NCBI GenBank assembly: GCA_015056565.1
Contig: SVGB01000006.1
Location: 1-64,000, forward strand
DNA: 64,000 bases
DNA from: Butyrivibrio sp.
Lineage (GTDB): Bacteria; Bacillota; Clostridia; Lachnospirales; Lachnospiraceae
Direction: 5' to 3'
The position numbers were made by a program, and so were the translations under genes. The notes below the pieces were generated by a model. The model was not told the DNA's origin. It saw only the letters and a program-made list of their open reading frames with translations, and made no database searches. Below, piece by piece: positions 1 to 64,000 of the stretch; within the stretch, counting starts at the first letter, position 1, and every line of letters begins with the position of its first letter.

Positions 1-62
1 ATACTAAATATCTCTAATAATTCATCTTTGGTAAAATCTGTTAGTCTAATGAAAGATTTCAT
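1..62 (-). CDS. Carbamoyltransferase (ornithine/aspartate type), N-terminal fragment cut by window edge
   Basis: An open frame begins with ATG at 62 on the minus strand and runs off the left edge. It is preceded by a GGGGG ribosome site four bases upstream (63-71). The 20 visible residues begin MKSFIRLTDFTKDELL, which resembles the first helix of ornithine or acetylornithine carbamoyltransferases. Only the start is present, so the substrate cannot be told and the assignment rests on a short similarity recalled from family members. Confidence 0.5.
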   Translation of the reverse strand, partial: MKSFIRLTDFTKDELLEIFS

Positions 63-106
63 TCTGCCCCCACAAATTGCGATTGCCTAACCGTTTATAA
101 TGAAAG

Positions 107-607
107 TTATTCCTTGTTGAATACCATATTGCATCTGCCCCAGGTTTCATCTTTATAAGTAAATGCATCAGGTGTATAGTTTCTCACTACAAATCCAGCT
201 TTTTCATAACATCTCTTAGCTCTTGGATTTTCCGGAAATACATTTAACTGTACTCTTTCTGCTTCAGGATTATCAAACGCCTGTTTTACCGCAATCCTAA
301 GCATCTTCTGGGCGACTTCCTTTCCTCTTACATCAGGATCTACTACTACAAACTTGAGCATACCCTCTTTTGTTTCATTATTAAATGAATAGCAAAAAAA
401 GCCCTCCACTCTGCCATCATCAGATATAGCAACATAAGGAACATCACCAAACCTATCTGCCGCTTCTGTCATAGTTGCAGCCATGCGTTCTTTGCTTAAT
501 GGATACTTGATAAGATTGGCACACCACATAGCGTGCATTCTCTCGTCCGTAACCCAGTTTTTCATTGATTCAAAATCATTATCTATTTCAAATTCTCTTA
601 ATTTCAT
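107..607 (-). CDS. GNAT-family N-acetyltransferase
   Basis: A 166-residue protein with the GNAT fold. It would move an acetyl group from acetyl-CoA to an unknown amine substrate in the cytoplasm. The acetyl-CoA loop is visible around residues 86-101 (VVVDPDVRGKEVAQKML, the R-G-K-x-x-A pattern) and the terminal GNAT motif as NPRAKRCYEKAGF near residue 127. The ATG at 607 follows AAAAGGG with about seven bases between. It stands alone between the carbamoyltransferase and a flavodoxin-fold gene, in the same direction. The family is secure; the substrate is unknown. Confidence 0.85.
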   Translation of the reverse strand: MKLREFEIDNDFESMKNWVTDERMHAMWCANLIKYPLSKERMAATMTEAADRFGDVPYVAISDDGRVEGFFCYSFNNETKEGMLKFVVVDPDVRGKEVAQKMLRIAVKQAFDNPEAERVQLNVFPENPRAKRCYEKAGFVVRNYTPDAFTYKDETWGRCNMVFNKE

Positions 608-640
608 TAATGTCCCTTTTCATATTATCCTGCAAAACAT

Positions 641-1186
641 TTACATACTCTTACAGAAATCTACAATCTCTTGTTTTCTGGCTTCTACATCTGTTTTGTA
701 TTCGATTGATGTCAACCCTAAATGACCTTTACATTCTATTTCCAGATGACCATAAAAATGCTCTATACTACCGATTATCCTCTCACATTCCGACATGTTT
801 GGACCGGTTCTCAGAGCAATGGCGTATCCTTTCTTTCCAGGCTTAATTGATGCATGTGGCTCATGTGTATTGCACCATGGAGTACATCTGTCAATGAATG
901 CCTTAAATTGTCCAGGGATATCGGCCCAGTAGGAGGGAGAAACAGAGACAATAATATCTGCCTCATCATATTCTCTCATTATATTCTCGATAACGCCTGC
1001 ATCACTCATGACACACTTCGCCGTATTGTGGCAAGAACGGCACCCTCTACAGAATGCAAAGACATAATCGTCAATGCAAATGCTTTTGACACTGTATTTA
1101 TTTGATAACTGTTCCGAAACCAGCTTAACTATTTCTGCAGTTGCCCCTGTGCGAACAGGGCTGCAATTAATTATCAAAGCTCGCAT
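641..1186 (-). CDS. Flavodoxin-fold NAD(P)H-dependent oxidoreductase
   Basis: A 181-residue protein of the NADPH-dependent FMN reductase / iron-sulfur flavoprotein group, probably a cytoplasmic FMN enzyme reducing quinones, azo or nitro compounds. The start MRALIINCSPVRTGATAEI gives the FMN phosphate loop, and the Cys cluster FCRGCRSCHNTAKC (about residues 45-58) resembles iron-sulfur flavoproteins. I place the start at 1186 because AAGGAG lies nine bases upstream; the frame is open 14 codons further up but has no ribosome site there. A homologue sits at 3523-4245. The substrate is unknown. Confidence 0.82.
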   Translation of the reverse strand: MRALIINCSPVRTGATAEIVKLVSEQLSNKYSVKSICIDDYVFAFCRGCRSCHNTAKCVMSDAGVIENIMREYDEADIIVSVSPSYWADIPGQFKAFIDRCTPWCNTHEPHASIKPGKKGYAIALRTGPNMSECERIIGSIEHFYGHLEIECKGHLGLTSIEYKTDVEARKQEIVDFCKSM

Positions 1187-1237
1187 TCCACAAAACTCCT
1201 TCGTAATGAATTTTTCTGAATGGATCATCTCTTCCCC

Positions 1238-2125
1238 CTACGCGTTCTTAAAGAACTCCCTCGTACGTTTACATACATCGGCCATAGTTTCATCTGATGG
1301 TAAATGCTTGCTATCTATCTCTGTAGTAGTAATCGGTCCCGAAAAGATTTCTCTTGCCTTGCTGAATACTCTGCCTGCCGGAAAAAAGATATCCTTTTCC
1401 GACGCGATTATCAGAAGCGGAGCTTTAAACGATATCATTTCCCTCTTCTTATATTCCCTGGGAGGCCTCATCTCCATCTTATAGGAGGACATCATGATGT
1501 CCAAAAATTCTCTCCATACCGGATCTCCTTTTCCACCCATGGTCTCAATCACCGCATCCAGTGTTTTCACAGAAGGATTAAAATAGTATTTCATAAACGG
1601 AACGACCATCTTGCCCATCATAGGCAGGATCGGGCCATGTGCTATCCCTGACGGAACCAGGAGCAAGGCGCTCTGGACCTTCTCTGGATATCTCCTGGCA
1701 AACGAAAGAAACATAGCTGAACTGTAGGAAGATACAACAAAGGATGTTCGTTCCTCTTCGTAATGATCCAGTACTTCCTTGATCCACAGTCCATACTCAT
1801 CCTTCTTGCTGCTTATATTTCTGTATGGATCGCTTTTTCCCGGCATTCCGATCACATCCGGCGCAATGATACAGTATTCTTGAAGCAATGGAAGAAACAA
1901 TTTCAGATTCAAGGGTGTGATCCCATTTCCGCCATGTATTGTACATATCCTTGGCTTTTTAGGATCTCCGACGAGAAGGCAATGAGTTTTACCAAATGAT
2001 GTATCAAAGAAATCTTCTAAATACGGCACACCAAGTGATGCAAGCGTCTTATCATAGAACTCATGCATCTTCTTCATGCTATCTTCACTTTTATATACAA
2101 ATTTTTTGTTTTTTACATTGCTCAT
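1238..2125 (-). CDS. Alpha/beta hydrolase
   Basis: A 295-residue serine hydrolase-like protein. The oxyanion region appears as TIHGGNG, the nucleophile elbow as SSYSSAMFLS (S-x-S-x-A in place of the usual G-x-S-x-G), an acid in IIASEKDIFFP and a candidate catalytic His in DSKHLPSDE near the C-terminus. No signal peptide, so it is probably cytoplasmic. There is no clear ribosome site before the first ATG (2125); an internal ATG at codon 17 is possible. It lies 51 bases before the flavodoxin-type gene and is probably co-transcribed with it. The substrate is unknown. Confidence 0.78.
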   Translation of the reverse strand: MSNVKNKKFVYKSEDSMKKMHEFYDKTLASLGVPYLEDFFDTSFGKTHCLLVGDPKKPRICTIHGGNGITPLNLKLFLPLLQEYCIIAPDVIGMPGKSDPYRNISSKKDEYGLWIKEVLDHYEEERTSFVVSSYSSAMFLSFARRYPEKVQSALLLVPSGIAHGPILPMMGKMVVPFMKYYFNPSVKTLDAVIETMGGKGDPVWREFLDIMMSSYKMEMRPPREYKKREMISFKAPLLIIASEKDIFFPAGRVFSKAREIFSGPITTTEIDSKHLPSDETMADVCKRTREFFKNA

Positions 2126-2168
2126 ACTTGTGATTTTTACTTACCAAAGTCAACACTTTTATATAAGC

Positions 2169-2840
2169 TCACCAAACAAAAGGTATAACCTTATACTTTA
2201 CCCGTTTCTTGTAATCAGAATATCCAACAAGACCTTCTTCGAGTACTTGTTCTTCATTGCGGATACGCTTAGCAATTATTGGTATATATAGAAGCATGAT
2301 GACAAATGATATCACTGATCCTAGTACAAGAGGCATGGATAAAAACAAAACAAAGGTGCTCATGTACATAGGATGCCTGACAATTCCATAAAGGCCGGTA
2401 TCTATAACCTTTTGATTCTCCTGCACCTCAACAGTTCTGGAAAGGTAAGCGTTTTCTCTAAGGACCTCCGCATAAAGGATATATCCAAGCAAAAATAATG
2501 CAGTCGCGGCATAGACAATCCAATCCGGCAGAACAATCCATTTAAACCGGAAATTTAGTCCCGCTATGATAAACGAAGCAAGGAACATCAGCCCACTCAG
2601 TACGATGACTGTTTTCTGTTCTGGTTGTTCTTCCTTTGCATTTAGGCGCTTCTGTAAAAGCTCCGGGCTTTTCTTCATCATTACAAAACCCGCCACGATC
2701 ATAGGAATAAACAAAATTCCCAACTGTAGCCAAGCATTCCAATATGAAAAAGAACCAGCTGGTAAAAATAAAAGAGCCCCTACCAGCAATATCCCTGATA
2801 TCACCTTTATTATCGCTTGTGTAAACAGTTTAGCATTCAT
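2169..2840 (-). CDS. Isoprenylcysteine carboxyl methyltransferase-like membrane protein
   Basis: A 223-residue membrane protein with about five hydrophobic segments. The C-terminal half carries the ICMT/PEMT signature YGIVRHPMYMSTF (about residue 150) and RIRNEEQVLEEGLVGYSDY (about residue 193), the SAM-binding part of this methyltransferase superfamily. Bacterial members have no established substrate, so the reaction is inferred only as membrane-associated methyl transfer. The ATG at 2840 is preceded by GGGAGG. It lies between the hydrolase and a DJ-1 family gene, all on the minus strand. Confidence 0.8.
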   Translation of the reverse strand: MNAKLFTQAIIKVISGILLVGALLFLPAGSFSYWNAWLQLGILFIPMIVAGFVMMKKSPELLQKRLNAKEEQPEQKTVIVLSGLMFLASFIIAGLNFRFKWIVLPDWIVYAATALFLLGYILYAEVLRENAYLSRTVEVQENQKVIDTGLYGIVRHPMYMSTFVLFLSMPLVLGSVISFVIMLLYIPIIAKRIRNEEQVLEEGLVGYSDYKKRVKYKVIPFVW

Positions 2841-2914
2841 ACGATCTGACCTCCCTTTTAGTTATTATCTAACAAAAAATCTACGATCATTTTCTTTTCT
2901 CCATGATCAGAATT

Positions 2915-3496
2915 TTAAAATCCCATTGCAGTGGCAACAATTCCGGTTTTTTCCTTACCTACAAGCATTTCCAGTAAGGAAAAGGCAACATGCGGAGCTG
3001 TTTCAGGACAAAAACTTGTTATTATGTTCTGATCGATCACAACACTCTGATCAGGTATTACCTCTACCCCAAACTCAGAAAGTTGCTTTTGTCGTCTGCC
3101 ATCTCCCAAATGATATGATGTAGCTTTTCTTCCCTTAAGAACGCCACTTGCGCCAATTGGAAGCGCCCCAACACAGATAGAAGCTATATATTTATGTGCA
3201 CTATCAAAATCTCGAATAAGATTCAAGAAACGTTCATCATATGCATCTTCGTAGAATCCGAATTCTTCAAATCCACCGGGAATTGCAAGTGCATCATATT
3301 CGGAGATATCTATCTCTTCATAGGTCTTATCAACCAAAACCGGGATTCCAAAAGTAGATACAACAGTCTTAGTAAAACCTGCAGTAACCACTTCGACCTC
3401 CATACCATAGTCATTTCTTGCCCATCCCATCACATCGACAAATGGCGCAAACTCCATAGTTTCAAATCCCTTACAACAAAACAACAATACTTTCAT
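2915..3496 (-). CDS. DJ-1/PfpI family protein
   Basis: A 193-residue class I glutamine amidotransferase-like protein of the DJ-1/ThiJ group. The nucleophile elbow is ASICVGALPIGASG (Cys about residue 107), followed by KGRKATSYHLGD, and the conserved acidic residue is in AIPGGFEEFGF. Relatives act as glyoxalase III/deglycase or redox chaperones; which applies here is not visible. GGAGG lies seven bases before the ATG at 3496. The neighbours are redox and hydrolase genes, which fits a stress-protection role by inference only. Confidence 0.85.
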   Translation of the reverse strand: MKVLLFCCKGFETMEFAPFVDVMGWARNDYGMEVEVVTAGFTKTVVSTFGIPVLVDKTYEEIDISEYDALAIPGGFEEFGFYEDAYDERFLNLIRDFDSAHKYIASICVGALPIGASGVLKGRKATSYHLGDGRRQKQLSEFGVEVIPDQSVVIDQNIITSFCPETAPHVAFSLLEMLVGKEKTGIVATAMGF

Positions 3497-3522
3497 TCAT
3501 TTCCTCCCATCGCGGACCACTT

Positions 3523-4245
3523 TTATTGATATTTCCATGGTCTTGCTTTACCAATCCAGCCATTCTCGTTCCAGTACTTAAAATCTGTGTATTCAGGGTT
3601 CTGTTTACCAAGACTTGTCTGCAGCATCCTTACGGCATAAAACTTTGCCTTCACAACAATCTCTGTGTGTCCAGGCTTACTATAATCTATAGCTCGCATT
3701 TTCTTTGCAACGCTATCCAGTTTCTTTTTAAATGATGCTTTTCTCTTGTCCTCAATCTTGTCCCAGTCAATTTCAGACATCAGCCTAAAACTTACGACTT
3801 TGATGGTCGAAATGCCCCACCAGGAAAGGCTGTCTTTAATATCCTTTGCTGTGGATTTCCCACCTGCTCCCAGGCACTGTGTGATTATCACCGCACGTTT
3901 TCCGAACATTTCCTTAGCCGGACGATGAGGCATCCACCTGTATCCGAAATGGTCAAGCATAGCCTTCATTGCACCAGTTGTATGGAAAACATATGCTGGT
4001 GATGTAAAAACAATCAAATCCGCGTCAAACAAGGACTTCTCGATCTTCTGCACCTTTTCGGCATCCTTGCAGCGAATCTGATCATTCCTGAAACACGCAG
4101 TGCATCCCGTACAGAACCCCGGGCCATCTTTGGGAAGATAATATTCCGTGATTTCTGAATCATCTCTGAACTGCTCTAAAAATATTTCCTTCATTCTGTA
4201 TGTAACACCGCGTTTTTCAGTTCCGTTGATAACTGTGATCTTCAC
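3523..4245 (-). CDS. Flavodoxin-fold NAD(P)H oxidoreductase with Cys cluster
   Basis: A 240-residue flavodoxin-like protein. The FMN loop is at the N-terminus (VINGTEKRGVTYRMKEIF) and a Cys cluster follows (GFCTGCTACFRNDQIRC, about residues 44-60), as in iron-sulfur flavoproteins. LIVFTSPAYVFHTTGAM is the second flavin-contact region. The C-terminal 60 residues are an extension usual in the longer members. The start is GTG (4245) behind AGAGGA. It probably begins a transcript that also carries the DJ-1 gene 26 bases downstream. The electron acceptor is unknown. Confidence 0.8.
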   Translation of the reverse strand: MKITVINGTEKRGVTYRMKEIFLEQFRDDSEITEYYLPKDGPGFCTGCTACFRNDQIRCKDAEKVQKIEKSLFDADLIVFTSPAYVFHTTGAMKAMLDHFGYRWMPHRPAKEMFGKRAVIITQCLGAGGKSTAKDIKDSLSWWGISTIKVVSFRLMSEIDWDKIEDKRKASFKKKLDSVAKKMRAIDYSKPGHTEIVVKAKFYAVRMLQTSLGKQNPEYTDFKYWNENGWIGKARPWKYQ

Positions 4246-4284
4246 TGCTTATTCCTCTTACTTATTCTTTTATATGTGATAAAT

Positions 4285-4386
4285 TTGCAAAAATGACTAA
4301 AACATAATCTTTCGCAAGCTTTAGTCCTTTTAATTGCCGCCTCTGAAAACAATGACTAAATAGCGATATCTTCAATGTCTTAGTCA
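4285..4386 (-). terminator. Two tandem terminator-like hairpins sharing GACTAAA arms
   Basis: Downstream of the YhfC-type protease gene two hairpins follow each other on the minus strand. The first encountered pairs TGACTAA (4353-4359) with TTAGTCA (4380-4386) and ends in a T-rich stretch; the second pairs GACTAAA (4295-4301) with TTTAGTC (4320-4326) and ends in ATTTTTGC. Both have loops of about 18-20 bases and similar sequence, as if one were a copy of the other. Confidence 0.5.
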
Positions 4387-4411
4387 CAAAATGGAATTTT
4401 CCGCCCATCAC

Positions 4412-5248
4412 TCATCCTAGGAAGTCACCCTTTTCTGCCATTTTCCTATATAGTCTGACTGCAATAAAGGCGCTTGCAACAGCCCAGAATGCAGCCCAAA
4501 CTTCTGATATCCAAAGTGACACAGCGCCTCTTTGATATAGAGCAGCAAATGTATCCATCAGCATGTGCAAGAGAATTGCCAGCGGCAAACACCCTTTCCT
4601 TGCATTTACCACGCCGTAAAATACAATTACAGTAAGCGAGATATGTAATACCATCGCAAATAGTCTCTCAATGACATTCATTGCCATCATTCCGTAATCA
4701 AATGCAGCTGCAGCCTTTACTGTCGGTAGCGCCATAGCAGCGGTTTCTTCTGTGATATTAAGTGAAGCCAGCGCCACATCTATAGGTCCGTTAGTGAACA
4801 TCACTGCAACCGCAAGACAGGTAATTATCGAAGGCAAGATTACTCCCAATATCTCGATGCCTCCATGACCTATGCCATATAAAACCGCGTTTTCGCGGGT
4901 GCGATTCTTTTTCATGATATATTTAAGGACAATATGCCTTCCACACTCCTCAAAGACACCCGCCATCGTGATCCCGTATAGTACATAAGCGATTGTACTT
5001 CCAGTGATAAACCTTGAAACTGGGTTATCCATGATTATGCAAAAATAGTGCACTCCCAGTTCCAAGACACGTGCCGAAACCATGAATCCGACAATTCCCG
5101 CTATCAGATAACTGATATTTGTTCTCTGCTTATTTTTAAGTCGCCAACAAATAAAAAAGCCAACAGTCATCGCAATCATTAGAATAATTGTGATACTCAG
5201 AGCAGGAATGCTGCTCTTTCCCATTACAATACTTTCAAATTCTTTCAT
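4412..5248 (-). CDS. YhfC-family glutamic-type intramembrane protease-like protein
   Basis: A 278-residue integral membrane protein with about eight hydrophobic segments. The putative active-site motifs of the YhfC/PrsW group are visible: EECGRH (about residue 106) and GHGGIE (about residue 132). In related proteins these Glu and His residues are held to act in intramembrane proteolysis. I choose ATG 5248 because GGAGG lies about ten bases upstream; a GTG six codons earlier overlaps that site. It follows the TetR gene by 18 bases, so the two form an operon and the regulator probably controls this gene. The substrate is unknown. Confidence 0.8.
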   Translation of the reverse strand: MKEFESIVMGKSSIPALSITIILMIAMTVGFFICWRLKNKQRTNISYLIAGIVGFMVSARVLELGVHYFCIIMDNPVSRFITGSTIAYVLYGITMAGVFEECGRHIVLKYIMKKNRTRENAVLYGIGHGGIEILGVILPSIITCLAVAVMFTNGPIDVALASLNITEETAAMALPTVKAAAAFDYGMMAMNVIERLFAMVLHISLTVIVFYGVVNARKGCLPLAILLHMLMDTFAALYQRGAVSLWISEVWAAFWAVASAFIAVRLYRKMAEKGDFLG

Positions 5249-5266
5249 ACCACTCACTCCTCCCAC

Positions 5267-5863
5267 TTACACAAATTCATATCTCTCCAGAAAAACATCT
5301 ATATGCTTCTCAATTATTTGAAGGGCCTCCTTCTTTTTCCTGGGTTCTCTATCTATGAGCTGGACCATGATCGTAATTGGGGATATGAATTCAAGAGCAA
5401 TAATATCTGCATCCCCCTGCATCATCTGTCCGCGTTCCATCATCTTTTTAAAGATCGATGCATAGATACTCTGAAGGTACGTGAGATGATGCCTGGTAGT
5501 AAGCCCTGCCAGAGTAGCATTTCTGTACTGCTCCATTGTTATTAGCCGTCGCATCTTTTTCGCAGTATCATTTTTCAGTGTGAACTGCAGGGATTTCAAA
5601 CTATATGCCTTAAGCTCAGCTCCTGAATTGATCATATCCGGCAATTCCCTGGTTATTCCCATGCCCTTTATGTACTCATCTTCTGCAGTATCAACAACCG
5701 CTTTTAAAAGATCCTCTTTATTCTTGAAATATTTATAAATGGTCGGCCCCTTTATTCCGATAGATTCTGCTATCTCATCGACACTGGTCCCGTCATATCC
5801 TTTTACAGAGAACAGATCTCTTGCTGCCCAAATCAAAGGTTCCTTAGCGTTAGTTCTTGCCAT
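5267..5863 (-). CDS. TetR/AcrR-family transcriptional regulator
   Basis: A 198-residue repressor-type protein. The N-terminal helix-turn-helix is clear (AARDLFSVKGYDGTSVDEIA then GPTIYKYFKNKEDLL, residues 12-52); the C-terminal ligand domain shows no recognisable ligand signature. The ATG at 5863 follows GGGGGG. It is first in an operon with the YhfC-type protease gene. The promoter just upstream has perfect consensus boxes and two palindromes, which suggests autoregulation. Confidence 0.92.
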   Translation of the reverse strand: MARTNAKEPLIWAARDLFSVKGYDGTSVDEIAESIGIKGPTIYKYFKNKEDLLKAVVDTAEDEYIKGMGITRELPDMINSGAELKAYSLKSLQFTLKNDTAKKMRRLITMEQYRNATLAGLTTRHHLTYLQSIYASIFKKMMERGQMMQGDADIIALEFISPITIMVQLIDREPRKKKEALQIIEKHIDVFLERYEFV

Positions 5864-5885
5864 ATAGCCCCCCTTCTGAGTTTTC

Positions 5886-5929
5886 TAACTATAGTTACCA
5901 ATTATATTCTAACGACCGTTCACTGTCAA
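5886..5929 (-). promoter_or_regulatory. Consensus promoter with palindromic operators for the TetR operon
   Basis: Reading the minus strand, TTGACA (5929-5924) is followed after exactly 17 bases by TATAAT (5906-5901), a perfect sigma-A promoter. Between the boxes lies AACGGTCGTT (5920-5911), whose AACG/CGTT arms are inverted repeats, and just downstream of the -10 box is the perfect 12-base palindrome TAACTATAGTTA (5897-5886). Both are placed where a bound TetR protein would block transcription. Confidence 0.7.
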
Positions 5930-5965
5930 CGAATCAGCTTTCCCAGTACTACTCTGCATAACGCA

Positions 5966-6005
5966 AAAAAGTTCACAGCTCCGAAACCAGAGCTGCGAAC
6001 TTTTT
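5966..6005 (-). terminator. Rho-independent terminator after the Xre-AbrB gene
   Basis: A hairpin pairs AAAAAGTTC-CAGCTC (5966-5981) with GAGCTG-GAACTTTTT (5990-6005) across an eight-base loop with one mismatch. On the minus strand it ends in a T tract and overlaps the stop codon of the regulator gene. The arms are flanked by A and T runs on both sides, so it can work in both directions. Confidence 0.75.
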
Positions 6006-6442
6006 CATGTAGTTGTAGGCTTCTTTTTTAGCTTCTCAATCATACCAGCCATGGCCATAAAGTTCTCAGCTTTAACTATGGCAATCCCTTGCCCTTCGTC
6101 GCCCAGAACCACCAACTGATCACCTGGAGATATATCAAAAAGTTTCCTGGCCTTAGCCGGAATAACAATCTGGCCCTTGTCTCCTACTGTAACCAGACCA
6201 AAAAGATGCTTTCCCTTAGGGGGAACAGCAAGCCCTAAGTTGTCCTCAGACTCGTAATTAGCAAGGTCATCTAAAGACACTCCGAAAATATCCGCCAACT
6301 GCTTGCATTTATCAAGATCAGGAATGCTCTCTCCGGCTTCCCATTTTGCCACAGATTGTCTCGTAACGCCTAGCTTTTCAGCAATATCCTCCTGTGTCAT
6401 CTGCAGCATTTTCCGCATCTGAACCAGATTATCCTTAAACAT
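6005..6442 (-). CDS. Xre-family HTH regulator fused to an AbrB/SpoVT domain
   Basis: A 145-residue DNA-binding protein with two different DNA-binding domains. Residues 1-62 are a Cro/CI-type helix-turn-helix (MTQEDIAEKLGVTRQSVAKWEAGESIPDLDK in two turns), and residues 78-130 an AbrB/SpoVT swapped-hairpin domain (GDKGQIVIPAKARKLFDISP, GDQLVVLGDE). It starts three bases after the acyltransferase gene and is surely co-transcribed with it. AAGGAG precedes the ATG. A palindrome at the operon promoter (7552-7564) could be its own target. Confidence 0.88.
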   Translation of the reverse strand: MFKDNLVQMRKMLQMTQEDIAEKLGVTRQSVAKWEAGESIPDLDKCKQLADIFGVSLDDLANYESEDNLGLAVPPKGKHLFGLVTVGDKGQIVIPAKARKLFDISPGDQLVVLGDEGQGIAIVKAENFMAMAGMIEKLKKKPTTT

Positions 6443-6445
6443 GGA

Positions 6446-7525
6446 TCACTTCTCCTTTTTAATCCCCAAAACTGCCCATCTAAAAAACGGGATCCTTGAA
6501 ATAATGGCATATAGACCGTATCCAAATACAAATCCCGCAACAAGGCTTAGAATGTAGCATACAGGCGCTGGCATAAGCTTAGGTTTAGCAATGAACAATG
6601 CTACGGATGATATCCCAAGGTAATGGAATACATATAGCCCGAAGCTATGTCCTGACATCCATTTTGATAAAGGACCTGAAAAATCTCCAAAACGAGCCAT
6701 TCCAGCAAGCATTGCCAGAGAGCCAGCGTACGCATCAACCGCATACAATAGGCCTCTATTAATGGGCTTGTCTGCATAGTTTTCGCCAAAATACATAAAA
6801 GCAAACACAGCACAGATCGCCACAGCAATCACAATTAGTGGTATTGCAATCTTCTTTAGTCTTTCAATCACTTCATCATGAGAGAATATGAAATATCCAA
6901 GCACAAAGAATACAAAATAAAACGCAATCCTATAAACCGAGACTATTGGAGTATTAAGGATCTGGGATGCGCCCCAGATTGGGAAAAGAAAAAGTGCCAC
7001 AAGCCACAAAGGTGTCTTAGCTCCAGCTTCCAGGAGCCTACCTTTTTCTATCTTTCTGATAAGCAAAAGCATCACGCAATATACCCACAGAAGGTGCATG
7101 TACCATAGAACTCCGCTTCCGGAAGCAACCATGATCAGATAAATCATCGGCTTTGGAACGCCTGCAGCCGCAAGTCCCTCAAAGCCTCCTCCAAGTGACA
7201 TACTGACGTACCCTTGAATAAACTGAAATACAAACAGACCAATAGTTGACGGAACCAGGAGTTTTAAAGTCCTGGACCTGAAAAACTCTTTTTCTGAATG
7301 CGAATCAAGGTACAATCTGGCACTGATCCCGGAAACGACGAAAAGAACAGGCATAAACCAGGGATACACCAGATACTGAAACATATCGTAGTATTGAACC
7401 TTAAGATTTGTGATCTTACCCAATCCGCCAAGCACTCCCTCGGCGTTATACATGTAAAACACGTGATAGATCACAACAATGATAACTGTGATCCAGCGTA
7501 AATTGTCTAAGTAGTGTTTCCTCAT
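6446..7525 (-). CDS. Acyltransferase-3 family membrane protein
   Basis: A 359-residue integral membrane protein with about ten hydrophobic segments. The N-terminus MRKHYLDNLRWITVIIVVIYH is the hallmark start of acyltransferase-3 proteins, with the conserved His in that first helix and an Arg in the following loops (SGISARLYLDS). These enzymes O-acetylate or acylate cell-surface sugars or lipids. It is first in an operon with the Xre-AbrB regulator. The acceptor is not predictable. Confidence 0.88.
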   Translation of the reverse strand: MRKHYLDNLRWITVIIVVIYHVFYMYNAEGVLGGLGKITNLKVQYYDMFQYLVYPWFMPVLFVVSGISARLYLDSHSEKEFFRSRTLKLLVPSTIGLFVFQFIQGYVSMSLGGGFEGLAAAGVPKPMIYLIMVASGSGVLWYMHLLWVYCVMLLLIRKIEKGRLLEAGAKTPLWLVALFLFPIWGASQILNTPIVSVYRIAFYFVFFVLGYFIFSHDEVIERLKKIAIPLIVIAVAICAVFAFMYFGENYADKPINRGLLYAVDAYAGSLAMLAGMARFGDFSGPLSKWMSGHSFGLYVFHYLGISSVALFIAKPKLMPAPVCYILSLVAGFVFGYGLYAIISRIPFFRWAVLGIKKEK

Positions 7526-7551
7526 ACTTATCCCACCTTTGCAATAAATTT

Positions 7552-7564
7552 TAACATAATGTTA
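7552..7564. promoter_or_regulatory. Palindrome TAACAT-A-ATGTTA at the acyltransferase promoter
   Basis: A 13-base perfect inverted repeat lies 27 bases upstream of the acyltransferase start. On the minus strand it overlaps a possible -10 box TAAAAT with a weak TTATCT -35 box 17 bases further up. The Xre-AbrB protein encoded downstream is a natural candidate to bind here. This is inference from position and symmetry. Confidence 0.4.
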
Positions 7565-7635
7565 TTGCTAAGATAAATAAGTGTCTACCAATCAAAACTA
7601 ACATGTAGCACTAGTTTATGTTAAGAAATGTTGCT

Positions 7636-8346
7636 TTATTTCCAAGTAATCCCCTTCGCTATTGGGTATACATCCTTTATATGTTGCCTTATGGCCTCTC
7701 CTGAGGCTTCAGGGCTTTCACTGTATCTGGATGTAACATGCTCGTAACCCCAAATGGTCTCAGGCTTGGTATAGATTGCTATGGGCCATCCGTAGAACTC
7801 GCCCTTTTTGTTCCTGCGCTGCCTGAAGTCCTTTACGCAGAGATAAGTCTTCATCTGAAGGCTTGTAAGAGTTCCTTCAAAGCCCTTTTCTCCGCCCTTC
7901 CCAAAGCCTGCCCGGGCCTTTATCTCATTTGAGTAGATCTCATCCTCTTCTTCAAAGAGATCCATGATCTTTTTCTGGCGTCTTGATGCCTTTTCATCGT
8001 CCCACAGGGCATCAAAATCATATCCTTCGCGCCTGTAATTGGCAAAATATGGAAGCCACTTCTTTGAGATAAAGCCCGCCTTTTTATCAAAAAACTTACC
8101 ATAGGCAAGTTCTCCGCTTCTTGCGATCTCTTCTCGCCACTCCCAAGGGTCAACCTTTGGATCCCCGCACCACCAATACTCCGGAACTGTCCTCTCTTCA
8201 AGGGAAAATCCGGGAATATCATTTTTAAAAAGTGGCAAAAAGCCCACTTCATTTATATATGCTATGGCATCCTTGACAGTATGAAGGCATTCAGGATCAT
8301 CCCACTCAACGCCGTACATTATCCATGTTCCATTTTCGTTTCCCAT
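7636..8346 (-). CDS. AlkZ/YcaQ-related protein, probable DNA glycosylase-like fold
   Basis: A 236-residue Trp-rich soluble protein. Motifs include YWWCGDPKVDPWEWREEIA, KKAGFISKKWLPYFANYRR and ALWDDEKASRRQKKIMDLF. The last two look like the winged-helix region of proteins annotated as AlkZ-related in Clostridia. I recall the family rather than seeing a catalytic signature, so DNA-repair activity is uncertain. The start is set at ATG 8346, with a weak AGGT site; an upstream frame to 8421 would overlap the C_GCAxxG gene by 56 bases. It follows that gene by 19 bases. Confidence 0.55.
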   Translation of the reverse strand: MGNENGTWIMYGVEWDDPECLHTVKDAIAYINEVGFLPLFKNDIPGFSLEERTVPEYWWCGDPKVDPWEWREEIARSGELAYGKFFDKKAGFISKKWLPYFANYRREGYDFDALWDDEKASRRQKKIMDLFEEEDEIYSNEIKARAGFGKGGEKGFEGTLTSLQMKTYLCVKDFRQRRNKKGEFYGWPIAIYTKPETIWGYEHVTSRYSESPEASGEAIRQHIKDVYPIAKGITWK

Positions 8347-8365
8347 AATCGTTACCTGCAAGCCT

Positions 8366-8827
8366 TTAACTGTTTTGCTCGTTTTGTTCGTTAATGAACT
8401 GCTCCAGGATCTCGGCCGCATCGCCTATTATCTCCGGGCAGGGGCGTTTTTTGTAGTATTCAGAGGTCCTTGCTTCAGGAACTGGAACATCGTGCCTGAC
8501 ACTTAAGCCAAGCAGCTCCCTGCAGACGATTAATCCGTGTTTCTCTTCAAATCTTTTTGCAAGCTCCTGTATCCTTGCGTAGTGATCTGCCTTCAGCTGT
8601 CCGGTCTCTGGTCCGTCGTAGCCATATAACAGCCCTGCGACCATGAACATGCCGCTGACAGAGCCGCACACCTCTCTTAGCCTCCCCATTCCTCCACCAA
8701 AAGAGGATGAGAGCTTTGATAACGTGGCTTCATCTATATTAAGAATGTCCGAAAAAGCCAGTACTACTGACTGGGAACAGTTGTAGCCCTTCATGAAATT
8801 TGCCATGGCAGCTTCTCTACGAGTCAT
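8366..8827 (-). CDS. C_GCAxxG_C_C family redox protein
   Basis: A 153-residue member of the C-GCAxxG-C-C family, named for conserved cysteines thought to bind metal or take part in redox chemistry. Visible here are YNCSQSVVLAF (first Cys about residue 16), FGGGMGRLREVCGSVSG (second Cys) and CRELLG and CPEII further on. The usual GCAxxG is altered around the Gly-rich stretch. The function is not established. The ATG at 8827 follows AGGTGAG. It lies in line with the epimerase gene upstream. Confidence 0.82.
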   Translation of the reverse strand: MTRREAAMANFMKGYNCSQSVVLAFSDILNIDEATLSKLSSSFGGGMGRLREVCGSVSGMFMVAGLLYGYDGPETGQLKADHYARIQELAKRFEEKHGLIVCRELLGLSVRHDVPVPEARTSEYYKKRPCPEIIGDAAEILEQFINEQNEQNS

Positions 8828-8850
8828 TATATCTCACCTTTTCCAACTAA

Positions 8851-9879
8851 TTATTCTATAACTTTTTTCTTTGCATCTTCTAATGCACTTATAACCTTAT
8901 CACAGAACTGGTCAAACTCAGGATCCTCTTCATATTCTTCAGGGTGTGAAAGCACATAGTCAAGAGCCATGCGGACACCCTTATGGAATGGGATGTTAGT
9001 GGTCATCTGAGGTACAAGCTTTTTTAGCTTGGAATTGTCAAATACCACAGATACTGCCTTATCTCCCAGAAGTCCTCCTCTGAAGTCGTAGCCGTACTTT
9101 TCACCCACATCGGCAAGGAAATCAGATGAAACGTGGTATGCCTTAAGTTCTACAGAAAGAGCATCTGCTATAGTCCTATATATCTGATCCCAGGTAAGGA
9201 TCTCATCACCAGTTATCTGGAAAGCCTCTCCGATAGCGTGTCGGTTGCCCATAAGCCCCGTAAAACCTATAGCAAAATCGCTGTTAAAAGTAAGAGCCCA
9301 TAAAGAGGAACCATCGCCCTGGATGATAACGGGCCTGCCCTCCTGCATTCTCTTTATTACCTGGTAAAAGCCCTTATCGCCGTGAACTCCCAGCGGAATA
9401 TGTCTCTCATCATAGGTATGGCTTGGCCTTACAATTGTTACAGGGAAGCCATTTTCACGGTACTTGCGTAAAAGAAATTCCTCACAGGCAATCTTGTTCC
9501 TTGAGTACTCCCAGTAAGGGTTTGCAAGGGTTGTCCCTTCTGTTATCACATAAGATGCTGCAGGCTTATTGTAAGCAGATGCAGAGCTTATAAAGATATA
9601 CTGCCTGGTCTTGCCCTCAAAGAGCCTGTAATCCCGCTCCACTGCACTGACATCAAAAGCAATAAAGTCACTAACGACGTCAAAAGTCATTCCATCAAGC
9701 TTCTTTTTTACATCCTCTTCGTTGTTTATATCTGCGATTATCTGCTTAACAGACCCAGGGACATCGCTTTTTCTGTTTCCCCTGTTCAGAAGATATACCT
9801 CCCACAAAGGGTCCTCAGAAAGCCTTCTAACTATTCCCATGCTTATTGTTCCAGTTCCGCCGATAAATAGTGCTCTCAT
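8851..9879 (-). CDS. NAD-dependent epimerase/dehydratase (extended SDR)
   Basis: A 342-residue extended short-chain dehydrogenase. The Rossmann NAD loop is FIGGTGTISMGIV at the N-terminus and the catalytic Tyr-Lys motif reads YSRNKIACE (about residue 130). Such proteins modify nucleotide sugars or act as NmrA-like NAD sensors. I choose ATG 9879 (AAAGGA seven bases upstream) rather than the frame start at 9930, which would abut the cobI stop. It probably shares a transcript with the methyltransferase gene upstream. The substrate is unknown. Confidence 0.85.
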   Translation of the reverse strand: MRALFIGGTGTISMGIVRRLSEDPLWEVYLLNRGNRKSDVPGSVKQIIADINNEEDVKKKLDGMTFDVVSDFIAFDVSAVERDYRLFEGKTRQYIFISSASAYNKPAASYVITEGTTLANPYWEYSRNKIACEEFLLRKYRENGFPVTIVRPSHTYDERHIPLGVHGDKGFYQVIKRMQEGRPVIIQGDGSSLWALTFNSDFAIGFTGLMGNRHAIGEAFQITGDEILTWDQIYRTIADALSVELKAYHVSSDFLADVGEKYGYDFRGGLLGDKAVSVVFDNSKLKKLVPQMTTNIPFHKGVRMALDYVLSHPEEYEEDPEFDQFCDKVISALEDAKKKVIE

Positions 9880-9929
9880 ACCTTCATCCTTTCTTTTCGC
9901 AAAAAAGTTACCAACTCCGCCTCTTTGCA

Positions 9930-10586
9930 TTACTTGACTATAAGTACAGAAAAATACCCCGCCTCGTCCGGGATCGACCGAACGTCCTCATAGATCTTCT
10001 CCGACTCCATTTCGCAGTTCTCAACAAGCCAAGCCTTCTTGCCGCATTCGATAACGCGCGCTTTCAATTCCTTCAGCTTGCTGCCTGCCTTCATGACCAC
10101 AAGCGTACCATCAAAATTCCTAAACTCACCGGTTGTGATCAGCACATTTTCCCTGCCGAGTGCTATCGGTATGTTCAGTCTTGCAGATATACCGGAAAAA
10201 GAGGTCACTCCGCTCACAATCTGGATTTCAAAGCCCTTATCACTAACCATCTCTGAGATATAGAAAAAAGTGGAATAAAAACCAGGGTCTCCCAAAGTAA
10301 GAAAAGCTACGCTCTTCCCGTTCCCAAGAACATCAATTATCCTCTTTGCAGCCTCCTGATGAGCTGCGCCAAGCCCCTCCTCTTTCATGGGGAAATCAAG
10401 AAGGATCTTCTCTTTTTTCCCAATCTCAGGACAGGCTTCTTTTGCTATCTCATATGCAACGCCTGCAGTGCCGCCTTTTGCGGGACAAGCGATCACATCT
10501 GCCTTATTTATCACCTTTACAGCCTTAAGGGTAAGAAGCTCCGGATCTCCCGGTCCCACACCCACGGCGTACAAAATTCCTGCCAT
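9930..10586 (-). CDS. cobI: Precorrin-2 C20-methyltransferase
   Basis: A 218-residue tetrapyrrole methylase. It would transfer a methyl group from SAM to C-20 of (cobalt-)precorrin-2 in cobalamin synthesis. The family's N-terminal motif YAVGVGPGDPELLTLKAV is perfect, followed by ADVIACPAKGG and FLTLGDPGFYSTFFY. Length is at the short end for CobI/CbiL (usually 220-240). No other cobalamin gene is nearby, so it has been separated from the main cluster or this strain holds the pathway elsewhere. The ATG follows GGGAG. Confidence 0.87.
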   Translation of the reverse strand: MAGILYAVGVGPGDPELLTLKAVKVINKADVIACPAKGGTAGVAYEIAKEACPEIGKKEKILLDFPMKEEGLGAAHQEAAKRIIDVLGNGKSVAFLTLGDPGFYSTFFYISEMVSDKGFEIQIVSGVTSFSGISARLNIPIALGRENVLITTGEFRNFDGTLVVMKAGSKLKELKARVIECGKKAWLVENCEMESEKIYEDVRSIPDEAGYFSVLIVK

Positions 10587-10647
10587 ATTTTAACTCCCTG
10601 CGCACACTTGCCAAACCTTTCCTGCAAGTGTTCCAACTCTTATTATA

Positions 10648-10675
10648 TTGTCATTCCATGAACGTTTGCTATACT
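10648..10675 (+). promoter_or_regulatory. Sigma-A promoter for the MBL-fold gene
   Basis: TTGTCA (10648-10653) and TATACT (10670-10675) are separated by 16 bases, 26 bases before the ATG at 10701. A purine-rich stretch AAGGAGAAAAGAGGG provides the ribosome site. Confidence 0.6.
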
Positions 10676-10700
10676 TTTAAGGAGAAAAGAGGGAAAAAGT

Positions 10701-11519
10701 ATGAAAACAAAGCTGACAGTAATAGTAGATAACATTTCAAACGAAGAAATCTCCGGAGAATGGGGCCTCTGCGTCCTGGTAGAGTTTGGAGACAAGAAGA
10801 TCTTAGTAGATGCGGGAGCTTCCGGCCTGTTCCTTAAGAACATGGAAAAGCTTGGAATCGACGTCGATAGCATTGACTTTGGTATATTGAGCCACGCTCA
10901 CTATGACCATGCCAACGGAATTCCGGCGTTTTTTGAGCACAACTCCCACGCAAAATTTTACCTGAGAGATTCTACATCAGATAACTGCTATGCCAAGAAA
11001 TTCATCTTCAGGAAATACATTGGTATACCCAAAAATCTGATCCGAAACTACAAGGACCGCATAGAAATGGTATCAGGAGACTACCAAATTACAGAAGGGG
11101 TATATCTCATCCCCCATAAAACCGCAAATCTTTCTGAAGTTGGCAAACGAGAGTCAATGTACAGGAAAACAAAAAAAGGATGGATCCCTGATGACTTCTC
11201 CCACGAGCAGAGCCTTGTTCTTGAGACTGATAAGGGACTCCTTATCATAAACTCCTGCTCCCACGGCGGAGCAGCAAATATCATAAACGAGGTAAAAGAA
11301 ACCTTCCCTGATAAGCACGTATACGGCCTTGTAGGCGGTTTCCACCTGTTTAACAAGTCTGATGAAGAGATCACAGACCTGGCACAGAAGATAAAGGCTA
11401 CCGGAATAGATTACGTGTGCACAGGCCACTGCACCAAAGGCCACGCATATGGCATCCTGAAAAGAGAACTTGGCGATACCGTAAACCAAATGAAGGTCGG
11501 GTATCAGATGGAGTTCTGA
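10701..11519 (+). CDS. MBL-fold metallo-hydrolase
   Basis: A 272-residue metallo-beta-lactamase fold enzyme. The metal-binding signature is SHAHYDHANG (about residue 64), with further His ligands in INSCSHGG (about residue 181) and GFHLFNKS and TGHCTKGHA near the end. The layout matches the group that includes the archaeal dihydropterin-aminobenzene phosphate synthase and many uncharacterised clostridial hydrolases. It stands alone on the plus strand and is convergent, with a five-base gap, to the following HAD gene. The substrate is unknown. Confidence 0.88.
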   Translation: MKTKLTVIVDNISNEEISGEWGLCVLVEFGDKKILVDAGASGLFLKNMEKLGIDVDSIDFGILSHAHYDHANGIPAFFEHNSHAKFYLRDSTSDNCYAKKFIFRKYIGIPKNLIRNYKDRIEMVSGDYQITEGVYLIPHKTANLSEVGKRESMYRKTKKGWIPDDFSHEQSLVLETDKGLLIINSCSHGGAANIINEVKETFPDKHVYGLVGGFHLFNKSDEEITDLAQKIKATGIDYVCTGHCTKGHAYGILKRELGDTVNQMKVGYQMEF

Positions 11520-11524
11520 CATTT

Positions 11525-11833
11525 TCAGTAGTTGTCCACATGGCTTGCCCTGTCGTCTATATAAACATCACATGTTATTTTTCTAGAATTAGAACCGTAC
11601 TTTTCAATGGTCTCAGGAAGATTGTCATTTATGGCATCGAAAATGAGACCATTTTCTTTACAGAATTCTACAGCCTTATCAAGAGGCTCTCCTGCTCTGC
11701 AGGTCCATAGAATGAGCTTGTCACCCTGCCTCTGTTTGTCCAGAAGATAGCGAAGAAGCCTTGTATTTGCAGGCCCAACCTCAGGCCACTGACCCATGCT
11801 TAATGTTCCGTCAAAATCTACTGCATATATCAT
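11525..11833 (-). CDS. Small HAD-superfamily hydrolase
   Basis: A 102-residue protein with the HAD nucleophile motif DFDGTLS at residues 6-12, the second motif LWTCRAG (about residue 43) and an acidic pair in VYIDDRASH near the end. It is the minimal fold with no cap domain, which suits a phosphatase acting on a large or polymeric substrate. GAGGGAAG precedes the ATG at 11833. It lies directly after the polymerase relic, on the same strand. Confidence 0.8.
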   Translation of the reverse strand: MIYAVDFDGTLSMGQWPEVGPANTRLLRYLLDKQRQGDKLILWTCRAGEPLDKAVEFCKENGLIFDAINDNLPETIEKYGSNSRKITCDVYIDDRASHVDNY

Positions 11834-11851
11834 GATCTTCCCTCACTTTCA

Positions 11852-12191
11852 TTAGGCTTTAGACTCCAAAAACCACTTCGCTCCACCGGGAGCATCCTCA
11901 AAATACAGATGGATCTCTTTTCCATCCACAATACAGGTGTAAACAAGTCCTGCTCCGCCAGCTCTCGTCAAGACCGTAGGGCTCGACTCTGTCTGTGTAC
12001 TCACTGTAGATATTCCTTGCAAGCCTTGAAAAACGAATGTAGTCATCATAGTGGGGAGAAACAAATACCACGTCCTTACAGGCCCTTTTTGCCTGCCACA
12101 GCGCCATGCCTGTCTTGACGCCATTTTTCTTGGCTTTGCAAACATTTGTTTGGGTAGTTTTTATTATAAGAACAGCTGTTCGATTTTGCAA
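11852..12191 (-). pseudogene. Relic of a Y-family DNA polymerase (DinB/ImpB/UmuC type)
   Basis: The minus-strand frame from about 12136 to 11960 encodes AKKNGVKTGMALWQAKRAC, VSPHYDDYIRFSRLARNIY and DRVEPYGLDESW. These are the conserved fingers and catalytic palm motifs of Y-family polymerases, including the catalytic Asp-Glu pair. Everything before codon about 60 and after the palm motif is missing, and the frame ends in unrelated sequence (VYTCIVDGKEIHLYF read in another frame). About 60 of some 400 residues survive. An SOS-type box remains just upstream, as expected for dinB, so a deletion joined promoter and middle of the gene. Confidence 0.75.
12170..12181. promoter_or_regulatory. LexA-type SOS box GAACAGCTGTTC
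   Basis: A perfect 12-base palindrome with GAAC and GTTC arms separated by four bases, the layout of the Gram-positive LexA/DinR site. On the minus strand it reads CGAACAGCTGTTCT, followed by TTATAAT, a -10-like sequence. It lies at the head of the polymerase relic, consistent with damage-inducible dinB genes in Firmicutes. A weaker CAAAC-ATTT-GTTTG dyad lies at 12139-12152. Confidence 0.65.
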
Positions 12192-12228
12192 CCGCTAGAT
12201 ATAGTGTATTAGTTTTCCAAAAGCACAT

Positions 12229-12274
12229 GAAAAAAGCGACGCCCTCACAAATACTGCATTCGCGAGAACGTCGC
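12229..12274 (-). terminator. Rho-independent terminator after xpt
   Basis: Reading the minus strand, GCGACG (12274-12269) and CTC pair with GAG and CGTCGC (12241-12236), followed by TTTTTT. It lies about 60 bases beyond the xpt stop and separates xpt from the polymerase relic. Confidence 0.75.
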
Positions 12275-12332
12275 CCATCATCAAAAATTATTTATTTTGT
12301 TATTCCTTTTTGTAAGGCCATCTTTCCGCCCT

Positions 12333-12917
12333 TTAATCCTCCTGCCTCTGGAACTCGATTGTCCCATCATCTCCCATTCTCTCGATGATTGCCAGAGACA
12401 TCACATCAATTCCCATCATCCTAAGGTCTGCACCGCCTGGCTGAAAGCCTTTTTCAATGCAGATTCCTATCCCTGCGACCCTTGCCCTTGCCTGGTCACA
12501 GATCTCTATTAGCCCCTTCATGGCATTGCCAAGGGCCAGAAAATCATCTATCAAAAGAACTGTATCGCTGCTATCTAGGTATTTCCTGGAAACAGTTATA
12601 TCGTAGTCTGTTCCATGGGTGTAGGAACTGACTCTTGAAGTATACACATCATCTCCGATGTTGAGGCTCTTAGTCTTCTTGGCAAAGAGCATCGGAACCT
12701 CAAAGCGCCTTGCAACAAAGCTTGCTATCGCAATTCCCGAAGCCTCAATAGTAAGGATCTTGGTGATCCCGGCGTCCTTGTACCTCTGATAGAACTCTTC
12801 ACCCATCTTATCCATTAGAGATACATCCACCATGTGGTTTAAAAAGCTGTCTACTTTCAGGATATTTCCCGGATAAACCTCTCCTTTTTCCCTGATCATA
12901 TCTTCAAGTAATTTCAC
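12333..12917 (-). CDS. xpt: Xanthine phosphoribosyltransferase
   Basis: A 194-residue type I phosphoribosyltransferase that would convert xanthine and PRPP to XMP in purine salvage. Typical Xpt features are MKLLEDMIREKGEVYPGNILKV in overlapping form at the N-terminus, ITKILTIEASGIA, and the PRPP loop VLLIDDFLALGNA (about residue 124). It starts with GTG behind AGGAGG. Unlike many Firmicutes xpt genes there is no room for a purine riboswitch: the helicase gene ends only 41 bases upstream. Confidence 0.93.
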   Translation of the reverse strand: MKLLEDMIREKGEVYPGNILKVDSFLNHMVDVSLMDKMGEEFYQRYKDAGITKILTIEASGIAIASFVARRFEVPMLFAKKTKSLNIGDDVYTSRVSSYTHGTDYDITVSRKYLDSSDTVLLIDDFLALGNAMKGLIEICDQARARVAGIGICIEKGFQPGGADLRMMGIDVMSLAIIERMGDDGTIEFQRQED

Positions 12918-12958
12918 TTTGGGCTCCTCCTTATCGCGCCGGTATCAGCGCTTAAAAG

Positions 12959-15115
12959 TTAGTGAATTATATCCATTCCCATATTAAATGCCACAGGATA
13001 CAGGAATATTTTCTCATCTCCTGCGTCAAACTTCACGGAAAATTTCATTGGGATCTCATCATCGTCGTAGGTTACATCAGTGATCGTACCTTCTCCGTAC
13101 TTGGGCTGCGATACCCTCTCTCCAATGACCAGCTGATCCGGAATACTGTCGGTCGCCGCAGCTTTGGTCTTACTCTTTTTCAAAAAAGCTGTAGACGCTT
13201 TGCCACCAGTGGGTTTCGAAACTTTCTTGGCACTAGTGGGCTTAGAAGCTGCCTTATCCTTGGCCGTTAGCTCTTTTACAAAGGCCGAAGGCTTATCATC
13301 ATACTTAAATATTGTAAGCCTCTCCCTTGCTCTTGTCATCCCTACGTAAAAGATCCTTCGCTCCTCCTCAAAATCCCTTAGGTCCTGAGGCGAGGCTGAT
13401 TTATCTTTTTCCCTGACAACCTTGCTTGGAAAAACGCCGTTTATCACATCCATAAGGATGACCGTGTCGTACTCCAGGCCCTTGCTGGAATGGATGGTTG
13501 AAAGGATGAATTTGGAGCTGTAATCAGGCTCTTTTTCCGTAAGGATACTGCGAAGCTCCTCAAGCCTTGAGAGAAAATCTTCTATTGTAGCCTCATTTTT
13601 CGCAAGCATTTTAAGGATAAATATCTTGTTTGTGTCAATGTTGTTATCCTTCAGGTAATCCCCGTAGCCCATGAAGTTTTCAAGCCTGTTTATGGCTTTA
13701 TAGGGGGATTCTGAGGCCATATTCCTAAAATGAGTCCTAAGGGACCTGCAGTTCCCCAGAACGCGCTTATTTAAGTCTATATACTCAGCTGCGTCCCATA
13801 TGCCTGTGTGGCGCTCATCAGCCATCTCGCACATGGCCTCCGCGTCAGGCTTCCTCAAAAATGCCTGGAACTTGAAATATATCTTCATAAAAAGCTCAGG
13901 ATCAGCAGGCGAAAGAGCAAAGGAAAGCATGTTTATCACATCCATAACTACTCTGTGGGTGAAAAATGCCATGTCCACGTTCTTTATCCTGTAGGGAACG
14001 TCTTCTCTTTCAAGAATATCAACCAGTGGCAGAATGCTCTCATTGTCCCTGTAGAGTACCGCTGTCTGGGTCTTAACGTCCTTTGCCACCTTTAAAAGAT
14101 AGCTGTACTGAGCCTCTCTGGCACCAAGCTCTGCGATGGTAATCTCGCCACCTGCCTCTTTTGTGGCGCACATGTGCTTTTCGTGACGGCTCTTGTTGTT
14201 TTGGATGAACCGGTCTGCAGCTACTACTATCCTGGCATTGGACCTGTAGTTTTTGTCCATCACAAGCACTCTTGCGCCTGGGTGATCTTTTTCAAAGTTT
14301 AAAAGAGCTTCCGGATAAGCCGCTCTGAAGCCGTAGATACTCTGATCTTCGTCTCCCACCATGAAAAGATTTCCCGCCTTTCCAGCCAAAAGAGCTATGA
14401 TCATGTGTTGTATCTTAGACGTATCCTGGGCTTCGTCCACGCAGATATATCGGTATTCGTTCTGGTAATGCGCAAGCAGCTCTTTTGACCCCTTGAGCAT
14501 CCTGTAGGCATAGATCATCTGATCGTCGTAGTCCATAAGGCTTCTGGCCTTGAGAGCGCTGTTGTATTCGGAATATATGGAAAAGAGATCTATCCCCTGA
14601 TCTTTCCCCACATCCCTGATCTCCTTCTCTGTAAGGCACATATTCTTGCAGTAGGTAATGAGGGATCTGACGCCCTTAATGTCGCTCTCTGTGGGATATT
14701 CGCCCATGACTTTCAGGAATATGTCAGTCAGGAGCTTACCTGTTATCTTCTCATCTGTTACCAGTTCAAAAGAGCTTTTCCCTATGAGCCTGCCATAGTA
14801 GGCGATTATCTTGGCGCAGATGCCGTTTATGGTTCTGAATTCAAGTTTGTCAGCCAGCTCCTGTCCAAAGAGGCTCTTAAATCGCTCTGACATGTCCCTT
14901 GTGGCTGCCACAGTGTATGTGAGGGTCAGAATATTCCTCGGGTCGATCTCTTTGCAAAAGAGCATGTATCCAAGCCTGTTTACAAGGACAGTGGTCTTAC
15001 CACTTCCCGGAACCGCCAGTAGCAGCACAGGCCCATCTACTGTTTCTACCGCTTGTTTTTGCTGTTCATTTAGTTTTTGGCCATATTTGGCCCAGAAATC
15101 TATATCAGTTATCAA
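12959..15115 (-). CDS. UvrD/PcrA-like superfamily 1 DNA helicase
   Basis: A 718-residue ATP-dependent 3'-5' helicase. The Q motif LNEQQKQAVETVDGPVLLLA and Walker A VPGSGKTTVL lie at residues 15-42, motif II reads ICVDEAQDTSK, motif III FMVGDEDQSIYGFRAAY, motif V IHSSKGLEYDTVILM and motif VI RRIFYVGMTRARERL. The C-terminal about 80 residues hold a Lys/Ser linker and a Tudor-like tail (GERVSQPKYGEGTI), as in PcrA. The start is an unusual TTG one base after the GH53 stop, behind AGGA; no ATG exists nearby. Role in repair or replication restart is inferred from the family. Confidence 0.9.
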   Translation of the reverse strand: MITDIDFWAKYGQKLNEQQKQAVETVDGPVLLLAVPGSGKTTVLVNRLGYMLFCKEIDPRNILTLTYTVAATRDMSERFKSLFGQELADKLEFRTINGICAKIIAYYGRLIGKSSFELVTDEKITGKLLTDIFLKVMGEYPTESDIKGVRSLITYCKNMCLTEKEIRDVGKDQGIDLFSIYSEYNSALKARSLMDYDDQMIYAYRMLKGSKELLAHYQNEYRYICVDEAQDTSKIQHMIIALLAGKAGNLFMVGDEDQSIYGFRAAYPEALLNFEKDHPGARVLVMDKNYRSNARIVVAADRFIQNNKSRHEKHMCATKEAGGEITIAELGAREAQYSYLLKVAKDVKTQTAVLYRDNESILPLVDILEREDVPYRIKNVDMAFFTHRVVMDVINMLSFALSPADPELFMKIYFKFQAFLRKPDAEAMCEMADERHTGIWDAAEYIDLNKRVLGNCRSLRTHFRNMASESPYKAINRLENFMGYGDYLKDNNIDTNKIFILKMLAKNEATIEDFLSRLEELRSILTEKEPDYSSKFILSTIHSSKGLEYDTVILMDVINGVFPSKVVREKDKSASPQDLRDFEEERRIFYVGMTRARERLTIFKYDDKPSAFVKELTAKDKAASKPTSAKKVSKPTGGKASTAFLKKSKTKAAATDSIPDQLVIGERVSQPKYGEGTITDVTYDDDEIPMKFSVKFDAGDEKIFLYPVAFNMGMDIIH

Positions 15116-15116
15116 A

Positions 15117-16484
15117 TCATTTTCCTAACATGTAATTAAATACTTTCAGTGATTCCAAAGGATGTCCTTCAAAATCGAAAAATGCCTGATTATCCCAGGA
15201 GCTTCCGCCATAGTATTTCCCCGCATCCTCAGGGTCATAGTCAGATGCATAGCTGCTGGCCCATCCGCTTCCATACTGCTCCCATATAGCAGAATTGTCA
15301 GCATTTGCCGGTCCCACTGGAATCCAGGCCCCTTCCCAGTAAAATATACCAATTCCTTTGACATCGCTAACGTACTGACATATATCGTGAATAACAGTGG
15401 CCTGGCCTTCTACAGAAGCAGGATACCCCTTCACCAGGTCTTTTGAAGAAAGGCTGTTCCCAAAGCCATCTCCATCCTCAGTTGTATAACAGTATGAAGT
15501 CTCAGCGATGAAAGCCTTTTTCCCATACTTCTCATTTATCAGCTCAAGAACGCGGCTCATATTTTCAAAACTGCCATCCCAGAAAGGATAATAGCTCATT
15601 CCGATCATGTCAAAATCCAGTTCACACCTGATAAGCCTGTCAACCAGTGTAAGTACATCTGCCTTGTCCTGGATCCTTGTGTAATGTACCACTACAGATA
15701 TCTCTTTTCCGTAAGCCTCAGATACTTCCCGAACTGCAAGACTTCCGGCCTTAAGGAGCTCAGCAACCTTTTCAAACTGCTTCTCGCCGGACATTCCGTA
15801 GTTTATCTCATTCCCTATCTGCACCATGCCAACATCAACGCCTGCATCCAGGAGCTGTGTCAGGCTGTCCTTTGTAAAATCGTAGAGAGCTTCTGCTTTT
15901 TCCTCTACACTCAAGCCCTCCCAGGCCTTAGGGGCGTGCTGCCTCTTGGGATCTGCCCAGAAGTCTGAGTAGTGGAAATCTATCATGACCTTCATTCCGT
16001 AATCGGTAGCTCTTTTCCCAAGCTCAATTGCAGTTGGCAGGTCATTGTTGCCTCCGCCATATCCGTTGCCATCTTCATCATATGGGTCATTCCAAACCCT
16101 AAGCCTGATATAGTTAATTCCTGAATCCGCAAAGGTTTTTAAAGGATCCTGCTCATTGCCCTCAAAATCGTAGTATTTAACGCCGCTGTTTTCCTCTGCA
16201 AGAAGTGAAGATACGTCCATTCCAAAAATGAAGTCCTCGGAGATGCCATCTACCTTGGTTTTCCAGGGTTCTTCAGTGGATGTTTCTTCTGTTATCCCTT
16301 CAGCTTCTTTAGCTGTTTCCTCTTTTGTTTCTTGCGGCTTCGCCTCTAAGGCGTTCTGCGCTGTAGCTTCGCTTACTACTTCCGTTATCTCAGCACTTCC
16401 ACCTTTTCCACAGCCTCCCAGCATCACAGCAACTATTCCGATACTGCAGATCACCGCAGAAATACCCCTCCTGCTCTTTATCAT
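15117..16484 (-). CDS. GH53 endo-beta-1,4-galactanase, lipoprotein
   Basis: A 455-residue secreted enzyme that would cut the beta-1,4-galactan side chains of pectin. The N-terminus has a lipoprotein signal ending in MLGGCGKGG, so it is probably anchored to the outer face of the membrane. A Glu/Thr-rich linker follows (to about residue 75). The GH53 domain shows FIFGMDVSSLLAEE, INYIRLRVWNDPYD, VMIDFHYSDFWADP, acid/base Glu in QIGNEINYGM and nucleophile Glu in FIAETSYCYT. It points to plant cell-wall use. AGGAGG precedes the ATG. It follows the small Sel1-like gene by 12 bases and leads into the helicase gene. Confidence 0.92.
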   Translation of the reverse strand: MIKSRRGISAVICSIGIVAVMLGGCGKGGSAEITEVVSEATAQNALEAKPQETKEETAKEAEGITEETSTEEPWKTKVDGISEDFIFGMDVSSLLAEENSGVKYYDFEGNEQDPLKTFADSGINYIRLRVWNDPYDEDGNGYGGGNNDLPTAIELGKRATDYGMKVMIDFHYSDFWADPKRQHAPKAWEGLSVEEKAEALYDFTKDSLTQLLDAGVDVGMVQIGNEINYGMSGEKQFEKVAELLKAGSLAVREVSEAYGKEISVVVHYTRIQDKADVLTLVDRLIRCELDFDMIGMSYYPFWDGSFENMSRVLELINEKYGKKAFIAETSYCYTTEDGDGFGNSLSSKDLVKGYPASVEGQATVIHDICQYVSDVKGIGIFYWEGAWIPVGPANADNSAIWEQYGSGWASSYASDYDPEDAGKYYGGSSWDNQAFFDFEGHPLESLKVFNYMLGK

Positions 16485-16496
16485 ATGCGCCGCCTC

Positions 16497-16694
16497 CTAC
16501 TGTATCTGCTCAAGTATTTCCCGGCATACAATGCTGCCATGTTTAGCTGCATAGGACGCCCATTTCTTGGCTTTAGCGATATTCTTTTCTCCAAGAGTTC
16601 CTTTATAGTAGCCTACTGTGATTTCTTCAGCAGCTTCAATGCTGCCTTTTCCGGCTTTATCTATCAGGTCTAACAGCTTCTGGTTATCTTTCAT
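16497..16694 (-). CDS. Small Sel1-repeat-like protein
   Basis: A 65-residue protein with one Sel1/TPR-like helical hairpin (GYYKGTLGEKNIAKAKKWASYAA is close to the Sel1 consensus; shown region about residues 27-50). Such repeats mediate protein contacts. I choose ATG 16694 because AGAGG is nine or ten bases upstream; an ATG three codons earlier lies against that site. The gene overlaps the end of the phosphatase gene by 11 bases, so translation is probably coupled. Partner unknown. Confidence 0.6.
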   Translation of the reverse strand: MKDNQKLLDLIDKAGKGSIEAAEEITVGYYKGTLGEKNIAKAKKWASYAAKHGSIVCREILEQIQ

Positions 16695-17226
16695 TAAACT
16701 CATACCTCTTTATTTCACAATTCTTAATTCCACAGGAGGAAAATTCCTCATTATCCATATCTCTAAAATATGACTCTACAATCCTGACTATGCCATTATG
16801 GGCAACGAGGATTACTTCCTGATCTCCTGCTTTTATATCATCCAGGAGATTGTATATTCTCTGAGCCATTTGAAGCATTGATTCTCCTGTTCCAAAGCGG
16901 CACGCCATGTCTTTTTTGGCCTCATGGAACTCTTTTCCATCACGGGGAGTTGACTCCCAGATTCCAAAATTCTGCTCTATCACGCGGGGCTCCACCTTCA
17001 TTGGAATTCCAGTGATTTCCGATATATGTCTGGCAGTCTCTTTGGCTCTTACAAGAGGGGATGTCAGAATGATATCTGCCTTGATCCCCATATCAAGGAT
17101 CTTCTGGCCTGTCTCAATAGCCTGTTGATGCCCCTTTTCGGTAAGCTCAATGTCTGTTGCTCCACATATTTTGTTTTCTACATTCCACACGGTTTCACCA
17201 TGTCTCACAAAGTAAAAATGATCCAT
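16684..17226 (-). CDS. Histidine phosphatase family protein
   Basis: A 180-residue phosphoglycerate-mutase-like phosphatase. The catalytic motif FVRHGETVWN is at residues 6-15, the second Arg/Glu region is TSPLVRAKETA and the second catalytic His is in LVAHNGIVRIV. Relatives act on sugar phosphates, alpha-ribazole phosphate or nucleotides. AAGGAG precedes the ATG. It is probably first in a transcript with the small protein and GH53 genes. Confidence 0.9.
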   Translation of the reverse strand: MDHFYFVRHGETVWNVENKICGATDIELTEKGHQQAIETGQKILDMGIKADIILTSPLVRAKETARHISEITGIPMKVEPRVIEQNFGIWESTPRDGKEFHEAKKDMACRFGTGESMLQMAQRIYNLLDDIKAGDQEVILVAHNGIVRIVESYFRDMDNEEFSSCGIKNCEIKRYEFNER

Positions 17227-17299
17227 ATACCTGTGCTCCTTAAATTACTACTGAAATATATTACTTTTTCATGGTGAAAAAAGTCAAAAAAATAAATCC

Positions 17300-17332
17300 T
17301 TTTAGGTTATTTTAAGGTTGCGAAGATATTAT
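17300..17332 (+). promoter_or_regulatory. OmpR-type direct repeat and -10 box with no gene downstream
   Basis: TTTTAGGTT (17300-17308) and TTTAAGGTT (17311-17319) are direct repeats with an 11-base period, the layout bound by OmpR/PhoB-type response regulators. TATTAT (17327-17332) follows after seven bases. The same arrangement with the same spacing occurs before the lipoprotein gene at 22157. On the plus strand no open frame follows. Confidence 0.45.
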
Positions 17333-17340
17333 GTATTCAT

Positions 17341-17410
17341 CAGGTAGCAACCTGAACCCCACACACATATTTTCATAACACATGTGACTGCAGGCCAGCA
17401 CCTGCAGTCA
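17341..17410 (+). other. Two hairpins in the 199-base gap before the PAP2 gene
   Basis: Downstream of the orphan OmpR-type promoter are a small hairpin CAGGT-AGCA-ACCTG (17341-17354) and a perfect ten-base-pair hairpin TGACTGCAGG-CCAGCA-CCTGCAGTCA (17385-17410). Neither is followed by a T run on either strand. They could be a small RNA, a weak terminator for the PAP2 gene that ends at 17426, or debris of a lost gene. Confidence 0.35.
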
Positions 17411-17425
17411 TCCTCCCAAAAAGAT

Positions 17426-18370
17426 CTAATTCTGTTTACATTCTTTTCTGATCACCAGAGGCCATACAACCATAGCAAAGATAAGCATCAGGAATCTGGC
17501 AATGAAATTACCCCAATGTCCACCGAAGGCAAGAACAATAGTTGCAGGTGCAAATAAGTCTTTCCATGCCATTGTAATGGCAGCACCAACGCACACCAGT
17601 ACAGGCAGATTCTTTGATCCAAATGGAATCTCGTAGTGTATATAGTGGCGATCTACGTAGCTTCCAGCCATCAGTCCCAAGAAGGCTCCGCAGGCCTTAA
17701 AGCAGTCGTTCATCATCTTCTGGGGGTCAACTAACAAAGTTCCATCTGAAGTGTAATCCAGCGGGTAATGCTTAAGCTGTATGTAAGCCAAAGCCGCAAT
17801 AACTGCCACAACGCCCACAACAGTAAGTATATCCAGAAGTTTCTCGTTGCCTTCTACTCTTTTCGACACTCTTGAAACCACGTAGATAACAAAAACAGAC
17901 TCAATGAAGGCTACAAGCACATCCTGCGGAGTATGTACCCCAAGGAAATTCCTTGAAAATCCCGTCAGCAGAATGAGCACAGCACAGCATATAGCAAGCC
18001 ACTTGCGCCTGTCTTTTTGCCAGACAAACACATCTCCGTAGATAGTAGTCGCAGTCCTGGTGTGTCCACTTGGAAAAGAGTAACCAGTTGCCGCCACTTT
18101 TGAATCCCCAGCAGGTTCTATAAGGTCAGACCTTATCCATGGGCGATAAGCGCACACAGTGAGCTTTATCACGCCGTTTAGAAGCTCCCCTGTCCAATGG
18201 GTGGTCAAAAAGAAATATCCCCATTTTTTATCAACTCCCCAAAAGATCACAAAAGGAAGAAACGGCAGTACATCTACCGCAAACTTTGACAGTGCATTAA
18301 AAAACTCGTCAAAAATGCCTCCTGTGGCATTCCTAAGTTCCTGCAACATTAACAAATACTGAATATCCAT
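17426..18370 (-). CDS. PAP2-family membrane phosphatase
   Basis: A 314-residue integral membrane protein with about eight hydrophobic segments. The three phosphatase motifs are present: KLTVCAYRPW (KxxxxxxRP, about residue 69), GYSFPSGHTRTA (PSGH, about residue 92) and SRNFLGVHTPQDV (SRxxxxxHxxxD, about residue 139). Relatives dephosphorylate undecaprenyl pyrophosphate or phosphatidate at the outer face of the membrane. GGAGGG precedes the ATG. It is a single gene 35 bases downstream of tcdA. Confidence 0.9.
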   Translation of the reverse strand: MDIQYLLMLQELRNATGGIFDEFFNALSKFAVDVLPFLPFVIFWGVDKKWGYFFLTTHWTGELLNGVIKLTVCAYRPWIRSDLIEPAGDSKVAATGYSFPSGHTRTATTIYGDVFVWQKDRRKWLAICCAVLILLTGFSRNFLGVHTPQDVLVAFIESVFVIYVVSRVSKRVEGNEKLLDILTVVGVVAVIAALAYIQLKHYPLDYTSDGTLLVDPQKMMNDCFKACGAFLGLMAGSYVDRHYIHYEIPFGSKNLPVLVCVGAAITMAWKDLFAPATIVLAFGGHWGNFIARFLMLIFAMVVWPLVIRKECKQN

Positions 18371-18405
18371 ATTTCCCTCCTCATTTTGAAATTAATTAAT
18401 ATTTC

Positions 18406-19170
18406 TTACACTCTGAACTCTTTTGTGAGATCGTTGATGATCTCGCCAGCTATGATAAGGCCCACTACTGAAGGAACAAAGGCCGTAGAGCCCGGAATGT
18501 CTCTTCTCTCAGTACATTTTCTTACTGTTCCCGGAGGGCATACACAGTGCTGTCTGCAGCTGATAGACATATCTTCCAGTGGCTTAATAGGTTTTTCCTG
18601 GGAATAGACTACCTTAAGGGAGTCTATTCCTCTTTTTCTGCACTCATGTCTCATGACCTTTGCAAGAGGGCAGATAGATGTATCGTAAATATCTGCCACT
18701 TCAAATCTCGTAGGGTCAGTCTTGTTGCCTGCTCCCATTGCAGAAATGACAGGCACATTCAGCTTTTTAGCATTCTCAATGATCGTAAGCTTACCTGTGA
18801 CTGTATCTATGGCATCTACCACATAATCGTATTCTGAAAAATCAAACTGATCCTGAGTTTCAGGCAGGTAGAAGGTCTTGTAGGTCCTGACCTTGCACTC
18901 AGGATTAATGTCGTGGATCCTCTCTTCTGCCACATCTACTTTATATTTTCCAATTGTCTTTCTTGTGGCAATTATCTGCCTGTTAATATTGGTCAGACAA
19001 ACCTTGTCATCATCTATGATATCCAAAGCTCCAATTCCTGAGCGGGCCAGTGCCTCCACTGTATAACCGCCTACGCCACCAATTCCAAACACAGCTACCC
19101 TTGAGGCTGCGAGTTTATCCATAGCCTCTTTACCATATAATAACTGTGTTCTTGAAAACTCATTAAGCAT
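18406..19170 (-). CDS. tcdA: tRNA threonylcarbamoyladenosine dehydratase
   Basis: A 254-residue E1-like enzyme that cyclises t6A37 in tRNA to ct6A with ATP. The N-terminus has RTQLLYGKEAMDKLAASRV and the nucleotide loop GIGGVGGYTVEALARSGIG (to residue 47). DIDDDKVCLTNINRQ-type contacts appear as IIDDDKVCLTNINRQI. Cysteines in SISCRQHCVCPPGT near the C-terminus are as in TcdA/CsdL. It starts seven bases after the SGNH gene with only a weak purine site, so coupling to the upstream gene is likely. Confidence 0.92.
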   Translation of the reverse strand: MLNEFSRTQLLYGKEAMDKLAASRVAVFGIGGVGGYTVEALARSGIGALDIIDDDKVCLTNINRQIIATRKTIGKYKVDVAEERIHDINPECKVRTYKTFYLPETQDQFDFSEYDYVVDAIDTVTGKLTIIENAKKLNVPVISAMGAGNKTDPTRFEVADIYDTSICPLAKVMRHECRKRGIDSLKVVYSQEKPIKPLEDMSISCRQHCVCPPGTVRKCTERRDIPGSTAFVPSVVGLIIAGEIINDLTKEFRV

Positions 19171-19177
19171 TTTCTTC

Positions 19178-19717
19178 TTAAAACTCCATTTCTTCTTTAA
19201 TCGTTTCGAATATTGTTTTCGCTATCAGTTTAGATCCTTCAAGTGACGCATGCCTTCTGTCTTCGAAGAAAAGATCTGTCTCAGGATGAGCATGGATCTG
19301 CTCCCACCATCTCTCTCCTACAGGTGCCAAAAGACATCCGTACTTTTCTGCAAGCTTCCTGTAACGCTCAGACATCTCAGGCTGGGATTCTTCATCCCCC
19401 TCCTTGGTCCAGGTCATGTAAAAGCATGGCTTTGCACTGGTCTGCCTGATCCACTCCATGATCCTGTCAGCCCCGTCTTCCATCACCGAAAACTCGCCCA
19501 TAGGATGGGCAACATGCTGAAGGATAACAAAATCATAATCCCCATATAAAATATTGAACCTGGTCTGTTCGTTGTCAGCATGGTAATCAAGGCCCATTCC
19601 CCCTTTAGTGAGCATTGTTACCTGCATGTCTATGCCGTTTTCTTTGCAGATCTCCTTAAAGAGCCCAGGCATGTCGTTGTAGTATGTGTGGCTGTTGCCA
19701 ATAAAAAGCGTCCTCAT
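19178..19717 (-). CDS. SGNH/GDSL-type hydrolase
   Basis: A 179-residue protein of the SGNH hydrolase superfamily. FIGNSHTYYNDMP at the N-terminus carries the nucleophile Ser (residue 8), LQHVAHPMG covers the Asn/Gly region in altered form, and the C-terminal DRRHASLEGS supplies the Asp-x-x-His pair. No signal peptide, so it is probably cytoplasmic. It overlaps the end of the pyruvate-kinase-like gene by four bases (ATGA), indicating one operon. The ester it cleaves is unknown. Confidence 0.82.
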   Translation of the reverse strand: MRTLFIGNSHTYYNDMPGLFKEICKENGIDMQVTMLTKGGMGLDYHADNEQTRFNILYGDYDFVILQHVAHPMGEFSVMEDGADRIMEWIRQTSAKPCFYMTWTKEGDEESQPEMSERYRKLAEKYGCLLAPVGERWWEQIHAHPETDLFFEDRRHASLEGSKLIAKTIFETIKEEMEF

Positions 19718-20709
19718 TTCCGCTCCTCCCCAATATACTTTTCTGCTTCCCTTGCAGTATTGCTCAAATACTTTATTACCTCTGCCGGATTAATGCCGAT
19801 TGCAGTTTCCCCTGTGACCATCACAGACGAAGCTCCGTCCAGTACCGCATTAAATATGTCGCTTACCTCTGCCTTGGTGGGAACTTCGCTCTTTTCCATA
19901 GATGCAAGCATCTGCGTCACCACCATAAAAGGCTTACCGACCTTATTACAGATCCCGGAAATCTCTTTCTGAACCCTTGGAAGTGTCCATAGATCCATAC
20001 TATTTCCAAGGTCTCCCCTGGCGATTATCACCTCATCGCAAAGATCTATAAAAGAGCCTAAATTCTTCACGCCCTCCATATTTTCAATCTTTGCATATAT
20101 CCTAAGGTCTGCGCAGCTGCACTCATCAAGGACATCTCTTACTTCTATAAGGTCTTCCCTACTCCGTACGAAAGGCTGCATGATCCCGGTAATTCCAAGG
20201 TTCTTGGCAAACTTAAGGTTTTCCATGTCATCTGAAGTAATCGCTGAAAGCCTTAAATCCTTGCCCTTTACAAGTATGCTCTTTCTCTGGGTCAGCTCGC
20301 CGCCACGGATGATGCGCATTGTAGCTTTCTGTTCGCCTGCAAAAGAAATTTCTCCAAGGATCTTGCCATCATCAAGCAGCACCTCATCTCCCGCCGAAAG
20401 CTCTTTTATCACAGCGTCATCCAAGGGAATTCCTTCAACGCCAAGCCCTACTGTTTCTCCAGCTTTAAGTAACATCTCTCCCTCGAAGCGCCCTATCCTG
20501 AGCTCTGGTCCCTGCATATCTATCAGGATTTTAAGAGATACCCCATTTTCTTTTGCAGCTCTTTTGACCCTGTCTATGCTAGCCGCACAGTCTGCAAGCA
20601 TCACATGAGATAAATTGACCCTTATGCCTGTCATTCCATTAGAAAACATCTCAGACAGAACTGCTTCGCTATCGCAAGCCGGTCCCAATGTTCCAAATAT
20701 ATCTATCAT
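19714..20709 (-). CDS. Pyruvate kinase-like protein lacking the C-terminal domain
   Basis: A 331-residue protein covering the TIM-barrel and B domains of pyruvate kinase: IRVNLSH (catalytic Arg region), LIDMQGPELRIGRF, GDEVLLDDGKI, the signature IYAKIENMEGVKN with the catalytic Lys, IIARGDLGN and PTKAEVSDIFNAVLDGASS. Normal enzymes are 470-590 residues; the entire regulatory C domain (about 140 residues) is absent and the frame ends cleanly after the barrel. It would be a non-allosteric enzyme or have a new role. GAGGG precedes the ATG. The SGNH gene overlaps its end. Confidence 0.87.
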   Translation of the reverse strand: MIDIFGTLGPACDSEAVLSEMFSNGMTGIRVNLSHVMLADCAASIDRVKRAAKENGVSLKILIDMQGPELRIGRFEGEMLLKAGETVGLGVEGIPLDDAVIKELSAGDEVLLDDGKILGEISFAGEQKATMRIIRGGELTQRKSILVKGKDLRLSAITSDDMENLKFAKNLGITGIMQPFVRSREDLIEVRDVLDECSCADLRIYAKIENMEGVKNLGSFIDLCDEVIIARGDLGNSMDLWTLPRVQKEISGICNKVGKPFMVVTQMLASMEKSEVPTKAEVSDIFNAVLDGASSVMVTGETAIGINPAEVIKYLSNTAREAEKYIGEERK

Positions 20710-20724
20710 AAAAATCCCTCTGCC

Positions 20725-22020
20725 TCATATTTCATAGCATTTAACGCTGTGAGGCTCAAGTTCCACACTCTGCTTATCTTTTATTGTCACAGACAGATTT
20801 GTCCATATTTCAACAGCATTAACCTCGCTGCCAGATCCTAATCCAATATCCTTGAATTTCAGCTTGATCTTGTTCTTCTTTTCACCAATGTTAAAGACCG
20901 CAACATACGTTTTTCCCTCTTTGGATGCGCTCTTCCAGATAATACAGTCATCTTTTCTGGTGACCTGGCGAGCTTTCCTTCCGTATCTGTGCATATCAAG
21001 AAGCCTTTTGTTGGTAAGAAGACTCAAAGTAAAATCATCATTATCCTGAAGTTCTGAGCCTATCATAAGTGGAGACCTGAATATGCACCACAGGGTCATC
21101 ATGACCTTTTGCTCATCTTCTGAAAAATGCGTATAATGACCAACCTGTCCGTTTTCCTTATTGCAAAGGCACAGATGCCCCAAAGGAAGCATATCGCAGT
21201 CAGGCCAGTGGCCTTTGCATCCGATCCCTTCCCAGGCATGACATCTCTCAAACATACCGTAGAGAAGCTCCCATTTATCCCAGAAATCATCTGTCATTCG
21301 CCACATATTGGCGTTTTCAAGAAGATAGTCCTTTTGCTCAACTCTCGCTGGTCCCGGAGAAAGGGACAATACGATCTTCCTTCCGCAGGCATCAATCGCG
21401 TTCCTTATAAGTGCTATCTCTGAAACGCCGGCTCCGGGTGCCTCTTTTCCACAGTCAATCCTTGCAATGTCATCAACTTTAACAAAATCAATTCCCCACT
21501 GCGCATACAGCTTGAAAATTGAATTGTAGTATGCCTGAGCGCCATCTGCCTCAGCGTCAACACCGTACATGTCCGTATTCCACATGCAGATTGATGCAGG
21601 ATGCGCTATGTCCCTGGCAGTAGCATCACTTCCAAGTATTTTGGTATTATTATGAACTGCCTGCCTCGGAATGCCTCTCATTATGTGAATTCCAAACTTA
21701 AGCCCCATATCATGGATCTGCTCTGCTATAGGTCCAAAGCCTTTTCCGTCTGCTGCAGAAGGAAATCTGTTTACCGCCGGGATGAGTCTTGAGTATTCGT
21801 CCATCTCAAGCCTGGCAAATTTATGATATTCGTGGGAATCCGCAGTGGGCTCATACCACTGAATGTCGCAGATAACATATTCCCATCCGTATTCCTTCAA
21901 GTGATCGTGCATATATCTGGCATTTCCAAGAAGCGCTTCTTCATTTACACTGGCGCCATAACAGTCCCAGCTGTTCCACCCCATAGGAGGTCTTTTTGCG
22001 ATCATTTTTTCCTTCTCCAT
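20725..22020 (-). CDS. GH27 alpha-galactosidase
   Basis: A 431-residue enzyme that would release terminal alpha-galactose from galacto-oligosaccharides or galactomannan. GH27 motifs are MGWNSWDCYG at the N-terminus, the nucleophile region FVKVDDIARI and the acid/base in RMTDDFWDKW. There is no signal peptide, so it acts on imported sugars. A C-terminal beta-sandwich closes the protein. ATG 22020 is chosen with GAGGGG ten bases upstream; a GTG six codons before it overlaps that site. It fits with the nearby GH53 galactanase as plant-fibre metabolism and leads an operon with the pyruvate-kinase-like gene 15 bases on. Confidence 0.92.
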   Translation of the reverse strand: MEKEKMIAKRPPMGWNSWDCYGASVNEEALLGNARYMHDHLKEYGWEYVICDIQWYEPTADSHEYHKFARLEMDEYSRLIPAVNRFPSAADGKGFGPIAEQIHDMGLKFGIHIMRGIPRQAVHNNTKILGSDATARDIAHPASICMWNTDMYGVDAEADGAQAYYNSIFKLYAQWGIDFVKVDDIARIDCGKEAPGAGVSEIALIRNAIDACGRKIVLSLSPGPARVEQKDYLLENANMWRMTDDFWDKWELLYGMFERCHAWEGIGCKGHWPDCDMLPLGHLCLCNKENGQVGHYTHFSEDEQKVMMTLWCIFRSPLMIGSELQDNDDFTLSLLTNKRLLDMHRYGRKARQVTRKDDCIIWKSASKEGKTYVAVFNIGEKKNKIKLKFKDIGLGSGSEVNAVEIWTNLSVTIKDKQSVELEPHSVKCYEI

Positions 22021-22092
22021 AGCTAAATAACCCCTCACAATCCATCTTACGACACAGTCACTAATAATTATACATGAAAAGATATTAAATTC

Positions 22093-22124
22093 TTTAAGTT
22101 GTTTTAAGGTTCGAGTTTCATAAT
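22093..22124 (+). promoter_or_regulatory. OmpR-type direct-repeat promoter before the beta-helix lipoprotein
   Basis: TTTAAGTT (22093-22100) and TTTAAGGTT (22103-22111) repeat with an 11-base period and CATAAT (22119-22124) follows seven bases later. There is no TTGACA-like box, as in promoters that depend on a response regulator of the OmpR/PhoB class. The ATG is at 22157 with an AAGGAGAG site. Confidence 0.5.
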
Positions 22125-22156
22125 CACCTCATAAACAAACAACAAGGAGAGTTCTT

Positions 22157-23677
22157 ATGAAGAAAAGAGATATCAAGAAAGTTTTATCGATTGGAATGAT
22201 CACAGCAATGTGCTTGGCTGTTTCAGCCTGCGGAACTGATAAAGTTTCAGCTGAAACAACTGTAGAGGCCCCTGATACACCGGCTAATGGAGAGTCTCCA
22301 AATGGTGAAGCCCCAGGAAATCCTCCTGATGGAGAAGCACCAAGTGGTGAAGCTCCAGGAAATCCTCCTGATGGAGGCGCACCAAACGGCGAAAATCCTG
22401 GCAACCCACCTGACGGCAATGCACCTGGCAATCCTCCCGGTGGCGGATTTGGCGGCGGGAGCAGCAGCGCAGACATCGACTACACTGCGTCAACCACCAT
22501 CACATCTGCGGATTCCCAGACTGGACAAACTTATAAAAGCACTACAGCAGATGAAAGTGCACTTCTTGTCAGCACTTCAGAAGCTGTTTCAATAACAGAT
22601 GCTACCGTTTCAAAGACCGGAGATTCTAACGGCGGCGACAACTGCAATTTCTATGGACTTAATGCAGCTGTCCTTGTGAAAGACGGATCCACCACAACAA
22701 TTTCCGGCGCAACCATCACCTCTGATGCAGACGGAGCCAACGGCGTATTTTCATACGGCGGTAACGGCGGCCAGAACGGAGCTTCAGGCGATGGAACAAA
22801 GGTTATCATCTCTGACTCAAAGATCACCACAACAGGCGATGGTTCCGGCGGCATCATGACAACCGGTGGTGGTATAACTGAGGCCTATAACCTTGATATC
22901 GAGACCAGCGGAAGATCTTCAGCCGCTATCAGAACAGACAGAGGAGGCGGAACAGTTACAGTTGACGGCGGAAGCTACACAACTAATGGCCTTGGTTCTC
23001 CTGCAATTTACTCAACTGCAGATATTACGGTTTCAAACGCCACCCTTACATCAAACCTCTCAGAGGGCGTATGCATTGAGGGTATCAATTCGATCACATT
23101 AAACGACTGCGATCTGACTGCCAACAACACAGACACCAACGGCAATGCCACCTTCTACGACAGTATCATGATCTATCAGTCAATGTCCGGAGATGCAGAC
23201 AGCGGAACCTCAACATTTACCATGACAGGCGGAAGTCTCACCAGCAAAAACGGCCATGTCTTCCATGTAACCAACACATCCGCAGTGATCAACCTAAACA
23301 ACGTTAAGATCACCAACAAAGACTCAGAAAACATCCTCATTTCAGTATGCGCTGATGGCTGGACCGGAGATACCAACAAGACAACTCTTAATGCCACCAA
23401 CCAGACTCTAGAGGGAACAATCCTCGTCGGCAGTGATTCTGAGCTCGCCCTGAACCTTTCTGATGGCTCTGACTTTACAGGAACCGTAAGCGGAAGCATT
23501 AAAAACGCCAAGGGCGACACAGTATCAACTGAAGTTGGAACTGTCAGCGTTTCTATAGATAAAAGCAGCACCTGGACCCTCACCGCAGATACCTATATTT
23601 CCTCCTTTGACGGCGATGTATCCAGCATAAACTCAAATGGCTACACTCTTTACGTAAATGGAGTAGCATTGAATTAA
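22157..23677 (+). CDS. Lipoprotein with Pro/Gly repeat and beta-helix-like carbohydrate-binding body
   Basis: A 506-residue surface protein. Residues 1-25 are a lipoprotein signal ending in LAVSACGTD. Residues 35-100 are a Pro/Gly/Asn/Glu linker of repeated GNPPDGxAP units. The rest is Thr/Ser/Asn/Gly-rich with many short strands (ITDATVSKTGD, ISGATITSDADG, VDGGSYTTNGLG), the pattern of a right-handed beta-helix of the type annotated carbohydrate-binding domain-containing protein in Clostridia. It is probably attached to the membrane outside the cell and binds polysaccharide or cell wall. It is monocistronic, with a response-regulator-type promoter and a strong terminator. Confidence 0.8.
   Translation: MKKRDIKKVLSIGMITAMCLAVSACGTDKVSAETTVEAPDTPANGESPNGEAPGNPPDGEAPSGEAPGNPPDGGAPNGENPGNPPDGNAPGNPPGGGFGGGSSSADIDYTASTTITSADSQTGQTYKSTTADESALLVSTSEAVSITDATVSKTGDSNGGDNCNFYGLNAAVLVKDGSTTTISGATITSDADGANGVFSYGGNGGQNGASGDGTKVIISDSKITTTGDGSGGIMTTGGGITEAYNLDIETSGRSSAAIRTDRGGGTVTVDGGSYTTNGLGSPAIYSTADITVSNATLTSNLSEGVCIEGINSITLNDCDLTANNTDTNGNATFYDSIMIYQSMSGDADSGTSTFTMTGGSLTSKNGHVFHVTNTSAVINLNNVKITNKDSENILISVCADGWTGDTNKTTLNATNQTLEGTILVGSDSELALNLSDGSDFTGTVSGSIKNAKGDTVSTEVGTVSVSIDKSSTWTLTADTYISSFDGDVSSINSNGYTLYVNGVALN
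22304..22440 (+). repeat. 42-base in-frame tandem repeat (three copies) coding the Pro/Gly linker
   Basis: Units beginning at 22304, 22346 and 22388 are 42 bases apart and encode GEAPGNPPDGEAPS, GEAPGNPPDGGAPN and GENPGNPPDGNAPG. The first two are nearly identical in DNA, the third has drifted. Such repeats can change copy number by slippage and thus vary the length of the stalk. Confidence 0.8.
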
Positions 23678-23690
23678 CCCCCCTCAAAGA

Positions 23691-23722
23691 AAAAGCTTTC
23701 CTTATCGGAAAGTTTTTTCTTT
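23691..23722. terminator. Bidirectional terminator between the lipoprotein and TtcA-like genes
   Basis: AAAAGCTTTCC (23691-23701) and GGAAAG (23707-23712) form a hairpin with a five-base loop, followed by TTTTTT on the plus strand and by AGC-TTTTTC on the minus strand. It serves both convergent genes. Confidence 0.8.
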
Positions 23723-23729
23723 TGGAAGA

Positions 23730-24875
23730 TCAATAATTGTCTAAAAAGTTGTGTCTTACGCCATCTTGCTTATACTCGATGACACTGTTTAAATTCACGT
23801 TTTCTACACTCTTGAAAATGTTTGATTCCACGTAAGGGTTGCTCTTCTTTAGCTGAGCAATGAGCTTCTTGGTTTCAAGCCTCTTTGAAGATGTAGTTCC
23901 ATCCTCGTGGCAAGTTGAGCAGGTCTCTGTGAAATGGCATGCGCACTGAAGAAAATGAAGGTCATTATAGTCACGCCACGCACAAATATCTTTTTCCCTC
24001 ACGAAATAAAGGGGCCTTATGAGCTCCATTCCCTCGAAGTTAGTACTGTGAAGCTTTGGCATCATGGTCTGGAACTGGCCACCATGGAGCATTCCCATAA
24101 GGATTGTCTCGATGACGTCGTCATAGTGGTGTCCAAGCGCAATCTTGTTGCATCCAAGTTCCTTGGCCTTGCTGTATAGATAGCCCCTTCGCATTCTTGC
24201 ACATATGTAGCAAGGACTCTTTTCGATAGTGTCCACAGCATCGAAAATTGTACTCTCAAAAATAGTGACAGGAATACCAAGGGCCTTTGCATTGCTCTCA
24301 ATAAGTGCCCTGTTATCTGAGTTGTACCCAGGATCCATTACCAGGAAAGTCAGCTCAAAGTTGCACTGTCTGTGCTTTTGGATCTCCTGAAAGAGCTTGG
24401 CCATGAGCATAGAGTCTTTTCCGCCGGAAATGCATACTGCGATGTTGTCGCCCTCTTCTATCAGGTGATACATCTTGCAGGCCTTTGCAAATGGAGAAAA
24501 GAGCGTCTTGTGAAACTTCTTTCTGATGCTCAGCTCCGCCTTTTTTCTTCGCGCCTCCAAATCACCCATATCAGAAATCTGTGCGCAAATAAAGCCTGTA
24601 TAGCCTCCCTGAAGGCTATAGCAGTCTCTACCATCTAAAACTCCGCCTTCATCAAGGACGGCTGTCTTTCGGCCAAAATCGCAGTAAAAGATCAGTTTCT
24701 TTTCAACTGGTATTTCCGCTATCATTTCAACTGACTGCTCAGGATCTGCTTCTAACGGGATTGCTATTGCCCCTGGCATCATTCCATATGTTCTTGGGCC
24801 TTCATCTCTTATATCGATAAGCTCATAATCGTCTCTATTTAATTGCTTAAGTTCTTCTAATGTTATTTCTTTCAT
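23730..24875 (-). CDS. Rhodanese domain fused to a TtcA-like tRNA thiolase
   Basis: A 381-residue two-domain protein. Residues 1-105 are a rhodanese-like sulfurtransferase domain with the active-site Cys in LIFYCDFGRKTA. Residues about 120-381 are a PP-loop ATPase of the TtcA/TilS group: AVCISGGKDSMLMAKL, CYICARMRRGYLY (CxxC) and further Cys in CHFTETCSTCHEDG. TtcA makes 2-thiocytidine at position 32 of tRNA using a 4Fe-4S cluster. The fusion suggests that sulfur is delivered in cis from the rhodanese persulfide. It is last in a long operon; AGGAG precedes the ATG, which overlaps the upstream gene by four bases. Confidence 0.88.
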   Translation of the reverse strand: MKEITLEELKQLNRDDYELIDIRDEGPRTYGMMPGAIAIPLEADPEQSVEMIAEIPVEKKLIFYCDFGRKTAVLDEGGVLDGRDCYSLQGGYTGFICAQISDMGDLEARRKKAELSIRKKFHKTLFSPFAKACKMYHLIEEGDNIAVCISGGKDSMLMAKLFQEIQKHRQCNFELTFLVMDPGYNSDNRALIESNAKALGIPVTIFESTIFDAVDTIEKSPCYICARMRRGYLYSKAKELGCNKIALGHHYDDVIETILMGMLHGGQFQTMMPKLHSTNFEGMELIRPLYFVREKDICAWRDYNDLHFLQCACHFTETCSTCHEDGTTSSKRLETKKLIAQLKKSNPYVESNIFKSVENVNLNSVIEYKQDGVRHNFLDNY

Positions 24876-25444
24876 GTACCTGCTCCTAGTTCTTCCTCCA
24901 CCCGCTTCATTACTTCCTGAAGGCTTACAAGATCCTCCATGGGTGAATCGGTTTCCAGCGAGTGATTTGCTCTATCAATCTTATGGAGCTCTAAGTTTAA
25001 CTCTTTTGCCCCTGCCTCTGCAATCTCTGTCTTGCACCAGGGGTCAGCAAGTCCATGAAAAACAATCCCGGCGCCTTTTTTAAGCATCTCAAAAGTCTGT
25101 GGGACCGGTGTAAAGACAATATGCCTTGCTCCTACACCAAGCACCTTGTCAAAATACGCAGCCAGCGCAGTTCCTATGCTTTTTCCGATAAAAACAACAT
25201 CGCTGTATTCGTCAAATTTAATGCCTGTAAGGTCTTCTTTTATCTGGGAAACTGCATCTTCAAAGGCCTCTTTCATGCGAACCTTGTCATTCATTATCTC
25301 TTTGGCTTTGAAAGGAAATTCGTAGTGAGCCTCCACCACTTCGTAGCCTTTTTCTCTTGCAAGTCGCTTTGAAAAATACAGAAGCGGCTTGTCGCTATGA
25401 TATCCCATTCCTGGGAAAATAACAGCTATCTTCCTGTCGCTCAT
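24872..25444 (-). CDS. Alpha/beta hydrolase-fold protein
   Basis: A 190-residue protein. VIFPGMGYHSDKP near the N-terminus and the nucleophile elbow FIGKSIGTALAAY (Ser about residue 89) are alpha/beta-hydrolase features; VFHGLADPWCKT and ANHSLET give the acid and His candidates. No signal peptide. It overlaps both neighbours by four bases, so it is translated together with the reductase and the TtcA-like gene. Substrate unknown. Confidence 0.78.
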   Translation of the reverse strand: MSDRKIAVIFPGMGYHSDKPLLYFSKRLAREKGYEVVEAHYEFPFKAKEIMNDKVRMKEAFEDAVSQIKEDLTGIKFDEYSDVVFIGKSIGTALAAYFDKVLGVGARHIVFTPVPQTFEMLKKGAGIVFHGLADPWCKTEIAEAGAKELNLELHKIDRANHSLETDSPMEDLVSLQEVMKRVEEELGAGT

Positions 25445-26229
25445 AACAGTCCTCCCTCATCTTTAGCGCATTTTAAAAGTCCATCCAGAACTTCGCTAAA
25501 CACTACGCCATATTTTCTGGCTTTGCTGCAGTCCATCCACAGATTGTGAAGTGGTGGAACATCTTCAACTTTAATACCCATTCCTAACGCTTCCGCGAAT
25601 TCTCTGGTTACGTCATACATACTCTTATTCGTTTCACTTCCAAAATTATATGCGCCTCCTGGAAGAGCAATAACTTTTTCCATATTTTCAGCCACTTCCT
25701 TAACATAGGTAACCCCTCTGTAATTACCAGAGCTAAATCGCAAAGGTTCTGTGGCGTTTCGTACGGTTGTGTAGTAATTTGGCTTACCTGGTCCATAGTC
25801 ATACATCCACTCTGCCCGCAGCATAACTGCGTCCGGACAGATATCCAGAACTCTTTCTTCCATTTCAAGCTTATGCTTTGCGTAGGTGTTTGCTGGCTTT
25901 GCGTCTTCCTCAGTGTATGGACCTTCCTTTTCCTGATCTGTATAAACCTGATCAGAGCTAAAGCAGATAAGCTTTCTGCCTTCTGCGGCCTTTGCAAGAA
26001 GTACCGGAAGCTGCACATTTGCCCTGTAAGAACCCACCGGATCAGCCTCACAGTCCTGTATGTCTGAGACGGCAGCTGTATGGATTATTGTGTCCACACC
26101 GCTTTCATCAAGGATCCGCCTGACATCATCTTCGGTTACGTTTCGAAGAGATGGCGCTGCCACTGTATCCCTACATAGATCCATTATCTTTTTTCCAACA
26201 AATCCCCTTGCTCCGGTAACAAGTATCAT
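25441..26229 (-). CDS. RmlD-like NAD(P)-dependent sugar-nucleotide reductase (SDR)
   Basis: A 262-residue extended SDR protein resembling dTDP-4-dehydrorhamnose reductase. ILVTGARGFVGKKIM is the cofactor loop, TIIHTAAVSDIQDCEADP the middle motif and YAKHKLEMEERVL the catalytic Tyr-x-x-x-Lys. No other rhamnose genes are nearby, so the true substrate is open. It lies 20 bases after the esterase gene and overlaps the next hydrolase by four bases. Confidence 0.83.
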   Translation of the reverse strand: MILVTGARGFVGKKIMDLCRDTVAAPSLRNVTEDDVRRILDESGVDTIIHTAAVSDIQDCEADPVGSYRANVQLPVLLAKAAEGRKLICFSSDQVYTDQEKEGPYTEEDAKPANTYAKHKLEMEERVLDICPDAVMLRAEWMYDYGPGKPNYYTTVRNATEPLRFSSGNYRGVTYVKEVAENMEKVIALPGGAYNFGSETNKSMYDVTREFAEALGMGIKVEDVPPLHNLWMDCSKARKYGVVFSEVLDGLLKCAKDEGGLL

Positions 26230-26249
26230 AGATCATTTCCTTCCCTAAA

Positions 26250-27131
26250 TCAGTCCACAAAGCCCTTAAAAAAGGCAAATTCCTCATCATTACACTTGGC
26301 TGCTTCCGAAAGCCTTATATTCAGGTGAAATACATGTCCAAGCTGCTTTTCTGGAATAGAATAATATCTAAAAGTATGTGGCACATTTACAGCTAAAAGC
26401 TTGTCTATAAGATTTCTTGGCTGGTCCTTTAAGAAGTCTCCATCTGCAGTCATGATAAATGCTGGTGGGAAGGCCCCTGTGATGTGCTCAGCCACAGAGA
26501 TTTCTTTTAATTCCTCTTTGGTAGCTCCTCCTGGGAGAAATTCTTTCATGAGAGAAAGGTCCTGTTCTCTTGCTCCATTTGGGTCAACCAGGTATATGCC
26601 ACAGTTTAACGCAACTGCTTTGAAAGAGAAGTCTTTTGGAGGCTCAATACCCATCTTCTTAGAGTATTCCTTATTTGTAACCAAGCAGCTGTATAGCCCA
26701 AGTAAATGGCCTCCAGCAGAATCTCCTACTGCAAATATGTTTTTAAGGTCAAATCCATATTTATCGCTATTATCTACAACAAATCCTGCCACCAGATTTG
26801 TATCTATAAGTTGAGCTGGATATTTGAATTCCGGAGCAAGTCTGTAAGTGAAATTGACCACAGCAAATCCCCTCTGGGCCAGAGACATGCAGTAGTACTG
26901 ATACAACTGCTTGTCGCCGTATACCCAGGCTCCGCCGTGGATACTGATAATGACAGGAAGCTTGCCCTCTGCGTCTTTTGGGCGATATACATCCAGGACC
27001 TGCCACTTTTCATCTTCCCCATAAACAATGTCATCAAAGCGCTCTATGTCAGCAGGCGTAGTAAGGCCAAAATCCCTGATGTCATCATTTTCTTTGAAAT
27101 TTTTTCGGATCATTTCAACTAATTCCGACAT
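26250..27131 (-). CDS. HSL-type alpha/beta hydrolase (acetyl esterase)
   Basis: A 293-residue carboxylesterase of the hormone-sensitive-lipase group. The HGG motif is in ISIHGGAWVYGD, the nucleophile in VGDSAGGHLLG (Ser about residue 150), the acid in MTADGDFL and the His in LGHVFHLNIR. It is cytoplasmic by lack of a signal. Acetyl groups on hemicellulose oligosaccharides are a plausible substrate given the neighbouring glycosidases, but this is inference. AAGGAG precedes the ATG. Confidence 0.88.
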   Translation of the reverse strand: MSELVEMIRKNFKENDDIRDFGLTTPADIERFDDIVYGEDEKWQVLDVYRPKDAEGKLPVIISIHGGAWVYGDKQLYQYYCMSLAQRGFAVVNFTYRLAPEFKYPAQLIDTNLVAGFVVDNSDKYGFDLKNIFAVGDSAGGHLLGLYSCLVTNKEYSKKMGIEPPKDFSFKAVALNCGIYLVDPNGAREQDLSLMKEFLPGGATKEELKEISVAEHITGAFPPAFIMTADGDFLKDQPRNLIDKLLAVNVPHTFRYYSIPEKQLGHVFHLNIRLSEAAKCNDEEFAFFKGFVD

Positions 27132-27170
27132 ATTACGTATCTCCTTTTCGTGCCTGATCTTGGAATATTT

Positions 27171-27953
27171 TCAAAAAACCAGTTGTCCCGTCAGAAAATC
27201 CCTTATTATCCCAAATGTCTCTCTGACCATATTGTTAGGGATGTATTGTGGCTGCATGTATGCTGCCACACCACTGACATGAGCATTTGTAAGCCTCTTC
27301 GCTATATGAACACTTCTGAAAACATGAAAACCGTTGGTAATAATACCGATTCTCAAACCTTCATCGCTGTTTCTGTCATCTTCTATCATCTCCAACGCAT
27401 ATGCGATATTTTGCGGCGTTGTCATGGATTTTTTCTCCACTAGGATCCTTGAAACCGGAACCCCTAGAGATGTTAGATAAGTTGCTCCGCCTTCGCCCTC
27501 GCTTACAGATTCATTGCTCCCCTGACCTCCCGTGGTGATACAGATCGTTTCAGGATTTTCAAGCATATACTCCTTGGCCTTTTGCAGTCTGTAGCTGTAA
27601 ATGACGCTGGGGCCACTATCTCTCATCTGAGCCCCAAGAACTATGACGTAATCAAGATTCTTTTCACCCTTATCAAAAAAGTTGGAAAGTATGGCTATCT
27701 GGCATACAAGAAATATGAAAGCAATTATTCCCAGTACTGAATACGCTGCAATTCTAAGACCAGAAGGCACCTTCATCCAGCGTCCATTACCTGCCAGAAA
27801 GAAACATACGGCAAAGAACGCCGCTCCAAAGAGCCATATCACAAAAGAAAATGTTCCACTGCCTACCATATAGACCAATACAGAATAAAGCAGGCATAAA
27901 ACAGCAAGCACAAGCCACAGAACCTGGATTCGCGGAACATTAGTCTTCTTCAT
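27171..27953 (-). CDS. YdcF/SanA-family membrane protein (DUF218)
   Basis: A 260-residue protein with three to four N-terminal membrane helices (residues 10-90) followed by a DUF218 domain: DYVIVLGAQMRDSGPS, SYRLQKAKEYMLENPE, CITTGGQGSNE and IITNGFHVFRSVHIAK. Relatives affect cell-envelope integrity and vancomycin resistance, but the reaction is unsettled. It overlaps the upstream kinase gene by four bases. Confidence 0.87.
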   Translation of the reverse strand: MKKTNVPRIQVLWLVLAVLCLLYSVLVYMVGSGTFSFVIWLFGAAFFAVCFFLAGNGRWMKVPSGLRIAAYSVLGIIAFIFLVCQIAILSNFFDKGEKNLDYVIVLGAQMRDSGPSVIYSYRLQKAKEYMLENPETICITTGGQGSNESVSEGEGGATYLTSLGVPVSRILVEKKSMTTPQNIAYALEMIEDDRNSDEGLRIGIITNGFHVFRSVHIAKRLTNAHVSGVAAYMQPQYIPNNMVRETFGIIRDFLTGQLVF

Positions 27954-28687
27954 TTTGCGATCCTCATTTCTATTTTGTCTACGTAAAGTGTCAGGTCAGC
28001 CTTGCTACTCTTACTAAGGCAGAGCCTGACATTGGCCATATCACTGTAATCGACGAATTTCTCAGCCACTTCTCTCTCTTTTCCGCTTTTGAACTTCCTG
28101 TCAACGAGTCTGTCTCGAAGCACATCCTCATCCGCAGTAATAAACACGGTGTAGTCCGCCATGTCTTTTAAGTTTCGCCATCCATCTTCTTCAAGCAAAA
28201 GGTAATTACCTTCCAAAAAAACTATCTTTCTTTCAACCAAAATAGCATCCTCCACAGGGTTATGAAGGTGTCTGTCATAGGATGGCCAAAAGACCTTTTC
28301 CTCCTTAAAAAGACGCCGTATCTGCTCAGTAAAAAGATCGAGGTCAAAGGTTACAGGCGCTCCCTTGATATCAACCATCCTGACTTCCTGCCCATCTCTT
28401 ACGGTTGTATGGGAAAGGAGATACTCCTGTCGCCTGTGAAATCCATCCATTCCAATGGCCTGGATATCAGTAAGTTCTTCTCTTTCCTCTGACAGTTTCT
28501 GCAAGAAACTGGCCAGAGTACTCTTTCCTGCGCCGGGAGGCGCAGCCAGCATCACTAAAATTCTGCGATTTTTCTCTTTCTGCATGGCTGTAAGCTTTTC
28601 AAGCAGTGGAATTAATATCTCATTTATCGCCTTTTCACTGTAATAGGCGTGAACATCGATCCCATTCATGTTTACAAAGTAATCCAT
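27950..28687 (-). CDS. PRK/uridine kinase-like P-loop kinase
   Basis: A 245-residue kinase of the phosphoribulokinase/uridine kinase/pantothenate kinase group. Walker A is AAPPGAGKSTLASFL (about residue 44) and IGMDGFHRRQEYL is the typical acceptor-site motif of the YggC/FrcK type; VFLEGNYLLLEEDGW and RLVDRKFKSGK follow. It probably phosphorylates a nucleoside or sugar. GAAGG precedes the ATG. Its stop overlaps the DUF218 gene. Confidence 0.85.
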   Translation of the reverse strand: MDYFVNMNGIDVHAYYSEKAINEILIPLLEKLTAMQKEKNRRILVMLAAPPGAGKSTLASFLQKLSEEREELTDIQAIGMDGFHRRQEYLLSHTTVRDGQEVRMVDIKGAPVTFDLDLFTEQIRRLFKEEKVFWPSYDRHLHNPVEDAILVERKIVFLEGNYLLLEEDGWRNLKDMADYTVFITADEDVLRDRLVDRKFKSGKEREVAEKFVDYSDMANVRLCLSKSSKADLTLYVDKIEMRIAK

Positions 28688-28700
28688 AAGTCTTACCTTC

Positions 28701-29255
28701 TCACAGTTCTATTCCTTTGATTGCATCCTGCATTATCTGCTCCACATCAGCCCCATAAATATCAAGACCTGTGGCTTTTATGAGCTTAACCTCGTTAATA
28801 CCATAGAAGCTCTGAGCAAGCTCTTTTACATACCCAAAACCATATTCTTCAGGTACAAATGCTCCTCCTGCTGTCATCACATAATATAGTTTGTTAGCCC
28901 TGCAAAGCCCTACCGGAGTGCCTTCCCTGGTATATTCAAAGGTTATTCCCAGCACATTTATATGCTCAATGTATTGCTTTAGCATTGAAGGAAAAGAAAG
29001 ATCCCAGTAAGGAGCTGCGATGACCACCTGATCTGCTTCTGCAAAGTCTCGTGCAAGAGCAAACATCTCGCTGTCAAATTCTTTTTTCGCAATGAGCTCG
29101 TCACGCCTTCTTAAATAGTCCTGATCTGTTACTTCAAAATTCACGTCCTTAAGCTTTACCGTCTTTACATCGCTGCTAAGCCTTGATAAAACCTCTTTTG
29201 CAAGTCTTCTGGTCCTTGAATCATCTCGTACACAAGCGTTCACAAAAAGAATCAT
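28701..29255 (-). CDS. Flavodoxin-like NAD(P)H oxidoreductase (azoreductase type)
   Basis: A 184-residue flavoprotein-like enzyme. MILFVNACVRDDSRTRRLA gives the flavin phosphate loop, VIAAPYWDLSFPSMLKQY is the signature of AzoR/modulator of drug activity B proteins, and YVMTAGGAFVPEEYG follows. It would reduce quinones or azo compounds. ATG 29255 has AGGAGG nine bases upstream; an in-frame ATG at 29291 would lie inside the asparaginase gene without a ribosome site. Confidence 0.87.
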   Translation of the reverse strand: MILFVNACVRDDSRTRRLAKEVLSRLSSDVKTVKLKDVNFEVTDQDYLRRRDELIAKKEFDSEMFALARDFAEADQVVIAAPYWDLSFPSMLKQYIEHINVLGITFEYTREGTPVGLCRANKLYYVMTAGGAFVPEEYGFGYVKELAQSFYGINEVKLIKATGLDIYGADVEQIMQDAIKGIEL

Positions 29256-29271
29256 ATCTTTAATCCTCCTG

Positions 29272-30270
29272 TTACATTTTTGACATTTCACCAGCCATGT
29301 TGATTGAGTAGTAATCTCTTATTTCCTTGACATCTTCTGTCATTCCAAGGATCCACATAAGCTTAGTAAGGGCAGCTTCACCAGTCATATCTTTTGCTTC
29401 AAGAGCTCCTATGTCCAAAGCTCTTTTCCCAGTTTCATATACATCCATCTTGGTGCCTTCATACCTGCACTGGGTTCCTACGACTACTGTCATACCGTCC
29501 TTTATAACCTTATCAAGGGCTCCTATGAAATCATGCTTTATAAATGGCATTCCACCAATGCCATAGGCCTCAATATACAGCCCCTTGTACCCCTGACTTG
29601 CAATATTCTCAATAAAGCTCCTGTGAATGCCAGGAAACATCTTGATCATGCAGACCTTGTCAGAATAGGTGTTGGACAGTTTGAATATCCCTGTTCTCTC
29701 AGGAACAGCCGCTGTATCGATCTTCATGCCCAAAGAGCTGATGGTTGCTATGTTGGGATAATTGATGCTCTCAAAAGCATCGAAGCTAAGGGATCTTACC
29801 TTAGACGCCCTGCATCCCAGTATTACCTTCCTGTTAAAGGCCACAAACACTCCTGGAATCTGGCTGGCAGCCATATGAATGGCACATCTGCAGTTTTCCA
29901 TGGCATCCGCCACCGGATTAGTGATGGACAGCTGGGATCCTGTAATTACCACAGGAATGCTGATGTTTCTTAACATAAAAGAGAGCATAGACGAAGTATA
30001 GGCCAGCGTATCCGTGCCATGAATGACAACAATTCCATCATAGCCATTGCGGCAGTCGCTTATCCTCTGAGCCAGAGCGCACCAGTCCTCAGGAAAGATA
30101 TTTGCACTGTCCACTGAACAGAAGTCCTCAATCTCGATATTGGTATCGCCAGATACCATCTGAAGCTCTTTCTGCATGTCATGAATAGACAGCCCCGGAA
30201 TAAGCCCATTCTTTTTCATTACCGCAGACAATGTTCCGCCTGTGTTTATTATCAGTATTTTTCTACTCAT
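29272..30270 (-). CDS. ansA: L-asparaginase (type I)
   Basis: A 332-residue asparaginase that would hydrolyse asparagine to aspartate and ammonia. The two catalytic Thr motifs are INTGGTLSAV (residue about 12) and VIHGTDTLAYTSS (about residue 85). No signal peptide, so it is the cytoplasmic type. It overlaps the HAD gene by four bases and is followed by the flavodoxin gene after 16. Confidence 0.9.
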   Translation of the reverse strand: MSRKILIINTGGTLSAVMKKNGLIPGLSIHDMQKELQMVSGDTNIEIEDFCSVDSANIFPEDWCALAQRISDCRNGYDGIVVIHGTDTLAYTSSMLSFMLRNISIPVVITGSQLSITNPVADAMENCRCAIHMAASQIPGVFVAFNRKVILGCRASKVRSLSFDAFESINYPNIATISSLGMKIDTAAVPERTGIFKLSNTYSDKVCMIKMFPGIHRSFIENIASQGYKGLYIEAYGIGGMPFIKHDFIGALDKVIKDGMTVVVGTQCRYEGTKMDVYETGKRALDIGALEAKDMTGEAALTKLMWILGMTEDVKEIRDYYSINMAGEMSKM

Positions 30271-30917
30271 AGTTCTATACCCAAAATCTTCCCAATGTCG
30301 CTTACTGTATCTGCAAAATAGGTTGCTCCTGCCGCCTTCATGGCATCCACATTTCCATAGCCGTAGGTCACTGCAATGCTGTCCACGCCCGCAGCAACTG
30401 CACCATCTATGTCATACTGGGTATCACCTATCATGATGCATTCACTCTTTTCAAGGCTCTGCTCACTTATGGCCTTTTCGATGAGGCGCTTTTTATCTGA
30501 GCTGTGATCAGTAAGATCCGGGCCTATCATGTGGTCAAAAAACTTTGATAGCCCGATCTTTTCAAGGATCTGTACAGAGAACTTAAGAGGCTTACTTGTT
30601 ATCAGAAGCACCTTAAAGCCGCCGTTTTGCAGCTTCTCAAGAAGCTCCGGAATGCCCTCATATATGTCCACGTCGTACATGCGCTCTTTTTCATATATAT
30701 ATCTGTAAAGAGCAACAGCCTTATCGCAGTCCTCTCCCTTAAAGCCGTATTCCCTTTCAAATGAGTCGTACAGTGACGGTCCGATAAAAGTATTGAGCTT
30801 TTCTCTTGGCTGACCAGTGATCCCAAAATCCGCCAGAGCATACTCCACTGAGGAAGTTATAGCCCTGCCGGAATCTGTCACTGTTCCGTCCAGATCAAAC
30901 ATGATATTCTTGTACAT
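30267..30917 (-). CDS. HAD hydrolase, phosphoglycolate phosphatase-like
   Basis: A 216-residue HAD enzyme with a helical cap. Motif I is IMFDLDGTVTDSG, motif II VLLITSKPLKFSV, motif IV ECIMIGDTQYDIDGAVAAGV. The sequence is like the Gph/PpaX group, which dephosphorylate phosphoglycolate or pyrophosphate. ATG 30917 follows GGGAG by six bases; the longer frame begins with TTG without support. Confidence 0.88.
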   Translation of the reverse strand: MYKNIMFDLDGTVTDSGRAITSSVEYALADFGITGQPREKLNTFIGPSLYDSFEREYGFKGEDCDKAVALYRYIYEKERMYDVDIYEGIPELLEKLQNGGFKVLLITSKPLKFSVQILEKIGLSKFFDHMIGPDLTDHSSDKKRLIEKAISEQSLEKSECIMIGDTQYDIDGAVAAGVDSIAVTYGYGNVDAMKAAGATYFADTVSDIGKILGIEL

Positions 30918-30934
30918 CTCTTTCTCCCTATCTA

Positions 30935-31387
30935 TCAAAACTTAAGACTGTCCCCAAGAACCGGCACTTTGCTTGCAAAGAAAGAAAACTCTCCGCTATC
31001 AAGAAGATTTCCGGCATCGTCCGTAACCCTTATGTCAAACACAAGTATGTGTTTACCTGTCTTTAATTTCATGCACTCGCAGTAGATATACTCAGTATTT
31101 ACCGCAGGAAGCAGAAAATTGAGATTCGCAGAAACCGTCGTAACATAATATCCGCTCATGCTGCCTGTGGCGCCCGCCATGGCATCAACGAAGGATAACA
31201 GCGCTCCTCCGTGGATACTTCCATAGGTATTATAGAGCCTTGGGTCCGCTTTTATCCTGGATTTGCTGTAAGTGGAGCTAAGCTCCAAAACCTCAAATCC
31301 GATGAATTTATTGTATTCATTTGAATACAGCTCAGAGATCATTTTCTCCCTGATGGCATTTTCTTTCTCTGTGCGAGCTTTTCGCAT
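30935..31387 (-). CDS. PaaI-type hotdog thioesterase
   Basis: A 150-residue single hotdog-fold protein. The signature is NTYGSIHGGALLSFVDAMAGATG (about residues 65-87, shown in overlap as IHGGALLSFVDAMAG), followed by the strand TVSANLNFLLPA. It would hydrolyse acyl- or aryl-CoA thioesters. GAGGTGA precedes the ATG. It is the first gene of the apparent ten-gene operon running down to 23730, and is divergent from the MFS gene 48 bases away. Confidence 0.88.
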   Translation of the reverse strand: MRKARTEKENAIREKMISELYSNEYNKFIGFEVLELSSTYSKSRIKADPRLYNTYGSIHGGALLSFVDAMAGATGSMSGYYVTTVSANLNFLLPAVNTEYIYCECMKLKTGKHILVFDIRVTDDAGNLLDSGEFSFFASKVPVLGDSLKF

Positions 31388-31422
31388 ATCAAATCACCTC
31401 ACTATTTTTGCCCGATTGGGTA

Positions 31423-31436
31423 TATAATCATCACTA
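31423..31436 (+). promoter_or_regulatory. -10 box TATAAT placing the start of transcription at the MFS start codon
   Basis: TATAAT (31423-31428) lies seven bases before the ATG at 31436. Transcription would then begin at or one base before the start codon, and there is no Shine-Dalgarno sequence, so the mRNA is probably leaderless. No good -35 box is visible. Confidence 0.5.
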
Positions 31437-32644
31437 TGAATACTTTAAATGACAACACCAAAAGAAAACAATTTGCACTAAGCTACGGCGTATTCCTCAC
31501 CAATGGCATGCTTGCCCTTTCAATTGGCTCGCTCCTGCCATTTCTCAGGGATGCCCATGGCCTTGATTACGCCTTCTGTGGCCTCATAGTAAGCCTGCAT
31601 TCAGTGGGAAATCTCTTTTCCAGCTTCTTCTCAGGAGCACTGTCAATGCTGATCGGAAGAAAGAGAAGCATCCTTTTATTTGAGCTATTCTTCCCGCTAT
31701 CGTTCCTCTTAATGCTCTATGGAAACAGTAAATTCATTCTGGCCTTTGCTTTCTTTGCAACAGGAGTTGCAAGAGGTGCCTCCAGCAATTACTGTAACAC
31801 CAAGATTAATGAGATTGCAACCGGACAGGCGTGGGCACTGAACTGCCTCCATGCATCCTTTGCAGTGGGCGCTTTTACCTACCCTCTTATCCTGATGCTG
31901 ATCACCAAAAACAACGATTCTTCCTGGGTTTATGCCTGCGCTCTTCTTGTGGTCCTCGGCGTCATCACCCTTGTCATGTACTATCTGATCCCTGAAAGTG
32001 CCAAAAAGGCTGCTTCAAAGGAAAAGACCACCACAAAAGACTCTCAAAGTGACGTCTTTGGCTTTTTCAAGGTGCCTCTTTTCTACATCTGCATAGGCAC
32101 TCTTTTCTTTTACCTCTGCGCCGAGCAGGGCGTTATTGGATGGATGATCACTTACTTCAAGGACACTGGGCTCCTTCCTCCAAACCTGGCACAGACCACC
32201 GCCAGCATCCTGTGGGTCATGATCCTGTGCGGAAGGCTTCTTACAGCCTTCGTTTCCACCAAGGTAAAAAAAGAAAACCTTCTTCCTTTAATGGGTGTCG
32301 GAATAGTGGTCTTCTTCCTTGTTCTTATTTCAGCCAGAAGCACAGCGCTTATCGTCCTTGGCATCATGGGCTTTGGCTTTTCAATGGCTGGCATCTACGC
32401 CACCACAGTCTCCTTTGCCGGTGATCTCATAAAGAAGTACAGCCTAGCCTGGAGCTTCATCCTTACAACTGCAAGTCTTGGCTCCATAATTATGCCTGCC
32501 ATTGTGGGCATCATTGCAGAAAAACTTGGCATTGCCACAGGCATCGCCAGCATAGCTATTGTGCTGGTTATCGATATGATCTTTATAATAACGCTAGTTA
32601 TTTATGTCAAAAGACATCCTTCCAGCACGGCAGTTTCTCGATAA
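31436..32644 (+). CDS. Major facilitator superfamily transporter
   Basis: A 402-residue membrane protein with 12 hydrophobic segments. The loop after helix 2 reads SMLIGRKRSILLFE, the MFS G-R-K/R motif. Sequence is closest in feel to sugar or drug transporters of the FucP/YfkF type, but the substrate cannot be read. Its start has no ribosome site and a -10 box only seven bases upstream. It converges on trpG with a three-base gap. Confidence 0.88.
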   Translation: MNTLNDNTKRKQFALSYGVFLTNGMLALSIGSLLPFLRDAHGLDYAFCGLIVSLHSVGNLFSSFFSGALSMLIGRKRSILLFELFFPLSFLLMLYGNSKFILAFAFFATGVARGASSNYCNTKINEIATGQAWALNCLHASFAVGAFTYPLILMLITKNNDSSWVYACALLVVLGVITLVMYYLIPESAKKAASKEKTTTKDSQSDVFGFFKVPLFYICIGTLFFYLCAEQGVIGWMITYFKDTGLLPPNLAQTTASILWVMILCGRLLTAFVSTKVKKENLLPLMGVGIVVFFLVLISARSTALIVLGIMGFGFSMAGIYATTVSFAGDLIKKYSLAWSFILTTASLGSIIMPAIVGIIAEKLGIATGIASIAIVLVIDMIFIITLVIYVKRHPSSTAVSR

Positions 32645-32647
32645 TCC

Positions 32648-33217
32648 TTACCTGATATTTAAAAAATTCTGAAGCATCACTGCTCCATCTGGAGTCATTA
32701 TTGACTCTGGATGGAACTGAAGTCCAAATATAGGATAGTCTTTATGCTGCACCGCCATGATCTCACCATCATCTGCTGTTGCAGTGACTTTAAGGCACTC
32801 TGGAAGGGTTTCTTCCTTGAGAGCAAGGGAATGATACCTTGCAACCTTTGTGGTGTCAGAAAGGCCATAAAACAGCTCAGAATCATTATCTACCTTTGCA
32901 ACAGACTGTTTACCGTGCATGAGCTTTTTTGCATAGGAAACAGTTCCTCCAAAGGCCTCGCAGATTGCCTGATGCCCAAGGCATACGCCAAGGATCGGTA
33001 TTTCTCCCCCAAGCTCTTTTACCACCTCTTCACAGATCCCTGCATCAGATGGCTTGCCAGGTCCCGGAGAAAGAACTATGGCTGAAGGTGCCATTTCTCT
33101 TATATCCTGGATAGATACCGCATCGTTTCTTACAACCTTCATATCTGGCTCGATGGCACCTATCATTTGAAAAAGGTTATATGTAAAGCTGTCGTAATTA
33201 TCAATTATCAGTACCAT
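32648..33217 (-). CDS. trpG: Anthranilate synthase component II (glutamine amidotransferase)
   Basis: A 189-residue class I amidotransferase that supplies ammonia to TrpE. LIIDNYDSFTYNLFQ is the family start, the catalytic Cys is in ILGVCLGHQAICEAFGG, and the His-Glu pair in GLQFHPESIMTPDG. It could also serve folate (PabA). ATG 33217 has AAGGAGG six bases upstream and overlaps the trpE stop by 17 bases. Confidence 0.92.
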   Translation of the reverse strand: MVLIIDNYDSFTYNLFQMIGAIEPDMKVVRNDAVSIQDIREMAPSAIVLSPGPGKPSDAGICEEVVKELGGEIPILGVCLGHQAICEAFGGTVSYAKKLMHGKQSVAKVDNDSELFYGLSDTTKVARYHSLALKEETLPECLKVTATADDGEIMAVQHKDYPIFGLQFHPESIMTPDGAVMLQNFLNIR

Positions 33218-34697
33218 CACAGGCCTCCTTAATGGCATTTACCACTGCCTTTGCCTTATTTACGCACTCTGTAAACTCACTTTCCGGAACAGAATCAGCC
33301 ACAAGCCCCGCTCCGCTTCTGACAAAGACCTTTCCATTCTTTTTATATGCAAGCCTGATGGCAATGCAGGTGTCCAGGTTCCCGGTAAAATCAACGTATC
33401 CTATAGCACCACCATAAATGCCCCTCTTCATGCCTTCAAGCTCATCAATGAGTTCGCAGGCCCTTATCTTAGGCGCTCCTGACAGTGTTCCGGCAGGGAG
33501 GACAGCGTCAATTGCATCAATGGCACTGTATTTAGAGTCCATCTTTCCTTTTACAGAAGATCCTATGTGCATGACATGGGAATACCTTTCGATGGACATG
33601 TACTTTTCAACTTCAACACTGCCAAATTCACAGAGCTTTCCAAGGTCGTTCCTTCCAAGATCTACCAGCATGTTATGCTCTGCTCTTTCCTTTTCATCAG
33701 CAAGAAGCTCTTTTTCAAGGGCCAGATCCTCTTCAAGTGTAGCTCCCCTTGGTCTTGTTCCGGCAAGAGGGAATGTCCTTATCACGCCGTCTTCAACCTT
33801 AACAAGGGTCTCCGGTGAAGCCCCTGCGATCTCTGTATCTCCGGAAAAATAGAACATGTATGGTGATGGATTAGTGGTCCTTAAAATCCTGTAGGTATCA
33901 AACAGACTTCCCTCAAAATCAGCCTCCATGGGGTTTGACAATACAAGCTGGAAGATATCGCCCTCATAGATGTGGTCCTTGACCTTCTGAACTTTATTGC
34001 AGTACTCTTCTTTGGAAAAAACTGGCTTGATATCCCCAAGAAGATGACCTTTTTCCACGTTCTTCATCTCGCCGCAAAGGATAAGGTTCTCCATCTCATC
34101 AAGCTTTGCGCTTGCAGCGTTATATGCATCCTTAAGCGCCGCATCTAAAGGCACTTCAGGAACTCTTAAATTTGAGATCAAAAGGATCTTCTGCTTAAGA
34201 TTGTCAAAGCAGATGAGATTTTCAAACAGCATAAGGTCCATGTCTGAAAAATCATACTTATTAGACGAATAAAAATGCAGGGATGGCTCGCCATACTGCA
34301 TGTATTCATAAGAAAAATAGCCTACCAGACCGCCTGTAAAGGTAGGCGCATCCTTAAGCTTTGGAGCTTTGTTTTTCTCAATAAGCTCTCTTATATATGT
34401 GCCAGGATTATCAAGCTTCATTACCTGCTGGCTGCCATCTTCCAGGGTAACTGTAGTCTCTTTTCCCCTGCTTGATATCTGCATGGTAGGGTTATACCCA
34501 AGAAACGAATATCTGCCCCACTGCCTTGAATCCTCCACACTCTCCAAAAGAAAGCAATGGCTGCTCACATTAAGGAGCTTTCTCATAACCTGCACAGGCG
34601 TTGCCACATCCGACAGAATCTGCCTGATAACCGGAATGAGCCTGTAACTGCCCTCTGATGCGATCTTACTGATCTCTTCAATAGATGTCTGCTTCAT
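33201..34697 (-). CDS. trpE: Anthranilate synthase component I
   Basis: A 498-residue chorismate-using enzyme that with TrpG makes anthranilate for tryptophan. The N-terminal regulatory part contains LESVEDSRQWGRYSFLG (the tryptophan-site LLES-type region) and the catalytic domain IFQLVLSNPMEADF, PLAGTRPRGAT, AEHNMLVDLGRNDLG and GAPKIRACELIDELEG. Length and the LLES-like region favour TrpE over PabB. No other trp genes follow, and no leader or T-box is present: a membrane-protein gene lies 13 bases upstream. Confidence 0.92.
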   Translation of the reverse strand: MKQTSIEEISKIASEGSYRLIPVIRQILSDVATPVQVMRKLLNVSSHCFLLESVEDSRQWGRYSFLGYNPTMQISSRGKETTVTLEDGSQQVMKLDNPGTYIRELIEKNKAPKLKDAPTFTGGLVGYFSYEYMQYGEPSLHFYSSNKYDFSDMDLMLFENLICFDNLKQKILLISNLRVPEVPLDAALKDAYNAASAKLDEMENLILCGEMKNVEKGHLLGDIKPVFSKEEYCNKVQKVKDHIYEGDIFQLVLSNPMEADFEGSLFDTYRILRTTNPSPYMFYFSGDTEIAGASPETLVKVEDGVIRTFPLAGTRPRGATLEEDLALEKELLADEKERAEHNMLVDLGRNDLGKLCEFGSVEVEKYMSIERYSHVMHIGSSVKGKMDSKYSAIDAIDAVLPAGTLSGAPKIRACELIDELEGMKRGIYGGAIGYVDFTGNLDTCIAIRLAYKKNGKVFVRSGAGLVADSVPESEFTECVNKAKAVVNAIKEACDGTDN

Positions 34698-34710
34698 ATG
34701 CTTCTCCTTG

Positions 34711-35436
34711 CTACTTTACCTGGGAAACCCCAAATATGGTCTTAACAAGCCATATCAAAAATACAAAGACTATTACAGGAATGGCGCAGGCTGTAACTAT
34801 CATCACTGCCAGGGATTCCAAAAGACCCTGCAGGAAGGATGAAACTCTGTCCACGGTGTCTGTAGTTATGGTAGTTATCTCGTTAAGAAGCCCTGAGTCA
34901 GAGTCTTTCTCTATTTCAAGCTCGTTGTACTGATCCAGCGTACTCTCCACAGTCTCTGCCTGTGTGTCATAGACCATGTCAGATATCATAACACTTGCAG
35001 GCACTATAAGGAAGATGATAAATCCAACAATAGCGATCTTAACAGCGATCTCAATAAGATCCCTTCTCTTTACCACCACAGCTACGCACACCAGAATACA
35101 CGCTATAGGGATCAAAACAGAAAAGGTAATAAATCCCGAAATGGTGATAAGGAATTTCTCAAGATAAAGAGCGCTCAGTATCATCAGAAAGTACTTGGCA
35201 AGCTCCGCCATCTGCTCTGCAATCGGCGTTCCAAAGTCTCCAGGAAGGAGGGATAATGTGGCCGAAGTTGCGGCAGCACCGCCAGAAAGCGCCATAACAG
35301 TTGCTATTTTATCATCAGTTTTCAGTATTGAATAATTGTGGCTCTCAGGGTCTGAAGCCCATGGTGATATTTTGGTAAAAGAGATTACAGCTATAAGCAG
35401 AAATACTGCTATTACGGTCACTTTTTTAAGATTCAC
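34711..35436 (-). CDS. Uncharacterised membrane protein
   Basis: I do not recognise this 241-residue protein. It has an N-terminal membrane helix (residues 5-22), a middle pair or triple of helices (about 85-150, KYFLMILSALYLEKFLI, PIACILVCVAVVV, IVGFIIFLIVPAS), a charged outside loop (QYNELEIEKDSDSG) and a C-terminal helix (IVTACAIPVIVFVFLIWLV). Start is GTG behind AAGGAG. It overlaps the DUF4230 gene by four bases and precedes trpE, so it belongs to the same transcript. Confidence 0.7.
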   Translation of the reverse strand: MNLKKVTVIAVFLLIAVISFTKISPWASDPESHNYSILKTDDKIATVMALSGGAAATSATLSLLPGDFGTPIAEQMAELAKYFLMILSALYLEKFLITISGFITFSVLIPIACILVCVAVVVKRRDLIEIAVKIAIVGFIIFLIVPASVMISDMVYDTQAETVESTLDQYNELEIEKDSDSGLLNEITTITTDTVDRVSSFLQGLLESLAVMIVTACAIPVIVFVFLIWLVKTIFGVSQVK

Positions 35437-36110
35437 GGCATTTCTCCTTTTTCTGCAAAGACTATTGTATAACCTGAAGCTGAAGGGAAGTTCCCTATAA
35501 AGTTCGAAATAAGGGTTTTGGCCTGCTCGTCAGATTTTTGCAGGATCCCGCTCTTTAGAGCCTTTTCTTTTGCAGCATTTTCAAACTCTGACAAAGATAC
35601 ATTGTAATCTGTGATCTTCATGGGGTTCCAGAGGGAATCCTTTTCGGAATATACCTTAAAGGTGCTGGTATCTACATTTACAGACTGTATCTCAGATGCA
35701 GGAACTGTAACTGTGATAGTCTTGGTTTCATCGTCCTTTTCCATGGTTATTCCTTCAAAGTCTATCCCCGCTGTGACTGTTCCGTCGTAGCTGTAGGTAA
35801 ATCCTGATGAAGAAGGAATGATATTTAAGACCTTCATCTCCTTGGTGTAGGTCTCAACCTGCGTAAAATAGTACTCCTGAGTGATGAGGGTTCCCATGTT
35901 CTTAAGGCCGTCCTCGATGGTTTCAACGTTGACCGTCACAAGGACCTTGGGCTCCTTTGGCCCTGGCTCTTCAGAAACTATTGTAGCATCCTGCCTTGCA
36001 GCGTCCTTTTTATCAGCTTTATAGCCTATTATCAGCACAAGGCTTGCAATAAGTGCTATGGCAATAACCGACAGATATATGATGTTTGCTGGCTTTTTTA
36101 AGTCGATCAT
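35433..36110 (-). CDS. DUF4230 family membrane-anchored protein
   Basis: A 225-residue protein with one N-terminal membrane helix (IIYLSVIAIALIASLVLIIG, residues 10-29) and an outside domain of the DUF4230 type: a repeated strand pattern with YFTQVETYTKEM, YSYDGTVTAGIDFEGI and ITVTVPASEI. Function unknown. ATG 36110 follows GGGGG by six bases; the frame is open much further upstream but into the divergent esterase gene, without ribosome sites. Start of the transcript that also holds trpEG. Confidence 0.78.
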   Translation of the reverse strand: MIDLKKPANIIYLSVIAIALIASLVLIIGYKADKKDAARQDATIVSEEPGPKEPKVLVTVNVETIEDGLKNMGTLITQEYYFTQVETYTKEMKVLNIIPSSSGFTYSYDGTVTAGIDFEGITMEKDDETKTITVTVPASEIQSVNVDTSTFKVYSEKDSLWNPMKITDYNVSLSEFENAAKEKALKSGILQKSDEQAKTLISNFIGNFPSASGYTIVFAEKGEMP

Positions 36111-36165
36111 ATTCATCCCCCTACTAAGAATGGTCTTATTAAACATATTATAGTAATATTTTGTT

Positions 36166-36951
36166 ATGGAAAAAAGACTAATACTAAGATTGCTTGTAGC
36201 CTCCATGGTCCTTATGCTAACAGGGTGCGGCGCAGCATACGGCAAAATAACAAAACATTCCGGTTCTCAGACCCTTAAGACTGAAGGTGATATTTCTTTT
36301 GACTTCCATCTCTTTACCCCCGAAAACGGGCAAAATTTGCCAATTGTGATAGTGTTCCACGGTTTCGGAGAAGGGGAGAACGTGGATGATACAAAAATCT
36401 ACTCCACACTGACAGGGGCTGATAGTCAATCTGTAAGGCCCTGCTACGTTTTAGAGCCTTCAGTAGAAAACAACGTATATCTTGCCCAGTCAAACAGAGA
36501 GAGCCTTTATAAGGCAGTAAAAGAGATAACAGAAGGCCTGATCACAGATAAACAGGTTGACCCTGACAGAGTCTACGTGATCGGCAACTCCTTCGGAGGT
36601 CTTGCTACAGTAGAGTTTTTAGAGAGCTACCCAGAGTTTGTTGCAGCTGCGATCCCCATGTGCCCTGCCCTTACTTACTCCAAGGATTCCACCACAAAAC
36701 TTTCGCTGATAAGGGACATTCCCATCTGGTTTGCCCACGCGACTAATGACAACGTGATCCCTGTAGATGTGAGCAGATCCGCAGTCTTCACCTTAAAAAA
36801 CGCCGGGGCAAAAGACGTAACTCTCACAGAGTTTACCGATCAGGAAATGCTGTCAGCTGGCGCTCTTGTGGGATACCACCAGTCAGACTTTGTGGTTATG
36901 ACTGATGATTCTTTCGCAGACTGGCTGTTTTCGAAACGCCGCAGCGACTAG
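36166..36951 (+). CDS. Esterase-like alpha/beta hydrolase lipoprotein
   Basis: A 261-residue secreted hydrolase. The signal ends in [10 protein letters not shown], a lipobox. [13 protein letters not shown] is the oxyanion region, [14 protein letters not shown] holds the nucleophile Ser (about residue 145), [10 protein letters not shown] the acid and GYHQSDF a His. It resembles LpqC/feruloyl-esterase-type depolymerases. No ribosome site precedes the ATG; AT-rich -10-like boxes (TATAGT 36149-36154, TAATAT 36154-36159) would put the RNA start within five bases of it. It diverges from the DUF4230 gene. Confidence 0.83.
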
Positions 36952-36970
36952 AGGGGTGTATAATATAGCC

Positions 36971-37213
36971 ATGAAACATTATGCTTACATTCTTAAGTGC
37001 GCAGATGGCAGCTACTACTGCGGATATACCAACGACCTGGAAAAGCGTATAGAAAAGCACAACCAGGGCAAAGGCGCCAAATACACTCGTGCCCGCCTTC
37101 CGGTTGCGCTCGTTTATTTTGAGGAATTTGATACTAAAGAAGAAGCCATGAGCCGTGAGTGGCACCTAAAGCAGCTGACTCACAAGGAAAAAGAGGCTCT
37201 AGCTGGATCCTAA
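36971..37213 (+). CDS. GIY-YIG domain protein (UPF0213 type)
   Basis: An 80-residue single-domain GIY-YIG nuclease-like protein. The motif runs as [20 protein letters not shown] (residues 4-23), with [17 protein letters not shown] and the later Glu in [15 protein letters not shown]. Such small proteins are widespread and probably act on DNA. ATG 36971 lies 19 bases after the esterase stop. TATAAT (36959-36964) is placed exactly so that transcription could start at this ATG, although AGAGGGG 15 bases upstream might also serve read-through RNA. Confidence 0.87.
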
Positions 37214-37219
37214 GGCCTG

Positions 37220-38137
37220 TCACCTTCTGGCACTGGCTGCCATTCTGTGGTAGGTGTGTCTGATACCGCGGATCGCTATGCTGTAGGACATGATGTTCCT
37301 TGGAGCTGCAATTCCCGGATGACCGCTGTCTCCGATATGATGGATATCAGTTCCTGTCTGCTTGCACATAAGGGCTATCTGCTTGATAGTCTCCTCGTCT
37401 GTACCCTCTTGGCTTGTTCCGATGGCAGTCATGGAGAGCTTTCCCTTTTTGTGAATATAACTTACCCTCTCTCTTGCCCATTCCACGGTAATTCCGGGAA
37501 CTGTACCTGGTGCTGGGAGCAGGATGATATCTGCACCAGCTTCCGCAAAAGAGTCTATATCCTGCATTGTAAGTATCCCGTCAGCCCCTTCGCTTATTAC
37601 GCCTGCAGCGTGCATTTTACCTGAGGCAATGATGATATCGTCTCCTACAGCTTCTTTTATTTCCCTGATGGCCTGCAAAATACCCTCGTTAGTGACACCT
37701 ATTCCAGGGTTACCAGTAATAAGGATCATGTTAACGCCCATGTCCCTTGCCCTCACTGCGTTTTCAGCGTTGGCAACACGGCCCTTTGAAAGAGCCCATG
37801 GATTGTCTGAACCAGGAACGATCTTGCCTGGCTCTAGGTTTATAGCAAGAGGAAGGCCTGTAAGGCTCTTAATAAGGCGCACTGTATCTTCAGGCGCGTG
37901 CTCTGGAAGTCCCTTTACATCAGGGTTCCACACATCAAAGATATTGCACAGGATAAAGTCAGAGCCAAAAGCCGCGCAAAGCTCAGCATTTGATACATCC
38001 TCGCACTGAGGTGTGAACATTCCTATGCACTCTGTAACAAGGGTCCTTCCCTCGCTTTCAGCCATTGCGCTTAGAAGCTCAGTCTTTCCCATCTTTTCAA
38101 AATCACTGGCAAAGCTGTTTAAGATCCTTTTTCCCAT
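37220..38137 (-). CDS. TIM-barrel protein of the DUF7916 type
   Basis: A 305-residue cytoplasmic protein, probably a TIM barrel: strands include DFILCNIFDVWNPD, PLAINLEPGKIVPGSD, MGVNMILITGNPGIGVT, DIIIASGKMHAAG and GADIILLPAPGTVPG. I associate it with a clostridial family often mis-called haloacid dehalogenase and now DUF7916. It has no known reaction. It starts 43 bases after the radical SAM gene of the AmmeMemoRadiSam set, same strand, which suggests a link. GAGGGAG precedes the ATG. Confidence 0.65.
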   Translation of the reverse strand: MGKRILNSFASDFEKMGKTELLSAMAESEGRTLVTECIGMFTPQCEDVSNAELCAAFGSDFILCNIFDVWNPDVKGLPEHAPEDTVRLIKSLTGLPLAINLEPGKIVPGSDNPWALSKGRVANAENAVRARDMGVNMILITGNPGIGVTNEGILQAIREIKEAVGDDIIIASGKMHAAGVISEGADGILTMQDIDSFAEAGADIILLPAPGTVPGITVEWARERVSYIHKKGKLSMTAIGTSQEGTDEETIKQIALMCKQTGTDIHHIGDSGHPGIAAPRNIMSYSIAIRGIRHTYHRMAASARR

Positions 38138-38180
38138 ATTGTGCGATCTCCCTCCTGTATAATCTACAATCCCTTAAATT

Positions 38181-39026
38181 TCAGCAGTTTCCTGTAAATA
38201 CATGATCAAGTTCTTTTCCCGCCACGTCCCTTAGATGATAAATAAGCCCAACGTCCGTAGCTGGAACGTCCATCTTAAACCTTGGAAAATACCTGCTAAG
38301 GTGCAGCGCTATGCTCTCTTTCCCTCTTCCGCAGTCAAGGGATGAAAGCCACTTTGACAGCTCTTTTATCTCAGCCTCTGTATCGTTGTAGCCTGGAACC
38401 ACAAGGGTTGTAACCTCCACATGAGCCTTCTTAGAGGCCATTTCAATAAAATCCATGACCATCTCCCTGTCGCCCTTAAGAACATCCCTATAGTAGGCAT
38501 CTGTAAAGCCCTTAAGATCTATGTTCATGGCGTCTATATGTGGAATTACCTCCTCTGCCACCTCCCTGGACACATTTCCGTTTGACACCAGAACCGTCTT
38601 CATTCCCCGCTTGTGGACTTCTATGGCCGCATCAACCACATACTCATAGCCAACAAGAGGCTCATTATAGGTAAAAGCAACTCCAATATTGCCCTCATCC
38701 TTATATTGCAGCGCTATATCAGCAAGCTCCACCGGGGAAATCTCCCTGATGCCGTAGGGATACTCCCTGTCAAAATCGTAGGATATCTCGTGATTCTGGC
38801 AGAATGGACACCTTAGATTACAGCCATAGCTTCCCACAGATACCACCATTGAACCTGGGTAAAAGAGATTCAGGGGTTTCTTCTCTATGGGGTCAAGGGC
38901 AATGGATGTGATCTTTCCATAGTTCCTTGCCACAACCTTCCCATCGCGACAGATCCTTGCCATACACAGCCCTATATCTCCCTCTTTTAAATAACATCCG
39001 TTATGGCAAACATTACACTTTGGCAT
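38181..39026 (-). CDS. amrS: AmmeMemoRadiSam system radical SAM enzyme
   Basis: A 281-residue radical SAM protein. The cluster motif is CNLRCPFC (CxxxCxxC, about residue 69), following YPGSMVVSVGSYG. The N-terminus carries extra cysteines (KCNVCHNGC, GLCMARIC) that may bind another metal, as usual in AmrS. GGxxE-like IGVAFTYNEPLVG and VLVSNGNVS follow. It is the radical partner of Memo and AMMECR1 proteins; the product is not known. GGAGG precedes the ATG, 21 bases after the Memo-AMMECR1 gene. Confidence 0.9.
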   Translation of the reverse strand: MPKCNVCHNGCYLKEGDIGLCMARICRDGKVVARNYGKITSIALDPIEKKPLNLFYPGSMVVSVGSYGCNLRCPFCQNHEISYDFDREYPYGIREISPVELADIALQYKDEGNIGVAFTYNEPLVGYEYVVDAAIEVHKRGMKTVLVSNGNVSREVAEEVIPHIDAMNIDLKGFTDAYYRDVLKGDREMVMDFIEMASKKAHVEVTTLVVPGYNDTEAEIKELSKWLSSLDCGRGKESIALHLSRYFPRFKMDVPATDVGLIYHLRDVAGKELDHVFTGNC

Positions 39027-39047
39027 ACAATATCCTCCCGGAAATCC

Positions 39048-40493
39048 TTAGATATGCCTTATTACCTCAAAGCGCTCAAGGGAATACTCTTCATCTTCAC
39101 TGATCCCGGCCTTCTGGCGGGCGATGTCTATCTGCTGCTCAATGCTGTCAACACCGTCAAGGTTTGGAAGAAGCAGCCCCCTTTTCCTTCCGTGTGTCAC
39201 AATTACGCCGTATCTCTTAACATCCAGCTGGTCAGGCCCGTCTATGGGCTCCGGCTCATCAAGGACGTCAACACTCATTTCAAGATATGGAAGCTCGTCC
39301 TCTTTTATCATTGGAAATCTCGGGTCATTGGTGCCGGCGCTGATGGCATTTTGCATTATCTCATCAGCAATACAGGAACATGTAGGCAAAATAGTGCCAA
39401 TGCAGCCCCTTAGCGCCCCGTCTTTATGAATGGACACAAAAGTTCCCGCCCGCCTTTCATACATCTCCGGGTCAAGGTCCTTCCATTCCTCTGTCTGAAT
39501 ATCTTTTCTACCTATCCTCTTTCCTAGGGTTATGTAGCTCTCAAGAGAGTACCTGGCAAGCCTTACGTAAAGGTCTTCGTCCTTTCGTCTTTTATCCAGG
39601 GCCTTCTTTTTATCTTCTCTCCACTTTTCAAGAAAGTGCCTTGACTCATCTGGTCCCTTCACTTCAAAGGTGCAGACGCCATAGCCAACCCCAAAGGTAG
39701 CCTCATGGGAGAGCTCTTTTGCCGAAACCGCTATGCCATCCAGGGCTCCTGCCATCATGACAAAAGACCTGTGACCACACTCAGCTGCTTTTTCGCAGAA
39801 TACTTCATCGAAGTCAAGGAGCCTGTCAAACTCACCGCTTCCGCAGACTTCCATTATCCTCTCATCGTACTCAGGTCCCTCCTTGGCAAAGCCGTAAGGA
39901 CCATCCTCTTTCATCTTGTGGGAAAGGTCGCCGCTGGCTACGTACACAGCCCTTACGCCGGTTCTCTCTACAGCCTGTTGGATGATCTGCCCCATCTCGT
40001 AGTGCATTGGAAGGGACAGCCCTGAAAGGCCGATCCTGACTATCTTGAAGTTGTCATACTTTTCTTTTATGTAGTAGAGCGGGATAAGGGTTCCGTGGTC
40101 CAACTCAGGGTCTCTCTCACCCATAGTTCCAGCAGGGAATCCCTGTATCTCCATGCTCTTTATGTCATCATTTTCCTGGCCATAGGAGTCAGAAATGGCG
40201 CATATCTCTTCCACCAGGTCCGTGTCGTACTCCACGTCAAAACGAACCTGCGGCGCCCTGAAACGCCCCATGTCACCATGTGCAAATTTCCCTGGAGAAA
40301 TATGGAAATAGTCGGCGTACATGATGCTGTGGGGGCTTGAGATGATGATAGTCTCGGGCTTAAGCGCCGCGATCTCATCTGCCACCTGCCTGTAAGCTCT
40401 TGTTGTAGCTTCAATCTTTTCCTCTTCGCCTCGCCCCACCTCTGGAAGCATGATGGGCGGATGTGGCACCATAAAAGCTCCTACTATTGGCAT
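39048..40493 (-). CDS. Memo-AMMECR1 fusion (AmmeMemoRadiSam proteins B and A)
   Basis: A 481-residue two-domain protein. Residues 1-280 are a Memo/LigB-type dioxygenase-like domain: VGAFMVPHPPIMLPEVG, IIISSPHSIMYADYF, ELDHGTLIPLYYI and YVASGDLSHKMKEDG with likely metal His residues. Residues about 310-481 are an AMMECR1 domain with the hallmark ALRGCIGTILPT and SAGTNDPRFPMI. With the next gene it makes the full AmmeMemoRadiSam set, whose biochemical role is unknown. Start ATG follows GGAGGAG; it overlaps the pseudouridine synthase stop by ten bases. Confidence 0.92.
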   Translation of the reverse strand: MPIVGAFMVPHPPIMLPEVGRGEEEKIEATTRAYRQVADEIAALKPETIIISSPHSIMYADYFHISPGKFAHGDMGRFRAPQVRFDVEYDTDLVEEICAISDSYGQENDDIKSMEIQGFPAGTMGERDPELDHGTLIPLYYIKEKYDNFKIVRIGLSGLSLPMHYEMGQIIQQAVERTGVRAVYVASGDLSHKMKEDGPYGFAKEGPEYDERIMEVCGSGEFDRLLDFDEVFCEKAAECGHRSFVMMAGALDGIAVSAKELSHEATFGVGYGVCTFEVKGPDESRHFLEKWREDKKKALDKRRKDEDLYVRLARYSLESYITLGKRIGRKDIQTEEWKDLDPEMYERRAGTFVSIHKDGALRGCIGTILPTCSCIADEIMQNAISAGTNDPRFPMIKEDELPYLEMSVDVLDEPEPIDGPDQLDVKRYGVIVTHGRKRGLLLPNLDGVDSIEQQIDIARQKAGISEDEEYSLERFEVIRHI

Positions 40494-41467
40494 AGTTCTC
40501 CTCCTTTGCCAGCATTGATCCCGTTAACAAGTCTCTTCATATCTTCAGGAAAATCTGCATCAAACTTAAGCTCTTCTCCCGTTATAGGCTGAATAAACTC
40601 AAGATGTGCAGCGTGAAGGGCCGCTCTTGTCATCCCATGGCTGTCTTTTATCTCTTTTCCGTACAGGTTATCACCAAGGAGGGGATGCCCAATATATGAC
40701 ATGTGAACCCTTATCTGATGGGTCCTTCCGGTGTCCAGATGGAGCCTTATAAGGCTGTAGCCATCAAACTCCTTTTCCACCTTATAGTGAGTTATGGCTT
40801 CCTTTCCCTCTGGCATGACCTTTCGGATCATCCTTACCCCCTCTTCCTGTCCTATGGGGGCATTTATGGTTCCCTGCTTTTTATCAGGGATTCCGTCTAC
40901 AAGGGCCAGGTACTCTTTTCGCCGCGACATATTGTCCTTCTGGTCAGACAAAAGAGCTGCTGCATGCCTGTTCTTTGCAAATATAAGAAGCCCCGACGTC
41001 TCCCTGTCAAGCCTTCCAATGGTCCTTACTATGTGCCTTTGCCCGGTTTTCTTGTAGTACCCGGCAAGGGCGTTGGACAAAGAGTCCAGATGGTGGGCGT
41101 AGGATGGGTGGACCACCTTATCTCCCGGCTTATTTACCAGCACCAGGTCCTCATCCTCGTAAACAATATCTATTTCTTCGTCAGAAGGGATCACATCTCC
41201 GCTGTTATCCATATCTTCGTAGATCTTGATCTTTAGTGTATCTCCGGCCCTTAAGATATCCTTGAGCCATATGGGACTGTAGGCCATTTCATCAGCTCTT
41301 TTGACCATTACCCCGTCCTCAAACTGCTTGCATCTTGAGATTTCCCGGGATGAGAAAAAGAGCCTCTCAGACATGATCTCTCTTGCAGAGCATCCGTCCT
41401 CTATAGGCTCAATCTTTCTTTTGATCTCTCTTATGCTATAAGTAGTCCTGGTTGTCTTGTAATCCAA
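40484..41467 (-). CDS. RluA-family pseudouridine synthase
   Basis: A 327-residue RNA pseudouridine synthase with an S4-like N-terminus and catalytic domain. The catalytic Asp is in TIGRLDRETSGLLIFAKN (about residue 141), with LVNKPGDKVVHPSYAHH before and LIRLHLDTGRTHQIRVHM after. The likely start is TTG 41467, six bases after GGAGGAG; no ATG is in position. It overlaps the upstream small gene by 32 bases, indicating coupled translation. Which RNA position it modifies is unknown. Confidence 0.88.
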   Translation of the reverse strand: MDYKTTRTTYSIREIKRKIEPIEDGCSAREIMSERLFFSSREISRCKQFEDGVMVKRADEMAYSPIWLKDILRAGDTLKIKIYEDMDNSGDVIPSDEEIDIVYEDEDLVLVNKPGDKVVHPSYAHHLDSLSNALAGYYKKTGQRHIVRTIGRLDRETSGLLIFAKNRHAAALLSDQKDNMSRRKEYLALVDGIPDKKQGTINAPIGQEEGVRMIRKVMPEGKEAITHYKVEKEFDGYSLIRLHLDTGRTHQIRVHMSYIGHPLLGDNLYGKEIKDSHGMTRAALHAAHLEFIQPITGEELKFDADFPEDMKRLVNGINAGKGGELCQ

Positions 41468-41654
41468 GTGGTTCTCCTCCAAATGAAACCTCAGATTGCA
41501 CTATCATCTCGCTTAAGGCTCCGTCCTCAATGTCCAGAACCCATGCCAGCATAGTGATGTTGTGCGCATGCTCTTCCACGGTGAATTTTGGACATGTAAG
41601 GTATGCGTCGATCTCATCATTAAGCTTTTTCCTGATATCTTCTTCTGATCTCAT
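41436..41654 (-). CDS. Small acidic protein of unknown function
   Basis: A 72-residue protein I do not recognise. It is acidic and mainly helical (MRSEEDIRKKLNDEIDAYL, then EEHAHNITMLAWVLDIEDG). AAGGAG precedes the ATG. It lies between the HAD nucleotidase gene and the pseudouridine synthase gene, overlapping the latter, so it is part of the same operon. It might be a small adaptor, but nothing in the sequence tells. Confidence 0.6.
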   Translation of the reverse strand: MRSEEDIRKKLNDEIDAYLTCPKFTVEEHAHNITMLAWVLDIEDGALSEMIVQSEVSFGGEPLGLQDNQDYL

Positions 41655-41673
41655 ATTGGCTCTCCTTGATGTT

Positions 41674-42270
41674 TTATCCGACCTGCTCCCGGATCCAGTC
41701 CCAGTCCGGGCTCCGGTGATAGTTATCTCCTGGCAGCTTGCAATCTTCGTTCCATGGCCTGTTAAAAAGCATGACCTTTAGATCTGGCAGATGGTCAAAG
41801 AATTTAAATGCCATGGGCGAATCCTCTATAGCCACATCAAACTTCATCTTGTAGTAGTCCTCAAGTTCAAGGTTATAAGTGCTGTCCTTATAGAAAAAGT
41901 CTCGTCCGTATTTGTTTAAAAAGAAAAGCTGTACCCGGGAAAGGCCATGGTCATCAAGCCATTTCCTGGAGGTTTCATAGGTCGAGTAGGGCCGGCCTGT
42001 GATTATGAATACCTCTTTTCCCTGATCGATCCATTCATTTATGACCCTTGAAGCTCCAGGGGTTTCCTCGTATCCAAGGATCACCTCAGGTTTGTGTCCC
42101 TCATGCATGAACTCCTCGTACTGCTCATCAGTAAGATCAAAGGACTCCTGAAGGTTGAAACTTCTGATGCTCTCATAGGGAACATCCTTGCCGTAGAGAC
42201 GTTTTCCGATCTCGCAAAAAGACCTTGCTGTCTCACAAAGGCAATCGTCAAAATCTATATATATCTTCAT
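41674..42270 (-). CDS. HAD-family 5'-nucleotidase-like protein
   Basis: A 198-residue HAD phosphatase. Motif I is IYIDFDDCLCETA, with the second Asp replaced position kept as DDC, motif II EVFIITGRPYSTYET and motif IV FDVAIEDSPMAF. The layout matches 5'(3')-deoxyribonucleotidases (NT5C type). AGGTG precedes the ATG at 42270. It begins a run with the small protein, RluA and the AmmeMemoRadiSam genes. Confidence 0.82.
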   Translation of the reverse strand: MKIYIDFDDCLCETARSFCEIGKRLYGKDVPYESIRSFNLQESFDLTDEQYEEFMHEGHKPEVILGYEETPGASRVINEWIDQGKEVFIITGRPYSTYETSRKWLDDHGLSRVQLFFLNKYGRDFFYKDSTYNLELEDYYKMKFDVAIEDSPMAFKFFDHLPDLKVMLFNRPWNEDCKLPGDNYHRSPDWDWIREQVG

Positions 42271-42278
42271 TTTTCACC

Positions 42279-43865
42279 TCAATGTAATTTGTAAGGCTGT
42301 CCGCCAACAACAATATAGGTATTGCCATCAGTGCCATAAACGGTGAGGATCTTACATTCATTTGCTGAATATGATGAAAAGAACTTGCAGTTCCTCATCT
42401 CAATTTTGCTGTCCGCAGTTGTTCCCACACTGTACAGGGCTGAATCAAGCACAAAGTGGCATCTGCCGGTAGCAGGATCCCATTCAAGGTCATATGTGGT
42501 GTAGGTTGAAGCTGCATCAGGCTCAAATACAAGAACCGGCTCTTTTCCCTCTGCAATATAGTAAATATTATCGCCATCTCTTACCCATGCCTGTGTAAGA
42601 TCGTCGCTGCAAGTAATATCCGTCGTAGTTTTCTCACAGGCATAGACCAGCGTTTTGTTTATGTTCTTGCCATCATAAATGAGCTTTACGTATTCTCCGT
42701 CAATTTTGCAAACACAAGCCGGACCTTCCGGAGTGACACAGGTTTCATAAGAGTAAATCTTACTTAGACCTTTGCTCATTTCCACTACTTCCGGTGTATT
42801 GCCGGAAAGTGCATAGCATTTATAATCAGCCTCGATCATCACAGCATCAGCAAAACTGTCGGTATCAAGGACGTAATCTTCCATGTAAATATCCTGTTGC
42901 TGAGCTGCCACATTTCCAAGTCTGATCCTGGCATTTTCTTCCTTTAGCAGTGTAATGGGCTTTTTGTCCCCTGCTCTGTAGTACTTGACAGCACCTTTTC
43001 TGTCCTGATACAGGATCTGCTTGCATTCTCTGTCTAAATAGTCATGACGGTAATTCTTAGTTCCGAGATCTGTTGTCTTTCCCTTGTTGATGCAATGGTA
43101 TTCTGTATTTTTATCATAAGAGCTGTAAAAAATGGTCTCACCATCATTAGATACAGTAATAATGCTGTCGCAGTCATCAGTTTCATATTCCGTTTCCGGA
43201 ATATCTATTCCACAGACATGTATCGTGGTCTTATCGCTGTATAAGGAGTAAACCAGAGTTCTTCCATCAGGAGATATACATACACTTCTGAAAGTGGAAG
43301 AGCTTTTGGCTATCAAATAGTCATCACCACTTTCGATATCACGGATATAAACTGCCTGTTCTCTGTCTTTCTCGTCAAGATGAAAGAAATACTTTCCGTC
43401 AAAGCTCATTCCAGCAAGCCTGCAACCATCTGAGATCTCTGTAACATTAAGGTCCGCGTCAATATACAGGCACTTATCATCGATCACTAATACAGCCCTG
43501 GATCCATCAATGCTTTTGGTAAGCCTTACATCATATCCCTTGTCACCTCTGTAATCTGTGAGCATTTTTCCATCAGAATTAAAGATATATCCACCGTTCT
43601 GGTAGATTACAGGGCCATCATAAGCTCTTTTCTCAGTTCCAGTATATGTAAATTCGGAAGGTTCTTCCTTTGGCTCTTCCTTCTCTTTCTCTGGAATTTC
43701 AAAGTCCTTGATAAGCTGCTGTGTTATAGGATTTGTATAGTTATCAAACTCTGTCTTAACCTTGGGACTTACGTGGGTTATGAACTTATATCCCCCCACC
43801 AGTGATACTGTCATAACAAGCGCCATTCCTGTGACAATAAGGGCGCCTTTGGTACTATTTTTCAT
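42279..43865 (-). CDS. Membrane-anchored WD40-like beta-propeller protein
   Basis: A 528-residue protein with one N-terminal membrane helix (GALIVTGMALVMTVSLVGGY, residues 7-26), a Glu/Pro-rich stalk (EKEKEEPKEEPSE) and an outside domain of repeated four-stranded blades: GYIFNSDGKMLTDYRGD, RAVLVIDDKCLYIDADL, GRTLVYSLYSDKTTIH and so on, as in TolB/DPP-type propellers. It probably serves as an outside binding or sensing module. It lies downstream of the BMP and HD-GYP genes but is separated from them by a terminator. Confidence 0.72.
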   Translation of the reverse strand: MKNSTKGALIVTGMALVMTVSLVGGYKFITHVSPKVKTEFDNYTNPITQQLIKDFEIPEKEKEEPKEEPSEFTYTGTEKRAYDGPVIYQNGGYIFNSDGKMLTDYRGDKGYDVRLTKSIDGSRAVLVIDDKCLYIDADLNVTEISDGCRLAGMSFDGKYFFHLDEKDREQAVYIRDIESGDDYLIAKSSSTFRSVCISPDGRTLVYSLYSDKTTIHVCGIDIPETEYETDDCDSIITVSNDGETIFYSSYDKNTEYHCINKGKTTDLGTKNYRHDYLDRECKQILYQDRKGAVKYYRAGDKKPITLLKEENARIRLGNVAAQQQDIYMEDYVLDTDSFADAVMIEADYKCYALSGNTPEVVEMSKGLSKIYSYETCVTPEGPACVCKIDGEYVKLIYDGKNINKTLVYACEKTTTDITCSDDLTQAWVRDGDNIYYIAEGKEPVLVFEPDAASTYTTYDLEWDPATGRCHFVLDSALYSVGTTADSKIEMRNCKFFSSYSANECKILTVYGTDGNTYIVVGGQPYKLH

Positions 43866-43903
43866 CTAAAAACATCACTCCACACACAAATTTACTGCCT
43901 GCA

Positions 43904-43944
43904 CAAAAAATACCTACAACAGGTAGTATTGTAGGTATTTTATT
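43904..43944. terminator. Terminator after the BMP-type lipoprotein gene
   Basis: AAAAAATACCTACAA (43905-43919) pairs with TTGTAGGTATTTT (43929-43941) across a nine-base loop. On the minus strand it ends in TTTTTTG and closes the HD-GYP/BMP operon. Confidence 0.75.
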
Positions 43945-43975
43945 GCGACTTGGCATATTTTGCAAATTACAGGGC

Positions 43976-45172
43976 TTATTTCTCGACTGTAACCACATCT
44001 GTAAGAATGTAATGGAACAGAGGATATGATGTATTCTCGTTTTCTATATATCCCTGACTAAGGTCATAGGTATCACTAGGATCCTCAGGATTAACCCCCA
44101 CAAGATTTCCCTTATAAACAAAATCAACGTTGCCTCGTTTGAACTGCTCAATGGCCTTATCCATGGCCTCCTGTGTTCCAGGAGCAGCAACCTGATGGTT
44201 CAGCTCTTCCACTTCTACCCAGCCCTGCTCATAGCCGGCACAGACATCAGTACCATGAATATTGCCTGAAATCCTGGACTCTATAGTTTTGTTTGAAAAG
44301 ACAGCGTCCACAGCTCCAAGTATATATGGCTCCCAGCATATCCTTGAAGTAATAAGACTTGTTGCAGGTGCAACTTCAGACATACTCTGGTTATAGCCTA
44401 CAAAGTACAGTGGCCTTTCCTCAGTGGTCTCCTCTTCGCAGGTTATTGCGGGGCCAATGGTATCGGTGTGCTGTGATATGATCACGCACCCCTCTTCAAC
44501 AAGCTTTTGAGCCGCTTTCTTTTCCTGGGCGTAACTACTCCAGGTATTGGTATAGCTAACCTTCATTGTGGCCTCTGGCACAATGGATCTTACTCCCAGA
44601 ATAAACGCTGTGTATCCTGAGATGACCTCAGATGTTGGGAACGCTGCCACAAAGCCCACCAGAGCCTGATCTGCAGATATTATTCCCTCATCTATCATCT
44701 GTTTTATCTTCATGCCTGCAGCGATTCCGCTTACATAACGGCCCTGATAAGCTTCACCCTTAAAGGTGTGGTAGTTTTCCGGAACCGTCTTCCCATACAT
44801 ATCCATGTAAGATGTCTGGCAGAACTGGATATTTGGATACTCCGGAGCAAGCTTGACTACAAGCTCGCTGTAGCCGTTAAAGAATATGATATCGCAGCCC
44901 TGATCTGCCAGTTCCCTTAAAGGTTCTTCCATCTCCTCATCAAGGACATTGCTGCTGGTCAAAATAGTTATCTTCTCCCCATACTCTTTTTCAAGGGCGT
45001 CCTTGGCCAGTGAAAAGTTGTAAGTATATGGTGTACTCTCGTCGTTATCGTAGATAAATCCAATTGTCAGGTGGTCTCTTTTACCAGTGATATTAAAGAA
45101 CTTAAAGCATCCTAAAAAGATGGCCAGCAAACTCAAACAGGTCAGGAAAGTTGCTATGTATACTCGTTTCAT
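43976..45172 (-). CDS. BMP-family substrate-binding lipoprotein
   Basis: A 398-residue protein of the Bmp/PnrA (Med) family, which binds purine nucleosides for ABC uptake or sensing. The N-terminal helix ends in IFLGCFKF, a probable lipobox. HLTIGFIYDNDESTPYTYNF begins domain one; GFVAAFPTSEVISGYTAF, YTNTWSSYAQEKKAAQKL and VIISQHTDT are typical. No ABC permease or ATPase gene follows; instead it overlaps the end of the HD-GYP gene by four bases. It may therefore feed a ligand signal to that protein rather than act in transport (inference). Confidence 0.85.
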   Translation of the reverse strand: MKRVYIATFLTCLSLLAIFLGCFKFFNITGKRDHLTIGFIYDNDESTPYTYNFSLAKDALEKEYGEKITILTSSNVLDEEMEEPLRELADQGCDIIFFNGYSELVVKLAPEYPNIQFCQTSYMDMYGKTVPENYHTFKGEAYQGRYVSGIAAGMKIKQMIDEGIISADQALVGFVAAFPTSEVISGYTAFILGVRSIVPEATMKVSYTNTWSSYAQEKKAAQKLVEEGCVIISQHTDTIGPAITCEEETTEERPLYFVGYNQSMSEVAPATSLITSRICWEPYILGAVDAVFSNKTIESRISGNIHGTDVCAGYEQGWVEVEELNHQVAAPGTQEAMDKAIEQFKRGNVDFVYKGNLVGVNPEDPSDTYDLSQGYIENENTSYPLFHYILTDVVTVEK

Positions 45173-48100
45173 ACCTCTGCTCCTTTCTCTTCCTTAGTTT
45201 CTGAAGAAGAATCCTTGGATTCGTTTTTCATCTCCGCTTCCTGGATCTTTTTATCCTCCTCAACACGGCGCTTTAGCTCTTCTGACTGCTCTTCGCCGGC
45301 CTGCTGGATCTCAGCTCTCTTCTGAGCATAGATTGCATCCAGATCGATAACTTTTTTATCGAGGAGCCTGAAGAATGCATCAAGAGCGGCAGGATCAAAC
45401 TGAGTTCCTCGTCCCCTTAGCATCTCCGTCATAACATAGGCGGTATCCATATGATTTCGATATACACGGTTTGAAGTCATGGCGTCAAAGGCATCTGCCA
45501 CACCGATGATCCTGCCAAACAGCGGGATCTCTTCTCCCTTAAGACCGTCAGGATAGCCTTTTCCGTCATATCTTTCGTGGTGATATCTGGTTCCTTCCTC
45601 TACGTGTTCAACAAGGGTAAAGTCCTTAAGGATCTCAGCACCCTTTACAACATGAGATTTCATCTTTGCATACTCGTCATCCGTAAGACGGCCAACCTTA
45701 TTAAGAACGCTGTCAGGAACAGCAATCTTACCGATATCATGCATCTGGGCAGCCTTTTTAAGGTTGGAGAGCATCCTGTCTTTTTCCCACCATTTAAAGA
45801 TGTGCATTTCCTGAGCGATCAACACAGAATACTCAGCAACTCTCAGAGAATGCTGGTGAGTGCGGACGTCCTTGGCATCGACTGCGTTCGCAATAGCCAT
45901 AACTGTTTCGTTGGCCATGTTGATCTTGATCTGCTGCTGGTTTATCTGTCTTTGTACTACAAGCCATGTAAACCAGAATATGATAAGGCTCATGATCGTC
46001 AGCATATAGAAAAAGAAATATGGCTGCTCGTAAAATTCGCCTTCTTTTACCAGTTCAAAGGTTCTCTCCTCCAAAACCTTATCTCCTGCGCTGTCTAAGA
46101 TCGCAAGGTGGAAGGTGTAGGTTCCTGCTGGCAGATTTACATAAATGATGTTGTTAAGGCTGTTCTGAGGAACAATGGTCCACTGTGTGTCGTATCCTTC
46201 AAGGAAGTAGCCTACATTTGGCTCCTGGATCGTGTAGTTTAATATCTCAGGTCCAAGTTCAACACGGCTGATGCCCTGTCCCACAGTAATAGCGCCCTTT
46301 CTAAGCGGTGGCTGCAATACGCCATCAAGCTTTACGGATGCCAGCTGCATACGGTAAGAACGCACATCACTGTTGTATTTTTCAACATCTATCATGTATA
46401 CGCCGGTGTCGCATGGAAGAAGCAACTCCCCGCCCTCGTCGTAATAGTTCCAGGAATTGGCTGTAAGAGATGTTCCAAGACCTCTTCTTGCATCAAGAAG
46501 TTCCCAGGCGATTTCGCCTCCAGCTACCAGCTCATCTCGCTCTACCACGTAGATTCCGGCACTGGACATAACAAACAGAGTATCCTCATCCTTTACCCAG
46601 ATGTCGTAGTTGTTGAAATACGGGAACTTGTCTAGAACCCTTATGGTCTGATCTGGCTCTAAATAACACAAGCTGTTACTGGTAACCAAAAATACGCCCT
46701 CTGACTTGGGATCCTTGATAGTTCTAAGGATTACGCCGCTGCTAAGGCCGTCGTCTCTGGTTATCATGTCTACAACCTGACCGTCCTTTAAAACTGCAAT
46801 GCCATCGCCGTCTGTACCAGCTAAGATGGTTCCGTCTTTTCTTTCTGTCAAAGTCAGGATCATGGAGTTTATAAGACCATCCTGAAGGCCAATTGTCTTG
46901 GTGATCTGGTGATTTTTTATGTAGCTTATTCCAGTGTCACCTGCCGCAAGAATGGTTCCATCTGAAAGGCCTATAACAACACGGGCCTTATTGCCAAAGC
47001 TACCGGCATCGGCATTATATTCCCACTCTTTACCATCTGCAGTGTATTCCATAAGTCCATTTCCGTAAGTACATACCCACAGATGGTTCTGTCTGTCCAC
47101 ATACAGGCAACGGATTCGCTTGCCATCAAGCTTTTGTGTAAGTTCATTTTCTATCTGGTTGTGGCATGCCCTGTCAACCACATCAAGGCCGCTATCTGTA
47201 CCGATGTAGTAATTGCCCTCCCAGAGCACAATGGCATTTACAACCTTTCGCTCCATTCCAATAGAGCCGTAGATATCTTTGAAAGGAGATTTTGCCAGCC
47301 TCAGTAGTCCCAGTCTTGAAGAGGTGAACCACAGATTTCCCTGATAGTCACAGAGCATATTATCAATCGAGTTGTTGAACTCATTGGTATTTAAACTGTG
47401 ATAGCCGCTCTTATTTATATAGGAAACACCGCTATCTGATGATATGAACAGCGTTCCGTCATTTATGTAGCTGATACTGTTAATGTGAGAAACATTGCTG
47501 CAGTTCATGACGCCAACCTTCTTAAACTTGTCCGAAGAAACGTCATAACTGTAGATGTGGTCAGTAGAAGTACCAACCATCAATATTCCTGTAGGAGTAA
47601 AGGTACAGCAGTTAAAAAGCTCCTCCTCACCAGGAAGCTTTATTGTATCCAGTATCTCGCCGCCCTTCATAAGGAACAGTTTTCCATCTGAAGTAATGGT
47701 TGCTACATGGTCTTTTTTATCTGCACAGATACTTTCTGTGTAATTCACTTCATTAAGGGTATTGATGGCTTTTAAGCCATTGTTCATCATGATGATCTGC
47801 ATACTGCTGGTTGTTCCAACATAGTAATATCCATCAGATGCCCTGGTGATAGCCCTTACAGAGTTGGAAGGCAGTCCATCTGACTGATCCATCACATTTA
47901 CCAGCTTTTCCCTGATGACGATCGAAAGACCGTTATCATTGGTTCCGATCCACAGACGGCCCTCTTCATCTACATACAGGCAGTTTACGTTCTTTACAGA
48001 ATCATATTTATCAACCCATCTGAATTCTCTGCCGTTGTAGCGGTAAAGTCCCGCATAGGTACCTATCCACAAAACACCGTCATTGGTCTGGGTGATGTCA

Positions 48101-48840
48101 TTGGCTTCTCCGCAGGGAAGACCATTGTTACTGCTGTAGATGCTCTGAACATAATCGTTATAATCTTCGCTTTCGTCAGTTGCGCCTGTTGAAGCTTCAG
48201 AAGTAACAGGAAGAGCCATGCTAAGTCCAAAGGTAAGAAGCAGCATGATAGCTGCCCTTGCAGTATTTCCCTGGAGCTTTTTCTTTTCGCTGCTCTCGTT
48301 GCTGTTCCAGCGCTTTACTCTGACAAGCAGGTACAACACCAGCACTGTAAGAAGTTTATCCGCAAATTCAATGGAAAGCTGTCCTAGTACAGCGCAGACA
48401 AACATAGGCCAGTTTCTCTCAAGCAGATAATTAATTACGCCATTTCCCCATTTGTTTCCGACATAACCGTTATCAAAAATGAAATTAACTGGAACAGACA
48501 CAACAAGTGCCGTCAGCATACAAAGTGTGGCGGTCCTCATAAAACCAAAGAACCGGTCAAACCATCGCTGACGTGCAGCTATACCTATGACTATTCCAAG
48601 CGCAATACTTGTAATGGAATACGCCGCTGACAGGCGGCTGATAACGCAATATGCCAGGTTACCTGTAACACCAACTAAGGCGCCGCAAACTGGTCCGCCA
48701 AAGAAGGCCGCCAGTGCCGTACCAAAAGAATCCATCCATAGTGGCAATCCTAGCCATACGGCAAAGAATCTTCCCCCCACGTTCAGGCACACACATATTG
48801 CAGTAAATAGAACGATCTGCCAGGTTTTCTTATCTTTCAT
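45169..48840 (-). CDS. ECF-S-like / Reg_prop propeller / HD-GYP membrane sensor
   Basis: A 1223-residue protein. Residues 1-175 are a hydrophobic domain of about six helices resembling ECF-transporter S components (LPLWMDSFGTALAAFFGGP). Residues about 215-790 are two-component-regulator propeller blades (DGVLWIGTYAGLYRYNG, EGRLWIGTNDNGLS, QNHLWVCTYGNGLMEY), followed by a Y_Y_Y domain, one membrane helix (about 935-956) and a canonical HD-GYP phosphodiesterase (MHDIGKIAVP, HHERYDGKGYPDGL, VADAFDAMTSNRVYR). It would sense an outside ligand and degrade c-di-GMP inside. ATG 48840 follows GAGGGG; the tail is Glu/Lys-rich. Confidence 0.88.
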   Translation of the reverse strand: MKDKKTWQIVLFTAICVCLNVGGRFFAVWLGLPLWMDSFGTALAAFFGGPVCGALVGVTGNLAYCVISRLSAAYSITSIALGIVIGIAARQRWFDRFFGFMRTATLCMLTALVVSVPVNFIFDNGYVGNKWGNGVINYLLERNWPMFVCAVLGQLSIEFADKLLTVLVLYLLVRVKRWNSNESSEKKKLQGNTARAAIMLLLTFGLSMALPVTSEASTGATDESEDYNDYVQSIYSSNNGLPCGEANDITQTNDGVLWIGTYAGLYRYNGREFRWVDKYDSVKNVNCLYVDEEGRLWIGTNDNGLSIVIREKLVNVMDQSDGLPSNSVRAITRASDGYYYVGTTSSMQIIMMNNGLKAINTLNEVNYTESICADKKDHVATITSDGKLFLMKGGEILDTIKLPGEEELFNCCTFTPTGILMVGTSTDHIYSYDVSSDKFKKVGVMNCSNVSHINSISYINDGTLFISSDSGVSYINKSGYHSLNTNEFNNSIDNMLCDYQGNLWFTSSRLGLLRLAKSPFKDIYGSIGMERKVVNAIVLWEGNYYIGTDSGLDVVDRACHNQIENELTQKLDGKRIRCLYVDRQNHLWVCTYGNGLMEYTADGKEWEYNADAGSFGNKARVVIGLSDGTILAAGDTGISYIKNHQITKTIGLQDGLINSMILTLTERKDGTILAGTDGDGIAVLKDGQVVDMITRDDGLSSGVILRTIKDPKSEGVFLVTSNSLCYLEPDQTIRVLDKFPYFNNYDIWVKDEDTLFVMSSAGIYVVERDELVAGGEIAWELLDARRGLGTSLTANSWNYYDEGGELLLPCDTGVYMIDVEKYNSDVRSYRMQLASVKLDGVLQPPLRKGAITVGQGISRVELGPEILNYTIQEPNVGYFLEGYDTQWTIVPQNSLNNIIYVNLPAGTYTFHLAILDSAGDKVLEERTFELVKEGEFYEQPYFFFYMLTIMSLIIFWFTWLVVQRQINQQQIKINMANETVMAIANAVDAKDVRTHQHSLRVAEYSVLIAQEMHIFKWWEKDRMLSNLKKAAQMHDIGKIAVPDSVLNKVGRLTDDEYAKMKSHVVKGAEILKDFTLVEHVEEGTRYHHERYDGKGYPDGLKGEEIPLFGRIIGVADAFDAMTSNRVYRNHMDTAYVMTEMLRGRGTQFDPAALDAFFRLLDKKVIDLDAIYAQKRAEIQQAGEEQSEELKRRVEEDKKIQEAEMKNESKDSSSETKEEKGAEV

Positions 48841-48979
48841 ACGTCTCATCCCCTCATAAATAAGCCGAATCCCTGAATCATTACTCACGCAATTATGTTT
48901 ATCAATAATCATATTGTAGTATTTTTATTGCAAGAATAAAAGACCTAGCAACTTTTGAAAAGAAATTGCCTACAAATGA

Positions 48980-49009
48980 TTGGCAGACGCTGCGCCAGGG
49001 CTCTATTAT
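48980..49009 (+). promoter_or_regulatory. Promoter for the DUF4867 gene
   Basis: TTGGCA (48980-48985) and TATTAT (49004-49009) are 18 bases apart, about 40 bases before the ATG at 49049, which has an AAGGGAG site. Confidence 0.5.
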
Positions 49010-49048
49010 GATTATGAGAAAAAATATCTTTTCAGAAGGGAGACAGGT

Positions 49049-49693
49049 ATGAAGATATATAATGTAAGCGATCCTGAGTTCACAAATTACGGCAGGATCA
49101 TCGAGGGTTACGAAGAAGAAAAGAAGGCAATTACACAGGCACTTAAGGACAAGACTCCTATTCCAGAGGGAACAGACTACGTTGCTGAGGAGCCAGCTCT
49201 TCAGTCTCTTGATGCAGCAGCATCCATCACAAACAGTCTCTTTGGGGGATCTGATATGCAGTTTGGATGGTGCAACGGACACAATACCAAGCTCAACTGC
49301 CTTGAGTATCACCGTTCATCTGAGATCAATCTTGGCTCAACTGACTTTATTCTCCTTCTTGCTAAGAGAGAAGAGATCGTTGACTACAAGATCGACTCCA
49401 GCAAGGTTAAGGCTTTCCTTTTCCCTGCAGGCACAATGATCGAGGTTTATGCTACAGCCCTTCACTATGCACCTTGCCAGGCTCACAAGGATTCTGGATT
49501 CCAGGTTCTTGTAGGACTTCCTAAGGGCACAAACGTAGGCAAGCCTTCATTTGAAGCCAAGAATCAGGAAGACCGCATGCTCACAGCTACAAACAAGTGG
49601 CTCCTTGCTCACGCTGAGGCAAACGAAGCTAAGGACGGCGCTTGGGTTGGAATAACAGGCGAAAATATCGATATCGCATCTGACCTTGCCTGA
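49049..49693 (+). CDS. DUF4867 family cupin-like protein
   Basis: A 214-residue cytoplasmic protein of the DUF4867 family, common in Clostridia and Bacilli. Its middle looks like a cupin: MQFGWCNGHNTKLNCLEYH, GSTDFILLLAKREEI, FLFPAGTMIEVYATALHYAPC. A sugar or sugar-phosphate role has been guessed for relatives, not shown. The codon use is strongly biased (many AAG, CTT, GCT), suggesting high expression. ATG 49049 is chosen for its AAGGGAG site. It is monocistronic and followed by the giant hairpin. Confidence 0.82.
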   Translation: MKIYNVSDPEFTNYGRIIEGYEEEKKAITQALKDKTPIPEGTDYVAEEPALQSLDAAASITNSLFGGSDMQFGWCNGHNTKLNCLEYHRSSEINLGSTDFILLLAKREEIVDYKIDSSKVKAFLFPAGTMIEVYATALHYAPCQAHKDSGFQVLVGLPKGTNVGKPSFEAKNQEDRMLTATNKWLLAHAEANEAKDGAWVGITGENIDIASDLA

Positions 49694-49717
49694 TTAAGCC
49701 AGACAGTTCTTTGGGGG

Positions 49718-49843
49718 CAAGACACGGGGACGGTTTGCTGGGATGAGACACGGGGACGGTTCTTCTGTCTTGTTTTATCAAGATAAAATAAGACAGAAGA
49801 ACCGTCCCCGTGTCTCATCCCAGCAAACCGTCCCCGTGTCTTG
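49718..49843. repeat. Giant 62-bp-arm inverted repeat built from GACACGGGGACGGTT units
   Basis: The left arm (49718-49779) and right arm (49782-49843) are inverted copies with only one non-Watson-Crick position (G49772/T49789, a wobble pair in RNA) and a two-base centre. Each arm holds two copies of GACACGGGGACGGTT, beginning at 49721 and 49747, joined by a GCTGGGATGA spacer. It contains no gene; the short open frames crossing it are by-products of the palindrome. I recall this unit as a dispersed repeat in Clostridia, possibly of the REP type spread by a TnpA-like (RAYT) transposase. Confidence 0.9.
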
Positions 49844-49850
49844 TCGAATC

Positions 49851-49883
49851 AAAAAAAATTGGAGCGTATTCGCTCCAATTTTT
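49851..49883. terminator. Bidirectional terminator after the giant repeat
   Basis: AAAAATTGGAGCG (49854-49866) and CGCTCCAATTTTT (49871-49883) pair perfectly around TATT. It has T runs in both directions and serves the DUF4867 gene and the opposing small membrane protein, whose stop codon it touches. Confidence 0.88.
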
Positions 49884-50208
49884 ATGCGATTGAACGGTTG
49901 CTTTTTGCAGCCTTTGCCTTGTTTTCAGCCTGTTTTTTCTTGCGGATTGAATTGATCCCGTAATGAAATAACACAATAGCCAACAGCAGTCCAAATACAG
50001 CCGCCATAAAAGCGTTGGCGGTAAGAGTGTCAGCCATCGTAAGAACCATTCCCACAAATATCAGGAATACCCCAAATGGTCCATGAGCACGCTGACTTTC
50101 ACTGTGTCTTCTTCCAAAGATCGAAAAGCTAATACACGCTGCCCCCAGGATGATAAAGATGATGCCTGTAACTAGTAGCCCTACAAAGATCTTCATATCA
50201 ACGTCCAT
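49882..50208 (-). CDS. Small membrane protein of unknown function
   Basis: A 108-residue protein with two or three hydrophobic segments: IFVGLLVTGIIFIILGAACISF (residues 7-28, shown by parts), VFLIFVGMVLTMADTL and AVFGLLLAIVLFHYGI, ending in a Lys/Ala/Asn-rich tail (RKKKQAENKAKAAKS). GGGGGAG precedes the ATG. No family recognised. It is a single gene between the giant repeat and a G3E GTPase gene. Confidence 0.65.
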   Translation of the reverse strand: MDVDMKIFVGLLVTGIIFIILGAACISFSIFGRRHSESQRAHGPFGVFLIFVGMVLTMADTLTANAFMAAVFGLLLAIVLFHYGINSIRKKKQAENKAKAAKSNRSIA

Positions 50209-50321
50209 TATTTAATTTCTCCCCCGTGCTTATTGCACACCCCAGTTTTTAATAATTATATCACGCGCGGAGCCAGAATTTGTGAACGTTTCTTGATTTT
50301 TTAAGACCCAAAACACTGATT

Positions 50322-51275
50322 TTACAAGGATACCACCTGACAGTAGTCCTTAAATATCCCATTTATATAGTCTTTTTTAAGGTCCTCTCCAATTATTATG
50401 ATGACGTTTCTGCTGCTGACTACTGGATTTACCTTGATCTCAGCTTCTGTAGCGTTTATTTCAAACTGGCTGCCATCTTCTATTTTGACAAATCCTTTTA
50501 CTCTTATGACCTTTCCAGCCTTTTCATCTGCAAAAAGAGATTTTGCTATTTCAAAGAGCTTGTCCTTTGGCATCTCTACATCAAAGTAAAACAGCGGAAG
50601 ATACTGCTTATCCTCTATGGCAAGCTTTGGATATGAGGATTTTCTGTATCCTGCGCTTATTATTTTCTCAAAATCCTGGCCGGTAAGCGCATCAAAGGGC
50701 TTTGCTATTATGTCTTTTCCCAGATCGTACCTGGCACTACAGCCATATTCTTCCATGGTCCTGTTGATGAAGTCTGTGATGGCCGCAGTATCAGTATTAT
50801 CGGACATTTTGCTAAAAATCAGCTTTCCTGCCCAGGCTATCTCTGACATGAACAGATACCTGGATGTATCCTCCAGCATCATGGTATTCCCTGCGTCGAC
50901 TATGGCTATTACACTTCCTATCTCATACCACCTGTCCAGGGGCTCGTCGTAGAGCACATCGAAAAACTCATCCGCATCATATATGCCTGAAGGTTCTATG
51001 ATGACCCTTGTATATCCGCTCATTCCCATGGATATCAGCTTGGTCCTGAATCTTCGCCTGTGGGCCTCCTTACCGTCTCCCCCCACTATCATCTCCAGGT
51101 TGCAGTTATCTCCCAGAAGGTCCTGAAGCAGTACCATATCGATGTTGACAGCTCCATAGTCGTTTTCGATGATAGCGATCTTTTCGCCCTTATCTATCAG
51201 GTATTTCGCATATTCTTTTATGAATGTGGTCTTTCCAGAGCCCAGAAAGCCGGTAATTAGGTCAATCTTTACCAT
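50322..51275 (-). CDS. CobW/G3E-family GTPase without the CxCC metal site
   Basis: A 317-residue G3E GTPase. Walker A is LITGFLGSGKTTFI (residues 6-19), the switch region IIENDYGAVNIDMVLL, IEPSGIYDADEF follows, and the C-terminal CobW_C-like domain begins near YLPLFYFDVEMP. Family members insert metals into proteins and carry a CxCC motif between switch and Walker B; here that place reads EMIVGGDGKEAHRRR, with no Cys. So metal handling must differ. A weak AGGA precedes the ATG. It lies 33 bases after the CmpB-like gene. Confidence 0.83.
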   Translation of the reverse strand: MVKIDLITGFLGSGKTTFIKEYAKYLIDKGEKIAIIENDYGAVNIDMVLLQDLLGDNCNLEMIVGGDGKEAHRRRFRTKLISMGMSGYTRVIIEPSGIYDADEFFDVLYDEPLDRWYEIGSVIAIVDAGNTMMLEDTSRYLFMSEIAWAGKLIFSKMSDNTDTAAITDFINRTMEEYGCSARYDLGKDIIAKPFDALTGQDFEKIISAGYRKSSYPKLAIEDKQYLPLFYFDVEMPKDKLFEIAKSLFADEKAGKVIRVKGFVKIEDGSQFEINATEAEIKVNPVVSSRNVIIIIGEDLKKDYINGIFKDYCQVVSL

Positions 51276-51308
51276 ATCCTACAGATATCCACCCTTTTCT
51301 TTTAAATA

Positions 51309-52136
51309 TCATTTGTTATATTTTCTTAGCTCCCTTACTTTATCTTTTAATGAACTTACAAGTAAGTTTTTACCCTTAAATTCCACAGGCAGTTCTGCCT
51401 TTGGCATGATCTTCTCAATTCCAAGAAGGATCCTCTTCTGGTTAAGGGACAGTTTCTGAGCATATGCCCTTGCCAGCTGCTCATGACGCTCCTCAGCAAG
51501 CTCTTTTCCCTCTGCTATTTTCTGCTCTATAACTTTAGGCGCTGATGCTACCTTTTCGTATCTCTCCTGGGCCTTTAGGTTGAACTCCTCATGCATCTGC
51601 TTAACATCCTTTAAAAGAGCAGAGAGGCTGGCCTCAGTAAGGGCAAAATCCGCACCAAATATGGCAGCAAGGATAATTGCCAAAATTTCGTAGACAACAG
51701 GGCTTACTACCTCGTGGACTCCTTCAATTGCAGGAATCAGGAACTTAACTACCGCTACTCCCGCAAGGCCAAAAGCTATACTTACAGGAACACAGATCCT
51801 TCCCTGGATATTAAGTGGCAGCTCGCTGTAATCCCACCACCTGGCGTTAAAGCGTTTTTCCAGCACCCAGGATGTGGCAAATTCCGCCACCGCGCTTCCT
51901 ATATAGCACAAGATAAATATCCCCCAGATTGGGAATTCTGGTGACCTTAGTACATCAATAGAGCTAAATACCGCTGATGCCACCACAACGCATGACCCGT
52001 AAATCGGGCATATGGGGCCAAAAAGAAAGCCTCTGTCCGCCCACTTCTTTTCCTTGGCGGTACAGTAAATAGACTCCCATACCCAGCCTAAAAAGCTATA
52101 AAACATGAATTCAACAAAATACTGTGCGATTACCAT
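51309..52136 (-). CDS. CmpB-like putative ABC transporter permease (PF06541 type)
   Basis: A 275-residue membrane protein. The N-terminal half has four or five helices with the family pattern FMFYSFLGWVWESIY, FLFGPICPIYGSCVV and VLEKRFNARWWDYSELPLNI. Residues about 180-275 are a charged coiled-coil tail (EEFNLKAQERYEKVA). The family name claims an ABC permease but no partner genes are present, so transport is doubtful. GAGG precedes the ATG at 52136. Confidence 0.82.
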   Translation of the reverse strand: MVIAQYFVEFMFYSFLGWVWESIYCTAKEKKWADRGFLFGPICPIYGSCVVVASAVFSSIDVLRSPEFPIWGIFILCYIGSAVAEFATSWVLEKRFNARWWDYSELPLNIQGRICVPVSIAFGLAGVAVVKFLIPAIEGVHEVVSPVVYEILAIILAAIFGADFALTEASLSALLKDVKQMHEEFNLKAQERYEKVASAPKVIEQKIAEGKELAEERHEQLARAYAQKLSLNQKRILLGIEKIMPKAELPVEFKGKNLLVSSLKDKVRELRKYNK

Positions 52137-52265
52137 TTCTTTTCCTCGATCTTCTAAAAAATGATAAAAAACTCTTTTTCTATTATAACAGTCAAAAAGA
52201 AAAAGCCAATTAAAGAGACTCCTATGCTATACTAATCCAAGATTTATAACTATAGGAGAGACCAC

Positions 52266-53750
52266 ATGACATTACTAGAACAGTACAAAGAAAAACAAAA
52301 GAAAATAAGCTACCTTGGCCACGCAGCTTCACTTATGAACTGGGACAAGGAGACCACAACCCCACAAGGCGGTATGGAAAAGCTTGCTGAGGCCATAAAC
52401 TATTTCCAGACTGAGATCTTTAAGCTCTCAACCAGCGACGAGACCTTCGATCTTGTCTGCAAACTCGCAGAACCAGAGGAGTTTAATAAGCTCGATGACG
52501 TTATGCAGTTTGACATAAAGCGAAACAAAAGAGACCTTGAAAAGATGAGAAGGCTCCCTCAGGAAGTCTTTGAAGAGTACGTAAAGGCCACAACAAAAGC
52601 CAGCATCGTATGGCCATCAGCCAAGAGGGCAAGCGATTTCTCCAAGTTTGAAAAAGAGCTTGAAGCCGTGATCGAGGCAGTTAAAAAGTACCACAGCTAC
52701 GTAAATTCCGACAAACAGGTCTACGACGCACTTATTGACCAGTTCGAAGAGGGAATGACTCAGGAGACCATCGACCGCGTATTTGGGAATCTTAGAAAAG
52801 AGCTTGTTCCCCTTGTTGAGGAGGTAACAAGCCGCAAAGAGCCTGACCATAGCAAGTTCCGCTTTAAGGTTCCTTCCCACGTTCAGGACAAGGTCTGCAG
52901 ATTCCTCGTTGAATATATGGGAATGGACATGACAAGGATTGCCTTTGGCGAGACTGAGCATCCCTTCACAACCAGCATGAACCTTGATGATGTGAGAATT
53001 ACAAACCATTTCAAGGAAGATAACTTCATTGAGCCACTTTTCTCTGCTATCCACGAGGGCGGCCACGCTATCTTTGAGCAGAATATCGATCACAAGTATG
53101 AAGGTACAGAGGGCGGCGCAATTCCCTACATGGGCCTCCACGAGAGCCAGTCAAGATTCTACGAGAACATCCTTGGCCGCAACATCAACTTCTGGAAGCC
53201 AATCTGGCCACAGATGACTGAGATGATCCCAGAGCTTAAAAACGTCACTTTAGAGGAGTTTTATCAGGAGATCAACTCAGTAGAAAAGAGCTTTATCAGA
53301 ACCGAGGCAGATGAGCTTACCTACTGTCTCCACGTCATTTTAAGATATGAGATCGAGCGTGAGATCTTTAAGGGAAATGTAGAAGTAAAGGACCTTCCTG
53401 CCCTCTGGAACAGTAAAATGGAAGAGCTTCTTGGCATAACCCCCGCAAACGACGCTGAAGGGATCCTTCAGGACATGCACTGGTCTGACGGAAGCTTCGG
53501 CTACTTCCCTTCATATCTGCTTGGAAGCATTTACGACGGAATGTTCCTTGAGGCCATTGAAAAAGACCTTGGAAACATTGACGATATCCTTGCAGCCGGA
53601 GATATCAGGAAGATCACTGTATGGCTTAAGGAAAACATCCATCAGTACGGATCTACAAGGATCTCCAGTGAAGTTCTTAAGACTGTCTGCGGAAAAGAGC
53701 TGACAGCTGAGCCACTTATCAAATATTTTAAGAAAAAGTATTCCGCATAA
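52266..53750 (+). CDS. M32 family metallocarboxypeptidase
   Basis: A 494-residue zinc carboxypeptidase of the thermostable carboxypeptidase 1 group. The zinc site is AIHEGGHAIFEQ (HExxH, about residue 261) and the second hallmark HESQSRFYENILGRN. The N-terminus AASLMNWDKETTTPQGG is also typical. It removes C-terminal residues from peptides in the cytoplasm. AGGAG lies seven bases before the ATG, and a TATACT box at 52223-52228 is a likely -10. It is monocistronic and ends in a strong terminator. Confidence 0.94.
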   Translation: MTLLEQYKEKQKKISYLGHAASLMNWDKETTTPQGGMEKLAEAINYFQTEIFKLSTSDETFDLVCKLAEPEEFNKLDDVMQFDIKRNKRDLEKMRRLPQEVFEEYVKATTKASIVWPSAKRASDFSKFEKELEAVIEAVKKYHSYVNSDKQVYDALIDQFEEGMTQETIDRVFGNLRKELVPLVEEVTSRKEPDHSKFRFKVPSHVQDKVCRFLVEYMGMDMTRIAFGETEHPFTTSMNLDDVRITNHFKEDNFIEPLFSAIHEGGHAIFEQNIDHKYEGTEGGAIPYMGLHESQSRFYENILGRNINFWKPIWPQMTEMIPELKNVTLEEFYQEINSVEKSFIRTEADELTYCLHVILRYEIEREIFKGNVEVKDLPALWNSKMEELLGITPANDAEGILQDMHWSDGSFGYFPSYLLGSIYDGMFLEAIEKDLGNIDDILAAGDIRKITVWLKENIHQYGSTRISSEVLKTVCGKELTAEPLIKYFKKKYSA

Positions 53751-53753
53751 AAT

Positions 53754-53787
53754 AAGCGCCTCGCTTCGCGAGGCGCTTTAATTTTTT
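53754..53787 (+). terminator. Rho-independent terminator of the M32 gene
   Basis: AAGCGCCTCGC (53754-53764), loop TTC, GCGAGGCGCTT (53768-53778), then TAATTTTTT. It overlaps the end of the opposing gene at 53786. Confidence 0.88.
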
Positions 53788-54457
53788 ACCAATCTGAATC
53801 CCAGTCTGTATAGCCGGAATCCCAGCTATCTGAACTCCATCCGGAGTCGTAATCATAGTCGTAGCTACTACTGTAGCCTGAATTGTAGCCGCTGCGGTAT
53901 CCACCGCCTCCGCCGCCTCCCACTCCTGCAAGGCCAAACAAAAGGGACAAGATCATGGCTATAAAGCCAATTACAAGGCCCAGTGGATTCTTTCCACCAG
54001 ATCCGCCTTCATTTCCATAGCCTCCTGAGTAGCTTGATCCCTCAGGCATGCTGCTGTAGTCTGACTTAAGCGGATAATCATTGATGTTGAAGTTCTTGAT
54101 GCTGCTGTAGGCATCTGCTTCTTCGTATTTGTTTCTTTCTCTGGCTGCCATATCCGCTGCATAGTTGAGCTTCTGGTTGGCAATCTCAGACTGCAGACGG
54201 TCGTAAAGTTCAACTACCGCAAACTCTTCGTCATTTCCGCGGTAGCGGACGGCTCTTGTGCCATCTGCCTTGTTCTTGTAAACTACGAACTCTCCCGTAG
54301 TTTCGTCCTTGTAAATTCCAAATGCCTTGGGCCCCTGATAGTTAAATCCCACAAAGAACCTGGTCTTGCTTGATGTAAAACCATTTCTGTCGCAGTAGTC
54401 CTTCAGCTCTTCTATGGTCTTTGGAATTCCTCCCTCAGAATAATCATGTACGCTCAT
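53786..54457 (-). CDS. Membrane protein with Gly/Tyr/Ser/Asp/Trp-rich tail
   Basis: A 223-residue protein of no family I know. Residues 1-110 are soluble, with GFNYQGPKAFGIYKDETTGEF and FAVVELYDRLQSEIA; one membrane helix lies at about 156-176 (GLVIGFIAMILSLLFGLAGV); the last 45 residues are extreme low complexity: a Gly7 run, then Ser/Tyr/Asp/Trp repeats ending DSGYTDWDSDW. The start ATG 54457 follows GGGGGAG; longer frames upstream lack a site. It is a single gene between the M32 and DUF3298 genes. Confidence 0.72.
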   Translation of the reverse strand: MSVHDYSEGGIPKTIEELKDYCDRNGFTSSKTRFFVGFNYQGPKAFGIYKDETTGEFVVYKNKADGTRAVRYRGNDEEFAVVELYDRLQSEIANQKLNYAADMAARERNKYEEADAYSSIKNFNINDYPLKSDYSSMPEGSSYSGGYGNEGGSGGKNPLGLVIGFIAMILSLLFGLAGVGGGGGGGYRSGYNSGYSSSYDYDYDSGWSSDSWDSGYTDWDSDW

Positions 54458-54622
54458 TATTCTCCCCCATTTCTTTAGTGTTCTGTCTTTAATACAATTG
54501 GGCGTACCAATATGTTGCATGACTAATCCTATGCATTATACCATCCCCGGTTTGAAAAATCCCCTTTCCCCTCTTATAATTTTGCTGAGATGTTTTTGGT
54601 TAGGAAAAAAAGGAGAAATGTT

Positions 54623-56551
54623 GTGAAAAAGAAACTTTTATGTGTGGCATTATCGGCAGTTTTAGCTCTTTCCATGGTCGGCTGCGGATTATTTGGAGTA
54701 AAAAACGATGCTCCTGTGCCTGAAAATGCGCCTTCTGAGGCAACATCTTCAGAAGATTCACAAAAAAAAGAAGAAACAAAGACAGAAGAGCAGGTAAAAG
54801 AGGAAGCAAGAAAGCCCTTTACCAACGATGGCATCATTCTTGTTAACCCATACAGATACAACATGACTACTCTGTATGTGTTCAACGAAGATGGCTCTCT
54901 TATAGACACTTATGACCTCGAGCCAATATCCGAGAAGCTAAAAGAAAGCGAAAACGAAGACTATTCCTATCTGACATATTGCGATGGGATTTTCTTTTTT
55001 AGCGGGTATAAATACGAAGATGGTGACAGCTACAAAAAGCTTGTAGCCTACGATTCAGCCACAGGCGAGATAACGGATGTTATCTATTGGGGAAGTGACA
55101 ACATCTACGACGTTGAAGCATATGATGGTAAGCTTACCTGCTCAGTTAGCAGCTCCGACTACAGCAGCTGGACAGTAAAGAGCTTTGAAAAAGATGAGGA
55201 TTCTCTAACATTCAGAGAGGCATCACCAAAATATTCTGATATCTATGACCAGGTCAGCAGCTATAACGTCACAAACATTGAACGTGGCTGCAGCATGGAG
55301 CACTTCCTTGACAAAAATGGCGGTTTCATAGCAAGCAAAGGCGACAAATACTACCTTGTAAAGACAGACGGCTCCATAGAGGAACTGACCTGTCTTCAGG
55401 ATAATTTCTACAGCCTTCAGGGAAATGCCAAATACGCCTGCTTCACCGAGTATGATGACTCCTACAAGACTGTTGGTACCTTTTGCATTGATCTTTCAAC
55501 CGGGGAAAAGAAAAAGCTCTCAGACCTTAGTATTATCACCATTGGCTTCGAAAACGGTATCTTCTACTTCGCTGAAAAAGAGGATACTGAGTTTAACGTC
55601 TTTGACATCACCATAAAGAGCTACAACACCGCTACTGACGAGCTTAATACTCTTTTTGAGAAAGAATCTGTTCCTGCTACAGAGATGTTTGAGCCCGTTG
55701 TAACAGGCTTTACCTTAAGTGACAACAAGGTCTTCTACACAGACATTGATGAGGGAAAAGTAAAGATATACTGCGCAGATTTAGCAGATGGAAAGGTTTC
55801 AAACGAAACCTGCACAGATTTAGTGACACAGAGCTTTACTCCATATGATTTCGGAACAGTTGAGTACAGGACTGTTTCTTCATATTGTCCAAACTGCGGT
55901 ATTCCTCTGACTCAGGCCTATGCAGAGACCTTTGTGCTGGATCCAAAGTTTTCAGAGCATGCAGATGAGATCAACGCTTCCTTAAAGCAGCACTCTGACA
56001 ATTTCATTGGTGAATACGAGACCCCAAAGGAGTCCTGGCTTGGCGAGGATGAGATGAACAACTGCGAGGGACATCAGGAATACCCTGATCAGTACGACAT
56101 GACAGATACAGATCAGGTTGAAAATGTGGGGATGATCGATGACCACTACCTGTTCATAGACAAAACCGGCTACTGGTACGGCGGAGGCGCACATGGAATG
56201 CCATCGAGAGACCAGCTTCTATACGATCTTACGACGGGAAAAGAGCTAAAACTCACTGATTTTTACAAGGGAAGCCTTGAGGACTACAAGGCACTTGTGG
56301 CGCAAAAAACAAAAGAAGACTATGAAAGCTATGCTGCAAAAGGTGTGGTATCTCCCTATTTTGCAGAAAACTCGCAAGAAGTGTACGACACCGCCTACGA
56401 GTCAGTTCAGCTTGATATGAATGTATATTTTAGAGAAGATGGGATAATCTACTACTTCTACCCATACGAAATGGGCTCTTACGCAGATGGCTTCAGGGAT
56501 ATTTTCATCTCCTATAAAGACCTTCTGGGAAGAGATACGCTTTCAGAGTAA
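54623..56551 (+). CDS. DUF3298-domain lipoprotein with propeller-like body
   Basis: A 642-residue lipoprotein. The signal ends in LSMVGCGLFG. A Ser/Glu/Lys linker follows (to about residue 70), then a region of repeated Tyr/Asp-rich strands (YVFNEDGSLIDTYDL, KLVAYDSATGEITDV, FCIDLSTGEKKKL) like a beta-propeller. The last 200 residues are a DUF3298/RsiV-like domain: HYLFIDKTGYWYGGGAHGMP and YDLTTGKELKLTDFYKG. Such proteins bind ligands such as lysozyme or cell-wall pieces. The start is GTG 54623, seven bases after AGGAG; an ATG 11 codons up precedes that site. Confidence 0.8.
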   Translation: MKKKLLCVALSAVLALSMVGCGLFGVKNDAPVPENAPSEATSSEDSQKKEETKTEEQVKEEARKPFTNDGIILVNPYRYNMTTLYVFNEDGSLIDTYDLEPISEKLKESENEDYSYLTYCDGIFFFSGYKYEDGDSYKKLVAYDSATGEITDVIYWGSDNIYDVEAYDGKLTCSVSSSDYSSWTVKSFEKDEDSLTFREASPKYSDIYDQVSSYNVTNIERGCSMEHFLDKNGGFIASKGDKYYLVKTDGSIEELTCLQDNFYSLQGNAKYACFTEYDDSYKTVGTFCIDLSTGEKKKLSDLSIITIGFENGIFYFAEKEDTEFNVFDITIKSYNTATDELNTLFEKESVPATEMFEPVVTGFTLSDNKVFYTDIDEGKVKIYCADLADGKVSNETCTDLVTQSFTPYDFGTVEYRTVSSYCPNCGIPLTQAYAETFVLDPKFSEHADEINASLKQHSDNFIGEYETPKESWLGEDEMNNCEGHQEYPDQYDMTDTDQVENVGMIDDHYLFIDKTGYWYGGGAHGMPSRDQLLYDLTTGKELKLTDFYKGSLEDYKALVAQKTKEDYESYAAKGVVSPYFAENSQEVYDTAYESVQLDMNVYFREDGIIYYFYPYEMGSYADGFRDIFISYKDLLGRDTLSE

Positions 56552-56553
56552 TA

Positions 56554-58257
56554 TCACTCAGTAATAGGTTTAAATGGGTTCTTTTTGATAAGCTCTGTAG
56601 CATCCTGATAATCTACAGGCTTTGAGTAATAAAAGCCCTGGGCAAAATTGCAGCCCATATCCATCAGCATTTTGCCCTGTTCTTTGGTTTCAACACCTTC
56701 AGCTATAGTCTGCATATCCAATTTCCTGGCGATGGTAATTACGCTCTCGATGAGGATTGCAGACTTTTTATCTTCTGTGACCATGTCCGTAAAGGACTTA
56801 TCAATCTTGATAATGTCAGCCTCTATGTTATGCAAAAGAGACAGTGAAGAATAACCTGTTCCAAAATCGTCAATAGAGATGAACAGTCCCTTTTCCTTCA
56901 GGGTCTTTACAAAGCTGATGAGCCTGTCATACTCAATATCCTTGGTACTTTCTGTTATCTCAATCTCAACATCCTCTGCTACAAGGCCATTATCTTCAAG
57001 GACCCTTAAGATCTTGTTTTCAAACCTTGGAACAAAAAGGTTCTTTCTTGAGAAGTTACTGGATATCCTTGGGGGATTAAGTCCCATATCCTTCCAGCTT
57101 CTTATGGCCCTACAGGTCTCGTTAAAGATCGTAAGATCAAGATCCGGGATAAGTCCTTCCCTGTCCAGAATAGGCACAAACTGATCCGGAAGGATAAAAT
57201 GACCATCATGAAGCCATCGGCACAGCGCCTCAAATCCTACAAGCTCACCAGTTCTCATATCAACCTTTGGCTGGAAAAATGGCTTGAATTCATGGCCTTT
57301 AACTGCAGCTGGAAAGGCTGCAATGATATCCCTTCCCTGCATGACCATCTCTTTTAAGTTATCACCGTAAAAAACAACATCCTGCTTAAGCCTGCTCTTA
57401 CCTATTCCGCAGGCAACATTGGCATCGTTAAGCCTTTCTAAGAAGTTCTTCTCCTCATCGTCAGCAAGGCTTGAAATTCCAACCCAGGCACCTATCTCAA
57501 ACTGGTTGTTTGGAGCAGCCTTTAACTTGTTGATCGTGATAGAAGACACTTTTTTAAGGAATTTTTTTGAGTTTTCCTTATGGATAAATGCAACGAAATT
57601 GTCTCCGCCAAGACGGCACAATCCCTCATCGTCCTCAACAGCCCTGAAAAGCTTGCGTGAATACTGGATAATGGCCTCGTCCCCGGCTCCTGCTCCTGCA
57701 ACCTCATTTATATATTTAAAATTGCGCAGATTTATCCTAAGAAGCAGAAAATCATGGGGATCAGCATTTTGAAGCATCTTGTCATATTTTTTTTGGCAGT
57801 ATGCAATGTTTGGAATACCTGTAAGAACGTCAGACGTTTCTGCAAAGTCCAGCATCCTTCGCAGATTCTCTCTGCTTGCAAGAATGTAGACCAGGTCAGC
57901 ACAAAGATCGTAGACAGAATCATCAAGTTCTTCCTCTTTGACTCCCTCTTCGAACTCTATATAAGCGCGAACATACTCGTAGCCTTCGTAATAATACCTG
58001 TATTGCCTGGAAAATCCACTCTTTTTTCCAGAATCAAATAAAACAAGCTGCTTATCTACCTCTTTAGCAGCGATCACAAGCTCACCAGTCCTGTGATTAC
58101 GATATCTGTCTTCGTCACCCAGGTCCATCTCGTAATACATTTTTACAACGTGAAGCTCCTCACAGATCGCTCTATACAGATCGTGATTCAGATTCTCCAT
58201 TGCAGCTGAATGCAAAAGAGCCTTAATGTTCTCAATAAGCTTCTTGCTAAATGCCAT
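56554..58257 (-). CDS. GGDEF-EAL protein, probable c-di-GMP phosphodiesterase
   Basis: A 567-residue cytoplasmic protein. Residues about 1-145 are an unassigned N-terminal domain, 150-305 a GGDEF domain and 315-560 an EAL domain. The GGDEF site reads LGGDNF, lacking the catalytic Glu, so cyclase activity is unlikely. The EAL domain keeps FEALCRW, ISSNFSRKN, EITES, SIDDFGTGYSSL, IKIDKSF and IAEGVET, so it should hydrolyse c-di-GMP. AGGAG precedes the ATG. It starts one base after the 101-residue gene and converges on the DUF3298 gene. Confidence 0.92.
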   Translation of the reverse strand: MAFSKKLIENIKALLHSAAMENLNHDLYRAICEELHVVKMYYEMDLGDEDRYRNHRTGELVIAAKEVDKQLVLFDSGKKSGFSRQYRYYYEGYEYVRAYIEFEEGVKEEELDDSVYDLCADLVYILASRENLRRMLDFAETSDVLTGIPNIAYCQKKYDKMLQNADPHDFLLLRINLRNFKYINEVAGAGAGDEAIIQYSRKLFRAVEDDEGLCRLGGDNFVAFIHKENSKKFLKKVSSITINKLKAAPNNQFEIGAWVGISSLADDEEKNFLERLNDANVACGIGKSRLKQDVVFYGDNLKEMVMQGRDIIAAFPAAVKGHEFKPFFQPKVDMRTGELVGFEALCRWLHDGHFILPDQFVPILDREGLIPDLDLTIFNETCRAIRSWKDMGLNPPRISSNFSRKNLFVPRFENKILRVLEDNGLVAEDVEIEITESTKDIEYDRLISFVKTLKEKGLFISIDDFGTGYSSLSLLHNIEADIIKIDKSFTDMVTEDKKSAILIESVITIARKLDMQTIAEGVETKEQGKMLMDMGCNFAQGFYYSKPVDYQDATELIKKNPFKPITE

Positions 58258-58258
58258 A

Positions 58259-58564
58259 TTAATTACTCCTGTCTTCCTTCATTGTCTGCTGTCCACTGGC
58301 GCGGATAACTTTTATTCCTTCAATAGCAACCTGATATATCATTGCCATTTCTCTGGAAGCAGGGTCTGTATAGCTGCATTTTGATTTCAGATTCTTAAAA
58401 TACTGCTCCGCCTTCTCAATGACTGGCTTGGTGATCATGATACCATCACAATAAAGAGTTCCTGTCTGAGCATCATACCTTGACTCAGTGTATTTTGTCT
58501 GTGCAAAATCTCCAGCTCCCATCTTGGCTGCAAGCTGATTGATAAGTTCTTCTCTTCCCGCCAT
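58259..58564 (-). CDS. Small protein of unknown function upstream of the EAL gene
   Basis: A 101-residue protein not recognised: MAGREELINQLAAKMGAGDF, then DAQTGTLYCDGIMI and a helical C-terminus. AAGGAG precedes the ATG. It abuts the GGDEF-EAL gene by one base, so it may act with that enzyme. A TATAAT -10 box on the minus strand (58625-58620) lies about 55 bases upstream. Confidence 0.62.
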   Translation of the reverse strand: MAGREELINQLAAKMGAGDFAQTKYTESRYDAQTGTLYCDGIMITKPVIEKAEQYFKNLKSKCSYTDPASREMAMIYQVAIEGIKVIRASGQQTMKEDRSN

Positions 58565-58728
58565 GTCAATCTCCTTAAAGTGTTTTTTGTAATATCATAA
58601 TAGCGTTAATATCATACATATTATAATATCACGTTATGATATATAGCATGTGTTATTCATGATGAAAGAATCCTTAATCTTTTATAAAATTTTATATTAT
58701 TTTAATACTATTTTTTGAACATTTAGTA
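58565..58728. other. Very AT-rich intergenic stretch with palindromes
   Basis: This gap between the divergent transcripts holds ATATTATAATAT (58618-58629, perfect palindrome), TATCA/TGATA inverted pairs around 58626-58641 and ATATCATAA/TTATGATAT arms. The TATAAT inside the first palindrome is a likely -10 box for the minus-strand gene. No gene is visible. Confidence 0.45.
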
Positions 58729-58734
58729 TATAAT
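58729..58734 (+). promoter_or_regulatory. -10 box TATAAT of the feoAB transcript
   Basis: TATAAT at 58729-58734 is the only good -10 match before the structured leader. No -35 box fits at the usual distance, which hints at activator dependence or another regulator. Confidence 0.5.
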
Positions 58735-58782
58735 TCCCGTATAGAGCACAAGATGTTGTATTTTGTGGATCAGGAGGGGTGT

Positions 58783-58836
58783 ATGGAATTAGAAATAATA
58801 TCCATAAGGGGAGTTAGCTTGCGTCACTGCAGCTGA
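58783..58836 (+). CDS. Candidate 17-residue leader peptide upstream of feoAB
   Basis: ATG 58783 is five bases after AGGAGG (58772-58777), one of the strongest ribosome sites in the window. It reads MELEIISIRGVSLRHCS and stops at TGA (58834-58836). The last codons (Arg, His, Cys, Ser) lie inside a hairpin (58813-58837) that overlaps the antiterminator candidate. This is what a translation-controlled attenuator looks like. I know no characterised peptide with this sequence, and the frame could be chance. Confidence 0.5.
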   Translation: MELEIISIRGVSLRHCS

Positions 58837-58891
58837 CTTCCAAAGCGTAGAACTTTTTTCTACCGAATGGACGCCCTATACAGGGCATGGA
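58795..58891 (+). ncRNA. Structured 5' leader of feoAB, possible riboswitch
   Basis: Three hairpins can be drawn: GTTAGC-T-TGC/GCA-GCTGAC (58813-58837), GTAGAA/TTCTAC (58847-58863) and GCCCT-ATAC-AGGGC (58873-58886). TCCAT (58801-58805) can pair with ATGGA at 58867-58871 or 58887-58891 to close a multi-branch junction. Fe(II)-sensing members of the NiCo riboswitch class precede feoAB genes in Clostridia, and the AAGGGGAGTTAGC stretch recalls the Mn riboswitch, but I cannot match either consensus. Confidence 0.45.
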
Positions 58892-58921
58892 AAGAGCTGG
58901 CTTCTATACCAGCTCTTTTAT
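58891..58921 (+). terminator. Attenuator-type terminator in the feoAB leader
   Basis: AAAGAGCTGG (58891-58900) pairs with CCAGCTCTTT (58909-58918) around an eight-base loop and runs into TTTTATT. It lies 46 bases before the feoAB start and would stop transcription unless disrupted. GGAA-AG-AGCT (58889-58898) can instead pair with AGCT-GAC-TTCC (58831-58841) at the end of the leader peptide frame. Confidence 0.72.
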
Positions 58922-58966
58922 TGTGCCTTAAAATGTGGTATTTTCTATGATAAGAGGAAAACAAAT

Positions 58967-61309
58967 ATGAATTTAAACACATTAAAACCGGGTCAGTCAG
59001 CCCGGATTCTTACTGTAGGGGGTCAGGGAGCCCTCCGTCAGCACTTTCTTGATATGGGTGTTATCCCAGGAGCAGAAGTAACCACAATTAAATTTGCACC
59101 TTTGGGTGATCCGATGGAACTTAGGATCCATGGCTACGAACTCACTCTGCGCCTTGCTGACGCACAGCAAATAGAAATAGAGCCTATCGAAAAGAGTACT
59201 TCAGAGGATGAAGCCCCAAAGACCTTAAAGCGCACTGAGCACCCTGGTCTTGGTGAGGAAGGCAGATTTCACCCAAAGGGAAGCGGCGATCCACTTCCTG
59301 CAGGCACAACACTTACCTTTGCCCTGGTAGGCAATCAGAACAGCGGCAAGACTTCTCTTTTCAACCAGCTCACAGGCTCCAACCAGCACGTAGGCAATTT
59401 CCCTGGAGTTACTGTAGACAGAAAAGATGGCGTGATCCGTGGTCATGAGGATACCCTTATCACAGACCTTCCAGGAATCTACTCCATGTCTCCATATTCC
59501 AGCGAGGAGCAGGTTTCCAGAAACTTCGTCCTTGAGGAGAAGCCTAAGGGCATAATTAATATCGTTGATGCCACTAACATAGAGCGCAATCTTTATCTGA
59601 CAATGCAGCTTCTTAGGATGAACATCCCTATGGTTGTTGCTCTTAACATGATGGATGAAATGCGCGGAAATGGCGGAACTGTGGACGTCAACACCATGGA
59701 GGCAATGCTTGGTGTCCCTGTCGTTCCCATTTCAGCTGCCAAAAACGAAGGTGTAGACGAACTTGTTCGCCATGCCATCCACGTGGCTCGAAACCAGGAA
59801 CGCCCAATCCCGCAGGATTTCTGTAGTCCGGACGACAGAGGCGGCGCTGTACACAGAGCATTCCACGCTGTGAGCCACCTCATAGAGGACCATGCCGCAG
59901 CAGCTGATATTCCTGTCGGTTTTGCTGCCAGCAAGCTCATTGAGGGCGAAGCTGAAATGGCTGACAAGTTAAAGCTGGATACCAATGAGAAAGAGCTCCT
60001 TGAACACATCATCCTTCAGATGGAAAAAGAATGCGGACTTGACCACAGTGCAGCTGTAGCCAACATGCGCTTTGACTACATAAAAAGAGTTTGTGACAGC
60101 TGCGTCATTAAGCCCCATGTAAGCAAAGAGCATATAAGAAGCCAGAAGATTGACAAAGCTCTCACTGGAAGATATACTGCAATACCGATGTTTATTGGCA
60201 TCATGGCACTTGTCTTTTACCTGACCTTCTTCCTGATAGGACCATTTTTCCAGGGTCTGTTAGAGATAGCCATAGATTCATTAAAAGAACTTATTCACTC
60301 CACAATGGTAATGACCGGAGTAAATGCCACTATCCAGAGTCTTATTCTTGACGGAATATTCGAAGGTGTTGGCACTGTTGTCAGCTTCCTTCCCATCATA
60401 GTCATCCTGTTCTTCTTCCTGTCCATGCTGGAAGATAGCGGATATATTGCAAGAGTTGCCTTTGTCATGGATAAGCTCCTAAGGCATATGGGTCTTTCAG
60501 GCCGCAGTATCGTGCCAATGCTTCTTGGTTTTGGCTGCACAGTACCTGCAGTTATGTCCACAAGGACTCTTCCAAGTGAGCGTGACCGCAAGATGACAAT
60601 ACTTTTGACACCATTTATGTCCTGTACTGCCAAACTCCCTATCTACGGCTTTTTTGTAGCGGCATTTTTCCCAAAGCAGAGTTGGATCATCATCACGGGA
60701 TTGTACCTGCTTGGCATATTTACTGCTATCCTTATGGCGTATCTCTTAAAAAATACACTATTTAAGGGTGAAGCTGTGCCCTTTGTAATGGAGCTGCCAA
60801 ATTACCGTATACCAACTCCAAGGAGCGTGATACTTCTTTTGTGGGAAAAAGCTAAGGACTTCCTTAGCCGCGCCTTTTCAATAATCCTGGTTGCAACCAT
60901 TGTCGTATGGTTCCTTAAGAGCTTTGATTTTGGTCTGAACCTGGTGGCAGACTCACGCAGCAGCATATTGGCTGCAATCTCTGGCATACTTGTGCCTGTT
61001 ATGAGGCCAATTGGCCTCGGAGACTGGAGGATCGTAACCTCACTTGTCAGCGGATTCATGGCAAAAGAGAGTGTTGTTTCTGTTATGGAAACCCTCTTCA
61101 GCGATGGCCTTGCATCCCTTGGAGCTCTGTCAGCCGCATCAATGCTGACATTCAGTCTCCTCTACACCCCTTGTGTTGCCGCTGTGGCAGCAATATCAAG
61201 AGAACTTGGAAAAAAATGGGCTCTCTGTGTAGTTTTGTGGCAGTGCAGTGTCGCATGGCTCGCAGCCCTTATTGTTAGACTTATCGGAATGGCTTTAGGA
61301 ATGCAGTAA
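58967..61309 (+). CDS. feoB: Fused FeoA-FeoB ferrous iron transporter
   Basis: A 780-residue iron(II) uptake protein. Residues 1-75 are a FeoA SH3-like domain (LRQHFLDMGVIPGAEVT); about 76-112 a linker; about 115-285 the FeoB G domain with G1 GNQNSGKTSLFNQLTG, G2 region VTVDRKDG, G3 DLPGIYSM and G4 NMMDE; and 395-780 the membrane domain with the Gate motif GFGCTVPAVMSTRTL and a second gate near TPCVAAVAAI. The fusion fixes a 1:1 FeoA:FeoB ratio. AGAGGA precedes the ATG. It is controlled by the leader and overlaps the MATE gene by one base. Confidence 0.95.
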   Translation: MNLNTLKPGQSARILTVGGQGALRQHFLDMGVIPGAEVTTIKFAPLGDPMELRIHGYELTLRLADAQQIEIEPIEKSTSEDEAPKTLKRTEHPGLGEEGRFHPKGSGDPLPAGTTLTFALVGNQNSGKTSLFNQLTGSNQHVGNFPGVTVDRKDGVIRGHEDTLITDLPGIYSMSPYSSEEQVSRNFVLEEKPKGIINIVDATNIERNLYLTMQLLRMNIPMVVALNMMDEMRGNGGTVDVNTMEAMLGVPVVPISAAKNEGVDELVRHAIHVARNQERPIPQDFCSPDDRGGAVHRAFHAVSHLIEDHAAAADIPVGFAASKLIEGEAEMADKLKLDTNEKELLEHIILQMEKECGLDHSAAVANMRFDYIKRVCDSCVIKPHVSKEHIRSQKIDKALTGRYTAIPMFIGIMALVFYLTFFLIGPFFQGLLEIAIDSLKELIHSTMVMTGVNATIQSLILDGIFEGVGTVVSFLPIIVILFFFLSMLEDSGYIARVAFVMDKLLRHMGLSGRSIVPMLLGFGCTVPAVMSTRTLPSERDRKMTILLTPFMSCTAKLPIYGFFVAAFFPKQSWIIITGLYLLGIFTAILMAYLLKNTLFKGEAVPFVMELPNYRIPTPRSVILLLWEKAKDFLSRAFSIILVATIVVWFLKSFDFGLNLVADSRSSILAAISGILVPVMRPIGLGDWRIVTSLVSGFMAKESVVSVMETLFSDGLASLGALSAASMLTFSLLYTPCVAAVAAISRELGKKWALCVVLWQCSVAWLAALIVRLIGMALGMQ

Positions 61310-62730
61310 TGAAAGTAGATTATTTTGAGAAGATTCGAAATGGCGAGGAAATGACTTTTGCTGAGCAGATTGTGATGATCACAATGCTCAGTATTCCCGC
61401 TATCTTTTCACAGATTTCCACAGTGATAATGGAATATGTTGACCAGTCGATGGTTGGAAGGCTTGGCGCAGACCCTTCAGCTGCCATTGGCCTTGTTTCT
61501 TCCACCACCTGGCTCATTGGCGGCATCTGCAATGCAGTCAGCATGGGATTTACCGTTCAGGTGGCACACAGCATAGGCGCCAAGAATGATGTCAAAGCCC
61601 GCGGAATCGTAAAGCACGGCCTTCTGGCTGTTCTTTGCTTCAGCCTTACCATCGGACTTATTTGCCTTGCTATCAGCAAAAAACTTCCATTCTGGCTTGG
61701 AGGAAATGAAACAATAGCCGGCGGAGCTACCACATATTTTCGCATTTTCGGCGCTGCCCTGCCACTTATCCATCTGTGCGGCGTAACTTCCGGAATGCTT
61801 CAGTGCAGCGGCAATATACGTACTCCCAGCATCCTCAATGTGATTGGATGCTTCCTTAACGTATTTTTCAACTTTATTTTGATCTTCCCCACAAGACCTG
61901 CCACAATCCTTGGAAAAGAGCTGACAATCCCCGGTGCAGGACTCGGAATAGCCGGAGCAGCCCTTGGTACCGCTATGTCTGAAGGATTCATAGCGGTTGT
62001 TATGTTATATTTCCTGCTTGTTCGCTCTCCTCTTTTACATCTTCGCAAGGAGGCCAGGGTACCATTTACCCTTAACGAACTTCAAACAGCAGTCAAGATT
62101 GCAATCCCTGTTGGTATTGAGCAGGGAATCATGGGAATTGGCTACGTTATGGTCACCAAAATTGTATCTCCCCTTGGTAACATAGCTCTTGCCGCCAACT
62201 CTTTTTCAATTACAGCAGAGGGACTTTGCTACATGCCTGGATATGGCATAGCCAGCGCCGCCACAGCCATCATAGGTCAGACACTTGGCGCAGGAAGAAA
62301 AAAGCTGGCAAACCGCCTGGGATGGCTTGCAACAGCTCTTGGAATGCTTGTTATGACAGGAACCGGTATCCTGATGTATATATTTGCTCCGCAGCTTCTT
62401 GGCCTCATGACAAAGGACCCGGAGATCCAGGCTCTTGGCGTAAAAGTCCTTCGTATTGAAGCATTTGCAGAGCCTATGTTCGCCGCATCTATCGTAGGAA
62501 CTGGAGTATTTAGAGGTGCAGGAGACACTCTTGGCCCATCAGTCATCAATTTCATCAGTATGTGGGCAGTGCGCCTTACCCTTGCGTCAATCCTTGCTCC
62601 AAGGATCGGTCTGCCCGGTGTATGGACAGCCATGTGCATTGATATCATCGTAAGAGGAGCTTTATTCCTTCTTCGTCTGTATCTAAAGCCCGTAAGCAGC
62701 TCAAAAATTGTGAAGGCTCAGTTACAGTAG
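61309..62730 (+). CDS. MATE-family efflux transporter
   Basis: A 473-residue protein with 12 hydrophobic segments and two homologous halves. Features are SIPAIFSQISTVIMEYVDQSMVGRLG in the first helix pair (seen in parts), GMLQCSGNIRTP and GVFRGAGDTLGP at the equivalent place in the second half. It would export organic cations or drugs using Na+ or H+. Its ATG overlaps the feoAB stop (TAATG), so it is under the same leader; a link to iron chelates or metal-bound compounds is inference. It ends tail to tail with a GNAT gene, overlapping by nine bases. Confidence 0.92.
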   Translation: MKVDYFEKIRNGEEMTFAEQIVMITMLSIPAIFSQISTVIMEYVDQSMVGRLGADPSAAIGLVSSTTWLIGGICNAVSMGFTVQVAHSIGAKNDVKARGIVKHGLLAVLCFSLTIGLICLAISKKLPFWLGGNETIAGGATTYFRIFGAALPLIHLCGVTSGMLQCSGNIRTPSILNVIGCFLNVFFNFILIFPTRPATILGKELTIPGAGLGIAGAALGTAMSEGFIAVVMLYFLLVRSPLLHLRKEARVPFTLNELQTAVKIAIPVGIEQGIMGIGYVMVTKIVSPLGNIALAANSFSITAEGLCYMPGYGIASAATAIIGQTLGAGRKKLANRLGWLATALGMLVMTGTGILMYIFAPQLLGLMTKDPEIQALGVKVLRIEAFAEPMFAASIVGTGVFRGAGDTLGPSVINFISMWAVRLTLASILAPRIGLPGVWTAMCIDIIVRGALFLLRLYLKPVSSSKIVKAQLQ

Positions 62731-63189
62731 CTTTTCCATGCCTGTTTTCTGTACTCCCATGCCCATTTTCTCATAAAATGCCCTGGCACCTGGATTACAC
62801 TCCCAGACATTTAAAGTAATATTGTGACAGCCTTCTTTTTTGGCAAACTCTTCCACGTACTGGTAGAGCTTTTTACCCACATTTTCCCCTCTTCGATTCT
62901 CATCAACGCAGATATCGTCGATATAAAGGGTCTTGCAGTCTTCAAGAAGCCTTTCACCTTTGTGTTCCTGGAATACACAAAAAGCGTGTCCATAGACTTC
63001 TCCGTCCTGAACACACACAAATATTGGCTTATCATCCTGCAGGATCAGCTCTTTTAACTCTTCCTCTGAATATTTAGTGGTTGGTCCCTTGAAAAGATCA
63101 GGCCTACCCACATGATGTACCATATTCACCTGCACAAGCAGCTTTAAAATGCCATTTATATCCCCATTTTGAGCTCTTCTTATTTCCAT
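62722..63189 (-). CDS. GNAT-family N-acetyltransferase
   Basis: A 155-residue acetyltransferase. The acetyl-CoA loop is DDICVDENRRGENVGKKLY (R-R-G-E-N-V-G, about residue 97) and the C-terminal motif ECNPGARAFYEKMGM is typical. GGGGAA precedes the ATG. Substrate unknown. It lies 31 bases after the WYL regulator gene. Confidence 0.88.
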   Translation of the reverse strand: MEIRRAQNGDINGILKLLVQVNMVHHVGRPDLFKGPTTKYSEEELKELILQDDKPIFVCVQDGEVYGHAFCVFQEHKGERLLEDCKTLYIDDICVDENRRGENVGKKLYQYVEEFAKKEGCHNITLNVWECNPGARAFYEKMGMGVQKTGMEKLL

Positions 63190-63220
63190 AACAAATTCCC
63201 CAACTTTTTATTTTAAAAGC

Positions 63221-64000
63221 CTAATATAAGCCTTTAATTGCGTTAATATCACCGGAAAATCTCTGTACCACTTCTTCTGGTCCAACGATCTTAATATTTG
63301 TCCCAAGTGAAAATACCCAGCCTAAAAACTGCTCTGACAAAGCCACGTCAACGTTGGCCTCTGACCAGCCTTCTTCCTGTGTTGGTCTTATGGTGATATC
63401 CTTTCCAAACCTGTCTAAAAGGACTCCGACTATATCATTTTTAAACCTGAGCTTTACCTTTACCTCTTTTCCGCCGAACATTCCAAAATTCATTCTGGCA
63501 TAGGCAGCCATGTCAAAGTTCTGGAAATGCTCTTTTCCCTGACGTCTTTCATCAAGTATCTCCACATTGCGAATCTTATCAACTCTGTAGTGTTTGATCT
63601 TTCCAGCCTCTGCGTCAAAGGCAATAAGGTAGTAGTTTTCATCGTCCCAGCTAAGAGCCCAGGGACTTACCTCGTACTTTTCGTCTTTTCTTTTCACCAT
63701 CTCTTTTTTGAGATTCCACTTAAGATAGTCAAACCTGATCTTGTGATTGTGGCTAATGGCGCTATGAAGTTCATCTACAGTGTAGTAGATGCTTTCATTC
63801 ATGGTTTTGATACGTCCCTGGACCACCACCTGACGCTTAAGTCCGGACGCCTCAAAATCGCTTACAAACCCTGTAAGCTTCTTTATCAGTTCATTTGATT
63901 TCTTTTCTGTGATAAATTTTGACGACTGAATTGCGTCCACAAGAAGTTTGAGCTCTGCTATTTCGAGCTCTTTGCTACCCATGTGATAGTAGAAATTTCT
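63221..64000 (-). CDS. WYL-domain transcriptional regulator, N-terminus beyond window
   Basis: The 253 residues from the first internal Met, plus six more codons (RNFYYH) up to the window edge, are the middle and C-terminal parts of a WYL regulator. LELPELKLLVDAIQ-type sequence appears as EIAELKLLVDAIQSSKFITE, the WYL region as KIRFDYLKWNLKK and VSPWALSWDDENYYLIAFD, and the WCX end as EQFLGWVFSLGTNIKIVGP. The N-terminal helix-turn-helix must lie to the right of the window. The Met at 63982 is not the true start. Ligand unknown. Confidence 0.88.
   Translation of the reverse strand, partial: RNFYYHMGSKELEIAELKLLVDAIQSSKFITEKKSNELIKKLTGFVSDFEASGLKRQVVVQGRIKTMNESIYYTVDELHSAISHNHKIRFDYLKWNLKKEMVKRKDEKYEVSPWALSWDDENYYLIAFDAEAGKIKHYRVDKIRNVEILDERRQGKEHFQNFDMAAYARMNFGMFGGKEVKVKLRFKNDIVGVLLDRFGKDITIRPTQEEGWSEANVDVALSEQFLGWVFSLGTNIKIVGPEEVVQRFSGDINAIKGLY

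Follow-up and report, generated by a model that had tools for sequence, protein, structure and literature searches.

A structured leader with an embedded short reading frame, a candidate cis-acting RNA, upstream of feoAB in three Butyrivibrio species

The feoAB locus and its upstream region

The window analyzed here is a 64,000-nucleotide stretch of contig SVGB01000006.1 (Butyrivibrio sp., assembly GCA_015056565.1). It carries a gene for a FeoA-FeoB fusion followed by one for a MATE family transporter and, upstream on the opposite strand, an ORF of 101 amino acids; between that ORF and feoAB lies the leader that is the subject of this report (Table 1). The same leader occurs directly upstream of feoAB in two other genomes of the genus, so that comparisons below are among three species: the window genome (G000), G028, and Butyrivibrio sp. 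CB08 (G075).

Table 1. Coordinates of the leader and of the neighboring genes in the window
Feature	Position	Strand	Basis and remarks
Divergent ORF, 101 aa	58259-58564	-	Leader lies between this ORF and feoAB
Candidate -10 hexamers	TATAAT 58729-58734; TATAGA 58740-58745	+	Read from the sequence; weak
P0 hairpin, 9 pairs	58747-58767	+	Near 5' end of presumed transcript; 100% of cells paired
Shine-Dalgarno AGGAGG of leader frame	58772-58777	+	Sequence; last two bases inside P1
Four-way junction P1-P4	58776-58877	+	Closed by P1 (58776-58782 with 58871-58877); MFE in 2/3 species and alignment consensus
P2	58783-58805	+	Consensus fold; GNRA tetraloop 58792-58795, one-base bulge
Leader reading frame, 17 codons	58783-58836	+	Sequence; ATG 58783-58785, stop TGA 58834-58836
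P3 hairpin over frame end, 12 pairs	58809-58841	+	Fold; loop GUCACU invariant
P4 hairpin GUAGAA/UUCUAC	58847-58863	+	Stem invariant; loop length and sequence variable
Alternative hairpin GCCC..GGGC	58873-58886	+	Mutually exclusive with P1; stem invariant, loop variable
Intrinsic-terminator-like hairpin, 11 pairs	58890-58919	+	Fold; U-rich 3' arm
FeoA-FeoB fusion, 780 aa	58967-61309	+	Pfam FeoA 1.7e-19, FeoB_N 8e-65, Gate, FeoB_C
MATE family transporter	61309-62730	+	Pfam MatE 4.1e-54; start overlaps feoAB stop

An earlier, sequence-only reading of this region had described an AGGAGG placed five bases before an ATG at 58783 and a 17-codon frame running to 58836, and each of these elements is present in the sequence. 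By comparison, dinucleotide shuffling of 58743-58966 produced an AGGAGG 4-10 nt ahead of an ATG frame of at least 10 codons 36 times in 5000. The peptide encoded would be MELEIISIRGVSLRHCS in the window, and MELEIISIEGVNLRHCS and MELAIISIRKVNLRHCS in the other two species. On the promoter side, the first candidate -10 hexamer is identical in all three species and the second reads TATAAA in the CB08 alignment; a promoter scan of the window reported neither (58729-58745).

The promoter side (58600-58735) is in part well conserved. It contains a palindrome, TATAAAATTTTATA, with one end base different in CB08, and a second element, ATATCACGTTATGATAT, that differs by one base in G028 and is not kept in CB08. 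Judged by their sequence, both look like operator sites for a putative regulator. The divergent 101-aa ORF has no Pfam family over cut-off. Of the 79 genus genomes, 64 carry relatives of it, often in several copies; a by-eye comparison of a few genomes (e.g., G012, G065, G071, G076) did not find these beside feoAB.

Predicted fold of the leader

Folding of 58745-58930 gives a minimum free energy (MFE) of -71.9 kcal/mol (z = -5.9; none of 200 shuffles as good), and the structure comprises the P0 hairpin, a four-way junction of helices P1-P4, and the terminator-like hairpin. The G028 leader has the same fold (z = -4.4). In CB08 the MFE structure is different (z = -4.7) and lacks the junction, one mismatch having broken a pair and weakened P1. 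The consensus fold of the three-species alignment has 60 pairs with 98.9% of cells paired and two cells broken; when pairing partners are slid, pairing drops to 42-55%, part of which is expected because the fold was derived from the same sequences. The alignment includes only two indels, both in loops. Two pairs changed on both sides (an A-U to G-C in P3 and a U-A to C-G in the terminator-like hairpin), but 57 of 500 shuffles scored as high, so that covariation alone does not prove the fold. More generally, structural inference is limited because there are three sequences and all are from close relatives.

Individual helices are well kept. Eight of the nine P0 pairs are invariant, and the only variable sites of P2 are the bulge and the N of the tetraloop (GAAA, GAAA, and GCAA across the three species). 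The sequence-only reading had placed a hairpin at 58813-58837, over the last codons of the frame; it exists, and in the full fold it forms the middle of the longer helix P3, in which 7 pairs are invariant, 3 have one-side changes, 1 has the both-side change, and 1 is broken in CB08. The same reading had called a clear terminator just downstream. A conserved hairpin does stand there, with a core pair probability of ~1.0 in all three species, but the U-run is short (UUUU mostly within the stem, then AUU) and a simple terminator scanner reported the hairpin at only one of the three loci; we refer to it as terminator-like.

Distribution among genomes

A FeoB-like match (E up to 1e-100) was found in 67 of 79 genomes of the genus, which together include 58 loci with full-length FeoAB fusions of at least 63% identity. 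The leader is present at three of these loci, in 3/79 genomes, and was not seen at the other 55, of which 27 were inspected by eye; all 58 were scanned for the Shine-Dalgarno-ATG-frame arrangement, which was confined to the three leader loci (one scanned locus, L025, has only 20 nt of upstream sequence). Even for a FeoAB that is 83% identical (G002), there was no leader model match and the upstream stretch looks unrelated. Partial FeoAB loci that retain the N terminus (G009 contig 27 and G095 contig 75) are outside this upstream comparison. In the genus survey, one FeoAB match (G069, L037) was seen to contain one in-frame TGA.

A DNA search with the leader across 61 genomes returned, besides the window's own copy, one strong relative (G028, 93%) and six short matches (E 0.0009-0.0096). 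A covariance model of the leader (R1) recovered the same three species from the 79 genus genomes and gave no convincing match in 397 genomes of the family; a core model (R2) gave nothing convincing besides G000 and G075 in 392 genomes of the order, and it too had only weak matches beyond the three species in the 79 genus genomes. It should be noted that the R1 and R2 genome searches scored limited candidates per genome under stricter filters, so weak homologues may escape. With filters off, R1 reached a best E value of 0.88 over 40 feoAB-region loci, a set that does not include 15 further loci (L024-L038). Two weak matches, in G098 (E = 0.008) and G769 (E = 0.025), fall within long ORFs, antisense and sense, and were taken as chance; further weak R1/R2 matches occur in G086, G009, G291, G471, G066, G017, G705, G671, and G581. 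Searches for the leader in plasmids and phages gave no match, nor did a search of viral contigs with one exact pattern. The exact pattern AGGAGGGGTGTATGGAATTA hit two records among genome contigs, the G028 and G075 relatives. Because it is confined to 3/79 genus genomes with no convincing matches in the family or order, the leader appears to be a young or clade-restricted element, judged from three species and without a tree.

Conservation of RNA versus peptide

The window and CB08 leaders agree in 118 of 135 columns (87%), compared with 188 of 343 fourfold sites (55%) in the feoAB genes that follow them, where first plus second positions agree at 93.5%. By this comparison, strong purifying selection acts on the leader. 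Variable columns are about as frequent inside the frame (10/54) as outside it (14/94; p = 0.64), and their distribution over codon positions is unlike that of a gene: in the frame 3, 5, and 2 of 18 sites each vary at the first, second, and third positions, compared with 75, 40, and 422 of 780 each in feoAB. Third positions thus vary less in the frame (2/18 vs. 422/780; p = 4e-4), and first plus second positions vary more (8/36 vs. 115/1560; p = 0.005). Synonymous substitution, which the sequence-only reading had proposed looking for as a sign of a selected peptide, is not what the three Butyrivibrio leaders display, given nearly frozen third positions and variable first and second ones. The other sign it named, a conserved Arg-His-Cys-Ser (RHCS) end, is there: RHCS, the Shine-Dalgarno sequence, and the start and stop are kept in all three species, but long stretches outside the frame are equally unchanged.

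Several of the changes that did occur are compatible with the RNA fold, including the two both-side pair changes noted above. In the frame, a GAA to GCA codon change falls on the N of the GNRA tetraloop, which remains GNRA, an ATA to ATC change is the P2 bulge, and the TGA to TAA change of stop replaces U-G by U-A at one position of P3. At the amino acid level the differences are E/A, R/E, G/K, and S/N. Scattering these substitutions at random yields somewhat more amino acid changes than are seen (P = 0.31, 0.045, and 0.039), in part because several changes share one codon; given these values, there may be weak constraint on the peptide. Overall, the frame does not change in the manner of coding sequence, and the RNA is seemingly protected more than the peptide. 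The frame may be translated, with the peptide sequence probably not the main target of selection.

A resemblance at MEL.I led us to consider whether the leader peptide derives from FeoA or mimics it. We rejected this: the alignment scores were reached by 818-2128 of 5000 shuffles, and a 27-codon in-frame extension of the frame had no Pfam match in any of the three species.

Candidate switches and antitermination pairings

The sequence-only reading proposed that AGCTGACTTCC, at the end of the frame, pairs with GGAAAGAGCT in the 5' arm of the terminator as an antiterminator. In the window this helix can form at -12.2 kcal/mol, a value that 26 of 1000 shuffles attain, but the two helices that it must replace are both stronger (P3, -18.1 kcal/mol; terminator, -16.8 kcal/mol), and it is not conserved: the relatives have it at -8.7 and -6.7 kcal/mol, which 128 and 173 of 1000 shuffles attain. 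Sixteen helices of at least 5 pairs were found to be kept in all three species. Apart from the terminator itself, those involving its arms are a pairing of the leader Shine-Dalgarno sequence with CUCUUUU (7 pairs, 3 of them G-U, invariant, plus a shifted 5-pair version) and one of CUCUU with AAGAG/GAGAG at the presumed feoA ribosome binding site (5 pairs, one change kept); neither is strong. Also among the 16 are GGAGG of the Shine-Dalgarno sequence with CYUCC on the 3' side of P3, where a U to C change preserves the pairing, and UCCAU with a second, downstream AUGGA. None of the helices searched in the three species is a convincingly conserved antiterminator or alternative pairing of the terminator arms.

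P1 cannot form together with the GCCC/GGGC hairpin, and the two are close in energy (differences of 0.6, 1.0, and 0.2 kcal/mol for the terminated RNA of G000, G028, and G075, respectively), so that the leader RNA could be bistable between them. Ensemble probabilities of P1 and the hairpin in the terminated RNA, for which there is no shuffle null, are 0.73 and 0.26 (G000), 0.87 and 0.05 (G028), and 0.26 and 0.60 (G075). In the read-through RNA, P1 is favored in G000 (0.98) and G028 (0.94), and the hairpin in G075 (0.97 vs. 0.02 for P1). A balanced switch is thus not seen in every species, as G075 favors the hairpin and G028 favors P1. The start codon of the leader frame is predicted to be paired (unpaired probability 0.03-0.04) in eight of nine species-by-length cases, not split by state but regardless of which state is the dominant one, so the P1/hairpin switch does not visibly gate the frame.

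What the leader may control

Few iron-sensing RNAs are known, and feo is usually regulated by Fur. Scored against what we take to be the Fur-box consensus, 12 of 58 feoAB upstream regions have Fur-like boxes of at least 11/14, and the three leader loci reach 8-9 (9-10 over 400 nt); the threshold was set after the scores were seen, and most leaderless loci likewise are without a clear box. Given the low scores at the three leader loci, control of feoAB there by something other than Fur is plausible. Terminator-like hairpins within 250 nt upstream are present at 7 of the 58 feoAB loci, three of which are the leader loci.

A homologue of the window's MATE gene lies downstream of feoAB in the three leader species only, among 30 genus loci compared (over ~1.5 kb downstream, less in some). 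Joint control of iron uptake and MATE expression had been suggested earlier, and this does not generalize: the two genes overlap in the window, but in CB08 (L011:3840-4480) a terminator-like hairpin and a 165-aa ORF on the opposite strand stand between them. The leader's common target would for this reason be feoAB and not the MATE gene.

Interpretation and alternatives

That a regulatory leader precedes feoAB, as first proposed from the sequence, agrees well with the strong conservation, the stable fold, and the conserved terminator-like hairpin. We give an even chance to the interpretation that feoAB transcription is controlled in cis by 58743-58930, a structured orphan RNA that is restricted to one clade and carries a possibly translated frame. 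Under that interpretation, transcription would start at a promoter near 58730 and continue into feoAB, and the RNA would fold into the 5' hairpin and the four-way junction with its GNRA-capped P2. By default, the intrinsic terminator would keep RNA polymerase from reaching feoAB. Sensing would likely fall to the junction, with ferrous iron or an iron-status metabolite as a natural guess, and P1 and the GCCC/GGGC hairpin would be alternative, possibly bistable, states. Occasional translation of the frame, at the least, is probable; its ribosome binding site is perfect and its ATG sits in P2, and a ribosome loading there would unfold both P2 and P3.

The chief competitor, which we consider unlikely, is a stand-alone small RNA that ends at the terminator, possibly dual-function with the 17-aa peptide, with feoAB transcribed from its own promoter downstream. 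It retains that standing because there is no visible route from the P1/hairpin state to the terminator; the near-certain terminator core in all three species and the lack of a convincingly conserved antiterminator also agree with it, as does a stretch, TGNTATTTT, conserved in all three species in the gap between terminator and feoAB (58920-58966), which could presumably be an extended -10. Against this, no good -35 was apparent by eye, three promoter scans gave no promoter-like match between the terminator and feoAB, and the position of the leader upstream of feoAB is fixed in all three species. Attenuation by the leader peptide, the mechanism favored by the sequence-only reading, would let the position of the ribosome at the RHCS codons, or metal binding to the nascent Arg-His-Cys-Ser end, choose between terminator and antiterminator. 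The perfect Shine-Dalgarno sequence, the frame and stop kept in 3/3 species (with TGA to TAA causing no stop loss), the unchanged RHCS, the shortfall of amino acid changes relative to random placement, and the precedent of a metal-responsive upstream frame for copper in the excerpted account of CruR (PMC9426467) all speak for it. The codon-position pattern described above does not, with amino acid replacements beside near-frozen third positions; moreover, no amino acid is repeated in a run in the peptide, and the proposed antiterminator is not conserved, as CB08 does not keep it. We regard this mechanism as improbable.

The remaining two alternatives concern known kinds of RNA. The sequence-only reading had named a known metal riboswitch as the main alternative. 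A riboswitch that has diverged from one of the known metal or cofactor classes could explain a four-way junction ahead of a metal transporter, and the NiCo class is said to sense Fe2+ in the excerpted text of PMC11477304. No family model bears this out, however: at the gathering threshold no Rfam family, including NiCo and yybP-ykoY, matched in the window, and a search of 58300-59300 up to E = 10 found neither of those two, its six matches including no riboswitch. NiCo (RF02683) itself is over cut-off in 3/79 genus genomes, none of them G000, G028, or G075, and on contigs other than those with their feoAB. We thus think membership of a known class very improbable. Slimmer still is the chance of RNA-mediated processive antitermination, in which the folded leader would modify RNA polymerase for read-through of the terminator. 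Known kinds include put RNA, EAR, and LoaP-dependent RNA. Such a mechanism would account for a terminator without a clear competing pairing, but no RNA family described in Rfam was matched, and the analysis covered a single terminator.

Returning to the cis-acting RNA, a bolder version of it would be a new class of iron-status-sensing RNA, with a four-way-junction aptamer around the start of the leader frame, that replaces Fur at feoAB in one Butyrivibrio clade and links intrinsic termination with both junction folding and the entry of ribosomes; this we consider quite unlikely. If the leader is real in the sense proposed, a compact orphan element before a ferrous-iron importer makes RNA-level iron control testable in Butyrivibrio sp. 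CB08, and the frame would be an example of an attenuator-like peptide frame that evolves as RNA.

Comparison with known systems

Among the matches listed from the open-licence literature, as judged by titles and the starts of abstracts, nothing concerned this leader or peptide attenuation of feo. The leader belongs to no class tested and, if our interpretation is right, it would work in the manner of a riboswitch leader that has a reading frame built in. Amino acid leader-peptide attenuators of the trp/his type have a Shine-Dalgarno sequence, a short frame, a hairpin over the frame end, and a terminator. The Butyrivibrio leader shares this layout, but is without a cognate codon run or a conserved antiterminator, and its codon positions are not coding-like. 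The NiCo (czcD) riboswitch is a four-way-junction RNA and in that respect is similar; however, the leader has no covariance-model match to it (RF02683) and carries a frame, and we know of no leader frame as part of the NiCo class.

Other systems combine RNA structure or metal uptake with a short upstream frame. In the excerpted main text on the odc1 and uORFC-6-1 motifs, which were found computationally and contain a short upstream frame (PMC8632094), there is no mention of feo, Butyrivibrio, or Lachnospiraceae; the peptides are described there as conserved (odc1 at most positions, uORFC-6-1 in an Arg-Leu-Arg motif), unlike that of the Butyrivibrio leader. CruR, as the excerpts of PMC9426467 describe it, is likewise encoded by an upstream frame before metal-uptake genes, but it belongs to DUF2946, has a CXXC sensor and, at the C terminus, a RAPP arrest motif, and works with Rho-dependent termination, whereas the Butyrivibrio frame has 17 codons without clear peptide-level conservation and precedes an intrinsic-terminator-like hairpin. 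The M. tuberculosis pe20 Mbox and B12 riboswitches, in the excerpted text of PMC12810186 and PMC11260477, are also folded leaders with a short upstream frame; those systems have known ligands and classes and, at pe20, a Rho-dependent stop, whereas the Butyrivibrio leader has an intrinsic-terminator-like hairpin, matches no known class, and carries its frame inside the junction.
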